The translations under genes and the position numbers were made by a program. The notes beneath the pieces are model-generated. The model saw only the letters and a program-made list of their open reading frames with translations, did no database searches and was not told the DNA's origin. A stretch of 50,019 nucleotides of DNA from a bacterium (lineage in GTDB: Bacteria > Pseudomonadota > Alphaproteobacteria > Rickettsiales > RI-342), in the NCBI GenBank assembly GCA_016124905.1, contig WGMV01000006.1, positions 74,157 to 124,175 of the forward strand, in the 5' to 3' direction. Of this stretch, positions 1 to 50,019 are shown piece by piece. How positions within the stretch are numbered: the stretch's first letter is position 1; every line of letters starts with the position of its first letter.

Positions 1-471
1 TTCCACCACCACGCCCACGCCCTTGGGCTTCAGCACGTCATTGATGACGGTGGCGATCTGCGCGGTCATTTTTTCCTGAATCTGCAAACGGCGTGCGAAG
101 GCATCCACCACGCGCGCCAGCTTGCTGATGCCGACCACGCGCTTATCTGGCAGATAGGCCACATGCGCTTTGCCGATGATGGGCAGCATGTGATGCTCGC
201 AATGCGATTCGAACTCGATATCGCGCAGCACCACCATCTCGTCATACCCGTCAATTTCCTCAAAGGTACGCGCCAGAATCTCGGCCGGGTCCATGCCGTA
301 TCCCATGAACAGGTCGGCATAGGATTTCGCCACGCGCTTGGGCGTGTCGATCAATCCTTCACGGCTGGGGTCGTCCCCCGCCCAGGCGAGCAGGGTGCGC
401 ACGGCGTCTTCGGCTTCCGTCTGGCTGGGGCGTTTCAAAACTGTTTTCTTTGGCAAAGCCTGATCTTTCAC
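1..471 (-). CDS. folE: GTP cyclohydrolase I, C-terminus cut by window edge
   Basis: This enzyme converts GTP to 7,8-dihydroneopterin triphosphate, the first step of folate and pterin synthesis. About 157 residues are visible on the minus strand. They include the family signature around [14 protein letters not shown], whose Cys and His residues contribute to zinc binding and catalysis, followed by the conserved region around [19 protein letters not shown]. The last ~40 residues, including the second zinc Cys, lie beyond position 1. I chose the GTG at 469-471 because a stop codon lies four codons upstream in frame; no strong ribosome site is seen. Later pathway genes (folB and a folM-like reductase) are also in this window at 41-42 kb, but not linked to it. 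Confidence 0.93.
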
Positions 472-535
472 TGGTGCAAATCAGCCACATGATTACGCCG
501 CAATGAAAAATGATTCAATAGTCACATACCCACCG

Positions 536-563
536 TTGCAACCTGCGTGAGTTCAGCTAATAT
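536..563 (+). promoter_or_regulatory. possible promoter of exbB operon
   Basis: TTGCAA at 536-541 and TAATAT at 558-563 are 16 bp apart and lie 41 bp before the exbB start. The -10 match is only 4 of 6, so this is a weak inference. A 10-bp palindrome, ATGCATGCAT, sits at 562-571 and could be an operator or chance. No clear Fur or ICE box was seen. Confidence 0.3.
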
Positions 564-604
564 GCATGCATGGAAATCGTGACGACTAAATGTAGGGAGG
601 CATC

Positions 605-1432
605 ATGTCACTGGCCGATTCAATAGGATTACTCTTTGATAAAGGCGGGTTTGTCATGGTGCTGCTGATGGGCCTTTCGGTCTACAGCCTCGCCCTCATC
701 TCGCTGAAAGCTTATCAGTTTTACAACGCGCGCCTGTTTGGCGGCAACCCGATTGCCGATGAGGTGATGCTGCTGCTCGAAGCCGAAGAAGTCACCAAGG
801 CCAAGCGCCATGCCCGCAACGACGCCACGCCGATGGGGCAGGTAATCGCCGCCACCTTCGCCGCCATTCAAAAGCCGGACCTCACGCCCGCCAAGCGCTA
901 CGCGGAAATTCAGCGCGTGGGCAATGCCGCGCTCCATAATCTGGAAACGCACATGAAAGGCCTGGAAATGGCCTCCAACATCGCCCCGCTCCTCGGCCTG
1001 CTCGGCACGGTCATTGGCATGGTCAAGGCCTTCGCCACACTCCAGGGCGCTGGCAGCAGGGTGGACCCGTCCGTTCTCGCTGGTGGCATCTGGGAAGCGC
1101 TGCTCACCACGGCAGGCGGCCTGATGATCGCCATTCCCGCCATGGCAGCCTTTTATTGGCTGGACGGCTTCATCGAGCGCTTCCGCACGCAAATGCGCGA
1201 CGTGGTGACCCGTATTATTGAAAAAGACGTCATGATCGCCCAACACGCAGGCAACACCGGCGTTCAGGCTGCGCCGTATTCCGTGCCGCAGTCCGCTGCG
1301 GTGGAGCAGCCGACCTATCAGTCCATGCCGCCGCTGCGTCAGCCGCAGGCGCAACAATCCCAGCCGGCCCATGCTCAACCCGTTGGCCAGCCGGTTGCCG
1401 CTTATGGATATCCTGCGCGCGCCGCCGGTTAA
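605..1432 (+). CDS. exbB: MotA/TolQ/ExbB proton channel protein
   Basis: Inner-membrane proton-channel subunit that powers TonB-dependent outer-membrane transport. The 275-residue protein has a first membrane segment near residues 15-35 and the conserved family core around residues 118-190, including GLLGTVIGMVKAF and a following hydrophobic helix. After about residue 210 comes a Pro/Gln/Ala-rich tail that is not part of the channel fold. The start has a strong ribosome site, AGGGAGG, four bases before ATG. It is followed 15 bp later by two exbD genes and then tonB, which favours ExbB over TolQ; no tolA, tolB or pal is present. Confidence 0.88.
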   Translation: MSLADSIGLLFDKGGFVMVLLMGLSVYSLALISLKAYQFYNARLFGGNPIADEVMLLLEAEEVTKAKRHARNDATPMGQVIAATFAAIQKPDLTPAKRYAEIQRVGNAALHNLETHMKGLEMASNIAPLLGLLGTVIGMVKAFATLQGAGSRVDPSVLAGGIWEALLTTAGGLMIAIPAMAAFYWLDGFIERFRTQMRDVVTRIIEKDVMIAQHAGNTGVQAAPYSVPQSAAVEQPTYQSMPPLRQPQAQQSQPAHAQPVGQPVAAYGYPARAAG

Positions 1433-1447
1433 GCAGGGCAGGGGATC

Positions 1448-1852
1448 ATGGAGTTCGTCCGCGCCAAACGCTATCAGCAAGGCATCATCATCACATCGCT
1501 TGTGGATGTGATGATTCTGCTGGTGATATTCTTCATGCTGACCGCCAGCTTCGAACGGGCGGAATCCATGGAGATCACCCTGCCTGCCGCGGGCAGCGCC
1601 AGCGCCGTGCCGTTGAATGATAATCCCCTCGTGGTGGTGGCCGCCGAGCGTGGGCGCATTTTCTTCGACGACCGCAAGATCGACATCAGCGAGCTGGGCT
1701 CCGCCGTCACGCAAAGCCTGGCTGCCGACAAAAGCCGTCATATCGTGGTGATGAACACCCAAGGCACCACGGTGCAGGAGCTCATCAGCGTGATGGATGC
1801 CGTTTACAAGGCGGGCGGCCAGAACGTCTCGCTCTCATCCTGGAGCTATTAA
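1448..1852 (+). CDS. exbD: ExbD/TolR family protein, first copy
   Basis: A 134-residue biopolymer-transport protein with a short cytoplasmic N-terminus, one membrane helix at about residues 15-35 and a periplasmic domain. The helix begins with SLVDVMILLVIFFML, where the Asp is the proton-relay residue conserved in ExbD/TolR. It ends two bases before the next exbD start. ExbB, two ExbDs and TonB form one transcription unit, consistent with an energising complex for siderophore or similar receptors; no receptor gene is in the window. Confidence 0.87.
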   Translation: MEFVRAKRYQQGIIITSLVDVMILLVIFFMLTASFERAESMEITLPAAGSASAVPLNDNPLVVVAAERGRIFFDDRKIDISELGSAVTQSLAADKSRHIVVMNTQGTTVQELISVMDAVYKAGGQNVSLSSWSY

Positions 1853-1853
1853 G

Positions 1854-2300
1854 ATGGAATTCGCCCGCAACAACCATCGCGGCAAACGCATCCCTCAGAT
1901 GATCACACTCATCAACGTGATCTTCCTGCTGCTTTCCTTCTTTATTATCGCGGGCCGTTTCGAGCCATACGATCCGGTTGATGTTCAACTGCCGCAGGCG
2001 CAAAGCACGGTGCTGGTCCAGCCGGGTGAAATCATGGTGTCCCTTGCGTATGACGGCATGATTACCGTCAATTACGAGCCTGTCACCGCCACGGCGCTGG
2101 AATCCGTCCTCACCCAGATGATGCGTAAAAATCCCGGGGCCGCCGTCTCCATTAAAGCCGATGCCCGGCTGGATGCCAATAAGATGATTGAAGCCATGCA
2201 GGCCATCAAGCGCTCCGGCGCGGTGAATATTTCCATCACTACCAAAGGCAAGGACGGCAAACCCGTCTCTGCGCCGGTGCAGGCGGGAGGGGCGTTATGA
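1854..2300 (+). CDS. exbD: ExbD/TolR family protein, second copy
   Basis: A second ExbD-like protein of 148 residues. The open frame extends upstream to 1797, but ATG 1854 gives the normal N-terminus (MEFARNNHRG) right after the first exbD stop. The membrane helix starts MITLINVIFLLLSFFII; at the position of the channel Asp of copy one (SLVDVMILL) this copy has Asn (TLINVIFLL). That is an obvious alignment by eye and could mean this copy does not carry protons itself. The periplasmic domain is typical. It overlaps tonB by four bases (ATGA). Confidence 0.83.
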   Translation: MEFARNNHRGKRIPQMITLINVIFLLLSFFIIAGRFEPYDPVDVQLPQAQSTVLVQPGEIMVSLAYDGMITVNYEPVTATALESVLTQMMRKNPGAAVSIKADARLDANKMIEAMQAIKRSGAVNISITTKGKDGKPVSAPVQAGGAL

Positions 2301-3259
2301 CCACCCGCTCCGGCACGCAGCCAAACTGGACCGAGCTCGACAACCCCACCATTACCCTGCGCCAGTGGGGCATCATCGTCGGGGTGCTGGTCATCATGCA
2401 CATCCTTGCCTTCAGCCCGTGGATATCCTCCCTGCTGCAGGCCGTGAACAAGGTGACGGTGCAAACCATCCAGATGCGCCTGAGCCAGGGCGGAGAGATT
2501 CTCGTCAACACACCGCCGCCAGCCAATGCGACCGTCGCTTTGCCGGAGGAAGCCGCACCCGGCAATGGCATGGAAATGGCCGCCACGCCTGAGGCGAATG
2601 AAGAGCCCGCGTCGGCTGGAAGCCATATGGAAAACGCCATGGCCATGGCGCGTGAGATGGACGAATCGCAAAAGCCTGCATCCGAGCCGACCCCTCTGGC
2701 GAAACCCGCGCATGGCGTCAATGCCGTTCCCGTACCCAAGCCGGAAGCCCCCGCGCTTGAAAATGCCGCGGCCGATACGCAAACCGGCAATACCAGCGCC
2801 TCCCTCGGCAAGGTGGAAACCGTGCAGGAAAAACGTGTAAAAATGTCTGCCGCTGTGCAGGGCAATGCCGATGCGGCATCCGGTGCGGGGAGCGGGCAGG
2901 GCATCCGCATGGTGCGCGGTCAGCCCGGCGTCACCACCGAACAGCAAAAAGCCGCGGCCCTCGTGGTGTCGCGCTATGAACAACTGCTCTCCGGCTGGAT
3001 CGAGCAGCATCGCCGCATGCCGGAGGAAGCCCTGAACAAAGGCATGAGCGGCCGTGCCTTGGTCTATATCCGTATTGATCGTGGCGGGAATATCCTCTTC
3101 AGCCGCCTTGAAAAACGCACCGGTCAATCCATCCTCGATAAGGCCGTGATGGACATGATCCGCCGCGCCAACCCGGTGCCGCCCGTACCGACCGATTACC
3201 CGCCGGGCGACCAGCTTGCCTTCCGCATTCCGGTCAATTTCACTGCGGCAAAGCAGTAA
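2297..3259 (+). CDS. tonB: TonB family energy transducer
   Basis: A 320-residue protein with a cytoplasmic N-terminus of ~25 residues, one membrane helix (about 26-46), a long low-complexity periplasmic linker rich in Ala, Pro, Glu and Lys, and a C-terminal TonB domain (about 225-315) with ALVYIRIDRGGNI, LDKAVMDMIRRANPVPPVP and a final beta strand. It would carry energy from the ExbB/ExbD channel to outer-membrane receptors. It starts inside the second exbD stop. Its stop codon is one base from the hemF stop on the other strand, leaving no space for a terminator. Confidence 0.87.
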   Translation: MTTRSGTQPNWTELDNPTITLRQWGIIVGVLVIMHILAFSPWISSLLQAVNKVTVQTIQMRLSQGGEILVNTPPPANATVALPEEAAPGNGMEMAATPEANEEPASAGSHMENAMAMAREMDESQKPASEPTPLAKPAHGVNAVPVPKPEAPALENAAADTQTGNTSASLGKVETVQEKRVKMSAAVQGNADAASGAGSGQGIRMVRGQPGVTTEQQKAAALVVSRYEQLLSGWIEQHRRMPEEALNKGMSGRALVYIRIDRGGNILFSRLEKRTGQSILDKAVMDMIRRANPVPPVPTDYPPGDQLAFRIPVNFTAAKQ

Positions 3260-3260
3260 T

Positions 3261-4124
3261 CTACCACTTCGCCTCTGGCGGCATGGACATCAGAATCGCA
3301 TCCACATTGCCGTCCGTCATTAGGCCGAATTTCGTGCCCCTGTCATAGAGCAGGTTGAACTCCACATAGCGCCCGCGCCGCTGCAACTGATGCTCGCGGT
3401 CTTCCGCTGTCCAGCCTTCGTGCAGGTGGCGCTTCACCAGTTCCACATAGGTTTCCTTGAAGCAGCGCCCCACATCCTGCGTGAAGGCGAGGTCCGCCTC
3501 CCAGTCGCCGCTATCCACATAATCATAAAAAATGCCTCCCACGCCGCGCGGCTCCTTGCGGTGCTTGAGGTAGAAATACTCATCGCACCATTGCTTGAAT
3601 TTCGGATAGTAAGCCGTGCTGTGCCGGTCGCACATGCTTTTGATCTGCCCGTGGAAAAATTCCGTGTCATGCGCATTCTCGCGCATCGGCGTCAGGTCCA
3701 TGCCCCCGCCGAACCAGGTTTTGGTGGTGCAGATGAAGCGCGTGTTCATATGCACCGCCGGTACCTTGGGCGAACACATATGCGCCACCAGCGAAATGCC
3801 GCTGGCCCAGAAGCGCGGGTCCTCCGCCGCACCGGGGATTTCCTTGCGGAACTGCTCCGAAAACTCACCATAGACGGTGGAGATGTTCACGCCCACCTTC
3901 TCAAATACCCGGCCTTTCATGACGCTCATTTCACCGCCACCGCCTGCCGGGCGGTCCCACGGCGTACGCACAAAGCGTCCGGCTGGCTTGTCGCTTTCGC
4001 TCAGTTCATCTTCCAACGCCTCGAACGCCGTGCAGATCTGGTCCCGCAAATCGCGGAACCACGCGCGTGCGCGTGTCTGCTTCTCTTCCAGGGAATGGGT
4101 CGGCGAATGGGCGAGGGCGGTCAT
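3261..4124 (-). CDS. hemF: oxygen-dependent coproporphyrinogen III oxidase
   Basis: Catalyses the O2-dependent decarboxylation of coproporphyrinogen III to protoporphyrinogen IX in haem synthesis. The 287-residue product matches the usual length of about 300. Family landmarks include the [20 protein letters not shown] block, HMNTRFI, the [10 protein letters not shown] motif, the GGIFYDY motif and the C-terminal [14 protein letters not shown] stretch. I placed the start at ATG 4124, seven bases after AAGGA. A longer TTG start at 4178 would overlap trmL but has no convincing ribosome site. It lies downstream of trmL and converges on tonB. Its need for oxygen fits an aerobic life. Confidence 0.93.
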
Positions 4125-4174
4125 GATGCTGTCCTTATAAGTAAGGAGGGCTTGCCACAAAGCGCTTGCCTGCG

Positions 4175-4633
4175 TCAAGCCTTATGCCGCACCTGCCGCA
4201 TCGCTTCTCCCAGCGCCATGCCCGCCGCAATGGCCACGTTGAGCGAGCGTTCTCCACCCGCCATGCTCAACCCCACCCAGGCATCGGTCTGTTCGGCAAT
4301 CTCCGGCGGTGTGCCAGCGCTTTCGCGCCCTAATAAGATAATGTCATCGGGCTGAAAGGCGAAGTCATAGAGCTCCGTCTCGTGCCCCGTCTCCATCAGC
4401 ACCAGCCGCGCCCCCTCACGTTTAACCTGCTCAATGAAAGACGACCAGTGCGGATGCCGCACCAGCTTCACCCGGCTCCAGTAATCCATGGCGGCGCGTT
4501 TGAACTTGGCATCATTAAAGGGAAAGCCGCAGGGTTCAATCACATGCAGCGTCACTCCCATGCAGGCGCACAAACGTGCGATGGTGCCGGTATTGGCGGC
4601 GATATCTGGCTGATAAAGGGCGAGGGCGACCAT
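4175..4633 (-). CDS. trmL: tRNA 2'-O-methyltransferase, TrmL/SPOUT family
   Basis: A 152-residue SPOUT methyltransferase that in Escherichia coli 2'-O-methylates the wobble base of tRNA-Leu isoacceptors. The start [16 protein letters not shown] is the family N-terminus, so ATG 4633 was chosen over the upstream extension of the open frame. Conserved motifs are NTGTIARLC, the LGRESAGTP block (usually GxExxGxP) and the knot-forming C-terminal segment [21 protein letters not shown]. The gene is divergent from petA across 161 bp and upstream of hemF. Confidence 0.9.
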
Positions 4634-4692
4634 GTAAGTGAAGCATTCCTGCAACGATGGAGCCACAGCGTAGTGTGTAAAAAGGGAAAATG

Positions 4693-4737
4693 GCAACAAG
4701 ATGTTGCAGCGACGCGCATGAATCGCTATGTTGCAGC
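4693..4737. promoter_or_regulatory. palindrome plus repeated half-site upstream of petA
   Basis: A perfect palindrome, GCAACA-AGA-TGTTGC, lies at 4693-4707. The ten bases ATGTTGCAGC at 4701-4710 recur at 4728-4737, 27 bp on. It lies between divergent trmL and petA and could be an operator for either. No regulator is assigned. Confidence 0.3.
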
Positions 4738-4740
4738 CGC

Positions 4741-4769
4741 TTGGCGAACTACGCCCGGCACGGTAAAAA
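4741..4769 (+). promoter_or_regulatory. possible petABC promoter
   Basis: TTGGCG at 4741-4746 and TAAAAA at 4764-4769 are separated by 17 bp and lie 25 bp before the petA start. The match is moderate, so the call is tentative. Confidence 0.25.
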
Positions 4770-4794
4770 GCAATCTATTGTTATAGCTGGATTT

Positions 4795-5355
4795 ATGGCT
4801 GCAAGCAAAAGCCCGACCGCGGCAAACACCGCACACTCTGCCGACCAGACGGATGGCAAACGCCGCGATTTTCTGGTCCTCACCGCAACCGCCATGGGCG
4901 GTCTGGCCGCAGCCACCGCTGCCTGGCCGTTGATCGACAGCCTCAATCCTTCGCAGGATGTATTGGCCATGGCCTCCACCGAGGTGGATATTTCCAAAGT
5001 AGCCGAAGGCCAGTCCATCCGCGTGATGTGGCGTGGCAAGCCGGTCTTCATCCGTCACCGTACGGCCAAGGAGATTGAAGAGGCGCGCGCCGTGAACCTC
5101 GGCGAGCTTCGCGACCCGCAGCAGGATTCCGACCGCGTGAAGCCCGGCAAGGAAGCCTGGCTGGTTCTGGTCGGCGTCTGCACCCACCTGGGTTGCGTGC
5201 CGATTGGCGAATCCGGCGATTTCGGCGGCTGGCTCTGCCCCTGCCACGGCTCACATTACGACACCTCCGGCCGCATCCGCAAGGGCCCGGCTCCCGCTAA
5301 TCTGGCCGTGCCGGAATACGCATTTCTGAACGATACGAAAATCAAGATCGGTTAA
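4795..5355 (+). CDS. petA: ubiquinol-cytochrome c reductase, Rieske iron-sulfur subunit
   Basis: The [2Fe-2S] subunit of the bc1 complex, which takes electrons from ubiquinol to cytochrome c1. The 186-residue protein begins with a twin-arginine-like signal/anchor ([21 protein letters not shown], residues ~22-42), typical of Rieske proteins exported folded by Tat. The cluster-binding boxes are CTHLGC and CPCHGSHYD, with the conserved Gly/Pro loop after them. The open frame runs upstream to 4690, but ATG 4795 gives the usual length. It is followed 11 bp later by petB and then petC. Confidence 0.95.
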
Positions 5356-5366
5356 GGGTTAACGCA

Positions 5367-6680
5367 ATGGCCACTCCTAAACACGCTTCCGACGCCACGC
5401 CCAAGCAGGGCATTTGCGACTGGATCGAATACCGCCTGCCGATTTTCTCCTTCCTGCGCCACAGCGCTGAATACCGCGCCCCGAAAAACCTCAGCTACAT
5501 GTGGAATTTCGGCTCGCTCGCCGGCATCTGCCTGGTGATGCAGATCATCACCGGCATCGTACTGGCCATGCAATATACCCCCCATGTCAGCTTCGCCTTC
5601 GACTCCGTCGAACGCATCATGCGCGACGTGAATTACGGCTGGCTGCTGCGTTACACACATGCCGTCGGCGCGTCGATGTTCTTCGCCGTGGTCTACATCC
5701 ACATTCTCCGCGGGCTCTATTACGGTTCCTACAAGGCACCGCGTGAGCTTATCTGGTGGTTCGGCATCGTCATCTTCCTGCTCATGATGGCCACCGCCTT
5801 CATGGGTTATGTACTGCCATGGGGCCAGATGAGCTTCTGGGGCGCAACCGTGATCACCAATCTCTTCTCTGCCGTGCCGCTTGTGGGCGAGCATATCGTC
5901 ACCTGGCTGTGGGGCGGCTTCTCCGTGGATAACCCCACGCTCAACCGCTTCTTCTCGCTGCATTACCTGCTGCCCTTCATCATTTTCGCCCTGGTGGCGC
6001 TGCATGTTGTGGCGCTGCACATCCACGGTTCCAGCAACCCCACGGGCGTGGAGATCAAAAGTAACAAGGACAGCATCCCCTTTCACCCTTATTACACGGT
6101 GAAAGATCTGTTCGGCTTCGGCATCTTCTTCCTGGTGTTTATGGCCTTTGTTTTCTACTACCCCAACGTGCTCGGCCACCCGGATAACTACATCCCGGCC
6201 GACCCGATGGTAACCCCCGCGCACATCGTGCCGGAATGGTACTTCCTGCCGTTCTACGCCATCCTGCGCGCCATCCCCAACAAGCTGGGCGGCGTGGTGG
6301 CGATGATCTCCGCCATCCTGATCCTCTTTGTGATTCCCTGGTTGGATCGCTCTCCGGTTCGCAGCAGCAGCTACCGCCCGATGTACCGCATCTTCTTCTG
6401 GCTGCTGGTCGTCACTGGCCTGGTTCTGGGTTATGCCGGTTCCCAAACGCCGGATTGGGGCACGCTGATCGCCTTCTGCAAAGGCGATGCCTGCCAGAGC
6501 ATCCATGCCTGGCTTCTGGTCATCCCGACGGGAGACGCATCCGCCTACCTGCCGGATATCACGGTGGCGCGCCTGGCGACCTTGTATTACTTCGCGCATT
6601 TCCTGGTGGTGATGCCGATGGTGGCGAAGCGTGAAACGCCGAAGCCCCTGCCGGTTTCCATCAGCGCAGCCTACAAATAA
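5367..6680 (+). CDS. petB: cytochrome b of the bc1 complex
   Basis: Membrane-embedded dihaem subunit with the Qo and Qi ubiquinone sites. The 437-residue protein carries eight or so membrane helices, paired haem-ligand histidines (YTHAVGAS and [12 protein letters not shown] in the first pair of regions; HYLLPF and [13 protein letters not shown] in the second), the Qo-site PEWY motif (about residues 288-291) and an intact C-terminal domain, so it is the full-length bacterial/mitochondrial form rather than a split b6 type. It lies between petA and petC with short spacers, so one operon is likely. Confidence 0.96.
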
Positions 6681-6692
6681 GAGAATTGCCTC

Positions 6693-7478
6693 ATGAGGAG
6701 CAACCAGACGATGAAATGGGCCAGAAAAGGGATGTTCACCGCCGCAGTGGCAAGCCTGCTGATGGCCGTGCAACCCGCCGCCGCATCTTCCGATGTCGAA
6801 CATCCAAAACAGATGGAATGGGCGTTCGACGGCGTTACCGGTCATTTCGACCTGCCGTCCGTCCAGCGTGGTTATCAGGTGTATAAGCAGGTCTGCGCTT
6901 CCTGCCATTCCATGAAGCGTGTGCATTTCCGCAATCTGGCCGCCATCGGGTTTTCCGAAGGCGAGATCAAGTCCATCGCGGCGGAATATACCTATTCCGA
7001 GCTGAATGACGATGGCGAAGCGGCCGACCGTCCGGGCCGCCCGTCCGATGCGTTCAAATCCCCCTTCGCCAACGACCAGGCCGCACGCGCTTCCAACGGC
7101 GGCGCCCTGCCGCCGGATCTGTCGCTGATCGTCAAGGCCCGTCATGACGGTGCCAATTATGTTTATTCGCTGATCACCGGCTATGCCGAGGCTCCCGCCG
7201 GTGTGGAAGTGCCCGAGGGAAAATATTACAATCCCTATTTCCCGGGTCACAACATCGGCATGCCACCGCCGCTGGCCGAAGGTGCGCTGGAGTATCAGGA
7301 TGGCACCGCCGCCACGCCTGACCAGATGGCGCATGACGTGGTCAACTTCCTGCAATGGGCCGCTGAACCGGAAATGGAGCAGCGCAAGCAGATGGGCCTG
7401 AAGATCATGGTCTTCCTGGCTTTGGCCACGGTGTTTTTCTACATCGCCAAACGTATCGTCTGGCGCGATGTGAAATAA
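6693..7478 (+). CDS. petC: cytochrome c1
   Basis: Membrane-anchored c-type cytochrome of the bc1 complex. The 261-residue precursor has a Sec signal peptide ending near AAASSDVEH, a single haem site CASCH (about residue 68), the region DLSLIVKARHDG, the YNPYFPGHNIGMPPPL segment containing the likely Met ligand, and a C-terminal membrane anchor (MVFLALATVFFYIAKRIVW). The start may be ATG 6693 or ATG 6711; AGGAG lies between them and serves the second at an 11-base distance. Haem attachment would use Ccm proteins, three of which are encoded at 35.6-37.1 kb. Confidence 0.95.
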   Translation: MRSNQTMKWARKGMFTAAVASLLMAVQPAAASSDVEHPKQMEWAFDGVTGHFDLPSVQRGYQVYKQVCASCHSMKRVHFRNLAAIGFSEGEIKSIAAEYTYSELNDDGEAADRPGRPSDAFKSPFANDQAARASNGGALPPDLSLIVKARHDGANYVYSLITGYAEAPAGVEVPEGKYYNPYFPGHNIGMPPPLAEGALEYQDGTAATPDQMAHDVVNFLQWAAEPEMEQRKQMGLKIMVFLALATVFFYIAKRIVWRDVK

Positions 7479-7523
7479 GCTGCTATAGCAGCCGCCCAAT
7501 TTGGCCCGTCCACGTGGGTATGT

Positions 7524-7599
7524 GCCGACTTAGCTCAGCTGGTAGAGCACCTCATTCGTAATGAGGGGGTCGTAGGTTCGAATCCTATAGTCGGCACCA
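7524..7599 (+). tRNA. tRNA-Thr (CGT)
   Basis: A 76-base cloverleaf with acceptor stem GCCGACT/AGTCGGC, D-arm with the GCTCAGCTGGTAGAGC pattern, anticodon loop TTCGTAA (anticodon CGT, Thr), T-arm GGTTCGAATCC and an encoded CCA end at 7597-7599. It stands alone between petC and a minus-strand gene. Confidence 0.97.
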
Positions 7600-7681
7600 T
7601 CTCATACAGTTCGACTCGATGCTCGGGTAGCAGCGTTAAACGCTGCGAATCCATCCAACACGTAGTTTCGGCAAATTTCTT

Positions 7682-8359
7682 CTAAGGCCGCCGGCTTTTC
7701 GAAGGCGCAATCCTTTTGCCCTGCGGAACTTTTTTCGGCTTCGCCAGCTTCTCCAGTTGCTGGTCATGCCGGCGGCTAAGCAATAGCAGGGCCATGCCTG
7801 CACCGAGGGTGGCCATCAGCATGTCCTGCTGCGCATCCCAGGGATCGCCCTGCAGGGCGAGAAAATCATCGGCGCCCTTTCCATAGGTGATGGCCGCCGC
7901 CCATTCCGCCAATTCGTAGGTCGCGCTTTTCGCCATGCTGAAGCAGAGCGCGAGAAACCACACCCAGCAGCCTTTTTTCAGCGGGCTGGTGCGGATGATC
8001 AGCTCGCGGATGAAAATCGCCGGCACGAAGCCCTGCACAAAATGGCCGACCCTGTCATAAGGGTTGCGCTGAAGCTGCCAGCTTTCCCTCAACCATTCAA
8101 ACAAAGGCATCCGCGCATAGGTATAATGCGCGCCTATCAGCACAAACACCGCGCCAATCCATAAAAGCCAGTAGGTCATTGGGGTGAATGGAAACCGTTT
8201 TTGCGTCAGCGCGAAGACCGCAAAAGCAATCAGCACAGGCGCAGCCTCCATGAGCCATACATCCGGCTCATACGCATGATAGCCCGACCATGCCGTAAAC
8301 AGCAGCAGGCTGATAACGATAAAGTGAAAGGGACTTGCAGCAATATTCACGGGACCCAA
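7682..8359 (-). CDS. DUF2238 (YjdF-like) inner-membrane protein
   Basis: A polytopic membrane protein of up to 225 residues, with five or six hydrophobic segments and a Lys/Arg-rich cytoplasmic tail. The family is recognised by the block HYTYARMPLFEWL, RNPYDRVGHFVQGF, EWAAAITYGKGADDFLALQGDPWDAQQDM and LGAGMALLLL, which match the conserved His, Asp and Glu pattern of DUF2238/YjdF. Its function is unknown. The frame opens with TTG at 8359; GTG at 8350 is an alternative, and neither has a clear ribosome site. It stands alone. Confidence 0.8.
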   Translation of the reverse strand: MGPVNIAASPFHFIVISLLLFTAWSGYHAYEPDVWLMEAAPVLIAFAVFALTQKRFPFTPMTYWLLWIGAVFVLIGAHYTYARMPLFEWLRESWQLQRNPYDRVGHFVQGFVPAIFIRELIIRTSPLKKGCWVWFLALCFSMAKSATYELAEWAAAITYGKGADDFLALQGDPWDAQQDMLMATLGAGMALLLLSRRHDQQLEKLAKPKKVPQGKRIAPSKSRRP

Positions 8360-8487
8360 CGCAATAAGATTGCACCATCATAGATGGCGATGCATCGCTT
8401 AGCCATGCCCTTTCCCCTCGTTACATTCATAGACACATATGTCGCTATATGATCCGCATCGTGATTTACACGGGCGCTTTCCTAAAT

Positions 8488-8518
8488 TAGGTTTCAAAGA
8501 CTTAAATAGGTTTCAAAG
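8488..8518 (+). repeat. 12-bp direct repeat upstream of ECF sigma gene
   Basis: TAGGTTTCAAAG occurs at 8488-8499 and again at 8507-8518, 19 bp apart and about two helix turns. It ends 30 bp before the sigma start. It could be a pair of binding sites for an activator, part of an autoregulated sigma promoter, or a chance duplication. Confidence 0.4.
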
Positions 8519-8548
8519 GATTCCGATCCGGCCACCGTCATACCTTAG

Positions 8549-9121
8549 ATGGAAGTAATGGATAACGAGCATTTGGTAAGGCTGGCCGCCGCGGGAGATG
8601 CCAAGGCATTCGCGCGCCTTATCGAAGAGAATTACATGCTGATTTACAAGGTGGCGTACAAATGGTGCGGTCGCCGTGATGATGCACAGGACATAGCGCA
8701 GGAGGTTTGCATGGCTCTGGCTGCCAAGCTTTCCGGTTATCGTGGCGAAGCGAAATTCACCAGCTGGCTTTACCGCGTCACCATCAATGCGGCTAAGGAT
8801 TATTGCCGTGCCAGAGAGAGGGTAAATAACCGTGAAATAGCCTTCAGCGAAGGGTTCGATGCAGCCTCCGATGAGGTAAATGCCGAACAGAGACTGCTTG
8901 CCGCCGAATCCTACCGCCACATCCATGGCCTGCCTGAAGGCATACGCGATGCGGTGCTCCTGGTGTTCGGTGAAAACATGAACCACAAACAGGCGGCCGC
9001 CATATTGGGTTGCGCGGAAACGACCATTTCGTGGCGCATCTTTCAGGCCCGCAAACTTCTCAAACCACTCATGACCGCAAGGCCGGAGTCACCCAGGACA
9101 GGGAATAGCCATGCAGGATAA
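8549..9121 (+). CDS. ECF-type RNA polymerase sigma factor
   Basis: A 190-residue sigma-70 family protein. Region 2 (about residues 10-85) includes FARLIEENYMLIYKVAY, DDAQDIAQEVCMAL and FTSWLYRVTINAAKDYCR. Region 4 (about 125-175) includes LPEGIRDAVLLV and the helix-turn-helix NHKQAAAILGCAETTISWRIFQARKLL. Region 3 is absent, as in ECF factors. ATG 8549 or ATG 8558 could be the start. The stop overlaps the next gene by 11 bases, so the two are translationally coupled; such sigma/vWA pairs occur in other alphaproteobacteria (from memory). Confidence 0.92.
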   Translation: MEVMDNEHLVRLAAAGDAKAFARLIEENYMLIYKVAYKWCGRRDDAQDIAQEVCMALAAKLSGYRGEAKFTSWLYRVTINAAKDYCRARERVNNREIAFSEGFDAASDEVNAEQRLLAAESYRHIHGLPEGIRDAVLLVFGENMNHKQAAAILGCAETTISWRIFQARKLLKPLMTARPESPRTGNSHAG

Positions 9122-11366
9122 GGATTTAAAACACAGGCTACAGTCGTTGGACGTGCCCTTGCCGGATGAAAGCGTTAAAAAGCAATCGATTGACGCTGCC
9201 GTGCAGGCTTTTTCCGTCCAGCATGAAAAAAAGACCCAAGGATCCACCAAAATAGATCGTCCTATCATTAACCCCACCAATGTGTGGGAACACATGATAA
9301 GGAGTCTATCCATGAAAAAGGCATATATACCAGCCGTTTCATTCGCCGCCGTCGTCGCGGTGCTGGCGGTTGCCACCACCCATTATTCCGTCAATAAATC
9401 GCCTGAAACAACGTCGGCAGAGCCACAACGGGTGGTCGCGCAGCAGGAAAAACCATCGGATGAAACCATCGAAATAGCCACGGCCACGGTTGACCCCGTG
9501 CCTGCGGTCGCACCGCCGCCACCACCTCCGGTGGATGATAAAACGGCCCAAAAGGCGGATGGGGCAATCGTTGCATACCAGGCGCCAACCGCAAAACCAG
9601 AGCCGGATTCTGCCCTGGTCCAATCTACCATCCCGTCAACAGAGCAGAAAACGGAGGCCCTGCAGAAGGAAAAACGTGCTGACGCTCCCTTGGAAATCGC
9701 TGAAGCTGCCATAAACACCATGCCTGCGCCTGCACCGCTGCCATCCGCCGCACCCGCGGTCCAATACCGAATGGCTAAAGATGCGAGTGGTGGGGCAGGG
9801 TCGGTACAGGGGCGTGGGGCAGCTTCATACGCTGTTCCTGCAATGAACCCGGGCATCAGCCAGCGGTTTGATGCGGGTGACCAGGAACAATACCCGCAAG
9901 CGGCAGTCGGCACCGGCAATTTTGAACATTTCAACGACAATGCGCTGAAAATCGCCAAAGAGGAGCCCGTATCAACCTTTTCGCTGGATGTGGACACCGC
10001 TTCTTACAGCTTCGTGCGCCGCCTCATCAATGCGGGCCAGTTGCCACCAAAGGACGCCGTACGTATCGAAGAAATGATCAATTATTTTGACTATCAGTAC
10101 CCACTGCCGGGCAGCAAGGCAGAGCCCTTCAAGCCGACGGTCACACTATACCCATCGCCCTGGAACAAGGATTCCAAGCTGCTGCATATCGGCATCAAGG
10201 GATATGATATCAACACCACGCAAAAGCCGCGCTCCAACCTGGTATTCCTGATAGATGTCTCCGGCTCCATGAGCGGTGCCGACCGTCTGCCGCTGGTCAA
10301 AACAGCGCTGCATATGCTGGTGGATCAGCTCAAGCCTGAAGATACAGTGGGCATAGTGACCTACGCGAATGGAACCGGCATTGCGCTGGAGCCCACAAAC
10401 ATTTCCGAGAAGGCAAAAATCATCCAGGCGATCGACAGCCTTGGCGCAGGCGGTGGCACGGCCGGAGGCGAGGGGATTCGTCAGGCTTACGAGCTGGCCC
10501 AGGCGCATTTCGATAAAAAAGCCGTCAACCGCGTTATTCTCTCGACGGATGGCGATTTCAATGTCGGCATCACCGATCCCAACCAGTTGCAGGACTTCAT
10601 CACGAAAAAGCGCGAGTCTGGCATTTTCCTTTCCATCCTTGGGGTAGGGACGGGCAACTACAACGATGCCCTCATGCAAAAACTGGCGCAAAATGGAAAC
10701 GGTACGGCGTCCTACATCAGCAACCTCAGCGAGGCACGCAAACTGCTGGTGGAAGAAGCCAGCTCCACCCTCTTCACCATCGCCAAAGACGTGAAGCTGC
10801 AGGTGGAGTTTAACCCAAACATGGTGTCGACATACCGGTTGGTTGGCTACGAATCGCGCCAGCTCAAACGCGAGGATTTCAACAACGACAAGGTGGATGC
10901 AGGGGATGTTGGCTCTGGCCACGCGGTGACAGCCATCTATGAAATCACGCCGGTAGGCGCCAAATCACAAGTGGATGAACTGCGCTATGGCAAAAAGGAA
11001 TCGCCCGAAACCAACGCGGATGAAAGCAACCGCGAGCATGGTGCAGAATATGCCTTCCTCAAGATCCGCTATAAATTGCCGGATGCCCAGGAAAGCAAGC
11101 TGATGACCACACCCATTACGGCCTCCCAGGAGATCGGCGACATCAGCAAGGCCTCTGACGATGTGCGCTTTTCAACAGCAGTGGCGGGCTTTGGCCAACT
11201 GCTGCGCGGCGATACGCATCTGGCACATTACGGCTATGATGATGTGGTGGCATTGGCGGACGGAGCCCGTGGCAAGGATGCTTTTGGTTACCGGGCGGAA
11301 TTCGTAAACCTGGTCCGGCTCGCCAAAACGGAAAGCGAAATGGGCCGGTCTGCTCCCGCTGATTAA
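9111..11366 (+). CDS. vWA-domain protein (YfbK type) with anti-sigma-like N-terminus
   Basis: A 751-residue protein. Residues 1-65 are charged and cytoplasmic (MQDKDLKHRLQSLDVPLPDE...), followed by one membrane segment (about 70-88) and a Pro/Ala/Thr-rich linker to ~270. Then come the YfbK N-terminal region (STFSLDVDTASYSFVRRLINAGQLP), a von Willebrand A domain with an intact MIDAS metal site (DVSGSMSG, then TYANGTG and STDGDFNVG), and a DUF3520-like C-terminus ending about GYRAEFVNLV. The layout suggests a membrane-tethered anti-sigma region linked to a periplasmic metal-dependent adhesion domain. The anti-sigma role is inferred from the coupling to the sigma gene, not from a recognised domain. 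Confidence 0.87.
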   Translation: MQDKDLKHRLQSLDVPLPDESVKKQSIDAAVQAFSVQHEKKTQGSTKIDRPIINPTNVWEHMIRSLSMKKAYIPAVSFAAVVAVLAVATTHYSVNKSPETTSAEPQRVVAQQEKPSDETIEIATATVDPVPAVAPPPPPPVDDKTAQKADGAIVAYQAPTAKPEPDSALVQSTIPSTEQKTEALQKEKRADAPLEIAEAAINTMPAPAPLPSAAPAVQYRMAKDASGGAGSVQGRGAASYAVPAMNPGISQRFDAGDQEQYPQAAVGTGNFEHFNDNALKIAKEEPVSTFSLDVDTASYSFVRRLINAGQLPPKDAVRIEEMINYFDYQYPLPGSKAEPFKPTVTLYPSPWNKDSKLLHIGIKGYDINTTQKPRSNLVFLIDVSGSMSGADRLPLVKTALHMLVDQLKPEDTVGIVTYANGTGIALEPTNISEKAKIIQAIDSLGAGGGTAGGEGIRQAYELAQAHFDKKAVNRVILSTDGDFNVGITDPNQLQDFITKKRESGIFLSILGVGTGNYNDALMQKLAQNGNGTASYISNLSEARKLLVEEASSTLFTIAKDVKLQVEFNPNMVSTYRLVGYESRQLKREDFNNDKVDAGDVGSGHAVTAIYEITPVGAKSQVDELRYGKKESPETNADESNREHGAEYAFLKIRYKLPDAQESKLMTTPITASQEIGDISKASDDVRFSTAVAGFGQLLRGDTHLAHYGYDDVVALADGARGKDAFGYRAEFVNLVRLAKTESEMGRSAPAD

Positions 11367-11403
11367 GTGGCTGCAAGGCGGCGAATGCCGAAAAGATTCA
11401 TTC

Positions 11404-11439
11404 ATAAAAATAGCCCGGTGGCAGGTCCACCGGGCTATT
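11404..11439 (-). terminator. intrinsic terminator of the 11463-11681 gene
   Basis: A 13-bp perfect stem (AATAGCCCGGTGG pairing with CCACCGGGCTATT, 11409-11421 and 11427-11439) with a 5-base loop. On the minus strand it ends in a run of five T, so it serves the small minus-strand gene; it may also stop the vWA transcript from the other side. Confidence 0.85.
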
Positions 11440-11462
11440 GATGTTAATGGACGGCCTGGGAT

Positions 11463-11681
11463 CTACACCATGATATCCAGCACCTTACCCGCAGCCGGGC
11501 TAAAGGTGACCGGTGCAGCCGGTGATACCGCGCCGCCTGTTGGGGCGGAGGTGGCAAGCGCTGCTGGCGCGCCTTGTTGGGGAGATGGACCGTTTTCCGC
11601 CGTCATGCCACCGCTTTGCTGAAAGCCGCGCAGCAATTGTGCGTAAGCGGCAGGATTGGGTGTGCAGGATGAAACGCTCAT
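11463..11681 (-). CDS. small Ala/Pro/Ser-rich protein, unknown
   Basis: A 72-residue product starting MSVSSCTPNPAAYAQLLRGFQ, with no signal peptide or membrane helix and a low-complexity Ala/Pro/Gly/Ser middle. It ends FSPAAGKVLDIMV. ATG 11681 is chosen because AGGGG lies six bases upstream; the frame opens further upstream without better signals. Its own ribosome site and strong terminator directly after the stop argue that it is a real gene. No family recognised. Confidence 0.55.
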   Translation of the reverse strand: MSVSSCTPNPAAYAQLLRGFQQSGGMTAENGPSPQQGAPAALATSAPTGGAVSPAAPVTFSPAAGKVLDIMV

Positions 11682-11877
11682 GAAAACCCCTGAAGCATGG
11701 CGGGCATGAAACAAGCCCAGGAAATCATGCTAAAGCCCAAAGGTTAACAAATCCTGTTTATCGCTTTTTAAGCGGCAGAGGCCGCTCTGCTTATTTCCTC
11801 TTTATAGGCATGCGCTTAGTTTTCCCTACAACACATGCAGGCCATGCCCGCATACAACAATTCAACAGGAGCTACCC

Positions 11878-12327
11878 ATGCTGAACCCCAAAAACATGAC
11901 CTATGCCGCCCTCGTGACCGCGCTGCTTGGCACGGCCGCCGTTCCCGCTCTGGCCGTCGATGTCGTGGCTAAAACCACTACGACCACCACCCGCGCCGTT
12001 ACCCCGGCTGACTGGGCTGCGGAAGAGGCTTACTGGCGCAGCAACTATAACACGCGCCCCTATGCCACCACCACCACGACCTACACGACCTACGAGCCCG
12101 CCTACCGCTATGGTTACGATGTTTACACCACCTATAATGGCCGCCCGATCGACCAGATCAGCGACGAAGAGCTGCGCGCCGGCTGGATGAAGGCCCACAG
12201 CAACACCACGCTCACCTGGGAGCAGGCTCGCCCGGCTGTGAAGGATGCTTACGACCGCCTCAACAAGTTCAACACCAACCGTGATGGCCGCACAGCTGTC
12301 AATGCCAACACGCAGCCAGCTCGCTAA
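11878..12327 (+). CDS. secreted Thr/Tyr-rich protein, unknown
   Basis: A 149-residue protein with a Sec signal peptide (about residues 1-26, ending VPALA-VDVV). The mature part starts with a Thr run and holds a segment rich in Tyr and Thr (WRSNYNTRPYATTTTT, YEPAYRYGYDVYTTYNG), then a helical C-terminal region (DEELRAGWMKAHSNTTLTWEQARPAVKDAYDRL). AGGAG lies seven bases before ATG. Its own terminator follows. Periplasmic or envelope location is inferred. The C-terminal WEQARPAVKDAYDR pattern resembles a stretch found in other uncharacterised secreted proteins, but I cannot name a family. Confidence 0.75.
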   Translation: MLNPKNMTYAALVTALLGTAAVPALAVDVVAKTTTTTTRAVTPADWAAEEAYWRSNYNTRPYATTTTTYTTYEPAYRYGYDVYTTYNGRPIDQISDEELRAGWMKAHSNTTLTWEQARPAVKDAYDRLNKFNTNRDGRTAVNANTQPAR

Positions 12328-12358
12328 ACGCAGCAACGGCTTGGTGAATTGAACGACA

Positions 12359-12390
12359 CGGGCATGGCGAAAGCCATGCCCGTTTTTGTT
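12359..12390 (+). terminator. intrinsic terminator of 11878-12327
   Basis: A perfect 10-bp stem, CGGGCATGGC-GAAA-GCCATGCCCG (12359-12382), with a GNRA tetraloop and followed by five T. It sits between convergent genes and ends transcription of the secreted-protein gene. Confidence 0.92.
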
Positions 12391-12393
12391 ATA

Positions 12394-13788
12394 CTATTCA
12401 CGTTTCAAGCGCAGCTCCGCCCTTAAGCCTGGTCCATTATCCGTCAGGCTGAGCGTGCCGCCATGCATGGCGGCAACGGCGTTCACCAGGCTCAGGCCGA
12501 GACCGCTGCCTTCCGTATGGCGGCTCTCATCCAGCCGTGTGAAGCGTTCCTTCGCGCGCTCGCGCCATTCCGGCGGAATACCGGGCCCGTTATCGGCCAC
12601 CGTAATGATGGCTTCATTCGCCTTCTTTTCCAGCGCCACTTCCACATGCCCGCCTGCAGGGCAATATTTGGCGGCATTATCAAGCAAATTCACGATGGCC
12701 TGGCTCAGAAACTGCCGATCGCCTTTAATGGGCATTACCTCTTCCGCCACGTCGATGGACAAGGAAAGCCCGCGCTCTTCCATCAGCGAAGCGTAGAATT
12801 CCGCCACATCGCGCGTGAGCGCGCACAGGTCAAGCAATTCGAATGTTTCGCCGGAACTGCGGGATTCCGCCTGCGCGATGCGCAGGATGTGGTCGAACAT
12901 TTCCACCAGCCCATCCACCCGCGCAATGGCACGGTGGATGCCTGCTTTGACATCCTTTGGCAGGGAAGGGGTTTGTGAAAGCGCCACCAGTTCCAGCCGG
13001 TGGCGGCTAAGCGGCGTGCGCATGTCGTGCGCAATGGCGTTGCTGGAATCCTGCACGCTGCGCAGCAGAGTGCCGATCCAGTCCAGCATGCGGTTGATAT
13101 GGTGCGCCAGCCTGCCGAACTGATCATCCGCCTCGTCATCCAGTTCCCGCACCGACACCCGGCAATCCAGATGCCCGAGCATCACTTCCTCGCACACGCG
13201 GTTGATGCGCGCAATCGGCCTGCTCACCAGCCACACCAGGCCGATGCTCACCAGCAGGGATGCGATCAGCGCGAACACCACATCGCTCACCAGCACTTTC
13301 AGCAGGCTTTGCCGCAGCGCGTTCAGGCGTGCCGTGTCATAAGCAGCAATGAAGCTGGCGCCGTTGTTAAAATGCTCGATATTGCCCAGCAGGTGCCGCG
13401 TCTGGTCGCCGCTGGCGGTGGGCAAGGGAATATTCAGCCATTCGCGGTGCATGGCCGGTAAGGCGGGCCAGGTGGGAATATTGCCGATGACGGCGGTTTT
13501 GCCGCCCGGCGGCAGCTTCAGTGCCAGATACAGGTGCGGGTCGTCGCTGTCTTCCAGAATGGCGGGAACGAGTTCCTTGACATAACTCAGCCCGTATTTT
13601 TTCATGGCCTCGTCCATCTCCACCATATGCGCATGCACAATGGCGCGGATATCCTGCGTGGTGGTGTTCACCCACTGGTAATAGCTCACCAGCCGCAGGC
13701 TGAGGATGGCCGCCCACAGCACCACGAAGAACAGCATCCCCGCCTGAAAGGAGAAGGAGCGCAGCTCGCGCTGGATGCGCCTAAGCAT
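12394..13788 (-). CDS. membrane sensor histidine kinase
   Basis: A 464-residue kinase: membrane helix one (about 15-37), a periplasmic sensor of ~125 residues, membrane helix two (about 166-188), HAMP (to ~245), a dimerisation/phospho-acceptor box with His at about 254 (SNAIAHDMRTPLSRH), and an ATPase domain with N box NLLDNAAKY, G1 DNGPGIP and G2 GSGLGLSLV. It overlaps the upstream response regulator by eight bases, so the two are partners. The signal is unknown; the adjoining small secreted protein at 14575-14826 may be a target or accessory. Confidence 0.94.
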   Translation of the reverse strand: MLRRIQRELRSFSFQAGMLFFVVLWAAILSLRLVSYYQWVNTTTQDIRAIVHAHMVEMDEAMKKYGLSYVKELVPAILEDSDDPHLYLALKLPPGGKTAVIGNIPTWPALPAMHREWLNIPLPTASGDQTRHLLGNIEHFNNGASFIAAYDTARLNALRQSLLKVLVSDVVFALIASLLVSIGLVWLVSRPIARINRVCEEVMLGHLDCRVSVRELDDEADDQFGRLAHHINRMLDWIGTLLRSVQDSSNAIAHDMRTPLSRHRLELVALSQTPSLPKDVKAGIHRAIARVDGLVEMFDHILRIAQAESRSSGETFELLDLCALTRDVAEFYASLMEERGLSLSIDVAEEVMPIKGDRQFLSQAIVNLLDNAAKYCPAGGHVEVALEKKANEAIITVADNGPGIPPEWRERAKERFTRLDESRHTEGSGLGLSLVNAVAAMHGGTLSLTDNGPGLRAELRLKRE

Positions 13789-14458
13789 CGAGTTTATATC
13801 CCGCGCCGCGCACGGTCTGGATAAGCGGCCGCGTGTGGCCCTTGTCGATTTTCTGACGCAGCTTGCTCATTTGCGCGTCGATGATGTTGGTGCTCGGGCT
13901 GAAGTGAAAATCCCACACGCCTTCCAGCAGCATGGTGCGCGTCACCACCTGTCCGCGGCGGCGCATGAGGAATTCCAGTAGGCGGAATTCCTTGTTCTGC
14001 AGGTCGATTTTCCTGTTGGCGCGGGTGACTTCCCGTTTCAGCAGGTTCATTTCCAGATCGTCGGCCAGAAGCACGGTCTGCTCGTTGGGCTGTTGGTTGC
14101 CACCCCGGCGGATCAGCGTTTCGATGCGCGCCAGCAATTCGCCGAATTCAAACGGCTTGGTCAGGTAATCGTCCCCGCCCTGGCGCAACCCCTTGATGCG
14201 CTCCTCCACCTTGCTGAGCGAACTCAGGATGAGCGCCGGTGTTTGCTTGCCCGATGTCCTGAGTGCTTGAATCACCGCCAGCCCGTCCAGCTTGGGCAGC
14301 ATGCGGTCCACGATGATGGCGTCGTAATGTTCTTCAGTCGCCATGTAGAGGCCTTCCATGCCGTCCCTGGCAAGGTCCACATTGTAGCCTGCCTGTTTCA
14401 GCCCGGTGACGATAAAGCCCGCATGGCTGGCATCGTCTTCAATCACCAGAATGCGCAT
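13781..14458 (-). CDS. OmpR/PhoB-family response regulator
   Basis: A 225-residue regulator with a receiver domain (acidic pocket EDD at 7-9, phospho-acceptor Asp51 in IIVDRMLPKLDG, Lys in LTKPFEFGEL) and a winged-helix DNA-binding domain (about 130-222) including RRRGQVVTRTMLLEGVWDFHF and INTK-like segment STNIIDAQMSKLRQKID. It is first in a two-gene unit with the kinase. The start ATG 14458 is the usual receiver N-terminus MRILVIEDD. Confidence 0.95.
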   Translation of the reverse strand: MRILVIEDDASHAGFIVTGLKQAGYNVDLARDGMEGLYMATEEHYDAIIVDRMLPKLDGLAVIQALRTSGKQTPALILSSLSKVEERIKGLRQGGDDYLTKPFEFGELLARIETLIRRGGNQQPNEQTVLLADDLEMNLLKREVTRANRKIDLQNKEFRLLEFLMRRRGQVVTRTMLLEGVWDFHFSPSTNIIDAQMSKLRQKIDKGHTRPLIQTVRGAGYKLDA

Positions 14459-14513
14459 AAACAGCCCCTTGGTCTGTGGTGAACACCATGTTTTTATACG
14501 CTAACGGCATCCG

Positions 14514-14551
14514 TAAAAACAAAAACCGTGCATGGAAGTTCCATGCACGGT
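14514..14551 (-). terminator. intrinsic terminator of small secreted protein gene
   Basis: A perfect 12-bp stem (ACCGTGCATGGA at 14525-14536, partner at 14540-14551, 3-base loop). On the minus strand it is followed by two runs of five T. It ends the 14575-14826 transcript before the response-regulator start region. Confidence 0.9.
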
Positions 14552-14574
14552 TCTGTTCACGCGTAAGGCTGAGC

Positions 14575-14826
14575 TTACTGAGCGGTGCCGGTAGCCGGAG
14601 CTTCACCAGCGGCAGGAGCCGTGGAGGAAGCGGCAGCGGCGTCTTTTTGCTTCTCTTTGACGCAAGCGCGGTAAGCGGTTTTGTCTTTGCCATGCTCTTT
14701 ATGGCACTCGGACTGGATGGATTTCATCTGCTCTTTGCTCATCTTGGGGGAAGCATCGGCAGCGAAAGCACCGGTGGCCAGAACGGCAGCGCCAACGAGG
14801 GCGGAAGCGAGGATACGTGCATTCAT
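14575..14826 (-). CDS. small secreted protein with two cysteines
   Basis: An 83-residue protein: signal peptide (residues 1-22, ending GAFA-ADAS), a helical central part SKEQMKSIQSECHKEHGKDK followed by YRACVKEKQKD with two Cys about 15 residues apart, and an Ala/Pro/Thr tail. ATG 14826 follows AGGAG by seven bases; the longer frame up to 14922 lacks such a signal. The Cys-Cys helical pattern recalls one PsiF-like repeat, but I do not claim membership. It sits upstream of a two-component operon on the same strand, separated by a strong terminator. Confidence 0.72.
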   Translation of the reverse strand: MNARILASALVGAAVLATGAFAADASPKMSKEQMKSIQSECHKEHGKDKTAYRACVKEKQKDAAAASSTAPAAGEAPATGTAQ

Positions 14827-14945
14827 GGTAAGTCTCCTGATAGAGGGGTTGATTTGCAACACGCGCAACATATGCGCCCCCCCATCTTGGAGATGCTTCA
14901 TCGCAAGATTAATTCTTTGCAACCTGAGATCGGTTCTAAAAAACC

Positions 14946-15042
14946 GTCATTCCAGCGAAAGCTGGAATCCAGCAGGCCGTGCATCCTCACAGACGGAAGC
15001 GGTTGAACAAAGGGCCTGGGTTCCGGCCTTCGCCGGAATGAC
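14946..15042. repeat. pair of inverted extragenic palindromes
   Basis: Two diverged copies of a short palindromic repeat face each other: GTCATTCCAGCGAAAGCTGG... at 14946-14978 and the reverse complement of GTCATTCCGGCGAAGGCCGG... at 15012-15042. Related single copies occur at 24992-25018 and 46880-46905. Such elements are common between genes in proteobacteria. Confidence 0.8.
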
Positions 15043-15124
15043 AAAAGAAAAGAGAGGAGTGTCGGGCATGGCTTTCTTATAACCACACGCTATGATGCAG
15101 CCAAACCCATAAAGGAGACCCACC

Positions 15125-15757
15125 ATGTACACGCTTTATTATATGCCCGGCGCCTGCTCCATGGCGGTGCATGTGCTGCTGAACGAGATTAACCAGCCCG
15201 TGGAACTCAAGAACGTCGCCACCAACGATGGCGGTAAGACCAAGAGCCCCGAATTGCTGAAAGTAAACCCACGTGGCGCCGTGCCGGTGCTGTCCGACGA
15301 CGGCCTTATCATCCGCGAAGGCGCGGCCATCATGACCTACCTGATGGACAAGCACCAGAGCCCGCTGCTGCCCGGCAACGGCGAAGCCCGCGCCAAAGCG
15401 CTGGAATGGCTGGCCTATGCCAATGCCACCGTGCACCCGGCCTATGGCAAGGTCTTCTGGGCACGCAAAAACCTGCAGGAAGAAGTCGCCAAAGCCTTTG
15501 CCGAAGCCAGCTTCAAAACCATCCAGAGCTATTGGGATGAAATGGAAGCCCAGCTCGGCAAAACCACATACCTCGCCGGTGACCAGCTCACCGCCGCCGA
15601 CATCCTCATCACCGTCATCGCCAACTGGTCCGGCTGGCTCAACACAAGCTTCACCTTCGGCCCCAACACCAAACGCCTGCTGAAAGAAGTCAGCAGCCGT
15701 CCTTCCTTCCAGAAGGCATTGGCGGAGGAGAAAATGGAATATAAGGCTGCGGCTTAA
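15125..15757 (+). CDS. glutathione S-transferase family protein
   Basis: A 210-residue cytosolic GST. The thioredoxin-like N-terminal domain starts MYTLYYMPGACSMAVH; Cys10 sits where beta-class bacterial GSTs have their catalytic Cys. NPRGAVPVL carries the cis-Pro and IREGAAIMTYL the glutathione-binding Glu/Ser-type site (here Glu-Gly-Ala). The all-helical C-terminal domain includes YLAGDQLTAADILI. AAGGAG precedes the start. Its last four bases overlap the stop of the convergent AT-rich gene. Confidence 0.9.
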   Translation: MYTLYYMPGACSMAVHVLLNEINQPVELKNVATNDGGKTKSPELLKVNPRGAVPVLSDDGLIIREGAAIMTYLMDKHQSPLLPGNGEARAKALEWLAYANATVHPAYGKVFWARKNLQEEVAKAFAEASFKTIQSYWDEMEAQLGKTTYLAGDQLTAADILITVIANWSGWLNTSFTFGPNTKRLLKEVSSRPSFQKALAEEKMEYKAAA

Positions 15758-16422
15758 GTTTGTTTGTTATGGGATCTGCGAGCTTGAAAAAAGTTCGCGG
15801 ATTTCCCTTTTTTAAGTTTTATCACATCCTTCTCTGACACCACTTCCGAGTAGTGCTTATATACTGGCATATCAGGAACGTGGGTTATTTCTATACCTTC
15901 GCAAATAACGATATCTTCATAAGGTTGGCCTTTGCTGCGATTAAAATGACAGTATATGTGAGGCATGCCATAGTAATCATCGCCGTCCCAATTAATTGAA
16001 GCAATGTTTTCGTAAGGTACTTTTCCTGCAAGACAAAATACTTTCCCTTCTTCATTTGAAGATGCATATCTCCATGTTTGGGTGACTGGATCGTGAATTA
16101 GTGAAACCCAGCTTAAACCTAAAAGTATCCCTCGATGGTAGGTGTCCATTAAGCCCGCGCGGAACCAAGGGGAAATTTTCTTACCTCTATTAGAAGAGTC
16201 TGGGTATTCGTCTAATCTCTTAAGATCATGAATAATGACGTCGCAACCTAATTTGCGCTTGCGGAATTCTCTTAGCTTTTCGGTGATCTCTGCTTGCCAT
16301 TTATTGCGTTTATCAAGAATTTCTAATGGACTCGAACCTATGAGTCTTTCAGATATTTTTGTATTTTTTAGAAAGTCTTTGAGGGCGCTATACAGGAAGC
16401 TGGCACTAAAATACTCGAGCAT
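15754..16422 (-). CDS. AT-rich orphan protein, unknown
   Basis: A 222-residue soluble protein with no signal peptide. Its base composition is plainly lower in GC than all neighbours, with A/T-ending codons, which suggests recent acquisition. Visible blocks are ERLIGSSPLEILDKRNKWQ, HDLKRLDEYPD, ISPWFRAGLMDTYHRGILLGLSW and a beta-rich C-terminal half with many aromatic residues (INWDGDDYYGMPHIYCHF). The C-terminus is basic. I recognise no family. It is squeezed between a GST and mipZ and shares four bases with the GST stop codon. Confidence 0.7.
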   Translation of the reverse strand: MLEYFSASFLYSALKDFLKNTKISERLIGSSPLEILDKRNKWQAEITEKLREFRKRKLGCDVIIHDLKRLDEYPDSSNRGKKISPWFRAGLMDTYHRGILLGLSWVSLIHDPVTQTWRYASSNEEGKVFCLAGKVPYENIASINWDGDDYYGMPHIYCHFNRSKGQPYEDIVICEGIEITHVPDMPVYKHYSEVVSEKDVIKLKKGKSANFFQARRSHNKQT

Positions 16423-16449
16423 AATGGCTCATATGCGTGAGATTTAGCT

Positions 16450-17445
16450 TTAAGCGGCGCCGCTAACACTGGAAAACCGCGCCGGCGAAATCTTCGTGGA
16501 CACATCCGTATCCTCCACCGCCGCGCCCACGCTATTGGCTGTCTGCTGAAGCGATTCGCTGCTCTGGTAGGCCATGTTCTTTTTGTTCATGTCCTCTTCC
16601 AGCTGCTTGCGGAGCGCTTCATTCACGCGCTCGATCTTCAGGCTGCGCAGCAGCTCGCGCACTTCTTCACGCGCGGCGATGTGCGACAGGTTGAGGGAAA
16701 CGCCGGACTCGGCGCGCACCACGTCGATCACCGTCAGGCCCTGCAAAAACAATTCGCGGAAGATCACCCGCTCGCTGAAGCCCGGCGCCAGGCGAAAGCC
16801 GATGCGGCGCGAGAGGCGCTCCAGCACATCCATCACGCGGCGCTTGTTCTTGGCATCCAGGTTGCTCAGGCGGTTGCGCATCACGATCCAGTCCACGCCG
16901 CCGCCCTGGTTCTTGGCTTTCATCAGCTTCTGCTCCCACAGCATTTCGCTGTAGATGCTCGGCTTGACGATCTCAAACGTCTCCGGGTTCACCTGCGCCA
17001 GCACATCCATATCGATGAAACTGTCATTGATAGGGGTGATCACCGTGTCGGCCATGCTGTGCACCAGGCGCGACATATACTGGTCCGAGCCGGGGCAATC
17101 CACGATGATAAAATCATTATCGAGCGCCAGCTGGGTGAGGGCTTCCGTCAGGCGGTTGCGCTCGTCCTCCTCGGCGTCGTCCAGATGGTTGAAGGGCGAA
17201 CGGGCAATCACCAGATGCTGCGGGATGGGCAGTTTTACGCCGTTTTTGAACACATGCTGGCGGCGATTCTCGAAATAGCGGGAAAGGCTCTTCTGTCGGG
17301 AATCCAAGTCCACCGTACCGACGCGAAAACCAAGGTCAAGCAGGGCGGCAACCAGGTGCACGGAGGTGGTCGTCTTGCCGCAGCCGCCTTTTTCATTACC
17401 AATTACAATGATATGCGACTTGATGCCTTCCCGTGTGGTAAGCAT
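16450..17445 (-). CDS. mipZ: division-plane positioning ATPase MipZ
   Basis: A 331-residue ParA/MinD-superfamily ATPase. In Caulobacter, MipZ forms a gradient from polar ParB and blocks FtsZ assembly near the poles. The deviant Walker A is GNEKGGCGKTTTSVHL (MipZ usually has GGAGKST), followed by the switch VGTVDLDSRQKSLSRYFENRR and Walker B-like FIIVDCPGSDQYMSR. Features specific to MipZ are PINDSFIDMDVLAQV, PSIYSEMLWE, DWIVMRNRL and FRLAPGFSERVIFRELFLQGLTVIDV. There is a ~60-residue C-terminal extension. ATG 17445 is preceded by AGGG; a longer frame to 17514 exists. It is divergent from sdhC. Confidence 0.92.
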   Translation of the reverse strand: MLTTREGIKSHIIVIGNEKGGCGKTTTSVHLVAALLDLGFRVGTVDLDSRQKSLSRYFENRRQHVFKNGVKLPIPQHLVIARSPFNHLDDAEEDERNRLTEALTQLALDNDFIIVDCPGSDQYMSRLVHSMADTVITPINDSFIDMDVLAQVNPETFEIVKPSIYSEMLWEQKLMKAKNQGGGVDWIVMRNRLSNLDAKNKRRVMDVLERLSRRIGFRLAPGFSERVIFRELFLQGLTVIDVVRAESGVSLNLSHIAAREEVRELLRSLKIERVNEALRKQLEEDMNKKNMAYQSSESLQQTANSVGAAVEDTDVSTKISPARFSSVSGAA

Positions 17446-17589
17446 TGATTTGCCCTGTTTTTGACTGAAAATGAAACGCACGGCAAACATGGCATGAATC
17501 GACTTTCGAGTCAAACCATCCGCGTTAGTGATTCATAAATTTTTTTGCTGGAAAAACACATGCCGCATGCGTAAGTTCCGCGCAGGCAG

Positions 17590-17624
17590 CTTAGAGCCAT
17601 TCTAAGTTTTAGTATCATTCTAAA
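17590..17624. promoter_or_regulatory. two tandem Irr-type iron control elements (ICE) before sdhC
   Basis: Two 17-bp inverted repeats lie one base apart, 18 bp centre to centre. Site one (17590-17606) is CTTAGAGCCATTCTAAG; site two (17608-17624) is TTTAGTATCATTCTAAA. Against the ICE consensus TTTAGAA-N3-TTCTAAA, site one matches 11 of 14 fixed bases and site two 13 of 14. They end 17 bp before sdhC and also lie 145 bp upstream of divergent mipZ. Irr represses iron-using genes in iron shortage, which would fit an operon coding for haem and Fe-S proteins. Confidence 0.7.
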
Positions 17625-17641
17625 CAACTGCGAGGACATGC

Positions 17642-18064
17642 ATGGGCCAGCCATCCACCAGCGCCGGGAAATCACCGAGACCGCTTTCCCCGCACATAGG
17701 TATCTACCGCTGGCAGATCAGCATGACCCTTTCCATCCTTCACCGCATTTCCGGCGTTGCGCTGGCTGTGGGGCTGATTCCGCTAACCATCTGGCTCTGG
17801 TCGGCCGCCTATTCGCCCGATTGCTATAACAATCTCGTGGCGGCTTTCGCGCATCCCGTCGGCCGTCTTTGCCTGCTGGGCTGGACGCTGGCTTTCTATT
17901 ACCACCTATGCAACGGCATCCGTCACCTTTTTTGGGATGCGGGCAAGGGCTTTTCCATCCCTGTCATGACCAAATCCGGCGTGGCGGCGGTGCTGGTGGC
18001 GCTGCTCATGACCATCGGCACCTGGTGGTGCGTTTTCAACCATGCAAACACGGGAGCGATGTAA
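17642..18064 (+). CDS. sdhC: succinate dehydrogenase cytochrome b556 subunit
   Basis: A 140-residue membrane anchor of complex II with three helices. The N-terminal family motif RPLSPHIGIYRWQISMTLSILHRISG holds the Ser and Arg residues near the quinone site, and HLCNGIRHLFWDAGKG carries the haem-ligand His. It is first in sdhCDAB and its TAA overlaps the sdhD ATG by one base (ATGTAATG). The likely operator is directly upstream. Confidence 0.95.
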   Translation: MGQPSTSAGKSPRPLSPHIGIYRWQISMTLSILHRISGVALAVGLIPLTIWLWSAAYSPDCYNNLVAAFAHPVGRLCLLGWTLAFYYHLCNGIRHLFWDAGKGFSIPVMTKSGVAAVLVALLMTIGTWWCVFNHANTGAM

Positions 18065-18447
18065 TGCACCTGATGACCCCGCTCGCCCGCGTTCGCGGCC
18101 TAGGTTCGGCAAAATCCGGCGTTCATCACTGGTGGGTGCAGCGCATCAGCGCGCTGGCTATCGTGCCGCTCGGCCTTTGGTTTATCTATTCGCTGCTGCA
18201 CATGGTCGGCGGCGGCCATGCAGCCATGATCGGCTGGTTCGCTTCCCCCTTTAACGCCATTGGCATGGCGCTGCTGATGTGGACCATGTGCTACCATGCC
18301 TTTCTCGGCCTTCAGGTGATTGTGGAGGATTACGTCCATTGCCATCTCACGCAGACGGCCTCCATCATCCTCATCAAGTTCGTTTCCTTCCTGCTGGCTG
18401 CGGTCAGCGTTCTCTCCATCATCAAAATGCATCTGCTCGGCGCATAG
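18064..18447 (+). CDS. sdhD: succinate dehydrogenase hydrophobic anchor subunit
   Basis: A 127-residue three-helix anchor. It begins MHLMTPLARVRGLGSAKSG and has the SdhD pattern HHWWVQRISALAIVPLGLW, followed by a helix with YHAFLGLQVIVEDYVH, whose His is a candidate haem ligand. The open frame continues far upstream in sdhC, but the ATG at the sdhC stop is the natural start. Confidence 0.94.
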   Translation: MHLMTPLARVRGLGSAKSGVHHWWVQRISALAIVPLGLWFIYSLLHMVGGGHAAMIGWFASPFNAIGMALLMWTMCYHAFLGLQVIVEDYVHCHLTQTASIILIKFVSFLLAAVSVLSIIKMHLLGA

Positions 18448-18456
18448 GGAATCATC

Positions 18457-20244
18457 ATGAGCTACAAAATTATCGATCATGAATACGACGTTGTGGTGAT
18501 TGGCGCGGGCGGCGCAGGTTTGCGCGCCACGCTCGGCATGGCGGCAGAAGGCCTGAACACGGCCTGCATCACCAAGGTATTTCCCACCCGCAGCCATACG
18601 GTGGCAGCGCAGGGTGGCATCAGCGCCGCGCTCGCCAACATGGGCGAGGATGACTGGCGCTGGCACATGTATGACACCATCAAAGGGTCCGACTGGTTGG
18701 GCGATCAGGACGCCATCGAATACATGTGCCGCAACGCGGTGGATTCGGTGATCGAGCTTGAACATTACGGCGTGCCTTTCTCCCGTACCGAGGCTGGCAA
18801 GATCTACCAGCGCCCCTTTGGCGGCATGACCACCCATTACGGCGAAGGCCCCGCCGCCCAGCGCACCTGCGCCGCGGCCGACCGCACCGGTCACGCCATC
18901 CTGCACACGCTCTACACCCAGTCGCTGAAATACAACGCGCAGTTCTTCGTGGAATATTTCGCGCTCGACCTGCTGATGGACAGCGACGGCACCTGCATCG
19001 GCGTCATCGCCCTTTGCCTGGAAGACGGCACGCTTCACCGCTTCCGCTCGCACCAGGTGGTGCTGGCCACCGGCGGCTATGGCCGTGCCTATTTCTCCTG
19101 CACGTCTGCCCACACCTGCACGGGCGATGGCAATGCCATGGCGCTGCGCGCGGGCATTCCGCTTCAGGACATGGAATTCGTTCAGTTCCACCCGACCGGC
19201 GTTTACGGCGCAGGCTGCCTCATCACCGAGGGCGTGCGCGGCGAGGGCGGCTACCTGGTCAATTCCGAAGGCGAACGTTTCATGGAGCGTTATGCTCCCC
19301 ACGCCAAAGACCTTGCCTCGCGTGACGTGGTCTCTCGTGCCATGACGATTGAGATCCGCGAAGGTCGCGGCGTCGGCCCCAATAAGGACCATATCTACCT
19401 GCACCTGGATCACCTCGATCCGGAGATCATCCATGCCCGTCTGCCCGGCATTGCCGAGACGGCGAAAGTCTTCGCCGGGGTGGACGTGACCCGTCAGCCC
19501 ATCCCCGTGCTGCCGACCGTGCACTACAACATGGGCGGCATCCCGACCAATTATAAGGGCGAAGTGGTGACGCTGAAAAAAGGCAACCCCGATACGGTGG
19601 TACCCGGCCTGATGGCCATCGGCGAGGCTGCCTGCGTGTCCGTGCACGGCGCCAACCGCCTGGGCTCCAACTCGCTGCTCGACCTCGTCGTGTTCGGCCG
19701 TGCCGCCGCCAAGCGTGCGGTGGAACTGGTCCAGCCCGGCGCATCGCACAAGCCCGCACCCGCCAACCTGGGCGAGGAAGCCATCGCCCGGCTTGATCGC
19801 ATCCGCCAGGCCAACGGCAAATCCTCCACCGCCGAGATCCGCCTCAACATGCAGCGCGTGATGCAGAACCACGCCGCCGTGTTCCGCGAGGAAGCCGTGC
19901 TGAAAGAGGGCGTCACCCACATCGACAACGTCATGCAATCCTATCAGGACCTCGGCATCAAAGACCGCGGCCTCATCTGGAACAGCGACCTGGTGGAAGC
20001 GCTTGAGCTGGAAAACCTGCTGGTTCAGGCCGTCGTCACCATGCACGGCGCCGCCAACCGCAAGGAGAGCCGTGGCGCCCATGCGCGGGAGGATTACCCC
20101 GACCGCGACGACAAAAACTGGATGAAACACACCATTGCCTGGCTCAGTGACAAGGGCAAGGTGAAGATCGATTACCGCCCCGTGCACCTCTATACCCTCA
20201 GCAACGAGGTGAAACCGGTGCCGCCCAAAGCTCGCGTTTACTAG
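18457..20244 (+). CDS. sdhA: succinate dehydrogenase flavoprotein subunit
   Basis: The 595-residue FAD subunit that oxidises succinate to fumarate. It has the dinucleotide motif GAGGAGLRA, His47 in SHTVAAQGG for covalent FAD attachment, the substrate-site segments [24 protein letters not shown] and [10 protein letters not shown], active-site Arg region ASRDVVSRA, and [13 protein letters not shown]. The C-terminal region with the [16 protein letters not shown] motif is complete. A shorter paralogous sequence with the same flavin motif begins at 49152. Confidence 0.97.
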
Positions 20245-20255
20245 GAGTAAATAGA

Positions 20256-21041
20256 ATGGCTGAACTCCGTCTGCCCCGCGCCTCCCGCCCCGTTAAAGGC
20301 AAAACCGTCAAAGCCAGAACGGGCGCGAAAAGCGTCAAAAAATTCAATATCTACCGCTGGAACCCCGAGGAAGGCGGCAACCCGCAGATCGATTCCTTCG
20401 AGGTCGATACCGCCGATTGCGGCCCCATGGTGCTGGATGCGCTGATTAAGATCAAAGGCGAGATGGATTCCACCGTCACCTTCCGCCGCTCTTGCCGCGA
20501 AGGCATCTGCGGCAGTTGCGCCATGAACATCGACGGCACCAACACGCTGGCCTGCACCAAGGCCATCGAGGACGTGAAGGGCGATGTGAACATCAACCCG
20601 CTGCCGCACATGGAAGTCATCAAGGACCTCGTGCCCGACCTGACCCATTTCTACGCGCAATATCAGTCCGTTGAGCCATGGCTTCAGGCCGACACCCCGC
20701 CGCCTTCTGGCCGCGAGCGCCTGCAATCGCCGGAAGACCGCGAGAAACTAGACGGTTCCTACGAATGCATCCTCTGCGCCTGCTGCTCCACCAGCTGCCC
20801 GAGCTATTGGTGGAACGGCGACAAATACCTCGGCCCGGCAGCCCTGCTGCATGCCTACCGCTGGGCGGTGGACAGCCGCGACGAGAAAACCGGCGAACGT
20901 CTTGATAATCTTGAGGACCCGTTCCGCCTCTACCGTTGCCACACCATCATGAACTGCGCGAAAACCTGCCCCAAGGGCCTCAACCCGGCCAAGGCCATTG
21001 CGGAACTCAAAAAGATGATCGCGGTGCGTAAAGGCCTGTAA
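20256..21041 (+). CDS. sdhB: succinate dehydrogenase iron-sulfur subunit
   Basis: A 261-residue electron-transfer subunit carrying three clusters: [2Fe-2S] ligands in [15 protein letters not shown] with the later CTKA Cys, [4Fe-4S] in [12 protein letters not shown] and [3Fe-4S] with [17 protein letters not shown]. The N-terminus is basic. GGAGTAA precedes the ATG. The TAA stop is inside an exact 13-bp tandem duplication. Confidence 0.97.
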
Positions 21042-21060
21042 AGCCTGCCTGTAAAGCCTG
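21035..21060 (+). repeat. 13-bp tandem duplication spanning sdhB stop codon
   Basis: CCTGTAAAGCCTG occurs twice head to tail (21035-21047, 21048-21060). The sdhB TAA is bases 5-7 of the first copy. A comparable 13-bp array covers the gatB stop codon. Confidence 0.95.
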
Positions 21061-21116
21061 ATTGTCATGGACTTGTCACATGGAAACCTTAGAGTATAGG
21101 CTCTGAAGGGAAACCC

Positions 21117-21515
21117 ATGTCCGACCTGCCAAAGCAACCCGCTGCATCACCCGGTAAGGTCCAGCCAAGCTGGACGCGCATCGTCGGCCTTGGCGCCGCT
21201 GCCCGCGTCATCAGCCTGCTGAACGATATTCCGCTCGTGGTGGCCACGCAGCTGGGCTTCAAGGATGAGCGCAAGGAATTCGGCAAGGCCCTGGGCCTGG
21301 TGGTTGCAGGCGTAACCGGCGCCGTGGCCTCCATGATCGCCTTTGTTTCCTATTACGATGGCTATGACCGCTTCAAGGATACCGGCGCGTTCAAATCCGC
21401 CGAGAAAATGATTTCCGGCGCGGCCGACTTCTTCAACCGCCGCTTTACCGACCACAACATCACCGCCGAAGCCGCGGAGCTTGCCAACCAGGCGAAAGAC
21501 AAGCTCCTCCCATGA
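21117..21515 (+). CDS. conserved-looking small membrane protein, unknown
   Basis: A 132-residue protein with a polar N-terminus (MSDLPKQPAASPGK), an amphipathic region (about 22-45), one clear membrane segment (about 61-80, ALGLVVAGVTGAVASMIAFVSYY) and a polar helical C-terminus with FFNRRFTDHNITAEAAELANQAKDKLLP. It overlaps the next gene by four bases and lies 75 bp after sdhB, so it might be read through from the sdh operon. No family recognised. Confidence 0.65.
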   Translation: MSDLPKQPAASPGKVQPSWTRIVGLGAAARVISLLNDIPLVVATQLGFKDERKEFGKALGLVVAGVTGAVASMIAFVSYYDGYDRFKDTGAFKSAEKMISGAADFFNRRFTDHNITAEAAELANQAKDKLLP

Positions 21516-21826
21516 GCGACGACCTGCTCAAACAATGGCAGGATGTAAAAGGCACCCCCGTTTATCTGTTGTTTTCCGGCAAGGATGCCCAGGCGCGGGA
21601 TATCTATGCCTATCTTTCCATTCCGTGCGAAAACATGCTGGGTTTCGTAACCGCCATCAATCAGGGCGATGCCATCGAACTGGAAGACCACGCCACCATT
21701 CTCTACTGGAATTTCGGCGTCACGCCGCCGGAGGAAGTGCAGGCAGTCATGAAGGCTCGCCACGGTTTCGACCATGATTACGAAGTGCGCCTGAGTGAAA
21801 AACTGAAGCTGCTCAAACAGGCCTGA
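21512..21826 (+). CDS. small cytosolic protein, unknown
   Basis: A 104-residue protein starting MSDDLLKQWQDVKGTPVYLLFSG, with mixed alpha/beta character and no signal peptide or membrane helix. Notable segments are YAYLSIPCENMLGFVTAIN and a Glu/Lys-rich C-terminal helix. It is coupled to the preceding gene by an ATGA overlap, and its TGA is one base from the stop of the convergent sensor kinase. No family recognised. Confidence 0.65.
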   Translation: MSDDLLKQWQDVKGTPVYLLFSGKDAQARDIYAYLSIPCENMLGFVTAINQGDAIELEDHATILYWNFGVTPPEEVQAVMKARHGFDHDYEVRLSEKLKLLKQA

Positions 21827-21827
21827 T

Positions 21828-23744
21828 CTAGCCGCTGATGATGCGCGCCGCAGGCAGGGTCACCGTCACGGTGGTGCCTTTGTTCGGCTCGCTCTGGATC
21901 GTCAATTCACCTTGGTGCAGATGAATCAATTCACGCGAAAGCGGCAGGCCGAGGCCGGTGCCGGGCAGGGGCATGGTGGAGCCTTGCCCTCCGCCGCCGC
22001 GTTCCACCTGGCCGAATTTACTGAGCGCGATGGGGATCTCCTCCGGCGCCATGCCGATGCCCGTATCCTTGATGTGAATGGCAATCGGGAACGGATGATG
22101 CGGGCGATATTCCACCTTCACCTCGATATGCCCACCCTTGGGCGTGAACTTGATGGCGTTGGAAAGCAGGTTGATAAGGATCTGCTTGATGCGAAGCGGG
22201 TCCACCAGCAGCTTGGGCAGCGGGCTGTCCGGATAGACGGTATCGATCTTCAAATCCGCATGCATGGCGCGTTCGGAAAGCAGGCGCATGGTTTTTTCCA
22301 CCAGCGGCTTCAGTTCCGTCTCGCTTTGCGAAAGCGCCATGGCGCCGGCTTCCACCTTCGCCAGGTCGAGAATGTCGTTGATGATCTCCAGCAGATGCTG
22401 GCCGGAATTGCGGATATCCGTGACATATTGCTCGTATTTGGCGTTCTTCAGGTCGCCGTAATATTGCTTCAGAATCACGTCCGAAAACCCGATGATGGCG
22501 TTCAGCGGCGTGCGCAGTTCATGGCTCATGCAGGCAAGGAATTCCGACTTGGTGCGGTCCGCCAGTTCGGATTCCTCCTTGGCATGTTTCAGCGCAATCG
22601 TTTTGCGCCTCAGCTCTTCCTCAATCATCTTGCGCTCAAGGATATATTCCTTGATGCGCTGAAGCTGGAGCGCAAGATGGGTAATTTCCACCGGCCCGTC
22701 GATGGGAATATCGATCTGCTGATTCCCGCGGGCAAGCGAGGAGGCCGCCTCCGAAAGGGCGATGACCGGACGTATCAGGCGTTTGCGGATCAGCCAGAGC
22801 ACACCCAGCAGAAAGCCCGCCGGAATAGCGATCTGCAGCAGGCGCGGCGCAATGGCGCGGATAATGCCTGCGATGTTGATGCTGTCCTTTTCGGCGATGG
22901 CCACGATATAGGGCGCATCCTTGCGGTGATAGACCAGCATCTTCATGCCGCTATCCTTGTCGCGGTGCAGGCTTACCCCGGTCTCCGCCGCCTTTCCGAT
23001 ATCGATATCCGTATTGGCCGTCAGCAATTGGGAGACGCTTTTGATGCCAAGCTGCTCATTGGCGGAGGTCTCGCCCAGCAGCTCGTTGTTGATGGCGCTG
23101 TAAACGGCAAAGCTGTAATGGCTAAGGTCTTGGCTGTTGCTGATATTCTGCACCAGCCGGTCGATATCCAGGCTCATGATGAGCGTGCCGATATAAAGCC
23201 CCGTATCGTCCGTCAGGCCGATCACCAGCGGCAAATCGCGGTGGTCGTGACGACTGCCGATCGGGTGGCCCACATGCGGTTTCCAGGGCGATGTCATCGC
23301 CTCGCGCTGATATTCCTCGTCGGAAACATCCACGGTCGGGATTTCGATCACCCCCATATTGCTGCTGATTTTGATCATCTGGCTTTTGTTGATCCAGGCG
23401 AACAGCCCGTAAACATCCGGCCGGGTGTCGAAGGATGTCAGCAGACGGGCAATTTGCGTGTGGTCCGTCTCGCCGAACAGCTCCACCTGCCGCGCCAGCG
23501 ATTGCAGGATGTAACCGGTGGAATCCACCAGCCCGTCAAGCTGTTGGTTGATATGTTTGGCGTTGGTCTCCAGCTGGCTGATCTCCTGATGCGCCAGGTT
23601 CTGCCGCGCATCCCAGGCAATCCAGGTGGCCAGAAAAAACACCACAAACAGAATAATGCCCGAAACCAGCGCGAAATCCTGCGCCAGGGACGATTCCGAC
23701 CTGAGCCAGCTTTGCGGCAGATAACGTTTGAAACGGTGTTGCAT
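21828..23744 (-). CDS. orphan sensor histidine kinase with large periplasmic domain
   Basis: A 638-residue membrane kinase. Membrane helix one (about 25-46) is followed by a ~255-residue periplasmic region of the double-Cache/PDC kind (LDGLVDSTGYILQSLARQVE, VYGLFAWINKSQMI, GLTDDTGLYIGTLIMSLDI), then membrane helix two (about 298-318), HAMP, a short coiled coil (KMIEEELRRKTIALKHAKEE), a phospho-acceptor His at about 407 (SHELRTPLNAIIGFSD) and an ATPase domain (NLLSNAIKFTPKGG, DTGIGMAPEEI, GTGLGLPLSREL). No response regulator is adjacent. It is convergent with the small gene before it. Confidence 0.92.
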   Translation of the reverse strand: MQHRFKRYLPQSWLRSESSLAQDFALVSGIILFVVFFLATWIAWDARQNLAHQEISQLETNAKHINQQLDGLVDSTGYILQSLARQVELFGETDHTQIARLLTSFDTRPDVYGLFAWINKSQMIKISSNMGVIEIPTVDVSDEEYQREAMTSPWKPHVGHPIGSRHDHRDLPLVIGLTDDTGLYIGTLIMSLDIDRLVQNISNSQDLSHYSFAVYSAINNELLGETSANEQLGIKSVSQLLTANTDIDIGKAAETGVSLHRDKDSGMKMLVYHRKDAPYIVAIAEKDSINIAGIIRAIAPRLLQIAIPAGFLLGVLWLIRKRLIRPVIALSEAASSLARGNQQIDIPIDGPVEITHLALQLQRIKEYILERKMIEEELRRKTIALKHAKEESELADRTKSEFLACMSHELRTPLNAIIGFSDVILKQYYGDLKNAKYEQYVTDIRNSGQHLLEIINDILDLAKVEAGAMALSQSETELKPLVEKTMRLLSERAMHADLKIDTVYPDSPLPKLLVDPLRIKQILINLLSNAIKFTPKGGHIEVKVEYRPHHPFPIAIHIKDTGIGMAPEEIPIALSKFGQVERGGGGQGSTMPLPGTGLGLPLSRELIHLHQGELTIQSEPNKGTTVTVTLPAARIISG

Positions 23745-23931
23745 GCTTCTTTAAATAAAAGGACAGGCTACCTATATAGGGAATGTGCGGTTAAGGAGTT
23801 CCTAAAGCCCATGAATGGCAGCCATGCATATAAATCACGATGGTTTTTACTGGTTTGCAACATTAGGATGCTGTAATAGCCACAACTTTACAGGCAAATT
23901 CGCCTGTGTAACTTTTCAACGCGTGCCGCGC

Positions 23932-23978
23932 ATTTTACGGGTGAAATAGCTGAAATGCTTGATTTTACAGGTGAAATA
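23932..23978 (+). repeat. 17-bp imperfect direct repeat across the nadA start
   Basis: ATTTTACGGGTGAAATA (23932-23948) and ATTTTACAGGTGAAATA (23962-23978) differ at one base and are 30 bp apart. The second lies inside nadA codons 3-8. A further ACAGGC-N6-GCCTGT palindrome lies at 23890-23907. They could be regulator sites or a local duplication. Confidence 0.5.
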
Positions 23979-24983
23979 CCATCCGGCGCGCCGAATGAAA
24001 CATTCGATGCTTCCTTTGATGTGGCATCCGCTATCCACCACCTGAAAAAAGAAATGAACGCCGTCATCCTGGCCCATTATTACCAGGAGGGCGATATTCA
24101 GGACATGGCGGATTTCATCGGCGATTCGCTGGATCTCTCGCGCAAGGCCGCGGCTACGGATGCCGAGGTCATTGTCTTCTGCGGTGTGCGCTTCATGGCC
24201 GAGGTCGCCAAGATCGTCAGCCCTCAAAAAACCGTCCTTCTGCCCGATTTAAATGCCGGCTGCTCCCTTGAGCACGGCTGCCCGCCGGATGCCTTCCGCG
24301 CCTTCCGCGAGGCCCACCCGGACCATATCGCGCTCACCTACATCAACTGCTCGGCCGAAGTAAAAGCCCTGTCGGACATCATCGTGACCTCCACCAACGC
24401 CGAGGCCATCATCCGCCAGATTCCCGAAAACCAGCCCATTATCTTCGCCCCGGACCGTCATCTTGGCCGATATCTTTCCCAGAAAACCGGCCGCGACATG
24501 CTGCTGTGGGACGGCGCCTGCATCGTGCACGAGCAATTCTCCGAAAAAGAACTGGTGAAGCTCATCACGCTCCACCCGAACGCCCACGTCATCGCCCACC
24601 CGGAATGCCCGGAAGCGCTGCTGAAACACGCCCACCACATCGGCTCCACCTCCTCGCTGCTGCGCTTCACCGCCGAGCGGGCAGGGCAGGCATTCATCGT
24701 CCTTACCGAGCCGGGCATCATCCACCAGATGCAGAAAGCCTCCGCCGGCAGCATCTTCCACCCCGTGCCCGGCGCGGACGGCAACTGCAATTGCAACAAC
24801 TGCCCCTACATGAAGCTCAACACCATGCAGAAACTCTACCTCTGCATGAAGAACCGCGGCCCCGAAATCATTGTGCCCGAGCCCGTGCGCGTCAAAGCCG
24901 CCGCCTCCCTCCAGCGCATGCTGGACATGTCATCGGGCATTGCCCTGGGCGGCGTTTCCGCTGAAGCGGCCAAAGTCGCATAA
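23955..24983 (+). CDS. nadA: quinolinate synthase
   Basis: A 342-residue [4Fe-4S] enzyme that condenses iminoaspartate with dihydroxyacetone phosphate to quinolinate in NAD synthesis. Key features are VILAHYYQ near residue 40, [14 protein letters not shown] and [13 protein letters not shown] with cluster Cys, [18 protein letters not shown] and the C-terminal [13 protein letters not shown] 23955 is chosen because codons 2-8 sit in an intact frame from there; no strong ribosome site is visible. nadC lies 24 kb away and no classical nadB is in the window. Confidence 0.96.
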
Positions 24984-24991
24984 GTAACCAC

Positions 24992-25018
24992 GTCATTCCG
25001 GCGAAGGCCGGAATCCAG
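24992..25018. repeat. extragenic palindrome
   Basis: GTCATTCCGGCGAAGGCCGG and the following AATCCAG form a single hairpin repeat between convergent nadA and ruvX. It belongs to the family at 14946-15042 and may act as a terminator for either gene. Confidence 0.75.
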
Positions 25019-25023
25019 TTCCT

Positions 25024-25485
25024 TCATAAATTCCTCAATCTATCCAACACACCCTGCAGCATGAAGGATGCCGCCATCTTATCCACCACCTCTTTCCGCC
25101 GCGCGCGCGAAAGGTCCGCATCCAGCATCGTCCGTTCCACCGCCACGGTGGAAAGCCGCTCATCCCAAAACAAAAACGGCAATTTCAACACCGCTTCGGA
25201 TTCCCGCACAAACGCCCGCGTCGCCTGGCATCGCGGGCCCTCGCTGCCATCCATGTTCAGCGGCCAGCCCACCGCAATGCCGCTCACATCCTGCTCCTTG
25301 ATGATGGCCTGAAGCTCCGCCAGCGCCACGCTCAGCTTGCCACGCTCGATGGTTTTCAGCGGGCTGCCGATCTGCCAAGCGCGGTCGCTTAAGGCCACGC
25401 CGATGGTCTTGGTGCCCACATCCAGCGCAATCAAACGGCTGTTTGGGCGTATGGCCTTGGCAAATTCGGCGAGTTCTAACGGCAT
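25024..25485 (-). CDS. ruvX: RuvX/YqgF family RNase H-fold protein
   Basis: A 153-residue protein of the YqgF family (Holliday-junction resolvase-like; linked to 16S rRNA 5' end processing in Escherichia coli). Conserved parts are LIALDVGTKTIGVALSD with the first catalytic Asp, GIAVGWPLNMDGSEGP, FLFWDERLSTVAVERTM with the Asp-Glu-Arg motif, and a final Asp region KEVVDKMAASFMLQGVLD. It is divergent from gatC over 72 bp. Confidence 0.93.
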   Translation of the reverse strand: MPLELAEFAKAIRPNSRLIALDVGTKTIGVALSDRAWQIGSPLKTIERGKLSVALAELQAIIKEQDVSGIAVGWPLNMDGSEGPRCQATRAFVRESEAVLKLPFLFWDERLSTVAVERTMLDADLSRARRKEVVDKMAASFMLQGVLDRLRNL

Positions 25486-25557
25486 CAGGCACCTTGCGTA
25501 TCGGGAATCGGCGGTTTATGACATGTTTTCCGTATTATTACGAATAAAGGTCCCCGC

Positions 25558-25839
25558 ATGGATTTGGCAACCGTAGAAAAAATCGCGAAGCTCGCGCGTA
25601 TCCGCTTCAAGGATGACGAAAAACAATCGCTGGTGAAAGAACTCGGCGGCATCATGCAATGGATCGAGCAGCTCTCGCAGGTCAATACCGATGGCGTGGA
25701 GCCGCTGGCCAGCGTGGTGGATACGTCGCTGCCGCTGCGTAAAGACGTGGTGAACGACGGCGAAAACCCCGAGCCAGTACTCGCCAACGCCCCCGCGAAG
25801 GAACATAACTGCTTCGCCGTGCCCAAAGTGATCGAATAG
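25558..25839 (+). CDS. gatC: Asp/Glu-tRNA amidotransferase subunit C
   Basis: A 93-residue GatC that braces the GatA/GatB interface. It begins [17 protein letters not shown], and has [22 protein letters not shown] and the C-terminal [19 protein letters not shown], all typical. It is first in gatCAB, 11 bp before gatA. Confidence 0.95.
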
Positions 25840-25850
25840 GAAACAGCCAG

Positions 25851-27353
25851 ATGAGCCTCACCAACCTCACCATTGCCGACGCCCGCACAAAACTGGCGAA
25901 TAAAGAGATCACCTCGGTCGAACTCACGAGTGCGCACCTGGATGCCATCGCCGAGCATAAGGACCTCAACGCCTTCGTCACCGACACCGCCGACCTTGCC
26001 ATCCAGCAGGCCAAGGCCGCCGATGCCCGCATCGCCAAGGGCGACAAAGCCCTGATGCTCGGCATCCCCGTCGGCATCAAGGATCTCTTCTGCACCAAGG
26101 GCGTGCTTACCACTGCCTGCTCACACATTCTCGACGGCTTCAAGCCGACCTACGAATCCACCGTCACCGCCAAACTGTTCGACAGCGGCGCCGTGATGCT
26201 CGGCAAGACCAACATGGACGAATTCGGCATGGGCAGCGCCAGCAGCACCAGCTACTACGGCCCAGTGAAAAGTCCGTGGAAATCCAAAGATGATAACAAG
26301 GATTACGTCCCGGGCGGTTCCTCCGGCGGTTCCGCCGCCGCCGTGGCCGCGCGCCTCTGCATGGGTGCAACTGCCTCCGACACCGGCGGCTCCATCCGCC
26401 AGCCCGCCGCTTTCACCGGTACGGTCGGCATCAAGCCGACCTATGGCCGCTGCTCCCGCTGGGGCATGGTGGCATTTGCCAGCTCGCTCGACCAGGCAGG
26501 CGTCATCACCCGCAGCGTGCGCGATGCCGCCATCATGCTGGAGGCCATGTGCGGCCACGATGCGAAAGATTCCACCTCCGCCACCCAGCCCGTGCCGGAT
26601 ATGCAGGCCCAGCTCACCGGCAGCATCAAAGGCAAGAAAATCGGCATTCCCAAGGAATACCGCGTGGATGGCATGCCCGAGGATATCGAAAAACTCTGGC
26701 AGCAGGGCATCGCCTGGCTGAAGGATGCCGGGGCGGAGATCGTCGATATCTCCTTGCCGCACACCCATTACGCGCTTCCGACCTATTACATCATCGCCCC
26801 GGCCGAGGCCTCCTCCAACCTCGCGCGTTATGATGGCGTCCGCTACGGCCTGCGTGTGATGGATCAGGGCGACGGCCTCAACGACATGTACGAGAAAACC
26901 CGCGGCGCAGGCTTCGGTTACGAGGTGAAACGCCGTCTGATGATCGGTACCTATGTGCTTTCCGCCGGTTATTACGACGCCTACTACACCAAGGCGCAGA
27001 AGGTGCGCGCGCTGATCGCCCGCGACTTCCACGAAGCCTATGCCAAGGTGGACGCTATCCTGGCTCCCACGGCGCCATCCCCGGCGTTCGCCCTCGGTGA
27101 GAAAATGAACGATCCTATCGCCATGTACCTCAACGACGTCTTCACCGTGCCCGCAAGCCTCGCAGGCCTGCCGGGCATTTCCATCCCCGCCGGTCTGTCG
27201 CCCAGCGGCCTGCCGCTCGGCCTTCAATTGATTGGCCGCGCGTTTGACGAAGCCGGCATCCTCAACATCGCCAGCATCATGGAACAGGCCGCGGACTTCA
27301 ACGCGCTCCCCGCCATCATGGCAGGCAACAAGGCAAAAGGAATGGCAGCATGA
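25851..27353 (+). CDS. gatA: Asp/Glu-tRNA amidotransferase subunit A
   Basis: A 500-residue amidase-signature subunit that releases ammonia from glutamine for tRNA-dependent amidation. The Lys-cisSer-Ser triad is visible: Lys in [10 protein letters not shown], and the two Ser in the [13 protein letters not shown] and [11 protein letters not shown] blocks. AGGAAA precedes the start. The last four bases overlap the gatB ATG. The organism therefore probably makes Gln-tRNA, Asn-tRNA or both by the indirect route. Confidence 0.97.
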
Positions 27354-28828
27354 ACACCGCCACCACCAGTACAGGCATGATCGTCAAAGGCAACACGGGT
27401 GACTGGGAAGTCATCATCGGCCTGGAAGTCCATGCGCAGATCGCTTCCAACTCCAAGCTCTTTTCCGGCGCGGCGGCGGATTTCGGCGCCGACCCCAACC
27501 AGCATGTGTCGCTGGTGGATGCCGCCATGCCCGGCATGCTCCCCGTTATCAACGAATTCTGCATCGAGCAGGCGGTGAAAACCGGCCTCGGCCTCAACTC
27601 GGTCATCAACCTGCAATCCGTGTTCGACCGCAAGAATTATTTCTACGCCGATCTTCCGCAAGGCTACCAGATCTCCCAGTACAAGCAGCCGATCGTAGGC
27701 GAGGGGCTTATTGACATCGACATGGAAGACGGCACCACCAAGCAGGTACGCATTACCCGTCTGCACATGGAGCAGGATGCCGGCAAAAGCCTGCACGAGC
27801 ACAGCCCCCGCTATACCTATATCGACCTGAACCGCAGCGGCGTCGCCCTGATGGAGATCGTCACCGAGCCGGATATGCGCAGCCCGCAGGAAGCCGCCGC
27901 CTTCATGAAAAAGCTCCGCGCCATCCTGCGCTACCTCGGCACCTGCGAAGCCGACATGGAAAAAGGCAACATGCGCTGCGATGCCAACGTCTCCGTCCGC
28001 AAACCGGGCGCGGAATTCGGCACGCGCTGCGAGATCAAGAACCTCAATTCCATGCGCTTCCTGCAGCGCGCCATCGAGTTCGAAGCTCAGCGCCAGGTGG
28101 AGATACTGGAATCCGGCGGCACCATCATTCAGGAAACCCGCCTGTTCGATTCCGGCAAGGGCGAGACCCGCTCCATGCGCAGCAAGGAAGATGCGCATGA
28201 TTACCGCTACTTCCCCGACCCCGACCTTCTGCCGCTTATCCTGAAGCAGGATTACGTCGATGCGATCCGCGTCAGCCTGCCCGAACTGCCCGACCAGAAA
28301 AAGAAACGCTACATGAGCGAATACGGCCTCACCGCCTACGACGCCAGCGTGCTGGTGGCCGAAAAAGCCACGGCCGATTATTTCGAGCAACTGGTGAAAC
28401 AGGCCAGCGATGCCAAACTCGCCGCTAACTGGATGACTGCCGAGCTTTTCGCGCGCCTCAACAAGGCAGGCGTGGAAATCGACCAAAGCCCGATCGCGCC
28501 GGAAAAGCTGGCCGGCCTCATCAAGCTGATTTCCGACAACACCATCTCCGGCAAAATCGCCAAGGATGTGTTCGACATCATGTGGGAAACCGGGCAGGAC
28601 GCCGCCGCCATCGTGGAAGAGCGCGGCCTGAAGCAGGTAACCGACACCGGCGCCATTGCCGCCGTCATCGACCAGGTTATTGCCGAGAATGCCGACAAGG
28701 TCGCCGAATACCGCAGCGGCAAGGATAAGCTCTTCGGCTTTTTCGTCGGCCAGGTGATGAAGCTCTCCGGCGGCAAGGCCAACCCGGGTGCGGTGAACGA
28801 CCTGCTGAAGCAGAAGCTCGGCCAGTAA
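27350..28828 (+). CDS. gatB: Asp/Glu-tRNA amidotransferase subunit B
   Basis: A 492-residue kinase/amidotransferase subunit. It contains [17 protein letters not shown], the PGMLPVIN block, [43 protein letters not shown] and the tail YqeY-like domain ending [19 protein letters not shown]. The upstream ~15 residues are variable; ATG 27350 is coupled to gatA. The TAA stop lies in the first copy of a five-fold 13-bp repeat. Confidence 0.97.
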
Positions 28829-28886
28829 AACCGGCCAGTAAAACCGGCCAGTAAAACCGGCCAGTAAAACCGGCCAGTAAAACCGG
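28819..28886 (+). repeat. five-copy 13-bp tandem repeat covering the gatB stop
   Basis: CGGCCAGTAAAAC is repeated five times without change (28819-28831, 28832-28844, 28845-28857, 28858-28870, 28871-28883), plus CGG. Copy one encodes the last residues (Gly-Gln) and TAA of gatB. Copies two to five are untranslated. A 13-bp step means slippage would not disturb the protein, because the stop is retained in copy one. Confidence 0.97.
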
Positions 28887-29127
28887 GTAGATAAAATATT
28901 CGTGGCAGCCCCTCGTCAACGCGGGCGTTGCCACCTATATGAAGCCAAATGAGGCATCCTTAATAAACTCAACCGCTTGGCACTTCGCATATCAACATGT
29001 TGCGATGCAAAACGGCAATAATGCATAGATATGGCGAAAACCCCCTTCCACAAAACAATGCCATGCGCTAATCATTGGTTAAGAATTATTGCCCTATAGC
29101 TTGGCTATAACTTTTGGAGATTCCCCC
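28884..29127. other. gatB-clpP intergenic region
   Basis: AT-rich spacer. It has an imperfect hairpin at 28902-28934 (GTGGCA ... TGCCAC) without a T run, a CAACATGTTG palindrome at 28993-29002, and TATAGC-TTG-GCTATA at 29095-29109 shortly before clpP. The clpP promoter should be here but I cannot fix it. Confidence 0.4.
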
Positions 29128-29775
29128 ATGATGAGCATGGAACGCCGCATTGACGATATCACCGATAACCTCGTGCCGATGGTGGTTGAGCAGACCGCCC
29201 GCGGCGAGCGCGCGTTCGACATCTACTCCCGCCTGCTGAAGGAGCGTATCATCTTCCTTACCGGCGGTGTGGAAGACGGCATGGCTTCCCTCATCGTGGC
29301 GCAGCTTCTGTTCCTGGAAGCGGAAAACCCCGATAAAGAGATTTACATGTACATCAACAGCCCGGGCGGTGTGGTTACCTCCGGCCTGTCGATTTACGAC
29401 ACAATGCAATACATCAAGCCGAAAGTGGCAACCCTGGTGGTGGGGCAGGCGGCCAGCATGGGCTCGCTGCTGCTGACGGCCGGTGAGCCGGGCATGCGCT
29501 TTTCGCTGCCGAACTCCCGCGTGATGATTCACCAGCCTTCCGGCGGCGCCCGCGGGCAGGCGACCGACATTGAAATTCACGCCCGCGAGATACTCAATCT
29601 CCGCAAGCGCCTGAACGATATGTACGTCAAGCATACCGGCCAGAAACTGGCGACCATTGAGCGTGCCATGGAGCGTGATAACTTCATGTCCGCAGAAGAG
29701 GCCAAAAAATTCGGCCTGATCGACGAAATCGTGCACAAGCGCGGTGAAATCAAGGAAGTGAAGAAATCCAAATAA
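29128..29775 (+). CDS. clpP: ATP-dependent Clp protease proteolytic subunit
   Basis: A 215-residue serine peptidase forming the tetradecameric core that pairs with ClpX. The catalytic triad is Ser110 (GQAASMGS), His135 (VMIHQP) and Asp184 (ERDNF). The open frame extends upstream to 29089, but ATG 29128, with GGAG eight bases before, gives the typical N-terminus [21 protein letters not shown]. clpX follows after 65 bp on the same strand, then lon. Confidence 0.97.
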
Positions 29776-29840
29776 TCCGCGCAGGTTTATTTACGATTTC
29801 TTGTTAAAATAGGAATGAAAGCTACAAAAGGCGATAGCGC

Positions 29841-31109
29841 ATGACCCGCACCGGAAAAGACTCCAAAAGCACCCTTTACTGCTCTTTTTGCGGTAAAAGC
29901 CAGCATGAGGTGAAAAAGCTCATCGCAGGGCCAACGGTGTTCATCTGCGACGAATGCGTGGAGCTCTGCGTCGATATCATCAAGGAAGAAAGCAAAAGCA
30001 CCCTCAACCCCGATGGCGGCATCCCGAAGCCCAACACCATCTTCAAGGTGCTGGACGACTACGTCATCGGCCAGGAATCCGCCAAGCGCACGCTCTCGGT
30101 TGCTGTTCACAACCACTACAAGCGCGTGGCGCACATGGAGACCAACAAGGACGTTGAGCTGGCCAAATCCAACATCCTGCTCATCGGCCCGACCGGCTGC
30201 GGTAAAACGCTGCTGGCCCAGACGCTGGCCCGCATCATCGATGTACCCTTCACCATGGCCGATGCCACCACGCTGACCGAAGCCGGCTATGTGGGCGAGG
30301 ATGTGGAAAACATCATCCTGCGCCTTCTCCAGGCGGCGGATTACAACGTGGAGAAAGCCCAGCGCGGCATCGTCTATATCGACGAGATCGACAAAATCTC
30401 CCGCAAATCCGAGAATCCCTCCATCACCCGCGACGTATCGGGCGAGGGCGTTCAACAGGCCTTGCTGAAAATCATGGAAGGCACCGTTGCCTCCGTGCCC
30501 CCGCAGGGCGGTCGCAAACATCCCCAGCAGGAATTCCTGCAGGTGGACACTTCCAACATCCTTTTCGTATGCGGCGGCGCCTTTGCCGGCCTTGAAAAAG
30601 TTATCTCCGCCCGCGGCCGCGGTACCTCCATCGGGTTCGGTGCCGACGTGCGTGGCGAGGAAACCCGCCGCACGGGCGATATCCTGAAGGATGTCGAGCC
30701 GGACGATCTGGTGAAATTCGGTCTGATCCCCGAATTCGTAGGCCGTCTGCCGGTGATCGCCACCCTGACGGACCTCAACGAGGATGCGCTGAAACAAATC
30801 CTGACCGAGCCGAAAAACGCGCTGACCAAGCAGTTCCAGGCCCTGTTTTCCATGGAAAACGTCAAGCTCACCTTCACCGAGAAGGCGCTGGACGCCATCG
30901 CCAAGGAAGCCATCAAGCGCAAAACCGGTGCCCGCGGCCTCCGCGCCATCGTGGAAGGCTCCTTGATGGACCTGATGTACGAAGTCCCCGGCGACACCGA
31001 CATCAGCGAGGTCATCATCGACGAGGGCGCCATCACCGGCAAATCCCCCGCGAGCCTGGTCCGCAATGGCAAAAAAGAAGCCTTTGTGCCCAACCGCAAA
31101 ACGGCATAG
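29841..31109 (+). CDS. clpX: ATP-dependent Clp protease ATP-binding subunit ClpX
   Basis: A 422-residue AAA+ unfoldase. The N-terminal zinc finger ([14 protein letters not shown], then CDECVELC) precedes Walker A GPTGCGKT, the pore-loop and Walker B region [10 protein letters not shown], sensor segments ([12 protein letters not shown], the IGF-loop near [10 protein letters not shown]) and the C-terminal RGLRAIVE domain. AAGGCGA lies upstream of ATG. Partner of ClpP encoded just before. Confidence 0.97.
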
Positions 31110-31264
31110 TTTTTACTGATCTTTAGGATTGGCGCCAAAGGCGCGGAAATCCTGCTGTTGACGTGATAGTCATAAAGAAACGACGGATTTCTGCGTTTTG
31201 CCGCGTCAGTTGGCCTGGAGGCAACTGTTATACATAGGTTTTTCTGTTATTTTGGGGCGGTGCA

Positions 31265-31293
31265 TTGCAACATGCCCGCCACAGGCCTATATT
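31265..31293 (+). promoter_or_regulatory. probable lon promoter
   Basis: TTGCAA (31265-31270) and TATATT (31288-31293) are exactly 17 bp apart, 26 bp before the lon start. The -10 matches 5 of 6 of the sigma-70 consensus. No CIRCE or clear sigma-32 promoter was seen. Confidence 0.55.
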
Positions 31294-31319
31294 GGTAGTG
31301 AATAACAAAGGCGGCTTTT

Positions 31320-33722
31320 ATGAGCGATTTCGACGATAATCAATACGCCGTGCTCCCCCTGCGCGATATTGTGGTGTTCCCCAGCATGATTGTGCCCCTG
31401 TTCGTTGGGCGCGACCGTTCGGTCAAGGCGCTGGAACATGTGGTGGCGGGCACGAAAAAAGTCTTCCTGGTGACCCAGAAGGATGCCAGCAAGGATAATC
31501 CCACCCAGAAGGACCTTTACCAGGTCGGCACCATTGCCAGCATCCTGCAGATGCTGAAACTGCCCGACGGCACCGTGAAGGTGCTGGTGGAAGGCGCGCG
31601 CCGTGCCAAGCTTAAAGAGCTGGTGACGGATGATGAATTCTACCGCGCCAGCGTGACCGAAATCGAAGAGGACCACGGCAAGGATGCCGATGTGCGCGCT
31701 CTGATGCGCACCGTGGTCGCTAAGTTTGAGGAATATGTCAAACTCAACCGCAAAATCCCGACCGAGATCCTCGGCTCCCTCGCGCAGATTGAGGAAGGCG
31801 CACGCCTGGCGGATACTGTCACCTCCCACATGATGCTAAAAATCGCCGAGAAGCAGCAGATACTCGAGATCACCAGCGTGGCCGAGCGCCTTGAGCGTGT
31901 CTACGGCCTGATGGAAGGCGAGATTGGCGTGCTGGCCACCGAAAAGCGCATCCGCAGCCGCGTGAAGCGCCAGATGGAAAAAACCCAGCGCGAGTATTAT
32001 CTGAACGAGCAAATGAAGGCTATCCAGAAGGAATTGGGCGACATCAACGAAGGCCAGGACGAACTGGCCGAGCTGGAAAAACGCATCAAGCGCACCCGCC
32101 TGTCCAAGGAAGCGAAAGAAAAAGCCTTCGCCGAACTAAAAAAGCTCAAAAACATGAGCCCCATGTCCGCCGAGGCCACCGTGCTGCGCAATTACCTGGA
32201 CTGGATCGTCAACATCCCCTGGAAGAAAAACACCCAGGTGAAGCTCGACGTCAATCAGGCTGAGGAAATCCTTGATGAGGATCACTTCGGGCTGGAGAAG
32301 GTAAAAGAGCGTATTCTGGAATACCTCGCCGTGCAGCAGCGTACCAAAAGCCTCAAGGGGCCGATCCTTTGCCTCGTCGGCCCTCCCGGCGTGGGTAAAA
32401 CCTCGCTGGCGCGTTCTATCGCCCGTTCCACCGGCCGCAACTATGTGCGCGTCTCCCTGGGTGGGGTGCGCGATGAAGCCGAGATCCGCGGCCACCGCCG
32501 CACCTATATCGGCTCCATGCCCGGCAAAATCATCCAGTCGATGAAAAAGGCCAAATCCTCCAACCCGCTTTTCCTTCTCGACGAGATCGACAAGATGGGC
32601 AACGACTTCCGTGGCGACCCCGCTGCTGCATTGCTGGAGGTGCTGGACCCCGAACAGAACGCCACCTTCAACGATCACTATCTGGAAGTGGATTATGATC
32701 TCTCCCAGGTGATGTTCATCGCCACCGCCAACAGCATGAACATGCCGCGCCCGCTGCTGGACCGTATGGTGATCATCCGCCTTTCCGGTTACACGGAAGA
32801 GGAGAAAATCGGCATCGCGCGTCAGCATCTCATTGATAAGCAGCTCAAGCATCACGGCATCCAGGCCGGTGAATGGCAGATAGACGATGCCGCGCTGCGC
32901 GATCTGATTCGCTATTACACCCGCGAGTCCGGTGTGCGTAACCTTGAGCGCGAGCTGGCCAATCTGGCCCGCAAAGCGGTGAAGGACATTGTCTCCGGCA
33001 AGAAAAAGAAGATCAAGATCACGGCAAAAAATCTGGGTGAATATGCCGGCGTTCGCAAGTTCGATTTCGGCCGTGCCGAAGAGGAGAACCAGATCGGCGT
33101 CACCACCGGCCTTGCCTATACCGAAGTCGGCGGCGACCTGCTGTCGATCGAAGCCGTCACCATTCCCGGCAAGGGCAAAATGACGGTGACCGGCAAGCTC
33201 GGTGATGTGATGAAGGAATCCATCCAGACCGCATCGAGCTTCGTGCGCTCCCGCTGCTTGGATTTCGGCATCATCCCGCCGGACTATCAGAACAAGGACA
33301 TCCACGTGCACGTGCCCGAAGGCGCCACGCCTAAGGATGGCCCCTCTGCCGGTATCGCCATGGTGACCACCATCGTCTCCGTGCTCACGGGCATCCCGGT
33401 GAAAAAGACCATTGCCATGACGGGCGAGGTGACGCTGCGCGGCAACGTGCTGCCCATCGGCGGGTTGAAGGAGAAACTTCTTGCCGCCTTGCGCGGTGGC
33501 ATTGAAACGGTGGTGATTCCCAAAGAGAACGAGAAGGATCTTGAGGAGCTGCCGGATGTGGTGAAAAAGGGCCTGAAGATCATCCCCGTTTCCAACGTGG
33601 ATGAGGTGCTGGTGCATGCGCTGGAACGCCAGCCCGAGCGCCGCCAATGGACCGACCCTGAAGTGCTCGCCGCCGCAGCCGCCGTCGATGGCACGGACGA
33701 TGATTCGCTCATCAAGCACTAA
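31320..33722 (+). CDS. lon: Lon protease
   Basis: An 800-residue homohexameric ATP-dependent protease. It shows the N-terminal LON substrate domain ([23 protein letters not shown]), Walker [16 protein letters not shown], Walker [11 protein letters not shown] and a C-terminal serine protease with the Ser-Lys dyad: Ser at about 677 in [11 protein letters not shown] and Lys at about 720 in [10 protein letters not shown]. Own promoter upstream and own terminator downstream. Confidence 0.98.
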
Positions 33723-33746
33723 GAGAAATCGAGTGACTCTCCAGAG

Positions 33747-33776
33747 AACCCACCGGCTTTTGCCGGTGGGTTTTTT
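33747..33776 (+). terminator. intrinsic terminator of lon
   Basis: A 10-bp stem ACCCACCGGC-TTTT-GCCGGTGGGT (33748-33771) running into six T. A strong rho-independent terminator 25 bp after lon. Confidence 0.95.
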
Positions 33777-34104
33777 GCATCATGTTACAGCGCATTCTCT
33801 CATCATGCATATTCATCACGGTGTAAGCGGAAACATATGCGCGTTATGCACAAAGCGCGTGATATGAAATGCATTTTTTCCTGTGTGATAAATTTGTCTC
33901 TGGTCCGAGATAAAAAACGGCGAAAGGCACGGAAATGAAGGGGTGCAGAGGTTCATGCTGCGCTTAGAATCACTCAAAAGCGCAGAAAACAGCGTTTTTT
34001 TGCACATTTTTGCGGTTTTATGACAATTCGCCGCTTGATTTAGCGAAAAACGCTAGCTAGTCTCCGCCTTGTCAATGGTTTCACCCAAGAGAAAGGTTAC
34101 TACC
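33777..34104. other. lon-HU intergenic region
   Basis: About 330 bp with no credible gene. It is AT-rich. A possible HU promoter is TTGATT (34035-34040), 17 bp, TAGTCT (34058-34063); the spacer is itself a TAGCG-AAAAA-CGCTA palindrome. A weak ICE-like half-site lies at 33963-33979. Confidence 0.4.
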
Positions 34105-34404
34105 GTGAACAAGAACGAACTCGTAGCTAAAGTTGCTCAACTGACCGGCTTCACCAAAACCGATGCTGCCAAAGCAGTGGATGCGGTTCAGCAAGCAATC
34201 GTTTCCGCCCTGTCCCATGGCGATGAAGTACGCATCGTTGGCTTCGGCACCTACTCCGTGTCCCAGCGCGCTGCTACCGAAGGTCGCAACCCGCGCACCG
34301 GCGCCGTGATCAAGATCCCGGCTTCCAAGCAGCCGAAATTCAAAGCTGGTAAAGCTCTGAAAGACGCCATCAACGCTCCGGCTGGCAAGCGCCGCGCTGC
34401 TTAA
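34105..34404 (+). CDS. hup: HU family nucleoid DNA-binding protein
   Basis: A 99-residue HU-type histone-like protein. It starts MNKNELVAKVAQLTGFTKTDAAKAVDAV and has the arm region GFGTYSVSQRAATEGRNPRTGAVIKIPASKQPKFKAGKALKDAIN, with RNPRTG and the Pro at the arm tip. The C-terminus adds a short basic tail (GKRRAA). The GTG start at 34105 has AAAGG nine bases before; ATG 34069 in the open frame would add an atypical extension. Confidence 0.96.
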   Translation: MNKNELVAKVAQLTGFTKTDAAKAVDAVQQAIVSALSHGDEVRIVGFGTYSVSQRAATEGRNPRTGAVIKIPASKQPKFKAGKALKDAINAPAGKRRAA

Positions 34405-34428
34405 TTGCAGACAGCCATTGCTGAAGAT

Positions 34429-34460
34429 GCAAGGCCCGCGCAAGCGGGCCTTGTTTTTTT
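34429..34460 (+). terminator. intrinsic terminator of HU gene
   Basis: The stem CAAGGCCCGC-GCAA-GCGGGCCTTG (34430-34453) is followed by seven T. Strong rho-independent terminator. Confidence 0.96.
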
Positions 34461-34476
34461 CGGCCTTTCGCCAAAT

Positions 34477-34660
34477 CGTCATTCCAGCGAGTGTTTGCCA
34501 TAGGGCAGGAATGCAAGCCGCAATCCCTGCGAATCCGCAGGAACCCCTCACCCCAGCCCTCTCCCACAAGGGGAGAGGGAGCTGTTATCCATTCTCTACC
34601 CAAACAGAAGCACTGAGCGCTACCCCCTCTCCCCTTGCGGGAGAGGGCTGGGGTGAGGGG
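34477..34660. repeat. extragenic repeat block between HU gene and tRNA-Val
   Basis: Two hairpin-forming repeats face each other: 34544-34581 and 34623-34660. The 22 bases at 34544-34565 are the exact reverse complement of 34639-34660, a CCCTCACCCCAGCCCTCTCCC type repeat common in proteobacteria. A degraded GTCATTCCAGCG element lies at 34477. No gene is supported in 34461-34723. Confidence 0.85.
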
Positions 34661-34723
34661 GCTTCTTACAAAAAACACTTTCTTCTCGGCGAAAATCTGT
34701 TATTGAAAGCACCTCTTTTGGGA

Positions 34724-34800
34724 GGGCGTCTAGCTCAGCTGGTTAGAGCATCTCGTTTACACCGAGAGGGTCGGGGGTTCGAATCCCTCGTCGCCCACCA
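34724..34800 (+). tRNA. tRNA-Val (TAC)
   Basis: A 77-base cloverleaf with acceptor stem GGGCGTC, D-arm GCTCAGCTGGTTAGAGC, anticodon loop TTTACAC (anticodon TAC, Val), T-arm GGTTCGAATCC and encoded CCA at 34798-34800. Confidence 0.97.
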
Positions 34801-34835
34801 AATAACAAAGGCCGCCTCGTGCGGCCTTTGTTATT
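34801..34835. terminator. hairpin directly after tRNA-Val
   Basis: A perfect 15-bp stem, AATAACAAAGGCCGC-CTCGT-GCGGCCTTTGTTATT, begins at the base after CCA. The lower stem is A/T-rich but no separate T run follows. Probable terminator or processing signal. Confidence 0.7.
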
Positions 34836-34848
34836 TGGTGAGTGACGA

Positions 34849-34985
34849 GTCGAGTCTAACCACCGCTGGGGTTCGACTCGAGTTTGCAGGCGAAGCCTGA
34901 CAAACCGAGGACGTCGCAGCGCAGCGAGACGCCCCTTGAGGGTGAGCGTCGTCAAAACGACGCGAATCAATCCCTCGTGCTGACT
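34849..34985. other. hairpin-rich stretch after tRNA-Val
   Basis: Three more inverted repeats follow: 34849-34861 with 34870-34882 (11 of 13 pairs), 34882-34905 (GTTTGCAGGC-GAA-GCCTGACAAAC) and 34946-34963 (GCGTCGT-CAAA-ACGACGC). No open frame is convincing. At 34968-34977 AATCCCTCGT repeats ten bases of the tRNA 3' part. Could be a structured RNA, a decayed repeat or an integration scar. Confidence 0.4.
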
Positions 34986-35017
34986 AAGGGCATACCAATG
35001 ACAAAAGTAGTAGTCAT

Positions 35018-35602
35018 ATGAAAAAGCTGTATCACGTAACTCGAAAACTTCCTTATAGCCCTCATCCTGAATTAATAGTTGGAAGCCAAATAACAGTTGG
35101 TAAAAGCCAAAATCCATTTTTTGGGTTTTATAATGGTGAGCGAGTTTATGAGGTGGACACACCTAGTGGAAAAATTCCCTGTAAAGCGATACGTTTTTTA
35201 AATGCTGTAAAAAATGGTGAGGTTCAGTGTCCAAATTTGCCTCAAATAGCGTGCGAAGTAGCAAGTCATTACCTTATGCTTGCTCGCGAATTAATTATGG
35301 AAGAGGTGCGAAAAGATACTGCTCCAGATGCACCATCCCGCCAGTCATGCATGTGGATGGCACGCACTGTGGATGATGCCAGAGTATGGCAAGCAAAATT
35401 AAATGGTCCATCAAAAATTATTGAATTTAAAGTTGATGGAAAAATTCATGAAGCAGATGCTGGACATTTGTTAGGGGATAGCGAACCCCTCTCGGTAACA
35501 TATGATAGAGCCAGAAAATACTGGCTTAGCGAGGTAAGCAGCAAACCGGAGCCTGAATTATTATTCTCTGGAGTTGCAGAAGTAATCAGGATTATTACTT
35601 AA
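35018..35602 (+). CDS. DUF2441 family protein, AT-rich
   Basis: A 194-residue soluble protein. It starts MKKLYHVTRKLPY, with GSQITVGKSQNPFFGFYNG, then a helical part LMLARELIMEEVRKD followed by APDAPSRQSCMWMARTVDDARVW, and a C-terminal YDRARKYWLSEVSSKPEPELLFSG. The REx2xEEVR / PSRxxCxW pattern is what I recall for DUF2441. Function is unknown. An initial H-x-T motif and a late Tyr/Glu region resemble the ADP-ribosyltransferase fold, which is only a guess. Low GC and A/T-ending codons mark it as acquired, 217 bp after tRNA-Val. Confidence 0.72.
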   Translation: MKKLYHVTRKLPYSPHPELIVGSQITVGKSQNPFFGFYNGERVYEVDTPSGKIPCKAIRFLNAVKNGEVQCPNLPQIACEVASHYLMLARELIMEEVRKDTAPDAPSRQSCMWMARTVDDARVWQAKLNGPSKIIEFKVDGKIHEADAGHLLGDSEPLSVTYDRARKYWLSEVSSKPEPELLFSGVAEVIRIIT

Positions 35603-35611
35603 TCCTCCTCA

Positions 35612-36223
35612 TCACCTCCCCACACTCGCCGCCATCCCATCCAGCCACTCCTTCATCGGGTGCCCTTCCGGCAGCTCCTTCCGCAATTGCTTGAACACCT
35701 GCATGGCCTTCATCGGTTCGCCATGCTGCATCACATAAAGCGCTTCGAAAAAGCGCCCCTGCGGTTGTTTGGGGTCCTGCAGCAAGGCCATGTCGAAGGC
35801 TTTCTTCGCATCCTCCGTCACTTTGCCACCCGCTTCCAGCACCAGCGATTCGCCATAAAGGGAAATGATTTCCGGGTCGCCGTTACTCAACACCACGGCC
35901 TGCCGAAACAGCGGCGTGGCCCGCGCATGCTGCTCTTGCCCCTGATAAAGCGCGCCAAGTTCCAGCATGGCCTGCACATTGCCCGGCTCGTCATTCACCA
36001 GCTTCAGCAGGCGCTCTTCTTCGTCCGCCTGCGCGGCCTGTTGCCGCTCGCGTTCAATCACTCCATGGTTGCCCAGCATCGCGTAGCTTCCACCCGCCAT
36101 CAGGGCAAAAACCAGGCAAAGCCCCGCGCATGATGTTGTGGAAAGCCGTGCCCGGCGCAGCAGCGCCCACAGCAGCGCCGTGGCCGCAAGCAACACCAGG
36201 GTCACCATGCCGTAGGTCATCAT
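35612..36223 (-). CDS. ccmI: cytochrome c biogenesis protein CcmI-like (TPR)
   Basis: A 203-residue protein: membrane helix near residues 5-20, a second helix (about 35-52, CAGLCLVFALMAGGSYAML) and TPR-type helical repeats (PGNVQAMLELGALYQGQEQHARATPLFRQAVVLSNGDPEI, PKQPQGRFFEALYVMQHGEPMKAMQVF). In cytochrome c maturation CcmI presents apocytochrome to CcmF/H. The ATG at 36223 overlaps the ccmH TGA (ATGATGA), so it is the last gene of the ccmGHI group. Confidence 0.82.
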   Translation of the reverse strand: MMTYGMVTLVLLAATALLWALLRRARLSTTSCAGLCLVFALMAGGSYAMLGNHGVIERERQQAAQADEEERLLKLVNDEPGNVQAMLELGALYQGQEQHARATPLFRQAVVLSNGDPEIISLYGESLVLEAGGKVTEDAKKAFDMALLQDPKQPQGRFFEALYVMQHGEPMKAMQVFKQLRKELPEGHPMKEWLDGMAASVGR

Positions 36224-36594
36224 GAATGCTGCGCCTTTCGGCTTCGTGCGATGATGAGGATTCCAATGGCCATCACCAGCAGCGGCGCCAGCCACAGCAA
36301 TGCCGTATGCGGCGAGAAGGGCGGCTTCATCAGCACCGCGTCACCATAGCGGCCATGCAGCTGCGCGAGAATATCCTCATCGCTTTTTCCCTGGGCGATC
36401 TCACCGCGAATCATCTCGCGCATGTCATGCGCAATCGCCGCGCCGGAATCCGCGATGGACTGACTCTGGCACGTGACACAGCGCACCTGAAGAAACAGGT
36501 TCTGCGCGCGTTGCTCATCGGCGGACTGGTCGGCGAATGCGGGTGAAAGGCATAACCACAAGGCTGCCATCAGCAGCGCGGAGAAACGGCCCAT
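36220..36594 (-). CDS. ccmH: cytochrome c-type biogenesis protein CcmH/CycL
   Basis: A 124-residue thiol-disulfide component that reduces apocytochrome c. It has a signal peptide (residues 1-18, SPAFA-DQ), the redox motif VRCVTCQSQSIADSGA, DMREMIRGEIAQGKSDEDILAQLHGRYG and a C-terminal membrane helix. ATG 36594 is one base after the ccmG stop; the open frame extends further but has no need to. Confidence 0.94.
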   Translation of the reverse strand: MGRFSALLMAALWLCLSPAFADQSADEQRAQNLFLQVRCVTCQSQSIADSGAAIAHDMREMIRGEIAQGKSDEDILAQLHGRYGDAVLMKPPFSPHTALLWLAPLLVMAIGILIIARSRKAQHS

Positions 36595-36595
36595 G

Positions 36596-37144
36596 TTATT
36601 TTTTGAAATAAGGGGCCACATGCTGCCTGACCCATTTCTCATCCAGCGGCCCGGCCAGATGGAACACGATCACGCCATTGGCGTCCACTACAAATGTTTC
36701 CGGCACGCCGGTGATGCCGAGGTCGGTCGCGGCCTTGCCTTCATTATCCATGCCGAGCATGCTGTAGGGATTGCCGTCCTTGGAAAACCATTTTTCCACT
36801 TCTTCCGGCTTGTCCTGCCAGGCGAGCCCCACCACCGGAATACCCGATGCCGCCATTTGCTTGATGATGCCGTGTTCCTCGCGGCAGGGGGTGCACCAGC
36901 TGGCAAACATGTTCACCACATAAGGCTTGCCCTTGAGTGCGGCCTGGTCCACCGGCTTGCCGAAATCCACCGCCATGGCGGTGATTGCCGGCATGGTTTT
37001 GCCTTCCATGGTGGAGGCAGCGAAGAGCTTGCCCTTGGGTGTGTAGGTGGCCACCACCAGCAGCACGGCGAACGCTACAAACAGCATGGCGGGCATCATG
37101 CGCCAGTTGATGGAAAAGGACAGGGCGGATGTTTTGCTCATCAT
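36596..37144 (-). CDS. ccmG: thiol:disulfide interchange protein CcmG/DsbE
   Basis: A 182-residue membrane-anchored thioredoxin-fold protein with active site FASWCTPCREEH, the cis-Pro in GITGVPETFVV and an N-terminal membrane helix (about 16-36). It keeps haem-binding Cys reduced during cytochrome c maturation. It overlaps the ispH stop by four bases (ATGA). ccmA-F are not in the window. Confidence 0.93.
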   Translation of the reverse strand: MMSKTSALSFSINWRMMPAMLFVAFAVLLVVATYTPKGKLFAASTMEGKTMPAITAMAVDFGKPVDQAALKGKPYVVNMFASWCTPCREEHGIIKQMAASGIPVVGLAWQDKPEEVEKWFSKDGNPYSMLGMDNEGKAATDLGITGVPETFVVDANGVIVFHLAGPLDEKWVRQHVAPYFKK

Positions 37145-38133
37145 GCGGCTCCCTGGGTTACATTATCGGTGGATGGGCGCAGTATAGGGCTGCGCACCTC
37201 GCGCGGCAATTTAAAATGCACCGATTCCACAATGCCCTCAAATCCTTCCACCACAGCCGCCGGGCACCATTCCTTCAACCGGTCGATCACCTGCTGCACC
37301 AGCAGCTCCGGCGCGCTGGCCCCGGCAGTGATGCCCACCTGCGTCACACCGGCAAGCCATTCCTGCTGAACCTCCTGTGCCCCTTGCACCAGGAATGCCC
37401 TCACGCCCATTTCCGCGCCCAGATCGCGCAGCCGGTTGGAGTTGGAGCTGTTCGGCGCGCCGATCACCAGCAGCAACTGCACATGCGGCGCCATCATGCG
37501 CACGGCGTTCTGGCGGTTCTGCGTGGCGTAGCAGATATCCTTCTCACCCGGCCCCTTGATGCTGGGAAAACGACGCGTCAGCACGGCGATCACATCGCGC
37601 GTTTCATCCAGACTAAGGGTCGTCTGCGTGACATAGGCCAGCATATCGGGGTTGTTCACCTCCAGCTTCTCGGCTTCCTCGGGCGTGCCGATCACATGCA
37701 CGGTCTGCTTCACGCGGCCGCTCGTGCCTTCCACCTCCGGGTGGCCCTGATGGCCGATCAGGACGATCTCGCGTCCATCCTTCTCATAATGCTTGGCTTC
37801 GTAATGCACCTTCGTCACCAGTGGGCAGGTGGCGTCGATGACCGGCAGCTCGCGCAGCTTGGCGCTGCTCTCCACCTTCTCCGACACTCCATGCGCGGAA
37901 AACACGGTGATGCCCCCGGCCGGGATCTCATCCACCTCGCGCACGAACACCGCGCCCTTGCGCCGCAGGTCTTCCACCACATAGGCATTGTGGACGATCT
38001 CGTGGCGCACATATACCGGCGGTCCATAAATCTCCAGCGCCTTTTCCACAATCGAGATGGCACGCTCCACCCCCGCGCAGAAGCCGCGCGGCTGGGCGAG
38101 TAAAATACGTTGGATATTATGCGGCTGCGTCAT
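37141..38133 (-). CDS. ispH: 4-hydroxy-3-methylbut-2-enyl diphosphate reductase
   Basis: Last enzyme of the MEP isoprenoid pathway, a [4Fe-4S] protein. About 330 residues. Cluster Cys are in QPRGFCAGVERAI, DATCPLV and ICYATQNRQ; HEIVHNAYVV, SAHGVS, GHQGHPE and TGASAPE-like GITAGASAPELLV are conserved. ATG 38133 or 38139 are both possible; both overlap the zapE 3' end. It is followed by ccmG with an ATGA overlap, an unusual partner. Confidence 0.96.
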   Translation of the reverse strand: MTQPHNIQRILLAQPRGFCAGVERAISIVEKALEIYGPPVYVRHEIVHNAYVVEDLRRKGAVFVREVDEIPAGGITVFSAHGVSEKVESSAKLRELPVIDATCPLVTKVHYEAKHYEKDGREIVLIGHQGHPEVEGTSGRVKQTVHVIGTPEEAEKLEVNNPDMLAYVTQTTLSLDETRDVIAVLTRRFPSIKGPGEKDICYATQNRQNAVRMMAPHVQLLLVIGAPNSSNSNRLRDLGAEMGVRAFLVQGAQEVQQEWLAGVTQVGITAGASAPELLVQQVIDRLKEWCPAAVVEGFEGIVESVHFKLPREVRSPILRPSTDNVTQGAA

Positions 38134-39277
38134 CGGCATTGCTTGCTGGCTGTGGTCGTTTATGTGGCTCACCTAGGTAAGCCTCCGTCTGCATGTCCAT
38201 CAGGCGTGACACGGTGCGGTGAAATTCAAACTGGCCGCTATGGCCGCTATAGATTCCTTCCGGCGCGGTCTCGGCGGTTGCCACCAGTTTTACCCGCTGG
38301 TCATAGAGCGCGTCAATCAGCATGATGAAGCGTCGCGCCTCATTGCGCTGCTCCGGCTTCAGCGCGGGGATGTTGGAAAGCAGCAGCGTGTCGAACTGCC
38401 CGGCAAGCTGCAGGTAATCATGGCTGGCCAGGGGCTGGGCGCATAAATCGTCAAAATCGCACCATGCCACGCTATGGTGGCAGCGGGGCAGAGTGACCTG
38501 ACGGCCGTTCACTTCCAGCACGGCGGGCTCCGGTTTTGCCTGATTGGTGAGGCTTGCAAAAGCCTGCTCCATGAACTGATCCGCCGCAGTGCCCAGTGGG
38601 TGCACATAGGTGCGCTGCATGGCCTTGAGCTTACCCAGCCGGTAATCCAGCGGGCTGTCAAGATGCACCACGTCGATTTTTTCCACCAGCGCGTCGATGA
38701 ATTTCAAAAACCGGTCGCGCTGAAGCCCGTTGGGATAAAGCGCATGCGGCGCGCGGTTGGAGGTGAACACCATCACCACGCCGCGCTTCAGCAGCAGCGT
38801 GAACAGCCGCGCCAGCATCATCGCATCGGTGATGTCATGCACCTCCAGCTCATCCAGGCACAGCAGGGAGGTCGAATCGCGTATCTGCCGCGCCAGGGGC
38901 AGAATGGGGTCGGCATCTTCCTCGCCGCCATGTTTGGTGCGCCATTCATGGATGGTCCGGTGCACTTCCCGCATGAACTGGTGAAAATGCTGGCGGCGTT
39001 TTTTCTCCACCGGCGCGGTTTCAAAAAACAAATCCATCAGCATGGATTTGCCGCGTCCCACATCGCCATGGATGTAAACACCGCGCGGCGCGGGTGCAGG
39101 CGCCACCGGCAGCAGCTTCAGGATGCTTTCCTTGATGCGCGAGGGCGGTGCATACCCATCTAGTTCGTCTTGCAGCTGCGACAGACGGTTCACCACGGCA
39201 TATTGCCCCGCATCCGGCTGAATCCTGCCGGTGTCGAGCCATTGGTTATAGGCGTCATGAAGCTTGCGGTAAGCCAT
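38117..39277 (-). CDS. zapE: ZapE/AFG1-family ATPase
   Basis: A 386-residue AFG1-like ATPase (ZapE in Escherichia coli, which acts on FtsZ ring stability). It has Walker A YIHGDVGRGKSMLMDLFF, MREVHRTIHEWR, Walker B LLCLDELEVHDITDAMM, sensor FTSNRAPHALY and the C-terminal HRTVSRLMDMQTEAYL. ATG 39277 is used; the open frame continues to TTG 39289. It leads the zapE-ispH-ccmGHI run and is divergent from panC over 49 bp. Confidence 0.92.
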   Translation of the reverse strand: MAYRKLHDAYNQWLDTGRIQPDAGQYAVVNRLSQLQDELDGYAPPSRIKESILKLLPVAPAPAPRGVYIHGDVGRGKSMLMDLFFETAPVEKKRRQHFHQFMREVHRTIHEWRTKHGGEEDADPILPLARQIRDSTSLLCLDELEVHDITDAMMLARLFTLLLKRGVVMVFTSNRAPHALYPNGLQRDRFLKFIDALVEKIDVVHLDSPLDYRLGKLKAMQRTYVHPLGTAADQFMEQAFASLTNQAKPEPAVLEVNGRQVTLPRCHHSVAWCDFDDLCAQPLASHDYLQLAGQFDTLLLSNIPALKPEQRNEARRFIMLIDALYDQRVKLVATAETAPEGIYSGHSGQFEFHRTVSRLMDMQTEAYLGEPHKRPQPASNADDAAA

Positions 39278-39326
39278 TTTTACTGCCAAAGGGAGGGTGT
39301 TTTGTCAGGGAACGTGTGGCAATAAC

Positions 39327-40169
39327 ATGAAACAGGCCGATACACCAACATCATTGAAGGATTTAGTCGCCCACTGGCACTGGCTGGGGCATAAGGTGGC
39401 GATTGTGCCGACCATGGGGGCGCTGCACAGCGGCCATATGGGGCTGGTGGAGGCCGCAAAGAAGCAGGCCACCAAGGTGGTGGTCAGCATCTTCGTCAAC
39501 CCTACGCAATTCGGCCCGAATGAGGATTTCTCATCCTATCCCCGCACGCTGGAATCCGACACTCAGCTCTGCCGTAAACACGGCGTGGATGCCATCTACA
39601 CCCCGGCGGTGGAAGCCATGTATCCGGAAGGCGCCTCTACCCGCGTGCAGGTGGAAGGCCTGAAAACCCACTGGTGCGGCGCGTTTCGCCCCGGCCATTT
39701 CGACGGGGTGGCCACCATCGTCGCCAAGCTGCTGCTTCAGACTGGTCCTGATATGGCCTTCTTCGGCGAGAAGGATTTTCAGCAGCTCGCCATCATCCGC
39801 CGCATGGTGCGTGATCTGGATATTCCCGTCTCCATCCAGGGCGTGCCGACCCTGCGCGAAGCGGACGGCCTCGCGCTCTCTTCGCGCAATCGCTACCTGA
39901 GCAAGGAGGAGCGCGCCGCCGCGCCCGCGCTGTATAAAGAGCTGCAAGCCCTGCGCGATGCCATCCATAAGGGTGGCAAGATTGCCGATAAACAGGAGCA
40001 GGCCTCCAAAAAACTCATCAAGGCCGGCTTCGCCAAGGTGGATTACATTGGCCTGGCCGATGCCGAAAGCCTGGAACCATTGACGGCGTGGAAGCCCGGC
40101 CAACCCGCCCGCCTTCTGGCCGCCGCATGGATGGGCAAGGCGCGGCTGATTGATAATATTGCGGTCTAA
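39327..40169 (+). CDS. panC: pantothenate synthetase
   Basis: A 280-residue ligase joining pantoate and beta-alanine with ATP. It has PTMGALHSGHMGLVEAA (the HIGH-type site), SIFVNPTQFGPNEDFSSYPR, FRPGHFDGVATIVAKLL, FGEKDFQQL and the KMSKS-like LSSRNRYLS. ATG 39327 gives the usual N-terminus; ten extra codons are open upstream. Its TAA shares bases with the stop of the convergent HExxH gene. panB is not here. Confidence 0.96.
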   Translation: MKQADTPTSLKDLVAHWHWLGHKVAIVPTMGALHSGHMGLVEAAKKQATKVVVSIFVNPTQFGPNEDFSSYPRTLESDTQLCRKHGVDAIYTPAVEAMYPEGASTRVQVEGLKTHWCGAFRPGHFDGVATIVAKLLLQTGPDMAFFGEKDFQQLAIIRRMVRDLDIPVSIQGVPTLREADGLALSSRNRYLSKEERAAAPALYKELQALRDAIHKGGKIADKQEQASKKLIKAGFAKVDYIGLADAESLEPLTAWKPGQPARLLAAAWMGKARLIDNIAV

Positions 40170-41104
40170 TAACCCGCGCCCATTTCGTTGAAGACCTGCT
40201 GAATGCGGGTGTTTTCCTGCGCGACAAACTCAATCAGCGGAATGTCGAGATAGGCGTACGGATTTTCAAAATCAAGCCCGTGTTCCTGCATGTAATGCGC
40301 CACATGTCCGAGCATGGAAAACACATCGCTGAGGAAAGCCTGCTTCACTTCGGCTGACGGGCTGAAGGCCTGAAAGGAAATATCGTCAGGCAAATGCGCC
40401 GCCCGTTCGGCATCCCGCTGCAAAACCCAGCCGCGCAGCAAATGGTAATTGTCGTAAACGGTAGGGTCCAGGGGGATCTGCTTGGGAGGGCCGCCTTTGG
40501 CATTTGGGATAAGCAGCGGGCAGCCATGCGGTTCCAGCTTGCTGTGCATGTCCATGCGTATGTCTGAATAAAGCTGGTCGAGCGCGATGATATTGCCGTT
40601 TCGGTCAAGCTCTTTGGCTTCATTCAGCTCTGCTTGGGACAGAACATTGCCCAGCACGGCAATTTCAAGCACGGCATCGCGCATTTTATTGCGTGCCCAA
40701 CCCTCATAAATCTGCTCGATGAGATCATCATACACAGGCATGAACTGGTCGATGAATGCATCGCGCGTTATGCGGTCGGCGGCCATGTCTTGCCAGAACT
40801 GCTCATGCTCCACAAACGGGCCGCCATGTCTGGCCACTTCGCCGCTGAAACGGTCCGGTTCGAAGAAAATCTGGATAAAAATGGCATGGACTTCGGAATA
40901 GAGGCGGGATTGATAAGGGTAAATGCCCATCAGCCCCGTCAGCACATGGCCGATTTCATGGGCGGGAAGCTGCGCAATGGCGGTTTGAATGTGGTGGAAT
41001 TCAAGGTGATTTAAAATCGCATCCTTCATGTTAGGATGCAGGTTTTTGTGCAGGAGTTTCTGCAACTCATCCGCGATCATGCCGTAATTTTCAGCAGCTT
41101 GCAT
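40166..41104 (-). CDS. unknown protein with HExxH motif
   Basis: A 312-residue protein with no signal peptide or membrane helix. The helix QTAIAQLPAHEIGHVLTGLMG carries H49-E50-x-x-H53, and a Glu at 71 (RLYSEVHAIF) is 18 residues further, the spacing of gluzincin metalloproteases such as thermolysin. The rest is mostly helical and acidic, with LDPTVYDNYHLLRGWVL and a C-terminal LDIPLIEFVAQENTRIQQVF. No family recognised. Zinc peptidase activity is inferred from the motif alone. The start ATG 41104 has a weak ribosome site. Confidence 0.65.
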   Translation of the reverse strand: MQAAENYGMIADELQKLLHKNLHPNMKDAILNHLEFHHIQTAIAQLPAHEIGHVLTGLMGIYPYQSRLYSEVHAIFIQIFFEPDRFSGEVARHGGPFVEHEQFWQDMAADRITRDAFIDQFMPVYDDLIEQIYEGWARNKMRDAVLEIAVLGNVLSQAELNEAKELDRNGNIIALDQLYSDIRMDMHSKLEPHGCPLLIPNAKGGPPKQIPLDPTVYDNYHLLRGWVLQRDAERAAHLPDDISFQAFSPSAEVKQAFLSDVFSMLGHVAHYMQEHGLDFENPYAYLDIPLIEFVAQENTRIQQVFNEMGAGY

Positions 41105-41171
41105 AGGCCATCACCGTTTGATGGCATTATAGGTCAGAAAGTTAATTTTTTAATGAATGCAATCCGTGGCG

Positions 41172-41549
41172 CTACTCCGCCAGGCTGCGGCGTTTTCTGG
41201 AATAGGTCTTCTCCAGCCGCACAGCTGTATATTCCACACCTTTCACACAGCCGTATTTCTGAATTTCAATGCCCGCCCGCGCCAGATGCGCCATGCCGGT
41301 GAGGCTTTCCAGCAAACTATGGGCCAGATGCTCGATCAGGTAATAAGGCTTGGCCGCTGCCACTTGGCGAAAGCGCAAGGTCACCTCGTCATAATCCACC
41401 GTGTCCTGAAGCCTGTCGCTCAGGCAGGCGGCGTCATTCTCCACATACAGGTCCAGATGCGCCACCATCTCTCGCGCATCCTTGCGTTCATGGTCATACA
41501 CACCCAGCACCGTCTCAAGCTTCATGTTGTGCAGATGGATCACCAGCAT
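41172..41549 (-). CDS. folB: dihydroneopterin aldolase
   Basis: A 125-residue FolB, which cleaves dihydroneopterin to hydroxymethyldihydropterin. It shows the N-terminal LHNMKLETVLGVYDHERKDAREMVAHLDLYV, the DTVDYDEVTLRF Tyr region, YYLIEHLAHSLLESL and a C-terminal strand. The usual Lys in (K)P is represented by EIQKYG. It overlaps the FolM-like reductase gene by ten bases, so both are made together. Confidence 0.92.
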   Translation of the reverse strand: MLVIHLHNMKLETVLGVYDHERKDAREMVAHLDLYVENDAACLSDRLQDTVDYDEVTLRFRQVAAAKPYYLIEHLAHSLLESLTGMAHLARAGIEIQKYGCVKGVEYTAVRLEKTYSRKRRSLAE

Positions 41550-42268
41550 AGATGTTCTCCCCCGTCCAGCGTGAGTATCTGCCCGGTCAGGTGCTCCGTC
41601 TCCGCCAGCCAGAGCACGCTTTTGGCGATTTCCTCTGGTGTGGTGAGGTGCTTCAGCGGGTTTTTCTCCGCCCGGGCACGGATATAGGCTTCGTCAAACC
41701 CGGGCGAGGGCAGGGTCGGCCCTGGGCTCACCCCATGCACGCGGATGCCCGGCCCAAGGTTGGCCGCCAGCATTTTTGTGGCTTCCAGAAGGCTTTTCTT
41801 GCTGAGAAGATAGGAGAAAAACCGCGTCTGATGCTCTGCCACGTAATTATCGATAAAATGCACGATCGCGCCCTTTTTCACCCGTTTGGCGAATGCCTGC
41901 GCCAGAAACAGCGGCCCTTCCATATTTACCCGCATCTGATGGCGGAAATCCTCGATGCCCATCTCTGGAAATGCCTTCGGCTCAAACATGGCCGCCGCCT
42001 GCACCAGCACGGTCAGATGGGGCAGGTCTTTGGCTATGCGCGCCATTAGCCCGTCCATATCCTCCACGGCCGCCATATCCTGCTGATACAGGTGGCATTG
42101 TACGCCGAGGCTGCGAATATCCGCCGCCGTCTGCTCCGCCTCATCGCGAGAATGGTGGTAATGCAGCGCCACATCATAGCCATGCGCGGCAAATTCCAGC
42201 GCCACGGCCTTCCCCAGTCGTTTGGCCGCACCGGTCACCAATACGGCTTTCTGCTTGCTTACAGCCAT
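41540..42268 (-). CDS. FolM/PTR1-like short-chain reductase
   Basis: A 242-residue SDR enzyme. The cofactor motif TGAAKRLGKAVALEF has Arg at the place that marks pteridine reductases (TGxxxRxG), HYHHSRDEAE follows, and the active site is FIDNYVAEHQTRFFSYLLSKKSL with the Tyr-x3-Lys pair. The end LTLDGGEHLCW resembles FolM. Being translated with folB, it likely reduces a dihydropterin or dihydrofolate. I leave the symbol empty because the substrate is not proved. Confidence 0.85.
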   Translation of the reverse strand: MAVSKQKAVLVTGAAKRLGKAVALEFAAHGYDVALHYHHSRDEAEQTAADIRSLGVQCHLYQQDMAAVEDMDGLMARIAKDLPHLTVLVQAAAMFEPKAFPEMGIEDFRHQMRVNMEGPLFLAQAFAKRVKKGAIVHFIDNYVAEHQTRFFSYLLSKKSLLEATKMLAANLGPGIRVHGVSPGPTLPSPGFDEAYIRARAEKNPLKHLTTPEEIAKSVLWLAETEHLTGQILTLDGGEHLCW

Positions 42269-42915
42269 GCCTTTACCTGCTTGATGATGTCGTTGAACAT
42301 GCCCTGCGTCAGGCGGTTCGTCTGAATATTGTATCGCGAGGAATGGTAGCTGTCGATCAGCCGTACCGTGCGGCCCTTATAGGAAACATCCCACCATTTG
42401 CCATGGCCGAACGGGTGCTGGCTCTGCCGGATGCTGAGCGTCTTGCACACCGCCGCGTGCGAGGTCAGCCCGAGCGACAGGATCACCTTCAGTTTCGGCA
42501 TGGCCGCGATTTCCGCTTCCAGAAACGGCCGGCAGGTCATGGCTTCTTCCGGTGTGGGCTTGTTTTCCGGCGGTACGCAGCGCACCGCGTTGGTGATGCG
42601 GCAATTCACCAGGGTAAACTCGTCATCCGGCCTTTCCTGGTACGTGCCCTTGCCAAACCCATGCAGCGCAAGCGCCTCATACAGCACCTTGCCCGCGTAA
42701 TCCCCGGTAAACGGCCGCCCGGTCTGGTTGGCGCCTTTCAGGCCCGGCGCCAGCCCCACCACCAGAAATTCCGCCTCCAGGCTGCCGAAGGAAGGCACCG
42801 GATTATTGAAAAACCCAGGATATTTGGCCCGGTTGGCCTCCCGAAACGCCACCAGACGCGGGCAAAGGGGGCAATCCAGCGGGGCCTGCCCAAATGATGG
42901 TTTAGTCGGAATCAT
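42259..42915 (-). CDS. type-5 uracil-DNA glycosylase (UdgB)
   Basis: A 218-residue [4Fe-4S] glycosylase. Cluster Cys are C15 and C18 (DCPLCPRLVAF) and later Cys in TNAVRCVPP and EAMTCRPF. Motif A is VVGLAPGLKGANQTGRPFTGD (family 5 usually GLAPA) and motif B YHSSRYNIQTNRLT, close to HPSxxNxxTGRLT. It removes uracil and other deaminated bases from DNA. It overlaps the next gene by ten bases and is divergent from rpoZ. Confidence 0.92.
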   Translation of the reverse strand: MIPTKPSFGQAPLDCPLCPRLVAFREANRAKYPGFFNNPVPSFGSLEAEFLVVGLAPGLKGANQTGRPFTGDYAGKVLYEALALHGFGKGTYQERPDDEFTLVNCRITNAVRCVPPENKPTPEEAMTCRPFLEAEIAAMPKLKVILSLGLTSHAAVCKTLSIRQSQHPFGHGKWWDVSYKGRTVRLIDSYHSSRYNIQTNRLTQGMFNDIIKQVKAWL

Positions 42916-43003
42916 AAAGAAAAACCTTGCGTTTCGCTGGCTGCATCATTAAGAAAACAGGCTGTTTTGCAATATCCTTTTTCATCTTTTTTGAGGTTTT
43001 TCC

Positions 43004-43396
43004 ATGGCCCGCGTCACGGTTGAAGATTGCGTAGAGAAAGTTCACAGCCGCTATGAGCTGGTAGCCCTTGCTGCCCGCCGCGCCAAGGACATCTCCGCCG
43101 GTGCCCAGCTCACCATCGCGCGTGACAACGACAAGGACGCCGTGGTAGCCCTGCGTGAAATTGCCGACGGCACCGTATCGGTGGATAACCTGCGTGAGGC
43201 GCTGACCCAGTCCTTCCAGCACAAATTTGCCATGGAGCGCTTTGTGGCTGACGACGAGAACGACGCCAAGCGCAACGAGATCGAAGATGCCTTCGCCAAC
43301 GAGCAGAAATCCGGCGCCGGCGCCAAAATCGCCGAGGAAGACATGGACGAGGCTGGTCTCTCCTTTGACGACGAGAACGTTGATCTCGACGACTAA
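43004..43396 (+). CDS. rpoZ: RNA polymerase omega subunit
   Basis: A 130-residue omega subunit with the conserved core [31 protein letters not shown] and an acidic C-terminal extension ([20 protein letters not shown]) of the length common in alphaproteobacteria. It assists assembly of RNA polymerase and forms the ppGpp site with beta-prime. It lies directly before the ppGpp synthetase gene, the standard arrangement. Confidence 0.95.
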
Positions 43397-43514
43397 TCCA
43401 GGCGTTCGGCCGTGGATGCCCACTCATCATGGAGCCGCTTGAATTCCCCCATCTCGCAATACAGGGGAAACTGTGGTATAGTGGGTTTGTTGCAATGCAG
43501 CATTATGGCTGTTT

Positions 43515-45686
43515 ATGGATGCTAAGCAGGAACTGATCGAGAAGGTGATCGCCTACAATCCGCAGGCCGATACCGCCTTGCTTGCCAAAGCCTACGACAT
43601 TGCCAAGGACGCCCATAGCCACCAGATGCGCGCCAGCGGTGATCCCTATTTCATGCACCCGCTCGCGGTTGCGAATATCCTGACCGAGATGAAGCTCGAC
43701 ACCGCTTCGGTCATCACCGGCATCCTGCATGATACGGTGGAGGACACCAATCTCACCATCGACGACATCCGCAAAGAGTTTGGCGAGGAGATTGCCAGCC
43801 TGGTGGATGGCGTCACCAAACTCTCCAAGCTTGAGCATAAATCCGAAACCCTTCGCCAGGCAGAGAATTTCCGCAAGCTGGTGATGGCCATTTCCGAAGA
43901 CATCCGCGTGCTGCTGGTCAAGCTGGCCGACCGGCTGCACAACATGCGCACGCTGCACTACATCAAAAGCCCCGATAAGCGTAAGCGCATCTCTTATGAA
44001 ACGCTGGAGATCTATGCCACGCTGGCCGAGCGCATCGGCATGCGCCGTCTGAAGGATGAGTTGCAGGACATCGCCTTTGCCGAGCTTCATCCGGAGGCCC
44101 GCACCTCCATCATCAACCGCCTCGGCTTCCTCCGCAGCGAAGGCCAGCCCCTGGTGGAAGCCATCCTTGAAGAAATTGGCGAAGTTCTGAAAAAGAACGA
44201 CATCAGAGGGAAATTCTACGGCCGCGAAAAACGGCCCTTCTCCATCTGGAAGAAGATGGAATCCAAGAATATCAGCTTCGAACAGCTCAGCGACATCATG
44301 GCCTTCCGCGTCATGGCCGATGACGTGGGCGAATGTTACAAGGCCCTCGGCGTGGTGCATGCGCATTACCACATGATTCCCGGCCGCTTTAAGGATTATA
44401 TCTCCACCCCCAAGCCCAACGGCTATCAATCCATCCACACCACCGTGATGGGCCCTAAAAACCAGCGCGTGGAAATCCAGATCCGCACGCAGGACATGCA
44501 GGACCAGGCCGAATACGGGGTCGCCGCGCACTGGAGCTACAAACAGAACGCCGATTTCAGAATGAACGGCAAGCAATACCGCTGGGTGCGCGAGCTGCTG
44601 GAGATTCTGGAGGAAACCTCCGACCCCGAGGACGTGCTCGAGCATACGCGGCTTGAGATGTACCACGACCAGGTCTTCTGCTTCACCCCCAAGGGCGACC
44701 TGATCGCGCTGCCCAAACATGCCACCCCGGTGGATTTCGCCTTTGCCGTGCACTCGGCCGTCGGCAATACCTGCGTCGGCGCCAAGGTCAACGGCCGCAT
44801 CGTGCCGCTGCGCTACCAGCTGCAGAATGGCGACCAGGTCGACATCATTCGCTCCAAAACCGCCACTCCGTCACCCGCGTGGGAGCGCTTTGTCGTCACC
44901 GGCAAGGCGCGGGCGGAAGTGCGCAAATTCGTCCGCGCCCAGCAGCGCACGGAATACATCAACCTCGGCCGCGCCATCCTCAGCAAATATTTCCGAACCG
45001 AAGGCTATGAGTATCAGGACAAGCTCGTCGAACCCGCGCTGAAAATACTGGCAAGGGATTCGGTGGACGATGTGCTGGCCGAAGTGGGCGAGGGAAATCT
45101 CAACCGCGGCCAGGTGCTGGAAGCCGTCTTTCCCGGCCATGCGCAGCGCAAAACCAAAGCACAGGAAGAGAACAAGCCTTCGCTCATTTCCCGCTTCCGC
45201 AAACAAGGGGATGAAAAGCCCAAAGGCGGCCATGCGGTTCCCATCCGTGGTCTCATCCCCGGCATGGCCATGCATTTCGCCAAATGCTGTCACCCCATCC
45301 CGGGCGATAAGATTGTCGGCATCGTCACCACCGGCAAGGGCGTCACCATCCACACCATTGACTGCGAAACGCTCGAGAATTACGCCGACCAGCCCGAGCG
45401 CTGGCTCGATGTCGCCTGGGAAGGCGATAATCAGGAGGCCGCGCTTCAGCATGTCAGCCGCATCCGCGCGCTGGTCTCGCATGAGACGGGGGCGCTGGCC
45501 ACCATCTCCAACGTCATCGCGCAGGATCTGGGCAACATCAACAACCTGAAAATCGCCAACCGCTCCAGCGAATTTTTCGAGCTGCTCATCGACATCGAAG
45601 TGAAGGACGTCCGCCACCTCAACAACATCATCGCCTCGCTTCGCGCCAAGCCCGTTGTTCAATCCGTCGAAAGGTTCCAGGCATGA
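43515..45686 (+). CDS. rsh: bifunctional (p)ppGpp synthetase/hydrolase
   Basis: A 723-residue Rel/SpoT homologue. The N-terminal HD hydrolase has [21 protein letters not shown] and HDTVEDT; the synthetase region has [48 protein letters not shown] with the catalytic Asp/Glu region ([22 protein letters not shown]); then TGS, helical and C-terminal ACT domains. Both active sites look intact, as expected where this is the only long Rsh. Its stop overlaps pdxJ by four bases. Confidence 0.96.
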
Positions 45687-46429
45687 GTAAACTTCGCCTT
45701 GGCGTCAACATCGACCACGTCGCGACCATCCGCAACGCCCGCGGCCACCGCCATCCGGACCCGCTGAAAGCCGCGCTGCTGGCCGTCAAGGCCGGTGCAG
45801 ACGGCATCACCGCTCATTTGCGGGAGGATCGCAGGCATATTTCCGACAGTGATGTCAAGGCATTGATCGATAATCTTAATGTTCCGCTGAACCTTGAAAT
45901 GGCCGCCACGCCCGAGATGCTCGCCATCGCGCTTGCCACCAAACCCCACGCCGTCTGTCTGGTGCCGGAGAAGCGCCAGGAAGTCACAACCGAAGGCGGC
46001 TTGGACGTCGCCGGGCAACGCGCCCTGCTGGCCGATTACATCGACCCGCTGAAGGCCGCAGGCATCCGCGTTTCCCTGTTCGTGGACCCCGAAGCGCATC
46101 AGCTGGAAGTCGCCATGGCCCTCGGCGCCCCGGTGGTGGAGCTTCACACCGGCACCTATTGCGAAACCGCAGGCGACAAAGCCCGCCACATGGCCGAACT
46201 GAAACGCATCCAGCAGGCCGCCCGCATCGCCCAGGAGCTCGGCCTCGAATGCCATGCAGGCCATGGCCTGACCTACGACACTGTCGGCCCCATCGCCGCC
46301 ATCCCCACCATCCTGGAGCTCAATATCGGCCATTTCCTGATCGGCGAGGCCATTTTCATGGGGCTGGAACAAGCCATCAATACCATGCGCCACCACATGG
46401 ATGCCGCCCGCGGAAAGGCCGCTGCATGA
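45683..46429 (+). CDS. pdxJ: pyridoxine 5'-phosphate synthase
   Basis: A 248-residue TIM-barrel enzyme that makes pyridoxine 5'-phosphate from deoxyxylulose 5-phosphate and aminoacetone 3-phosphate. Landmarks are [75 protein letters not shown] and [15 protein letters not shown] overlaps join it to rsh before and acpS after. Confidence 0.97.
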
Positions 46430-46836
46430 TCATTGGTCATGGTATAGACAGCGTGGATATCCGCCGCATCGAGCAAACGCTGGAGCGCTTCGGCGAGCGT
46501 TTCGTCAACCGCTGCTTCCACACCACCGAAATCGCCAAGGCCAAACGCCGCGAGCCAGCTGGCCCGCGCACGGTCGCTGCGACCTATGCCAAACGCTATG
46601 CTGCCAAAGAGGCCGCCGCCAAAGCACTGGGCACCGGCCTAGCCAAAGGCGTGTTCTGGAAGGACATCGAAGTACAGAACCTAACCGGCGGCCAGCCCAT
46701 CCTCAAGCTCCACCGCGGCGCGCAAACGCGCCTGCAAGCCATGCTGCCCGCCGGAAGCACACCGCACCTGCACCTGAGCCTGACGGATGATTATCCCTAC
46801 GCCAGCGCCAGTGTGATTATCTCTGCTGAAAAATAA
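46426..46836 (+). CDS. acpS: holo-[acyl carrier protein] synthase
   Basis: A 136-residue phosphopantetheinyl transferase. It starts [16 protein letters not shown], with Asp for Mg2+, then [45 protein letters not shown] and [16 protein letters not shown]. The open frame extends to 46159 through pdxJ, but ATG 46426 is the family start. In many relatives lepB and rnc follow; here they do not. Confidence 0.95.
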
Positions 46837-46879
46837 GCTCCACTATTGCTTTTTTAGCGAGACACGAGCTTAGAAAGCC

Positions 46880-46905
46880 GTCATTCCGGACTTGATCCGG
46901 AATCC
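46880..46905. repeat. extragenic palindrome
   Basis: GTCATTCCGG-ACTTGAT-CCGGAATCC, a single hairpin repeat of the same family as 24992-25018, between convergent acpS and the 46931-47224 gene. Confidence 0.75.
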
Positions 46906-46930
46906 ATCTCTCATCCTCTGTAATGTCAAG

Positions 46931-47224
46931 CTACTGAATCTGAATCGTCACCACTGGGGCTTCCTTACCCGTGCACCCATCCATCCGGTGCAATTCGCGC
47001 TTGCCATCAATAGAGGTCTCCAGCCAGCTGATGGTGCTGCCATTGGCCTCGATGAACTGAATATTTGCCGTGCTGGCAATCGGCATGGTAAGGGGAACAC
47101 ACTCCGCGCTGGGCTTGTTCAGTTTCACAATCAGCGTGGCGATGACAAAAAAGAACCCGCCGATGAGCACGATGCCCATCGAGATAACCGCCAGCTTGAG
47201 CCCCTTTGGAGTGGAATTTTGCAT
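46931..47224 (-). CDS. small membrane protein, possibly DUF6476
   Basis: A 97-residue protein with one membrane helix (about residues 10-32, VISMGIVLIGGFFFVIATLIV) and a periplasmic part including CVPLTMPIASTANIQFIEANGSTISWLETSIDGKRELHRMDGCTG, with two Cys. Alphaproteobacteria often carry a similar single-helix protein (DUF6476) beside an RluA-type gene, so this is probably that family. ATG 47224 overlaps the divergent rluD ATG by two bases. The open frame extends to 47383 within rluD but that is a shadow. Confidence 0.68.
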   Translation of the reverse strand: MQNSTPKGLKLAVISMGIVLIGGFFFVIATLIVKLNKPSAECVPLTMPIASTANIQFIEANGSTISWLETSIDGKRELHRMDGCTGKEAPVVTIQIQ

Positions 47225-48287
47225 GGAAGAACCAGCTGCTTTAGAGTCCGGCGCCCCGGAAGGCGTGTTAGAAGGTGATGACGACATAACCGAAATCCTC
47301 GAATTGACCGTGGAGGAGGACGGCAGCGGCGAGCGCATCGACAAATGGCTGGCCGCGAAGATTCCCGTTATCTCCCGCTCCAAGGCGCAATGGTTACTGG
47401 AACATCATTACATTAGCGTGAACGGGGCACCTTGCACAGCCTCTTCCACCAAAATGAAGGTGGGCGACGCCGTCCGGGCCACCTTACCCCGCGCCCCCGT
47501 CACCGAAATACTGCCCGTAAACCTGCCTTTGAGCGTGGTCTACGAGGATGACCAGCTCCTTGTCATCAACAAGGCCGCCGGCATGGCCGTGCACCCCGCG
47601 CCGGGCCATTATGACGACACGCTCGTCAACGCGCTGCTCTACTATTGCGGCGATGAGCTTTCCGCCATCGGCGGCGAAGCCCGCCCCGGCATCGTCCACC
47701 GGCTGGACAAGGACACAAGCGGCCTCATCGTGGTGGCCAAAAACGACCAGGCCCACCGCAAGCTTGCCGCCCAGTTGGAGGATCGCAGCCTCACGCGCAT
47801 CTATCACGCGCTCGTCTGGGGTGCGCCAAACCCCATGAGCGGCACCATCCGCGCCGCCGTCGCCCGCAGCCCGCAAAACCGCCAGAAAATGGCGATTGTC
47901 GAGGACGGCCGCGACGCCACCACCCATTACAAAACCCTGAAGCACCTCAACGAAAAACAGGTCAGCTTTATCGCCTGCAAGCTGGAAACCGGCCGCACGC
48001 ACCAGATCCGCATCCACATGACCCACAAGGGCCACCCGCTGCTGGGCGACGAGGTCTATGGCCGCCAGAGCCAAAGCCGCACCTCCAGACTGCCACAGCA
48101 AACCCAAACCCTGCTGGAAAACTTCAAACGCCAGGCGCTGCATGCCGCGCACATGGCCTTCATCCATCCCAAAAGCGGCGAGAAAATGACCTTCCACGCC
48201 CCCTGGCCGGAGGACATGCGCACCATCGGCCTGTCGCTGGGTTTAAGTGAAGCGGATATCGAGCCCGATATCCACGGCCGTGGCTGA
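47223..48287 (+). CDS. rluD: RluA/RluD-family 23S rRNA pseudouridine synthase
   Basis: A 354-residue enzyme with an N-terminal S4 RNA-binding domain (ERIDKWLAAKIPVISRSKAQWLLEHHYISVNG), the catalytic Asp in RPGIVHRLDKDTSGLIVVAKN and LETGRTHQIRIHMTHKGHPLLGDEVYG. An acidic leader of ~35 residues precedes the S4 domain. ATG 47223 is chosen (GGAGTGG eight bases upstream); GTG 47265 is an alternative. The gene is RluD by overall match, but RluA-type substrate cannot be fixed from sequence. It overlaps nadC by 45 bases at its 3' end. Confidence 0.9.
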   Translation: MEEPAALESGAPEGVLEGDDDITEILELTVEEDGSGERIDKWLAAKIPVISRSKAQWLLEHHYISVNGAPCTASSTKMKVGDAVRATLPRAPVTEILPVNLPLSVVYEDDQLLVINKAAGMAVHPAPGHYDDTLVNALLYYCGDELSAIGGEARPGIVHRLDKDTSGLIVVAKNDQAHRKLAAQLEDRSLTRIYHALVWGAPNPMSGTIRAAVARSPQNRQKMAIVEDGRDATTHYKTLKHLNEKQVSFIACKLETGRTHQIRIHMTHKGHPLLGDEVYGRQSQSRTSRLPQQTQTLLENFKRQALHAAHMAFIHPKSGEKMTFHAPWPEDMRTIGLSLGLSEADIEPDIHGRG

Positions 48288-49082
48288 ATGCGTCAACCGC
48301 CCGCAGGAGATGTAATCCACGCCCGTCTCGGCAATCTCACGAATCGTCTCCAGCCGCACCCCGCCGGATGCCTCCAGCTTGATGCGCCCCGCCACAAGCG
48401 TCACTGCCTCACGCAATTGCTCCGGCTGCATATTATCCAGCATGATGATGTCCGGCCCCGCGCCCATCGCTTCGCTCACCTGCTCAAGCGTGTCGCATTC
48501 CACTTCCACCTTCAGCTTGGGGTAGGCTGCGCGGGCGCGTTTCACCGCCTCCGCCACGCCGCTCACCAGCGCAATGTGGTTATCCTTGATCAGCACCATG
48601 TCATGCAGCCCCATGCGGTGGTTCTGCGCGCCGCCCGTCTGCGTGGCGTATTTATCCAAAAGCCGCATGCCCGGCATGGTTTTGCGCGTGTCCAGCAGCA
48701 CCGCCTTGGTGCCGGCAATTGCCTCTGCATAACGGCGGGTGAGGGTGGCCACGCCCGTCATTCGCTGCACCGTGTTCAGCGCCGTGCGCTCACCCGTCAG
48801 CACGCCGCGGGCATTGCCGCTCACGCGCATAATGGGTTGCATCGGCTCTGCCACAGCACCTTCATGCACCAGTGCCTCGCAGCGCAGGCTGCCATCCACC
48901 AGGGCGAAAATACGCTCCGCCATCGGCAGCCCGCACACCACCATCCGCTCACGCGGCACCAGCAGCGCCTCGGCCTGCAGCTCAGGCGGAATCAGCGCCA
49001 GGCTGGTCACGTCGCCACTGCCGATATCCTCGGCCAGCGCCAGTTGCAGAAACCCTGTCAGTCGGTCGAGGTCGGGTTGCAA
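48243..49082 (-). CDS. nadC: nicotinate-nucleotide pyrophosphorylase (carboxylating)
   Basis: A 279-residue enzyme converting quinolinate and PRPP to nicotinate mononucleotide. Conserved parts are EDIGSGDVTSLALI, VSGNARGVLTGERTALNTVQRMTGVATLT, DTRKTMPGMRLLDKYAT with GGAQNHRMGLHDMVLIKDNH, VEVECDTLEQVSEA, IMLDNMQPEQL and EASGGVRLETI. The TTG start at 49082 is supported by GGGAGAAG at eight bases. It is divergent from the SdhA-like gene over ~70 bp. Confidence 0.95.
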   Translation of the reverse strand: MQPDLDRLTGFLQLALAEDIGSGDVTSLALIPPELQAEALLVPRERMVVCGLPMAERIFALVDGSLRCEALVHEGAVAEPMQPIMRVSGNARGVLTGERTALNTVQRMTGVATLTRRYAEAIAGTKAVLLDTRKTMPGMRLLDKYATQTGGAQNHRMGLHDMVLIKDNHIALVSGVAEAVKRARAAYPKLKVEVECDTLEQVSEAMGAGPDIIMLDNMQPEQLREAVTLVAGRIKLEASGGVRLETIREIAETGVDYISCGRLTHSATAVDIGLDIRFT

Positions 49083-49151
49083 AAATTCTTCTCCCGCAAG
49101 CCATGCTTTCCATGTAATCCTAAAGCCGAGTTATAACGGCAGAGGCCGCAT

Positions 49152-50019
49152 TTGCAGCAATTTTCAGCGGATGTGATTGTAGTGGGCGCAGGCGGTGCAG
49201 GCATGCGTGCGGCGCTCTCCTGCCGTGAACTGGGCCTCAAGACCATTTGTGTCAGCAAGGTTAAGGCCACGCAAAGCCACACGGTGGCCGCCCAGGGCGG
49301 CATCAATGCCCCCCTCGGCAACCGTGGCGCGGATGACTGGCGCTGGCTGATGTACGACACTGTGCGCGGTAGCGACTGGCTGGGCGATCAGGATTCCATC
49401 GAACTCCTCGCCCGCCACGCCCAGCAGGCCGTGCTGGAGCTGGAACACTGGGGCATGCCCTTCACGCGCGATGAAAATGGCAAAATCTACCAGCGCGCCT
49501 ATGGCGGCCAATCCACCCATTTCGGCAAAGGCGAGCTGGCCTACCGCGCCTGCGCCGCCGCCGACCGCACCGGCCATGCCATGCTCCACAGCATGATGGG
49601 CCAGGCATTGAAGGCAGGCCTTACTCTGCTGGAGGAATGGTTCGTCACCGACCTGCTGATGGACGAGGAAGGCGGCTGCTGCGGTGTGCTGGCCTGGGAC
49701 CTCAACAACGGCGAAATCTGGCAGCTGCTCGCCCCCGTGGTCATCATCGCCACCGGCGGCTTCGGGCAGACCTATTCGCACACCACCTCATCGAGCATCT
49801 GCACAGGCGACGGCAACGCCATGGTGCTGCGCGCGGGCCTGCCGCTGCAGGACATGGAATTCATCCAGTTCCACCCCACCGGCCTTTACGGCACCGGCTG
49901 CCTCATCACCGAAGGCGCGCGCGGGGAGGGCGGCTACCTGCTCAACGGCATGGGCGAACGCTTCATGGAACGCTACGCCCCCCAATACCGCGACCTTGCC
50001 TCGCGCGATGTCATCAGCC
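49152..50019 (+). CDS. SdhA-like flavoprotein, C-terminus beyond window
   Basis: The first 289 residues of an FAD enzyme very like Sdh[12 protein letters not shown], His43 in [10 protein letters not shown] for covalent flavin, [65 protein letters not shown] and [10 protein letters not shown]. The NadB-specific REGGHS..RI block is absent, so it is not a standard aspartate oxidase. The TTG start at 49152 has AGAGG six bases before; TAA lies in frame at 49134. It is a second copy besides sdhA of 18457. It could be a fumarate reductase, a second succinate dehydrogenase or a NadB substitute. The partner genes, if any, lie to the right. Confidence 0.88.

Follow-up and report, generated by a model that had tools for sequence, protein, structure and literature searches.

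The sdhCDAB locus and its two abutting ICE-like boxes

The window, i.e. the whole stretch of 50,019 nucleotides analysed here, comes from an uncultivated alphaproteobacterium and contains an sdhCDAB operon for succinate dehydrogenase (complex II), flanked by a divergently transcribed mipZ gene and preceded by two short repeats that resemble the iron control element (ICE) bound by the regulator Irr (Table 1). A single T at position 17607 parts box 1 from box 2, and 17 bp lie between the end of box 2 and the sdhC start codon, which places the boxes close to the beginning of an iron-using gene. This position at the sdhC start fits repression. No sigma-70 consensus promoter was found in 17400-17700; by eye, CTTAGA at 17590 might be guessed to form a weak -35/-10 pair, inside the two boxes, with TATCAT at 17613 (spacer 17 bp).

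Table 1. Coordinates of the features of the sdhCDAB locus and of the two Fur-family genes of the same genome
Feature	Position	Strand	Basis and remarks
mipZ, divergent neighbour	16450..17445	-	PF09140, 357 bits; start codon 17445
ICE-like box 1	17590..17606	.	CTTAGAGCCATTCTAAG; 3 mismatches; matrix score 18.1, rank 2 in the window
ICE-like box 2	17608..17624	.	TTTAGTATCATTCTAAA; 1 mismatch; matrix score 24.1, rank 1 in the window
Likely sdhC ribosome binding site, GAGGA	17632..17636	+	by eye
sdhC, cytochrome b556 subunit of succinate dehydrogenase	17642..18064	+	TIGR02970, 127 bits, cut-off 52
sdhD, membrane anchor subunit	18064..18447	+	TIGR02968, 80 bits, cut-off 42
sdhA, flavoprotein subunit	18457..20244	+	TIGR01816, 995 bits, cut-off 727
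sdhB, iron-sulfur subunit	20256..21041	+	NF004616, 377 bits, cut-off 228
irr	contig C41, 552-971		IrrA model NF045678, 167 bits, cut-off 150; protein of 139 aa
Fur/Mur-type gene	L016 1399-1887		FUR domain PF01475, 134.5 bits; under every NCBIfam cut-off

The boxes were compared with the pattern TTTAGAANNNTTCTAAA (14 scored positions), which we take, as an earlier sequence-only reading did, to be the consensus of the Irr box. That reading had described two 17-bp repeats, one base apart, with 11 and 13 matches out of 14, and re-reading of the sequence returned the same counts. Overall, the window holds four sites with at most three mismatches, against a shuffle mean of 0.47, and none of 100 shuffles reached four. 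When the 197-bp mipZ-sdhC intergenic region was subjected to 20,000 dinucleotide shuffles, any site with at most three mismatches appeared in 2.4% of them and a site with at most one mismatch in 0.005%, while two non-overlapping sites (at most three mismatches) within 30 bp were never obtained (0/20000). The window has four tandem palindrome pairs irrespective of sequence, where shuffles have 1.85 on average and 7 at most, and because bare palindromicity is thus ordinary relative to shuffles, the unusual part of the boxes is their match to the ICE. As ICE matches, the boxes beat chance; the motif had been chosen by the sequence-only reading among many, so the bare shuffle odds are weakened.

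The two boxes also constitute a direct repeat, in which 15 bp recur at a step of 18 bp with 80% identity. Their centres lie 18 bp, or about 1.7 helix turns, apart, so that two dimers would sit on different faces of the DNA; spacing alone suggests a putative cooperative binding at the two boxes. Among 385 genomes of the class, the tandem form with an 18-bp step was found in the genome under study only. A second, weaker ICE-like pair, also with an 18-bp step, occurs elsewhere in the same genome (G000 C3:46891-46925, equivalent to L160 1492-1526); it is AT-rich, with three mismatches in each member, and is flanked by a P-type ATPase gene and an ArdA-like gene.

The repeats could also be read as a pair of RNA leader hairpins tuning sdhC translation or termination, and the predicted fold does draw both of them as stems. 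However, this fold has a z of -0.34, it is equalled or surpassed by 62 of 200 shuffles, and no terminator-like site was found in 17400-17700. Because the fold does not stand out from shuffles, the hairpin reading was rejected as highly improbable. The boxes had further been proposed to act on mipZ, linking iron state to division. This proposal gained no support: about 145 bp separate the mipZ start codon from the nearer box and, among 60 sdhC loci (flanks of up to 1.5 kb, the present locus included), mipZ adjoins sdhC in the present locus alone. Since the neighbour pair is not kept, mipZ was discarded as a target.

Irr proteins and the ICE pattern as a guide to Irr sites

The genome (2.36 Mb in 47 contigs, 95% complete) encodes two Fur-family proteins. 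The search for an irr gene was successful, as one of the two exceeds the cut-off of the IrrA model (Table 1), while with the sister Irr model NF045677 it reached 159 bits, under the cut-off of 170. In an alignment with 13 other Irr proteins its key residues are intact, namely an Irr-type recognition helix and the complete HHH (HxH) heme motif; the same alignment revealed no N-terminal Cys, hence the protein is without the Bradyrhizobium-type N-terminal heme regulatory (Cys-Pro) motif. According to excerpts of PMC7762939, the HxH motif is present in all characterised Irr proteins, the N-terminal heme regulatory motif is not in every Irr, and it is heme-free Irr that binds the ICE. The 20 matches of this Irr to solved structures are of Fur, PerR and Zur type only, and none of them is named Irr. 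No ICE box was found within the 551 bp upstream of the irr gene itself.

Irr over the model cut-off is encoded by seven of 88 genomes of the order, distributed over families f1, f4, f12 (two genomes), f26 and f29 (two genomes). The sole other sampled genome of the same family (G001, 81% complete) gave no Irr match, and Wolbachia has been described as being without Irr (PMC4199550, in part). In a tree completed with the 80 proteins that best matched the Irr under study, a biased sample, the seven proteins of the order grouped under midpoint rooting (support 0.86) and no longer grouped when the tree was rooted with the Fur of the same genome. Five ATP/ADP translocase genes were detected in each of six f11 genomes, and none in the genome under study; six f19 genomes (1.1-1.5 Mb) gave neither an ATP/ADP translocase nor an IrrA match. 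Rickettsia possesses five ATP/ADP translocase genes, and Anaplasmataceae are expected to be without both the translocase and IrrA; on these grounds the order is probably Rickettsiales.

The usefulness of TTTAGAANNNTTCTAAA as a guide follows from its marking places beside irr genes. In 80 named irr loci (493 kb), sites with at most two mismatches were found in 10 loci, compared with none for the reversed pattern, and sites with exactly three mismatches numbered 11 for the ICE and 5 for the reversed pattern; the other 70 loci had no site of at most two mismatches. All ten sites lie 399-517 bp past the start of the irr match. A rubrerythrin open reading frame beside the ICE site was plain by eye in three of nine inspected irr loci, and was confirmed in both of the two that were tested; the Irr targets known in Bradyrhizobium include a rubrerythrin-like gene (PMC3413700, in part). 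Within the order, rubrerythrin/MbfA-type genes (PF02915) were found among the seven Irr-bearing genomes only in G012 and G026, the genome under study having none. A matrix was built from 11 irr-linked sites, nine from named loci and one each from G012 and G034, the two of the seven Irr-bearing genomes of the order with an ICE (at most three mismatches) before irr. When the matrix was run over all 17-mers of the window, the two boxes took the first two places; training sites score 19.6-27.0, with box 1 a little under all of them. On this scale the scores of the boxes resemble those of ICEs found next to irr genes in other loci.

Further ICEs were noticed in Irr-bearing relatives. In particular, G004 carries a perfect ICE upstream of a peroxiredoxin gene (L178 1501-1517), overlapping the likely -10 of that gene (TTGACA, 17 bp, TAGAAT), which makes this site well suited to a test of Irr repression within the order; other ICEs precede a lipoyl synthase gene in G026 and a peptide deformylase gene in G012.

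A genome-wide scan for the ICE 17-mer, suggested by the sequence-only reading, disclosed no excess over the reversed pattern in the genome under study, whether at most three mismatches (55 vs 60), at most two mismatches (11 vs 10) or a shorter core (22 vs 49) were considered. Delineation of an Irr regulon by counting ICEs genome-wide was therefore dropped.

Post hoc, ICE-like 17-mers were noted before three DNABII genes of this genome (L002 1501-1517, L005 1501-1517 and window positions 33963-33979): a site with one mismatch about 166 bp upstream of ihfB (named by eye and by PF00216), one with two mismatches 12 bp upstream of ihfA, and one with three mismatches 90-125 bp upstream of the HU gene, depending on which start is taken. 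The sequence ATGTTTAGAACGATT is common to the sites of ihfA and ihfB, and the HU-gene site falls within a TGCGCTT...AAGCGCA hairpin after lon and may be part of a terminator. It is rather improbable that Irr has been rewired in this probable Rickettsiales branch, free-living by look, with the double ICE tying complex II to heme status and the ICE-like boxes of the three DNABII genes tying nucleoid proteins to it; were it so, one heme sensor would set both respiration and chromosome organisation. Finally, an ICE-like site with three mismatches and perfect TTAGA/TCTAA arms (L161 1493-1509) lies about 70 bp upstream of a gene of the YqcI/YcgG family (PF08892).

ICE sites in sdhC upstream regions of other genomes

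Besides the present one, 138 sdhC upstream regions were compared: the order supplied 31 and the class sample 106, and that of G308 was included because G205 had a site. SdhC matches were obtained in 83 of the 88 genomes of the order and in 315 of the 385 of the class, and the regions were taken from the higher-scoring ones; a few matches too close to the end of a contig were passed over, and certain regions have little upstream sequence (170 bases in G291, 237 in G001). The stretch searched was the last 150 bp of each region, ending 30-50 bp inside the SdhC match, and genomes were counted as Irr-bearing when their best IrrA match fell below E 1e-30, which takes in a few below the model cut-off.

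A site with at most two mismatches was found at the sdhC start in 3 of 106 Irr-bearing genomes and in 0 of 32 others, a difference not significant by itself; at up to four mismatches the counts were 4 and 2, respectively. The remaining 103 Irr-bearing genomes have no site of at most two mismatches before sdhC. On the other hand, three such sites among 138 regions compare with a shuffle mean of 0.115, and none of 200 shuffles reached three. The three belong to G205 and G308, both of family f147, and to G026, a member of the same order as the window. In per-region shuffles, the G308 site was never equalled (0/5000), and the corresponding values were 0.7% for G205 and 0.5% for G026, whose site is AT-rich and weak (score 15.4). 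Family f147 thus has a single ICE before sdhC in both sampled genomes, both with Irr. An ICE at the sdhC start is rare, yet above chance, and occurs also in a second lineage.

Conservation of the box before sdhC in close relatives, as expected by the sequence-only reading, was not borne out: of the six other Irr-bearing genomes of the order, five are without a box and the sixth, G026, provides the one weak case. This comparison is a weak test of conservation, because most near relatives are without Irr.

These results bear directly on the alternative that the boxes arose by chance or are a plain AT-rich promoter, in which TTCTAA and TAGTAT resemble ICE half-sites and bind no regulator. Such a reading agrees with the absence of a genome-wide ICE excess, with the boxes not being kept in relatives, with the second loose pair of 18-bp step, with the selection of the motif from many candidates, and with the sequence CTAAA, which by eye is common at the likely -10 of sdhC in other genomes of the class. 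It does not readily account for a pair seen in none of the shuffled regions, for the top two matrix scores of 50 kb, for the presence of irr in a genome of an order where it is rare, or for the independent single boxes at sdhC in f147. Taking both sides together, we regard chance or a plain promoter as unlikely.

Probable Irr control of complex II and known iron regulation of sdh

The two boxes are probably Irr operators that lower complex II in iron shortage. Direct observation covers the two boxes and their ICE match above chance, the sdhCDAB operon, and an irr gene in which the key residues are intact. From these we infer Irr binding, the direction of control, heme sensing and any gain from two boxes. 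In such a mechanism, heme would become scarce at low iron and heme-free Irr dimers would occupy both boxes; bound Irr would cover the sdhCDAB start region and block transcription, sparing the iron otherwise spent on the Fe-S clusters and heme of complex II. With plentiful heme, Irr would be released and sdhCDAB expressed. The claim of the sequence-only reading that Irr shuts down complex II in low iron is favoured by the presence of irr, the ICE-like scores and the position at the sdhC start, and is weakened by the box not being kept in relatives. Repression as such is uncertain, because Irr, whose box position sets repression or activation, activates more commonly than Fur does (PMC7762939, in part).

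The Fur/Mur-type protein, the second Fur-family member encoded in the genome, could bind the boxes instead, as could a regulator of another family. An AATnATT centre is common to Fur and Irr boxes, which speaks for this, but Fur boxes have TGATAA arms, and the two boxes are without these and carry TTAGA/TCTAA arms as in irr-linked ICEs. Even with a Fur/Mur-type gene in the genome and with Caulobacter Fur acting positively on sdh (PMC3751524, in part), we consider a regulator other than Irr decidedly improbable.

No direct Irr-sdh operator was found in the open-access papers covered by the search; an earlier prediction is possible, the main regulon study being outside this search. If the boxes are Irr operators, direct Irr control would gain complex II as a target and would reach an order with few Irr-bearing genomes (7/88), the parasites of which are noted for the absence of Irr, and the 35-bp element would offer a compact means to ask whether two abutting ICEs sharpen the iron response.

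Iron control of sdh is already known, via Fur and via small RNAs. In E. coli, the small RNA RyhB places sdh under iron control. The small RNA NrrF does so in Neisseria (PMC5586341, in part). Like the Irr operators proposed here, NrrF and RyhB entail less succinate dehydrogenase in iron shortage; they are RNAs under Fur, whereas here the candidate is a DNA operator. In Caulobacter, another alphaproteobacterium, expression of sdhCDAB is Fur-dependent and falls both in iron limitation and in a fur mutant (PMC3751524, in part). The lower sdh in iron limitation is the likeness; in Caulobacter, however, Fur acts positively, while here a repressor-type Irr box lies at the start site. The closest systems are those of Bradyrhizobium, Rhizobium, Brucella and Rhodobacter, in which Irr acts through ICEs on iron-handling or iron-using genes (PMC7762939, PMC3413700, PMC10374146, all in part); the Brucella Irr DAP-seq paper makes no mention of sdh (PMC10374146). 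The box type, the regulator family and the position at a gene start are the same in these systems and at the present locus, which differs from them in having complex II as its target, two abutting boxes and a host order where Irr is rare.
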